9,924 nt of DNA from Promethearchaeota archaeon (GTDB lineage: Archaea; Asgardarchaeota; Lokiarchaeia; Sigynarchaeales; SOKP01). The DNA lies in contig WJKD01000909.1 of NCBI GenBank assembly GCA_014729315.1, forward strand, positions 1 to 9,924, written 5' to 3'. Both the position numbers and the translations under genes were made by a program. Each line of letters begins with the position of its first letter. Positions within the stretch are counted from its first letter, which is position 1. Shown in pieces: positions 1-9,924 of the stretch. The notes under the pieces were generated by a model, which saw only the letters and a program-made list of their open reading frames with translations, did no database searches and had not been told where the DNA came from.

Positions 1-5
1 ATTAG

Positions 6-1178
6 ATGTCTACAAATCGTATTTTTTGTAAATTCGGATTAATTGGAGAGAATTTAGACCTAAAAAAAAATATTTCCTTAAAGATACATGAAGATGGCGT
101 AATTAGTGAATTATCCTACGAAGATTTGGAAAATAATAAAAACTTTCAAGGGAATGGAGATAATCATTTATTAATTCCGGGTCTTATTAATTCTCACATT
201 CATATTGGAGATAGTTTCGCCAAGGAGAGAGGATTTAATAAAAATCTAATTGATGTGGTTGCACCTCCAAATGGGTTAAAGCATCAACTATTAAAAAAAA
301 CGGAAAAAGAAATTATTTTCAAGGGTATTATTAATTCAGCTCGAGAAATGATTTCTAACGGGATAACTTGTTTTGTTGATTTTAGAGAAGGGGGCTTAGA
401 AGGTGTTCAAATTATCAACGAAGCTATGGAAGGTGAACCTATAAGATCTGTTAAAATGGGACGATTTAGGGAAGAGGGTGAAATTAAGTCTATTTTTAAA
501 AATGCCGACGGGCTAGGTTTGTCAAGTTATAGAAATCTTTCTCCTGACGAGAAAGAATGCATAAGAACATTAAAATCTAGTAAAAACAAACTGGTTGCAT
601 GTCACGATGCAGAAGTAAAAAAAGATATAAATTTATTCAAAGAAATAATTAGCGATAATCTGGTGGATATCATAGTTCACGGAACACAGTATACGAAAAA
701 AGAGTTAAATCTCCTAAAAGAAAATAATATCTCGCTCGTTCTATGTCCTAGAAGCAACGGATATTTTGGCGTTGGTTTTCCACCAATACTAGATGTCGTC
801 GAATTCGATATTTTAACTGCTTTAGGAACGGATAATATAATGTCAATCAATCCCGATCTTTTTGAGGAAATGAGATATTTATATTTAATCGCTAGAGTTC
901 TGAGCAAAAAGTCGAATAAAAGTCCGATATCCGCAAAAGATTTATTAAAAATGACTACAATTAACGCAGCAAAAATATTAAAATTACAATCTTCGATCGG
1001 TTCAATATCTTTAAACAAGTACGCAGACTTTTTCATCATAAATTTGGATGATTTAAATTATTATAATAATCAAATCACTACAGATATTATATTTCCCCTC
1101 ATTGTGCAGAGAACTAAACCAGAAAACATAAAAAAAGTATTTATCGGAGGTAAAAATGTCTTTGAACGAAAGAAATAA
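6..1178 (+). CDS. Amidohydrolase-superfamily protein, probable deaminase (candidate archaeal riboflavin/F0-pathway deaminase)
   Basis: A 390-residue metal-dependent hydrolase related to cytosine deaminase, guanine deaminase and SsnA/MtaD-type proteins. Visible in order: a short N-terminal beta part, then PGLINSHIHIGD with metal ligands H64 and H66, then CHDAEV with H200 and E203 (the H-x-x-E pair of the aminohydrolase branch), then IIVHGT with H225, then CPRSNGYFG near 247-254, and LGTDN with metal ligand D276. The C-terminal part (about 305-390) returns to the small beta domain typical of the family. An in-frame TAG sits directly before the ATG, so this start is the longest possible. Its ribosome binding site lies outside the window. 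It overlaps the downstream reductase gene by 23 bases, implying co-expression with riboflavin/F0 synthesis. I infer, without proof, that it deaminates the diaminopyrimidine product of the reductase. The main alternative is 5'-deoxyadenosine deamination (DadD-like), removing the by-product of the two radical SAM enzymes. The fold is confident; the substrate is not. Confidence 0.85.
   Translation: MSTNRIFCKFGLIGENLDLKKNISLKIHEDGVISELSYEDLENNKNFQGNGDNHLLIPGLINSHIHIGDSFAKERGFNKNLIDVVAPPNGLKHQLLKKTEKEIIFKGIINSAREMISNGITCFVDFREGGLEGVQIINEAMEGEPIRSVKMGRFREEGEIKSIFKNADGLGLSSYRNLSPDEKECIRTLKSSKNKLVACHDAEVKKDINLFKEIISDNLVDIIVHGTQYTKKELNLLKENNISLVLCPRSNGYFGVGFPPILDVVEFDILTALGTDNIMSINPDLFEEMRYLYLIARVLSKKSNKSPISAKDLLKMTTINAAKILKLQSSIGSISLNKYADFFIINLDDLNYYNNQITTDIIFPLIVQRTKPENIKKVFIGGKNVFERKK
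1146..1151 (+). promoter_or_regulatory. Shine-Dalgarno site for the reductase gene
   Basis: GGAGGT lies five bases before the ATG at 1156, inside the last codons of the amidohydrolase gene. It is the clearest ribosome binding site in the window. It supports both this start and translation of the second gene from a polycistronic message. Confidence 0.75.
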
Positions 1179-1845
1179 GCAATCCTCACATAGACCAATC
1201 GTAATTTTAAGCGCTGCTATGACAATGGACGGTAAGATTGCTTCATTTACAGGTGATCCAGAACTCTCTGACGAAGCTGATTGGCGAGAAGTGCATAAAC
1301 TTCGAACGGAAGTAGACGCGATAATGGTAGGAAAAGGTACGATTCTTAAGGATGATCCTAAATTACACATTAAATATTATGAGCATAATGGATATTATAG
1401 AATAATCGCAGATAGCAATCTATCCATACCTTTTAATTCGCAAATTATTACATATGAGCCAGAATTATATCCTACGATATTTTGCTGCTCTAAAAATGTG
1501 GCTAATGATAGGATTAATCAGTTCAGAAGCAAAAAGATTAAAGTAATCAAATCTGGAAAGGGAAAGAGAGTAGACTTAGAGATCTTACTTCCGAAATTAT
1601 ATGAGTTAGGAATTAGAAAAATTCTATTAGAAGGAGGAGGGACCCTCAATTGGAGTTTTCTGAAAAGTGACCTTATCGACGAGCTCAGATTAACGATTGC
1701 TCCGTGGCTTGTGGGTGGCAAAAACGCTACAACTCTCATTGAGGGTAAGGGATTTGATAAAATGGCGCAAGCTCCAAGATATAGATTGAAAGAGGTCAAA
1801 CATAGGAATAATTATGTAATATTATATTATAAAAGAGGACCCTAA
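1156..1845 (+). CDS. arfC: 2,5-diamino-6-(ribosylamino)-4(3H)-pyrimidinone 5'-phosphate reductase (archaeal ArfC / RibD C-terminal type)
   Basis: This cytosolic NAD(P)H-dependent enzyme reduces the ribose of the diaminopyrimidine intermediate to ribityl, an early step common to riboflavin and deazaflavin F0 synthesis. The 229-residue protein is one RibD C-terminal (dihydrofolate reductase-like) domain. It shows SAAMTMDGKIA at 19-29, VGKGTILKDDP at 58-68, the glycine-rich LLEGGGTLN at 157-165 and APWLVGGKNA at 182-191. It has no N-terminal cytidine-deaminase-like domain, unlike bacterial RibD, as expected for the archaeal stand-alone form. The ATG is supported by GGAGGT five bases upstream. 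Its start overlaps the amidohydrolase by 23 bases, and its TAA shares one base with the ATG of cofG. The product, once deaminated and dephosphorylated, is the substrate of CofH, so the order of genes follows the pathway. The family call is strong. Confidence 0.93.
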   Translation: MSLNERNKQSSHRPIVILSAAMTMDGKIASFTGDPELSDEADWREVHKLRTEVDAIMVGKGTILKDDPKLHIKYYEHNGYYRIIADSNLSIPFNSQIITYEPELYPTIFCCSKNVANDRINQFRSKKIKVIKSGKGKRVDLEILLPKLYELGIRKILLEGGGTLNWSFLKSDLIDELRLTIAPWLVGGKNATTLIEGKGFDKMAQAPRYRLKEVKHRNNYVILYYKRGP

Positions 1846-2957
1846 TGGAAGAGATTAATTACAATTACTTCAAAGGGCTGGATTTAAGAACAATTAAAAA
1901 GGTTGTAAAGAAGATAAAATATGATCTTCCAAAGAGGGAACGAGAGACGATCACTTACTCTAAAAATTTCACGCTCTCGTTAAGTAATTATTGTGTAAAC
2001 GATTGCAGTTATTGTTATTTCAACTATAAACTCCCTAAAACCGAGAATAATAAGAACACCATTTTACTAGAGGATTTTCAGATTGAAAAATTAATTCAAG
2101 AAGCAGTTCGTTATAATTGTAAAGAAGCTTTAATTTTATCCGGAGAACATCCCGAATGTATTTCTGAAGTTCAAAATAAATTAATCGCAAATAATTATAA
2201 AAGCTACGTTGAATACGTAAAATCCGTATGCATTAAAGTATTAAAGTCTAACATCCTTCCTCATACAAACATTGGTTTACTCAGTTTTGAGCAATTAAAT
2301 GAGCTTAAAAAAAACAATGCGAGCATGGGTTTGATGCTCGAAAGCACAAACATGAATCTCTGCGAAATAGGAGGAGTTCACGAACTCTCTCCTGGAAAAG
2401 AACCCAAGAAGAGAATTAAATTCATAGAAAATGCAGGTAAATTGCACATTCCCTTTACTACGGGCTTACTGTTAGGTATTGGCGAGAACTTGGAAAATAG
2501 AATACACGATTTGCATTTAATTAAAAGTATACATCAAAAATACGGACATATCCAAGAAGTTATTATTCAAAACTTTGTTCAAAAGGAAGCTATTCGTTAT
2601 AGACCTAAAAAAGTCCTCTCTATAAAAGAGATCCTAAAAACCGTAGGCCTTGCCAAAATAATCTTCGGTAACGAAATTTCTATTCAAGTACCTCCTAATT
2701 TAATAACTGGATACGAAAGAGAGTTTATCCATATGGGAATTGACGATTTTGGAGGTATTTCTCCACTCACTTTAGATTATGTGAATCCAGAGAGCAAATG
2801 GCCACAAATAAAAAAATTGGAAAGCATATGCAAAAATAATGGATACATACTAAAAGAGAGATTACCGATATATCCTAAATACATCCGAAAACCAGAATTT
2901 TGTTCAGAAACTATTAAAAAAACGATTAATAATATTAATTTAGATGCTTATAACTGA
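1845..2957 (+). CDS. cofG: 7,8-didemethyl-8-hydroxy-5-deazariboflavin (F0) synthase subunit CofG, radical SAM
   Basis: CofG performs the second radical step of F0 synthesis, turning the CofH adduct of tyrosine and 5-amino-6-ribitylaminouracil into the deazaflavin ring. The 370-residue protein carries the radical SAM cluster motif C-x3-C-x2-C at C50, C54 and C57, preceded by the family's TYSKNFTLSLSNYC region. Further CofG hallmarks are KEALILSGEHPE (about 94-105), LPHTNIGLLS, ASMGLMLES, the HELSPGKEPKKR segment, IPFTTGLLLGIGE, YGHIQEVIIQNF, VPPNLITG and DDFGGISPLTLDYVNPE. These run in the usual order over the normal family length. The ATG overlaps the TAA of the reductase by one base (TAATG), with GAGG at 1835-1838 as ribosome binding site. 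The gene overlaps cofH by 14 bases. Menaquinone-pathway relatives (MqnC/MqnE) were considered, but the motifs and the cofH neighbour favour CofG. Confidence 0.95.
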   Translation: MEEINYNYFKGLDLRTIKKVVKKIKYDLPKRERETITYSKNFTLSLSNYCVNDCSYCYFNYKLPKTENNKNTILLEDFQIEKLIQEAVRYNCKEALILSGEHPECISEVQNKLIANNYKSYVEYVKSVCIKVLKSNILPHTNIGLLSFEQLNELKKNNASMGLMLESTNMNLCEIGGVHELSPGKEPKKRIKFIENAGKLHIPFTTGLLLGIGENLENRIHDLHLIKSIHQKYGHIQEVIIQNFVQKEAIRYRPKKVLSIKEILKTVGLAKIIFGNEISIQVPPNLITGYEREFIHMGIDDFGGISPLTLDYVNPESKWPQIKKLESICKNNGYILKERLPIYPKYIRKPEFCSETIKKTINNINLDAYN

Positions 2958-4074
2958 TTTGTTTGATCAAATAAAACCAGATATCAGAAAAATTCTTCAA
3001 AAATCCCTTGATTCTGAGGATATTAATGAAAACGAAGCTCTAAGCTTGTTAAGAGTCACAGGAAAGGAATTTTTTGCTTTACAATATGTTGCAAACAAAT
3101 TGTGTCTTGAAAGAAAGAAAAATGTAGTAACCTTTGTAGTCAATCGAAATATTAATTTCACAAATATTTGCAACCAAAGATGTAAATTCTGCTCCTTTAG
3201 CGTACCAAATAATGCTGACGACGCGTTCTTATTGAGTCTCAATGAGATAAGAGAGAAAACCATTGAAGCAAGTGAAAGCGGATGTACAGAATTATGTATA
3301 CAAGGAGGAATTAACCCAGATTTAGACTTTGATTATTATCTTCAGATACTAAAAACGGTGAAAAATGTAGAGCCAACTCTCCATATTCACGCGTTCTCCC
3401 CGCAAGAGATCTTTAGAATTGCCTCCCTAAAGGGGGACACACTTAAAAATACATTAAGAGAGTTAAAGAACGCAGGATTAAATTCGATTCCGGGAACGGC
3501 TGCGGAAATCCTTTCTGATGATATTAGAAAAATTATCTGTCCTAATAAAGTTCCTACTTCAAAATGGATTGAAATTATAAAAACAGCACATGAATTAAAA
3601 ATCCCGACGACATCAACTATTATGTATGGACATGTAGAAGATTTAAAGCATAGAGTTGAGCATTTGAAAGTTATAAGAGACATTCAGAAAGAAACTAACG
3701 GTTTTACTGAATTCGTTCCCCTTCCTTTTGTCAAAGAAAACCCGATCTTGTCGAGATTAAAAGACTTTCCACTTAAATTGACATCAGGAATCGATGATTT
3801 AAAGCTTTTTTGCGTCGCTAGAATATACTTCAACGATTACATTGACAACATCCAATGTTCGTGGGTGAAGCTTGGACCAAAATTCGCCCAAGTTTCGTTA
3901 AATTACGGTGTTAACGACTTTTCTGGGACTTTAATGGAGGAAAATATCTCGAGAAGTGCTGGCGCTGAATTTGGGCAAATTCTACACGAAGACGAAATCA
4001 TTTCAATAATTAAATCAGCGGGAAAAATTCCCGCTCAAAGGGATACGATTTATAATATCGTCAAACGCTATTAA
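2944..4074 (+). CDS. cofH: 5-amino-6-(D-ribitylamino)uracil--L-tyrosine 4-hydroxyphenyl transferase CofH, radical SAM
   Basis: CofH joins the hydroxybenzyl group of tyrosine to 5-amino-6-ribitylaminouracil, the first committed step to F0 and coenzyme F420. The 376-residue protein has a helical N-terminal part, then the radical SAM motif C-x3-C-x2-C at C76, C80 and C83 within NFTNICNQRCKFCSF. It continues with ELCIQGGINPDL (about 116-127), HIHAFSPQEI, NSIPGTAAEILSDDIR, TTSTIMYGHVE, FTEFVPLPFV, WVKLGPKFAQ and NDFSGTLMEENISRSAGA, all typical of CofH and in the expected order. Translation starts at the ATG inside the last codons of cofG (14-base overlap), so the two subunits are probably made in a coupled way. 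It is the last gene of the operon; a T-run follows 13 bases after the stop. The remaining F420 genes (cofC, cofD, cofE) are not in the window. Confidence 0.95.
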   Translation: MLITDLFDQIKPDIRKILQKSLDSEDINENEALSLLRVTGKEFFALQYVANKLCLERKKNVVTFVVNRNINFTNICNQRCKFCSFSVPNNADDAFLLSLNEIREKTIEASESGCTELCIQGGINPDLDFDYYLQILKTVKNVEPTLHIHAFSPQEIFRIASLKGDTLKNTLRELKNAGLNSIPGTAAEILSDDIRKIICPNKVPTSKWIEIIKTAHELKIPTTSTIMYGHVEDLKHRVEHLKVIRDIQKETNGFTEFVPLPFVKENPILSRLKDFPLKLTSGIDDLKLFCVARIYFNDYIDNIQCSWVKLGPKFAQVSLNYGVNDFSGTLMEENISRSAGAEFGQILHEDEIISIIKSAGKIPAQRDTIYNIVKRY

Positions 4075-4085
4075 TCTCATTTCCG

Positions 4086-4095
4086 ACTTTTTTCT
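4086..4095 (+). terminator. Probable T-run terminator of the arfC-cofG-cofH operon
   Basis: A run of six T (4088-4093) flanked by C lies 13 bases after the cofH stop codon. No stable hairpin precedes it, which fits archaeal intrinsic termination on T-tracts. The call rests only on position and composition. Confidence 0.45.
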
Positions 4096-4160
4096 AAATA
4101 GAGAGTTAAATTTTAAGAATTTATTAAATATCTATAATTTACCTAATTAATTCTAAATGG

Positions 4161-4169
4161 TTTAAATTT
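4161..4169 (+). promoter_or_regulatory. TATA box for the monooxygenase-fold gene, probably giving a leaderless transcript
   Basis: TTTAAATTT is centred about 26 bases before the ATG at 4191, the usual archaeal distance from TATA box to transcription start. Transcription would therefore begin at or next to the start codon. The preceding AAATGG could be the TFB-recognition element. The rest of the 116-base spacer (4075-4190) is AT-rich, and I see no other element there apart from the T-run. Confidence 0.45.
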
Positions 4170-4190
4170 CGAATAAAAGATTTGAGAAAT

Positions 4191-4484
4191 ATGACTATTA
4201 CTCTAATTGCCACAATTAAAGTGAAAGAAGGTAATATGGAAAAAGCTAAGGAAGTACTTAAAGAAATCGTGCCTAAGATAAAAGAACAAGAATCAGGTCT
4301 AATTGAATACCGCCCTCACACAGTAAAAGGCAAAAAGGAAAAGAACACAATAATATTTTATGAAAAATACAAAGATAAAGAAGCTTTACAAATTCATTCA
4401 GCAAATTTAGGGAAATCGCTCGCACCATTATTACCCTTATTAGAACCGGGAATGGATGTTAAAACATGCTTCGAAATTATTTAA
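4191..4484 (+). CDS. Antibiotic biosynthesis monooxygenase (ABM)-domain protein
   Basis: A 97-residue single-domain protein of the dimeric alpha/beta ferredoxin-like ABM family (YgiN-like). The pattern is clear. A first strand (MTITLIATIKVKEG) is followed by a helix with KAKEVLKEIVPKIKEQESGLIEY. Next comes a strand with NTIIFYEKYKDKEALQIHSAN containing the family's conserved histidine near residue 70, and a final region GMDVKTCFEII. Members include quinol monooxygenases and small oxidoreductases, but many are uncharacterised and the substrate cannot be read from sequence. I chose the ATG at 4191 over a TTG nine bases earlier because the ABM domain begins at the ATG and a TATA box sits at the distance expected for a leaderless message. 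The gene stands alone, downstream of cofH and convergent with the next gene, which it overlaps by 8 bases at the 3' ends. Its position does not by itself tie it to F420 metabolism. Confidence 0.8.
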   Translation: MTITLIATIKVKEGNMEKAKEVLKEIVPKIKEQESGLIEYRPHTVKGKKEKNTIIFYEKYKDKEALQIHSANLGKSLAPLLPLLEPGMDVKTCFEII

Positions 4485-5904
4485 ATTTTTTTTTATTAAT
4501 AGGATTATTTTCTGGATTCAAAATTTCTATAACTTTTAACTTTTTGCTTATTAAAATTAAGAATAATGTAATTCCAGCAAATAATGTAATAAAGATAATC
4601 AATAAATAAAGCCATGTAAAATTCTTATTAATTTCTATTTTTTCTGGTTTGAAATCAACGATTCCGTCGTGAATCCGAATGCTATCAATTTCGTCATCCT
4701 CAAAATTTCTGATAATCCGCAATAAAGCGGATATTGCGTGTTGCGTATAATCAATTCGTATAAGATAAGCGTCCTCAACTTCGAAACCCCTATGAAAACC
4801 TCCAAATCCTCTGTTAGGACACGTCAACTGAGATTCTTTTCGGTATTGGAGAGTCAAAACCCATTCTACGCCGGCTTTTAGACAATTGTGGTACTTTTGT
4901 GCTCTTTCCGAGTCTAAAACATCTTTGGCAACTCTTAGCGCGTCTCCAATTCCTTCTAAATAGACTCCCGTGTTTACCGTGGGACCTAAAATGTAACCGT
5001 ACAGAGGATTGCCCAATTCGTCGATTTCTTCTACTAAATATTGACGATCTATTTGAATATCCGTCATTTCAAAACAGAAATCCAAGTAGATCTGATCCCC
5101 CGTTAACTCGTACCATTTAGCGCATCCTGAAGATGCCCAAGGAATAAATGCGGAATTATCGTATTCATAATCGCTAGAATAGTAGAAATCAATCGCATCC
5201 TCAACAGACCTACGATATGCTCTGTCTTCGTGAACTTTATAAGCTAAAGCGAGAGCAAACAAAGCTTCGCTGGAATAATATAATTTTTCTTCCTTACTGC
5301 CATAGATTCCGGCATAAGCGCCGTCAGATCTTTGTTGAGAAACGATAAAGTTGGCATATTTTTCCACATAAATGTTATAATGAGTGCTTTTTGTAGCTTC
5401 CCAATATCTAACCATCGCTAAGATAGTCAGCGCGACTGTTCCGACTTTCATTTTAGAATTATAGTAGATTGCCCAGTCATCGTAATTGATCATGTAAGTG
5501 TGAGCGGAGAGATAATCTAACCCAGCTAAACCTGCTGCTAAATATTTTTCATTCCCCAGTTCGAGATACAAGTCCATTAAGGCGTATGTTGCTCCAGCGT
5601 GTCTTACAATATTGTATTCCGTTTCGTCGTATTCATTATCTTCTGCATCGTAAATATATCTATATTTACCATTTATATGTTGAGAATAAACCAAATTATC
5701 TCCGGCATAGAGAGCACATTCTTCAATTCGATTTTCAGCATCGCCATTTTTATAATATTTGGGTGCTTCCCAGTCTGGATCGCATTCTTCGATATTAATA
5801 AAGAGATTGATATTAGTAATGGTGTAAAATCTCATCATAACTACAGCTAAAATAATTAAAAACACGACTATAGATGATGTGATGATGTCTACGACTTTGT
5901 GCAT
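4477..5904 (-). CDS. Membrane-anchored protein with a large extracytoplasmic alpha/alpha-toroid domain (function unknown)
   Basis: I do not recognise a named family with confidence. From the ATG at 5904 the protein has 475 residues. A hydrophobic segment lies near 9-24 and a second near 430-453, followed by a lysine-rich tail, so about 400 residues should face outside. That domain contains repeated helical-hairpin signatures: AGATYALMDLYLELGNEKYL (104-123), VGTVALTILAMVRYWEA, YYSSEALFALALAYKVHEDRAY, IPWASSGCAKWYELTGDQIYL, YLEGIGDALRVAKDVLDSERA and IDYTQHAISALLRI. Six such units, plus glycine/aromatic turns (SQQRSDGAYAGIYG, NRGFGGFHRGF), suggest an (alpha/alpha)6 barrel. That fold is shared by glycoside hydrolases, sugar epimerases, polysaccharide lyases and terpene cyclases. 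A longer form from TTG at 5961 would add 19 polar/hydrophobic residues; the ATG is preferred because a TATA-like element lies about 34 bases before it. Activity on surface glycans is only an inference. The gene lies downstream of the dihydropteroate synthase-related gene but probably has its own promoter. Confidence 0.75.
   Translation of the reverse strand: MHKVVDIITSSIVVFLIILAVVMMRFYTITNINLFINIEECDPDWEAPKYYKNGDAENRIEECALYAGDNLVYSQHINGKYRYIYDAEDNEYDETEYNIVRHAGATYALMDLYLELGNEKYLAAGLAGLDYLSAHTYMINYDDWAIYYNSKMKVGTVALTILAMVRYWEATKSTHYNIYVEKYANFIVSQQRSDGAYAGIYGSKEEKLYYSSEALFALALAYKVHEDRAYRRSVEDAIDFYYSSDYEYDNSAFIPWASSGCAKWYELTGDQIYLDFCFEMTDIQIDRQYLVEEIDELGNPLYGYILGPTVNTGVYLEGIGDALRVAKDVLDSERAQKYHNCLKAGVEWVLTLQYRKESQLTCPNRGFGGFHRGFEVEDAYLIRIDYTQHAISALLRIIRNFEDDEIDSIRIHDGIVDFKPEKIEINKNFTWLYLLIIFITLFAGITLFLILISKKLKVIEILNPENNPINKKKFK
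4486..4494 (+). terminator. T9 tract, probable terminator of the ABM gene
   Basis: Nine consecutive T begin one base after the ABM gene stop codon. On the other strand they encode the lysine-rich end (NKKKFK) of the convergent membrane protein. The tract thus appears to serve as both terminator and coding sequence. Confidence 0.5.
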
Positions 5905-5931
5905 ATATTCAACGGATTTATAGATTTTGTG

Positions 5932-5944
5932 AATATAATATATG
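5932..5944 (-). promoter_or_regulatory. TATA-like element for the toroid membrane-protein gene
   Basis: On the minus strand, CATATATATTATATT is centred about 34 bases before the ATG at 5904, giving a predicted leader of roughly 8 bases. It lies in the 96-base gap after the dihydropteroate synthase-related gene. The region is AT-rich, so chance resemblance is possible. Confidence 0.35.
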
Positions 5945-6000
5945 AAAATTATTTGATTCAATCATAAATATAGTTTATGCGTGAGATTAAAACGCATGAA

Positions 6001-7572
6001 TTATTCGTCTTGGATATAAGGTTTTCCAGTTTTTAAACAATATTCAGCTTTAGACAACTCTCTTCCGAGATAGTTAATGTGATACGCGTTATTAGTAAGA
6101 TTTAAATTTAGTATTCTTTTGCTGATTGCTTCAGCATTATTTCCAATTAAAGTCTTTCTCAATATATCTTTGTTTGAATAGAACATTGCTATAATTTCTT
6201 TAGCGTAATGGTCCACATAGAGTTTAAAATAGCCGTTTTTATCTGGTTCATATTCAGGATTATATTCACTAATGTGTACTGCCTCTTTCTTATCTATTTT
6301 AGGACATTCTTGACGTGTTTTTCCTTTTGCTTTAAAAAGCTGGATACCTTGATTAATAGGTGGTGTTTTTTTCATTTTAGCAATGTAATTTAGCTTAATT
6401 GCTTCCTTCAATTCACTGACACCATTCATAAGTTTTGTACTATGCTCAACGGTGAACACAACTCCCATATCCAATTCCAGAGCTATACTCGCTAACAGTC
6501 CATTAACGCCCACTGAATCTACATCCATCAATTCCACAACATTTGATATCCCAAAAAATAATGGAATTTCTAATGCAGCAAATTCCTCTTTTAATACGCA
6601 TTTTTTATAATAAGAGTAGGCATCTAAAGAATTGCATATACCAGGAGAGATAGGAGTCTCTAATAAGGGATCGGCTATTAATTTCCGAAAACCAATATCG
6701 CGCAAGGTTTTAGTTAATTCGAATAAGTTTTTTACTCTAGTTTTTGGATCCTTCGGAAAGTATCCTTCCTTTACTTTAGTAGGTAAAATAACGATTGGAA
6801 TGTCCTTGGGAATAAAAATTAAATCCTTGTAATTTTCTAAATCAAAACTCAATAACATGTCAATTCCTTCGTCAACTGCAGCTAGAATCTCGCTTTTTTC
6901 CATCGAATCGATGCTTAATAAACTATTAGTGTTATTTTTAAGCAGAGAAATAACTTCTCTTACCCGATCTGGGTCTGGATTGTTAGATACACACCCTATA
7001 TCGATAATGTCAGCACCAGAATTGACATAATGCTGAGCCTTCTTAACGATACTTTGATCTTTCTTGGTTGTACAATTTACAATCTCTGCAATGATGGGGG
7101 GAGGCAGATTCTTGCCGATTATCACATCTGATTTACGCTCATTTACGAAAAAGGTTGATCCTCCTATCTCAGTTCTACTCGAAGTTAATTGTTCTTGAAG
7201 GAGGTTTTTAAATATTTTCTCTCCAGAGATTTTGAACACTTTATTCGCTGAAATGAGATTAGAAAGAGTAATCTTATCCAAATTTTTTAGAATCGTTGGT
7301 AAATCTGACGCGAATTCGGGGCCCTTCCTAATTTTCAAATTGAATTCAGCTTCTAACTTGCTCGTATCCCATTGTACGAACCCAGGTAAAAGAACGAGAT
7401 CGATATCTTCTTTAGCAATCGATCCTAAGGCAGACCTAACCATAGCGGGAGTAATAAAAGCCGAAACCGCAACGGGCATCTTGAGTATTTCAAACACAAA
7501 TCCCTTTATTTCTTGAACTATTTTGTTTAAGATTGGATAACTCTCTTGCCCGGTTAGTATTAAAATTTTAAT
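6001..7572 (-). CDS. Dihydropteroate synthase-related protein (TIGR00284-type) with C-terminal DUF4346-like domain
   Basis: An archaeal protein with a central TIM-barrel region resembling the N-terminal half of dihydropteroate synthase. It is presumed to act in methanopterin-type or other pterin synthesis, though no reaction is established for this group. Counting from ATT at 7572 it has 523 residues. The N-terminal part holds IKILILTG...PVAVSAFITP. The barrel has PPPIIAEIVNCTT (about 157-169), GADIIDIGCVSNNPDPDRV (186-204), LLSIDSMEKSEILAAVDEGID (from 218) and KLIADPLLETPISPG (297-311). The tail (about 447-523) matches the small domain found fused in this family. The obvious GTG at 7497 would delete the conserved N-terminal strand and the TG motif. 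The reading frame stays open for 25 more codons to a TAA at 7573-7575 with no ATG, GTG or TTG, so an ATT start is proposed. It lies 5 bases after the DUF1464 stop, so the two genes are almost certainly co-transcribed. Confidence 0.85.
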   Translation of the reverse strand: MKILILTGQESYPILNKIVQEIKGFVFEILKMPVAVSAFITPAMVRSALGSIAKEDIDLVLLPGFVQWDTSKLEAEFNLKIRKGPEFASDLPTILKNLDKITLSNLISANKVFKISGEKIFKNLLQEQLTSSRTEIGGSTFFVNERKSDVIIGKNLPPPIIAEIVNCTTKKDQSIVKKAQHYVNSGADIIDIGCVSNNPDPDRVREVISLLKNNTNSLLSIDSMEKSEILAAVDEGIDMLLSFDLENYKDLIFIPKDIPIVILPTKVKEGYFPKDPKTRVKNLFELTKTLRDIGFRKLIADPLLETPISPGICNSLDAYSYYKKCVLKEEFAALEIPLFFGISNVVELMDVDSVGVNGLLASIALELDMGVVFTVEHSTKLMNGVSELKEAIKLNYIAKMKKTPPINQGIQLFKAKGKTRQECPKIDKKEAVHISEYNPEYEPDKNGYFKLYVDHYAKEIIAMFYSNKDILRKTLIGNNAEAISKRILNLNLTNNAYHINYLGRELSKAEYCLKTGKPYIQDE

Positions 7573-7577
7573 TTAAA

Positions 7578-8657
7578 TCACTGTAGATTTTTTTTATCAA
7601 ACGGAATATAGATATCGTCCAAAATGGAACCAGAAGCTTCTTTAATTTTTAAATTACTAATAATAGGCTCGTAGTGCCCCTCCATTAGGCCGTTTGCTAT
7701 ATAAGCAGCACCTTGGGCAGCCCTCTTTGCGATTTGAGAATAATTTTTCATTAGCCGCGTGGAAGAGAGACGGCTTAATTTATCAATCATCATTTCTCTA
7801 ATGAATTTTATATTAGCACCTCTTCCCGCTAACAAAATTTCTTTTATTTTGTTCCTATTTGAATATGAAGAAGCAATCCCAAATACGGCTTTTTTTACGC
7901 TGGACATATACGCATCTAAGGCGGTTTTTGATTGTTTATCTTTTTCTGCTAATAATGTGATTTCCTTTATACTTAAATCCGAATATCCGGAAATAAACGC
8001 AACACCACCTTTATAGATGTTTTTCTTCTTTACATTTTTAATTAAATACGCTAATTCTCCATCGAGGCTCCCGCATGCTCTAAAACCCATGATGTTTGAA
8101 CCTCCAATTCCATCTATAATCTGGCCGTTTTCGACAGCTAATACGGCGGTGAACCCGTAACCAATTTCGACCATTATAAAGTTAGTTCTCTCGGGACCCA
8201 CATCATATTGTTCCATCTGATCTTTAATTCCGGTTACGGCGGTACATAATTTATCTGCGGTTCCCATGTCAATCTTATTAATCTTACGATATCTAGGAAC
8301 AGTAGGCAAGTGTTTAATTCCTGGTATAATGACGCCTGACAACTTTTCTTTCTTGAATAATCTCAGCACTTTTCCTAGGCCAATAAGTTTGCTTTTTTCT
8401 TCTTTTTCAAATTTTAATAATGTGTAAAAAATATCTTCTTCAGTTAAGTCTTCCACTTTTTTTAAAGGAAGTCCAAATCCGCTCGGAGCGGTTATTAAGT
8501 CAACATTTTTTACGGATTTAATAATATCTATGGCTTTTGATGAATCTTGGGTTATTAATTTGGAGGGGATGGAAGTATCTAAAATTACCTTATTATCATC
8601 TAATCCATAAAAATCCCACGACCCACTTCCAGGATCTATTCCTATTACTCTACTCAA
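7578..8657 (-). CDS. DUF1464 family protein (ASKHA-fold, predicted sugar/acid kinase-like)
   Basis: A 359-residue member of the archaeal DUF1464 group (COG2441, annotated only as a predicted butyrate kinase). It has the nucleotide-binding layout of the acetate kinase/sugar kinase/Hsp70/actin superfamily. A phosphate-1 loop is VIGIDPGSGSWDFYGLD (4-20), a second glycine-rich loop is MVEIGYGFTAVLAVENGQ (162-179) followed by DGIGGSN, and an adenosine-type loop is ILLAGRGAN (274-282). The butyrate kinase label is not supported by anything here, as no other fatty-acid gene is near. The start is TTG at 8657, since an in-frame TGA lies three codons upstream and the phosphate-1 strand begins immediately. 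A good TATA box 32 bases upstream fits a very short leader. It is the first gene of a unit with the dihydropteroate synthase-related gene, suggesting a shared pterin or C1-carrier role. That link is inferred from context. Confidence 0.82.
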   Translation of the reverse strand: MSRVIGIDPGSGSWDFYGLDDNKVILDTSIPSKLITQDSSKAIDIIKSVKNVDLITAPSGFGLPLKKVEDLTEEDIFYTLLKFEKEEKSKLIGLGKVLRLFKKEKLSGVIIPGIKHLPTVPRYRKINKIDMGTADKLCTAVTGIKDQMEQYDVGPERTNFIMVEIGYGFTAVLAVENGQIIDGIGGSNIMGFRACGSLDGELAYLIKNVKKKNIYKGGVAFISGYSDLSIKEITLLAEKDKQSKTALDAYMSSVKKAVFGIASSYSNRNKIKEILLAGRGANIKFIREMMIDKLSRLSSTRLMKNYSQIAKRAAQGAAYIANGLMEGHYEPIISNLKIKEASGSILDDIYIPFDKKNLQ

Positions 8658-8685
8658 TTTGCATCAGCATTAATAATGAATCACT

Positions 8686-8693
8686 TTTATAAA
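8686..8693 (-). promoter_or_regulatory. TATA box of the DUF1464/dihydropteroate synthase-related operon
   Basis: On the minus strand TTTATAAA is centred about 26 bases before a predicted transcription start near 8663, only about six bases ahead of the TTG start at 8657. It is the best consensus TATA box in the window. The leader would be too short for a normal Shine-Dalgarno site, and none is seen. Confidence 0.6.
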
Positions 8694-8780
8694 GATTTTA
8701 TTTAACTTTCATTATAATATAGTAATCTTTAAACTATAAATGAAAACTCATAATAATTTTAAATTTTAAACAATTGATTC

Positions 8781-8808
8781 TTAAAATTAAGAAAAATTTT
8801 AAAATTAA
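8781..8808 (+). repeat. Short direct repeat in the AT-rich divergent spacer
   Basis: TTAAAATTAA occurs at 8781-8790 and again at 8799-8808, an 18-base period, with A-tracts after each copy. It sits in the 209-base region between the DUF1464 gene and the rubrerythrin gene. It could be a regulator site or a bent-DNA element, but in so AT-rich a stretch such a repeat may also arise by chance. I see no gene or RNA in this spacer. Confidence 0.3.
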
Positions 8809-8824
8809 AAATAAGAAATATCCA

Positions 8825-8840
8825 ATAAATAAATATTAAA
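8825..8840 (+). promoter_or_regulatory. Possible TATA box for rubrerythrin
   Basis: The AATAAATATTAAA stretch lies roughly 30-40 bases before the ATG at 8867 and would place transcription start near 8860. The surrounding sequence is nearly all A and T, so the exact element is uncertain. Confidence 0.35.
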
Positions 8841-8866
8841 AGAATAACATTTTAAGTTGAGAAAAT

Positions 8867-9397
8867 ATGGCTTTAACTGTATGGGTGTGTGAAATATGCG
8901 GAGAAGCGTATATCTCCGATGGAAAACCAAGTCGATGTCCATTTTGCGGAGCATACGAAAACAATCTTACTGAATCCATGGATTACGATGATTCTGGAAA
9001 GTGGGATCTTGAAATGAACGAAATCGATAAAGCAAACGTGGAACACGCATTAGAAATTGAGATTTCCAACGAACTTTTCTATAAATGTGCTTCTAAAACC
9101 GTCAAAGAATTAGACGGACAGAAATTATTTAAAATTTTATCTAAAGTCGAAGGAGAACATGCTTCTGTGTGGAAGAAAATTTTAGGATTAGATAAAATAG
9201 ATAAAAGCAAGAAAGAAGAATGTTTTGTAGAATATACAAAGGATTTAGAGGACGCTCACAGAAGAGAAACGAGAGCAATTAAAACTTATAAAGAAGCTGC
9301 AAAAGTTGCTGAGCATCCTCGAGTAAAAGAAGTGTTTGAAGCATTTGTAGAAGTCGAGACCGATCATTTAAATCTTTCTGACGAAAGATTAGCTTAA
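8867..9397 (+). CDS. Rubrerythrin with N-terminal rubredoxin-like domain (reverse rubrerythrin type)
   Basis: A cytosolic non-haem di-iron peroxidase-type protein that protects anaerobes by reducing hydrogen peroxide. The 176-residue protein begins with a rubredoxin-like iron-binding knuckle, C8-x2-C11 and C24-x2-C27 (WVCEICGEAYISDGKPSRCP). A ferritin-like four-helix domain follows. Its likely iron ligands are in EIEISNELFYK (E63/E65), the E-x-x-H pair at E95/H98 (VEGEHASVW), E134 (HRRETRAIKTY) and the second E-x-x-H pair at E164/H167 (VETDHLNL). The rubredoxin domain at the N-terminus, opposite to classical rubrerythrin, marks the reverse arrangement. The electron donor is not encoded nearby. 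In F420-dependent archaea the donor chain may involve other rubredoxins or F420-linked oxidoreductases, but this is speculation. It is transcribed alone, divergent from the DUF1464 operon and convergent with a dehydrogenase gene. Confidence 0.92.
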   Translation: MALTVWVCEICGEAYISDGKPSRCPFCGAYENNLTESMDYDDSGKWDLEMNEIDKANVEHALEIEISNELFYKCASKTVKELDGQKLFKILSKVEGEHASVWKKILGLDKIDKSKKEECFVEYTKDLEDAHRRETRAIKTYKEAAKVAEHPRVKEVFEAFVEVETDHLNLSDERLA

Positions 9398-9422
9398 GAA
9401 ATTAAGTTTAAATCGATAGATC

Positions 9423-9442
9423 TTTGATTTATCTTTTTATTC
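9423..9442 (+). terminator. Probable T-rich terminator of rubrerythrin
   Basis: A T-rich stretch containing a run of five T (9434-9438) lies 25-45 bases after the rubrerythrin stop, in the 53-base gap before the convergent dehydrogenase gene. No convincing hairpin accompanies it. Confidence 0.35.
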
Positions 9443-9450
9443 CTACTTCG

Positions 9451-9924
9451 TTATTTTAAATTTTTAAATTCTTTTTTAAACTTTTTATCAATCATTTTAT
9501 CGGGTAATATTTTAATTATTCGATATCTCATTTTGTCTGGTGCTATTAAATATCTTGTTTTTGGATTTTTATGATTTAATATTTTATGTACTAGCTCTGC
9601 AATTTTTTTAGGATTTAAACCTTCAGTTTTACCTTTTTTGATAGCGTGTTCACCAACGGCTTTAGCATATTTCTCAAAGATAGATCCTTTTAATTTTTCT
9701 TTAAGAATTTTTAAAGATTCTTCACCTTTATCCCATATAGAAGTATTTACCCTTCCAGGTTCGATAATTACTACTTTTACTCCAAAAATAAGCAATTCTC
9801 TCCGGAGTGAATCAGAATATCCTTCAAGCGCAAATTTACTGGAACAATAAGGTCCAAAAAAGGGAGTTGCAAAAAAACCAGAATCGCTACTTATCATAAT
9901 TATTCTACCCTTAGATTCTAACAA
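9451..9924 (-). CDS. Short-chain dehydrogenase/reductase, C-terminal part (start beyond the right edge)
   Basis: This NAD(P)-dependent oxidoreductase is cut by the window end; 157 codons remain, while full SDR proteins have about 250-290. The N-terminal Rossmann glycine motif is outside the window. Visible are the catalytic-serine strand GRIIMISSDSG (fragment residues 6-16), the active-site Y26-x-x-x-K30 in YCSSKFALEGYSDSLRREL, and the following strand VVIIEPGRVNTSIWD (51-65) with the usual PG turn. The basic C-terminal tail (about 130-157) resembles SDR members with an extra C-terminal helical region. The codon at the edge is TTG for leucine within the conserved strand approach, so it is internal and not the true start. 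The substrate cannot be told. Confidence 0.9.
   Translation of the reverse strand: MLESKGRIIMISSDSGFFATPFFGPYCSSKFALEGYSDSLRRELLIFGVKVVIIEPGRVNTSIWDKGEESLKILKEKLKGSIFEKYAKAVGEHAIKKGKTEGLNPKKIAELVHKILNHKNPKTRYLIAPDKMRYRIIKILPDKMIDKKFKKEFKNLK

Follow-up and report, generated by a model that had tools for sequence, protein, structure and literature searches.

The amidohydrolase encoded at the start of the window, the whole 9,924-nt stretch of DNA analyzed here, is very probably the deaminase of 2,5-diamino-6-ribitylamino-4(3H)-pyrimidinone 5'-phosphate, a riboflavin/F420 precursor; its substrate, its product, the order of the steps and the residue roles are those that we infer. We term this protein AmH. 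It would do the work of the RibD deaminase domain without being homologous to it. The assignment, put forward in a sequence-only reading of the window, is based on the operon, the linkage seen across the family, co-occurrence, its absence from genomes with fused RibD, a conserved catalytic set and the fold of a confident model; comparative genomics (the linkage to arfC and the absence beside fused RibD) supports it, the activity itself being deduced. Archaea whose reductase stands alone must deaminate in a step of its own to make riboflavin or F420, and the AmH/arfC gene pair makes the question testable, since the reductase partner suggests the probable substrate.

Gene order in the window and in related genomes

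The window begins with four genes on the + strand. AmH (positions 6-1178, 390 aa; Pfam Amidohydro_1, E 4e-41) belongs to the PRK07213/MJ0699 family and is the proposed deaminase. It is followed by an ArfC-type reductase (1156-1845, 229 aa; Pfam RibD_C, E 1e-45), CofG (1845-2957, 370 aa; Pfam Radical_SAM; NCBIfam NF004884 cofG, 392 bits, over its cut-off) and CofH (2944-4074, 376 aa; Pfam Radical_SAM and CofH_C; TIGR03551, 460 bits, over its cut-off). The 23-nt overlap between AmH and the reductase gene (1156-1178, + strand) that had been reported from the sequence is borne out by the two open reading frames, and the following overlaps are 1 nt (arfC/cofG) and 14 nt (cofG/cofH). The operon also ends in CofG/CofH, as had been claimed: the next + strand gene, which encodes an ABM domain (4182-4484), begins 107 nt after cofH. 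Among the 120 best matches listed, the closest named relatives of AmH are Asgard proteins (Promethearchaeota, Loki-, Thor- and Hermodarchaeota), with 52-59% identity, which points to an Asgard host.

Two named Lokiarchaeota MAGs (loci L001 and L002) have the identical four-gene order with 20-nt AmH/arfC overlaps, and 30 of 31 short loci (flanks of at most 1.5 kb) around family members of genomes G001, G002 and their relatives include arfC. The arrangement is therefore not a chance one. The L001 mptA (L001:6916-7860) encodes the GTP cyclohydrolase MptA (TIGR00294, 268 bits, over the cut-off), and a relative of mptA occurs in 23 of the 31 short loci. In L001 and L002, mptA is divergent upstream of the operon and a DHPS-like gene lies further downstream. 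A pterin role for AmH, to which both of these neighbors had pointed, was put aside because the link to arfC holds where no mptA was found in the stretch (L010-L013, L067, L068 and L072).

Downstream of the operon, the - strand of the window carries a DHPS-like gene (TIGR00284) and a DUF1464 gene (6001-8657), in the same order as in L001, where DUF1464 follows the DHPS-like gene; the L002 contig ends inside its DHPS-like gene. A 494-aa ORF (4477-5961, - strand) has, by eye, a hydrophobic stretch near each end and a weak Pfam match to pectate lyase (E 2e-5).

Family membership and linkage to arfC

The best NCBIfam model for the window AmH is NF005552 (PRK07213), named "chlorohydrolase", at 271 bits against a cut-off of 294; the next model scores 118. 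The protein thus falls under the cut-off, yet it groups in the tree with the gene of Methanocaldococcus jannaschii, which scores 589 bits, and is a member of the PRK07213/MJ0699 family. The equivalog name is probably misleading for archaeal annotation, and the deaminase assignment could correct it. In a control set of 14 named genomes, NF005552 at E<=1e-50 matched the four archaea (M. jannaschii, Haloferax volcanii, Sulfolobus acidocaldarius and M. acetivorans); the 10 bacteria gave no match. A maximum-likelihood tree of 54 rows, unrooted and with some rows on long branches, is divided by a 100/100 split: the window AmH falls together with the M. jannaschii gene and 42 further rows. On the other side are nine other amidohydrolases and the M. 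jannaschii DadD-type paralogue (G298:C1:1517632-1518693; L187:2462-3724 was used in the tree and the residue counts), which we take to be MJ1541. Seven of 61 rows were left out: L006-L008 (558-574 aa), the duplicates L173 and L004, L005, which is close to L001, and L003 from Treponema. The 16 weaker family members and a diverged member in G234 (L163) fall on the family side.

AmH might instead be a 5'-deoxyadenosine deaminase like DadD, clearing the 5'-deoxyadenosine released by the radical-SAM enzymes CofG and CofH. The superfamily is the same, AmH lies beside two radical-SAM genes in the window, and the best fold matches of its AlphaFold2 model (mean pLDDT 92.6) are adenosine, MTA and SAH deaminases. 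We regard this role as very unlikely. The window AmH scores 92.6 bits with PRK07228 against a cut-off of 522 and lies outside the DadD clade, and M. jannaschii has its separate DadD-type paralogue across the 100/100 split. Furthermore, the link to arfC is seen without cofG or cofH in the stretch examined in L067, L068, L070-L073, L078 and L089, and S. acidocaldarius has a member of the AmH family with no CofH match at E<=1e-40.

We surveyed 294 genomes, relatives of G055, for strong family members (E<=1e-50) and found them in 115. The sequence-only reading would have been refuted by a lack of linkage to arfC elsewhere; among the matches listed, 92 of the 115 holders have AmH directly upstream of a RibD_C reductase gene, on the same strand and with a gap of at most 300 nt. 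In the other holders, among the same matches, the reductase is within 5 kb in 4, elsewhere in 17 and not found in 2 (G228 and G249, with two models tried). AmH and the reductase gene lie at a distance from each other or on separate contigs in 17 of the 115 strong and 12 of the 16 weaker genomes, methanogen-like ones included. Overall, the PRK07213/MJ0699 family is genomically linked to the riboflavin/F420 trunk.

Co-occurrence gives a similar picture. A stand-alone reductase is present in at least 136 genomes, with reductase matches listed down to E 1.1e-17; among these matches, 113 of the 136 have a strong and 16 a weaker AmH family member, so that 130 hold the family when G234 is counted. 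The expectation that AmH accompanies arfC where RibD is not fused agrees with the matches listed: 113 of the 115 strong holders have a stand-alone reductase, and the family is in none of the 4 genomes that encode a fused full-length RibD. Fisher's exact test of strong members against reductase type gives p of about 6e-55, the counts not being independent because the genomes are related. Of 175 genomes with any TIGR00326 match, 35 were left unclassed, their matches being listed to E 1.1e-17 or covering the deaminase region only.

Seven stand-alone-reductase genomes had neither a strong nor a weaker member among the matches listed: G234, G142, G178, G182, G192, G226 and G112. The diverged L163 resolves G234. 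In five of the remaining six (G142, G178, G182, G192 and G226) neither lumazine synthase nor CofH was found, so these genomes have no visible need for the deamination step. G112, the only one of the six with lumazine synthase, has the reductase and only a DadD-like amidohydrolase, and is an exception to the pattern. No alternative deaminase was found near arfC by Pfam searches of ten ORFs in G142, G192, G112 and G234, two of these ORFs matching no family. The five genomes without lumazine synthase and CofH (L174-L178) carry a stand-alone RibD_C reductase and no AmH match, and four of them have GTP cyclohydrolase II. Among the Methanococcales, 33 of 36 genomes have the AmH gene. As to the three others, the reductase of G305 is partial and lies at the end of a contig, G320 has none, and G323 (0.9 Mb) has a full reductase and no AmH family match.

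G055 and G003, both AmH holders, also encode long proteins that combine a RibD-deaminase-like domain with TPR or HATPase parts and have no reductase part. Matches of this kind in G055, G003, G138, G107 and G192 are cytidine-deaminase domains; three belong to long proteins, and a reductase part is present in none. The PF00383 domains are at L203:1898-, L204:234-1721, L206:825-2321, L205:586-1641 and L179:3731-4465, with TPR matches in L203 and HATPase matches in L204.

Reaction order and pathway context

The window reductase scores 185 bits with the RibD C-terminal domain model (over the cut-off of 150) and 184.7 bits with rib_reduct_arch (TIGR01508), just under the cut-off of 186.45. According to an excerpt of PMC3631187, a Lys of bacterial RibD/RibG (EcRibD 152, BsRibG 151) recognizes the C2 oxygen left by deamination; fungi have Thr in its place, and archaea have Asn. 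In our alignment the corresponding column, a few residues before a "DG" motif, holds Lys in 4 of 4 fused RibD proteins versus 0 of 28 reductases from AmH-holding genomes, which have Ser or Asn (Tyr in L089); the window reductase has Ser. The Lys of the fused proteins aligns with residue 163 of the RibG chain in PDB 2b3z, presumably RibG residue 151 if the 373-residue chain carries a 12-residue tag. It is also absent from all 6 reductases of genomes without the AmH family, so its absence marks stand-alone reductases generally and not the AmH family. The absence fits reduction first and deamination second.

The opposite order, in which AmH acts before reduction on the ribosyl compound as in bacteria, would involve identical chemistry at C2, and AmH is indeed upstream of arfC. 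We give it very little credence, since the Lys that favors a deaminated substrate, a role described in the excerpt of PMC3631187, is in none of the 28 partner reductases and in all 4 fused RibD proteins. The portions of PMC3631187 and PMC10366380 available to us also state that reduction precedes deamination in the archaeal pathway.

Gene clusters and gene content place AmH, as the proposed deaminase, within the pathway. In L068 the order is ribB-ribC-ribH-arfA-AmH-arfC-creatininase; L067, L072, L078 and L089 have similar clusters, without arfA in L078, and in L191 AmH lies between a ribC and a ribH. In a panel of 30 hand-picked genomes, 19 of them strong AmH holders, all 19 holders have CofH and 12 have lumazine synthase. 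The seven without lumazine synthase (G001, G002, G006, G010, G126, G195 and G212) would use the trunk for FO. S. acidocaldarius, as noted above lacking a CofH match, has lumazine synthase along with its AmH family member. Given both CofH-only holders and this riboflavin-only case, AmH belongs to the shared trunk from GTP to 5-amino-6-ribitylaminouracil. The open steps of that trunk are deamination and dephosphorylation, and an aminohydrolase fits the former.

Pfam searches found neither GTP cyclohydrolase II nor III in 9 of the 19 panel holders (G001, G002, G006, G010, G055, G126, G195, G256 and G290), all with AmH and CofH; in G001, G002, G006 and G010 lumazine synthase was likewise not found, and AmH, ArfC and CofH are present. 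Conceivably, the operon of several Lokiarchaeota-type genomes serves FO alone. An unrecognized GTP-opening enzyme would then have to feed it, and the divergent MptA could be this supplier. We consider an FO-only pathway unlikely, because the cyclohydrolase gap is wider than the Lokiarchaeota-type operon, extending to all nine holders and to the M. acetivorans control, where Pfam again found neither enzyme.

A hydrolase of another trunk step, in particular the deformylase (ArfB function), is also conceivable for AmH, which belongs to a hydrolase superfamily, and the creatininase-family match is absent in 3 of the 19 strong panel holders (G006, G195 and G256). That alternative is most improbable, as a creatininase-family protein is present in the other 16 and within the L068 cluster, and the HxH/HxxE/H/D set of AmH is common to aminohydrolases. 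The L068 creatininase scores low with the curated ArfB model, at 29 bits against 180. Homology to RibD was rated low, since AmH matches only Amidohydro_1/3 in Pfam, not PF00383, and TIGR00326, with its N-terminal region at positions 1-130, is not one of the 25 top-scoring families out of 33 in NCBIfam.

Catalytic residues, MJ0699 and the earlier prediction

The catalytic set named from the sequence, H64, H66, H200, E203, H225 and D276, proved invariant in 26 distinct family members (in an alignment with one row present twice) and in all 43 family rows of a wider alignment, which also has 10 outgroup rows and from which one short row was dropped. Together with the shared fold, this HxH, HxxE, H and D set places AmH among the COG0402-type aminohydrolases of the amidohydrolase superfamily, although some close fold rows are not deaminases (atrazine chlorohydrolases and imidazolonepropionases). 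The predicted metal ligands H64-x-H66 (window positions 195..203, + strand, as for all residues here) and H200 (H200-x-x-E203, 603..614), the predicted catalytic histidine H225 (678..680) and the predicted metal ligand D276 are in 10 of 10 outgroup rows, and the predicted proton shuttle E203 is in 9. Other positions are family-specific: D69 (210..212), K92 of the PPxGLKH motif (279..281) and N277 (D276-N277, 831..836) are each in 43/43 family and 0/10 outgroup rows. R153 (462..464) is in 43/43 and 1/10, and in R127-E128 of the DFREGG motif (384..389) R127 is in 41/43 and E128 in 43/43, each in 0/10 of the outgroup.

By analogy with the superfamily, AmH would be a metal-dependent enzyme that converts the ArfC product to 5-amino-6-ribitylaminouracil 5'-phosphate, releasing its exocyclic 2-amino group as ammonia. 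H64, H66, H200 and D276 would hold a metal ion, which activates a water molecule to attack C2, with E203 shuttling protons and H225 stabilizing the intermediate. The family-specific K92, R127/E128, R153 and N277 may bind the ribityl-phosphate and the pyrimidine, K92 being a candidate phosphate or ribityl contact. A phosphatase would then yield 5-amino-6-ribitylaminouracil, on which both CofH (F420) and lumazine synthase (riboflavin) act. The N-terminal deaminase domain of bacterial RibD removes the amino group that AmH is proposed to remove and is likewise coupled to a reductase, but it has a cytidine-deaminase-type fold (PF00383) and acts before reduction. The closest systems include other COG0402 aminohydrolases: MTA/SAH/5'-deoxyadenosine deaminases, guanine deaminase and the isocytosine deaminase Vcz.

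The archaeal gene for this step had been taken to be missing. This stands insofar as no experimental proof of an archaeal deaminase gene was found in the portions available of the open-licence literature, including PMC3087415, PMC9478397, PMC12855090, PMC8498797, PMC10366380 and PMC3631187. It does not stand as to prediction: in the part of PMC8305020 available, Table 6 lists MJ0699 and HVO_2483 as predicted riboflavin enzymes, citing Rodionova 2017, so the proposal of a deaminase is not new. The same part of PMC8305020 places them after arfC and ahead of the phosphatase gap (EC 3.1.3.104), an order of listing that suggests deamination as the predicted step. In passing, excerpts name RIB2 for archaea and fungi together (PMC3631187) and RibD for bacteria and archaea (PMC9478397). 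The present analysis adds a new family member, the counts for arfC and RibD, the genomes with the FO or the riboflavin branch only, and the residue comparison of the reductases, which may overlap with Rodionova 2017, known here through that citation.

The M. jannaschii family member has 34% identity to the window AmH and shares its clade and invariant residues. The gene order in G298 is Nop5-like, two small genes, fibrillarin, HisB-like and amidohydrolase (Nop5 and HisB named by eye), and the match of the fibrillarin to PDB 1fbn ("MJ fibrillarin homologue") spans 230 of 230 residues. We take this fibrillarin to be MJ0697 and the amidohydrolase two genes on to be MJ0699 (UniProt Q58110). Unlike in the window, arfC (596970-597611) and AmH (624703-625827) are not adjacent in M. 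jannaschii. The available part of PMC8305020 gives this arfC as MJ0671, and the 27 kb between the two genes fits the 28 genes from MJ0671 to MJ0699.
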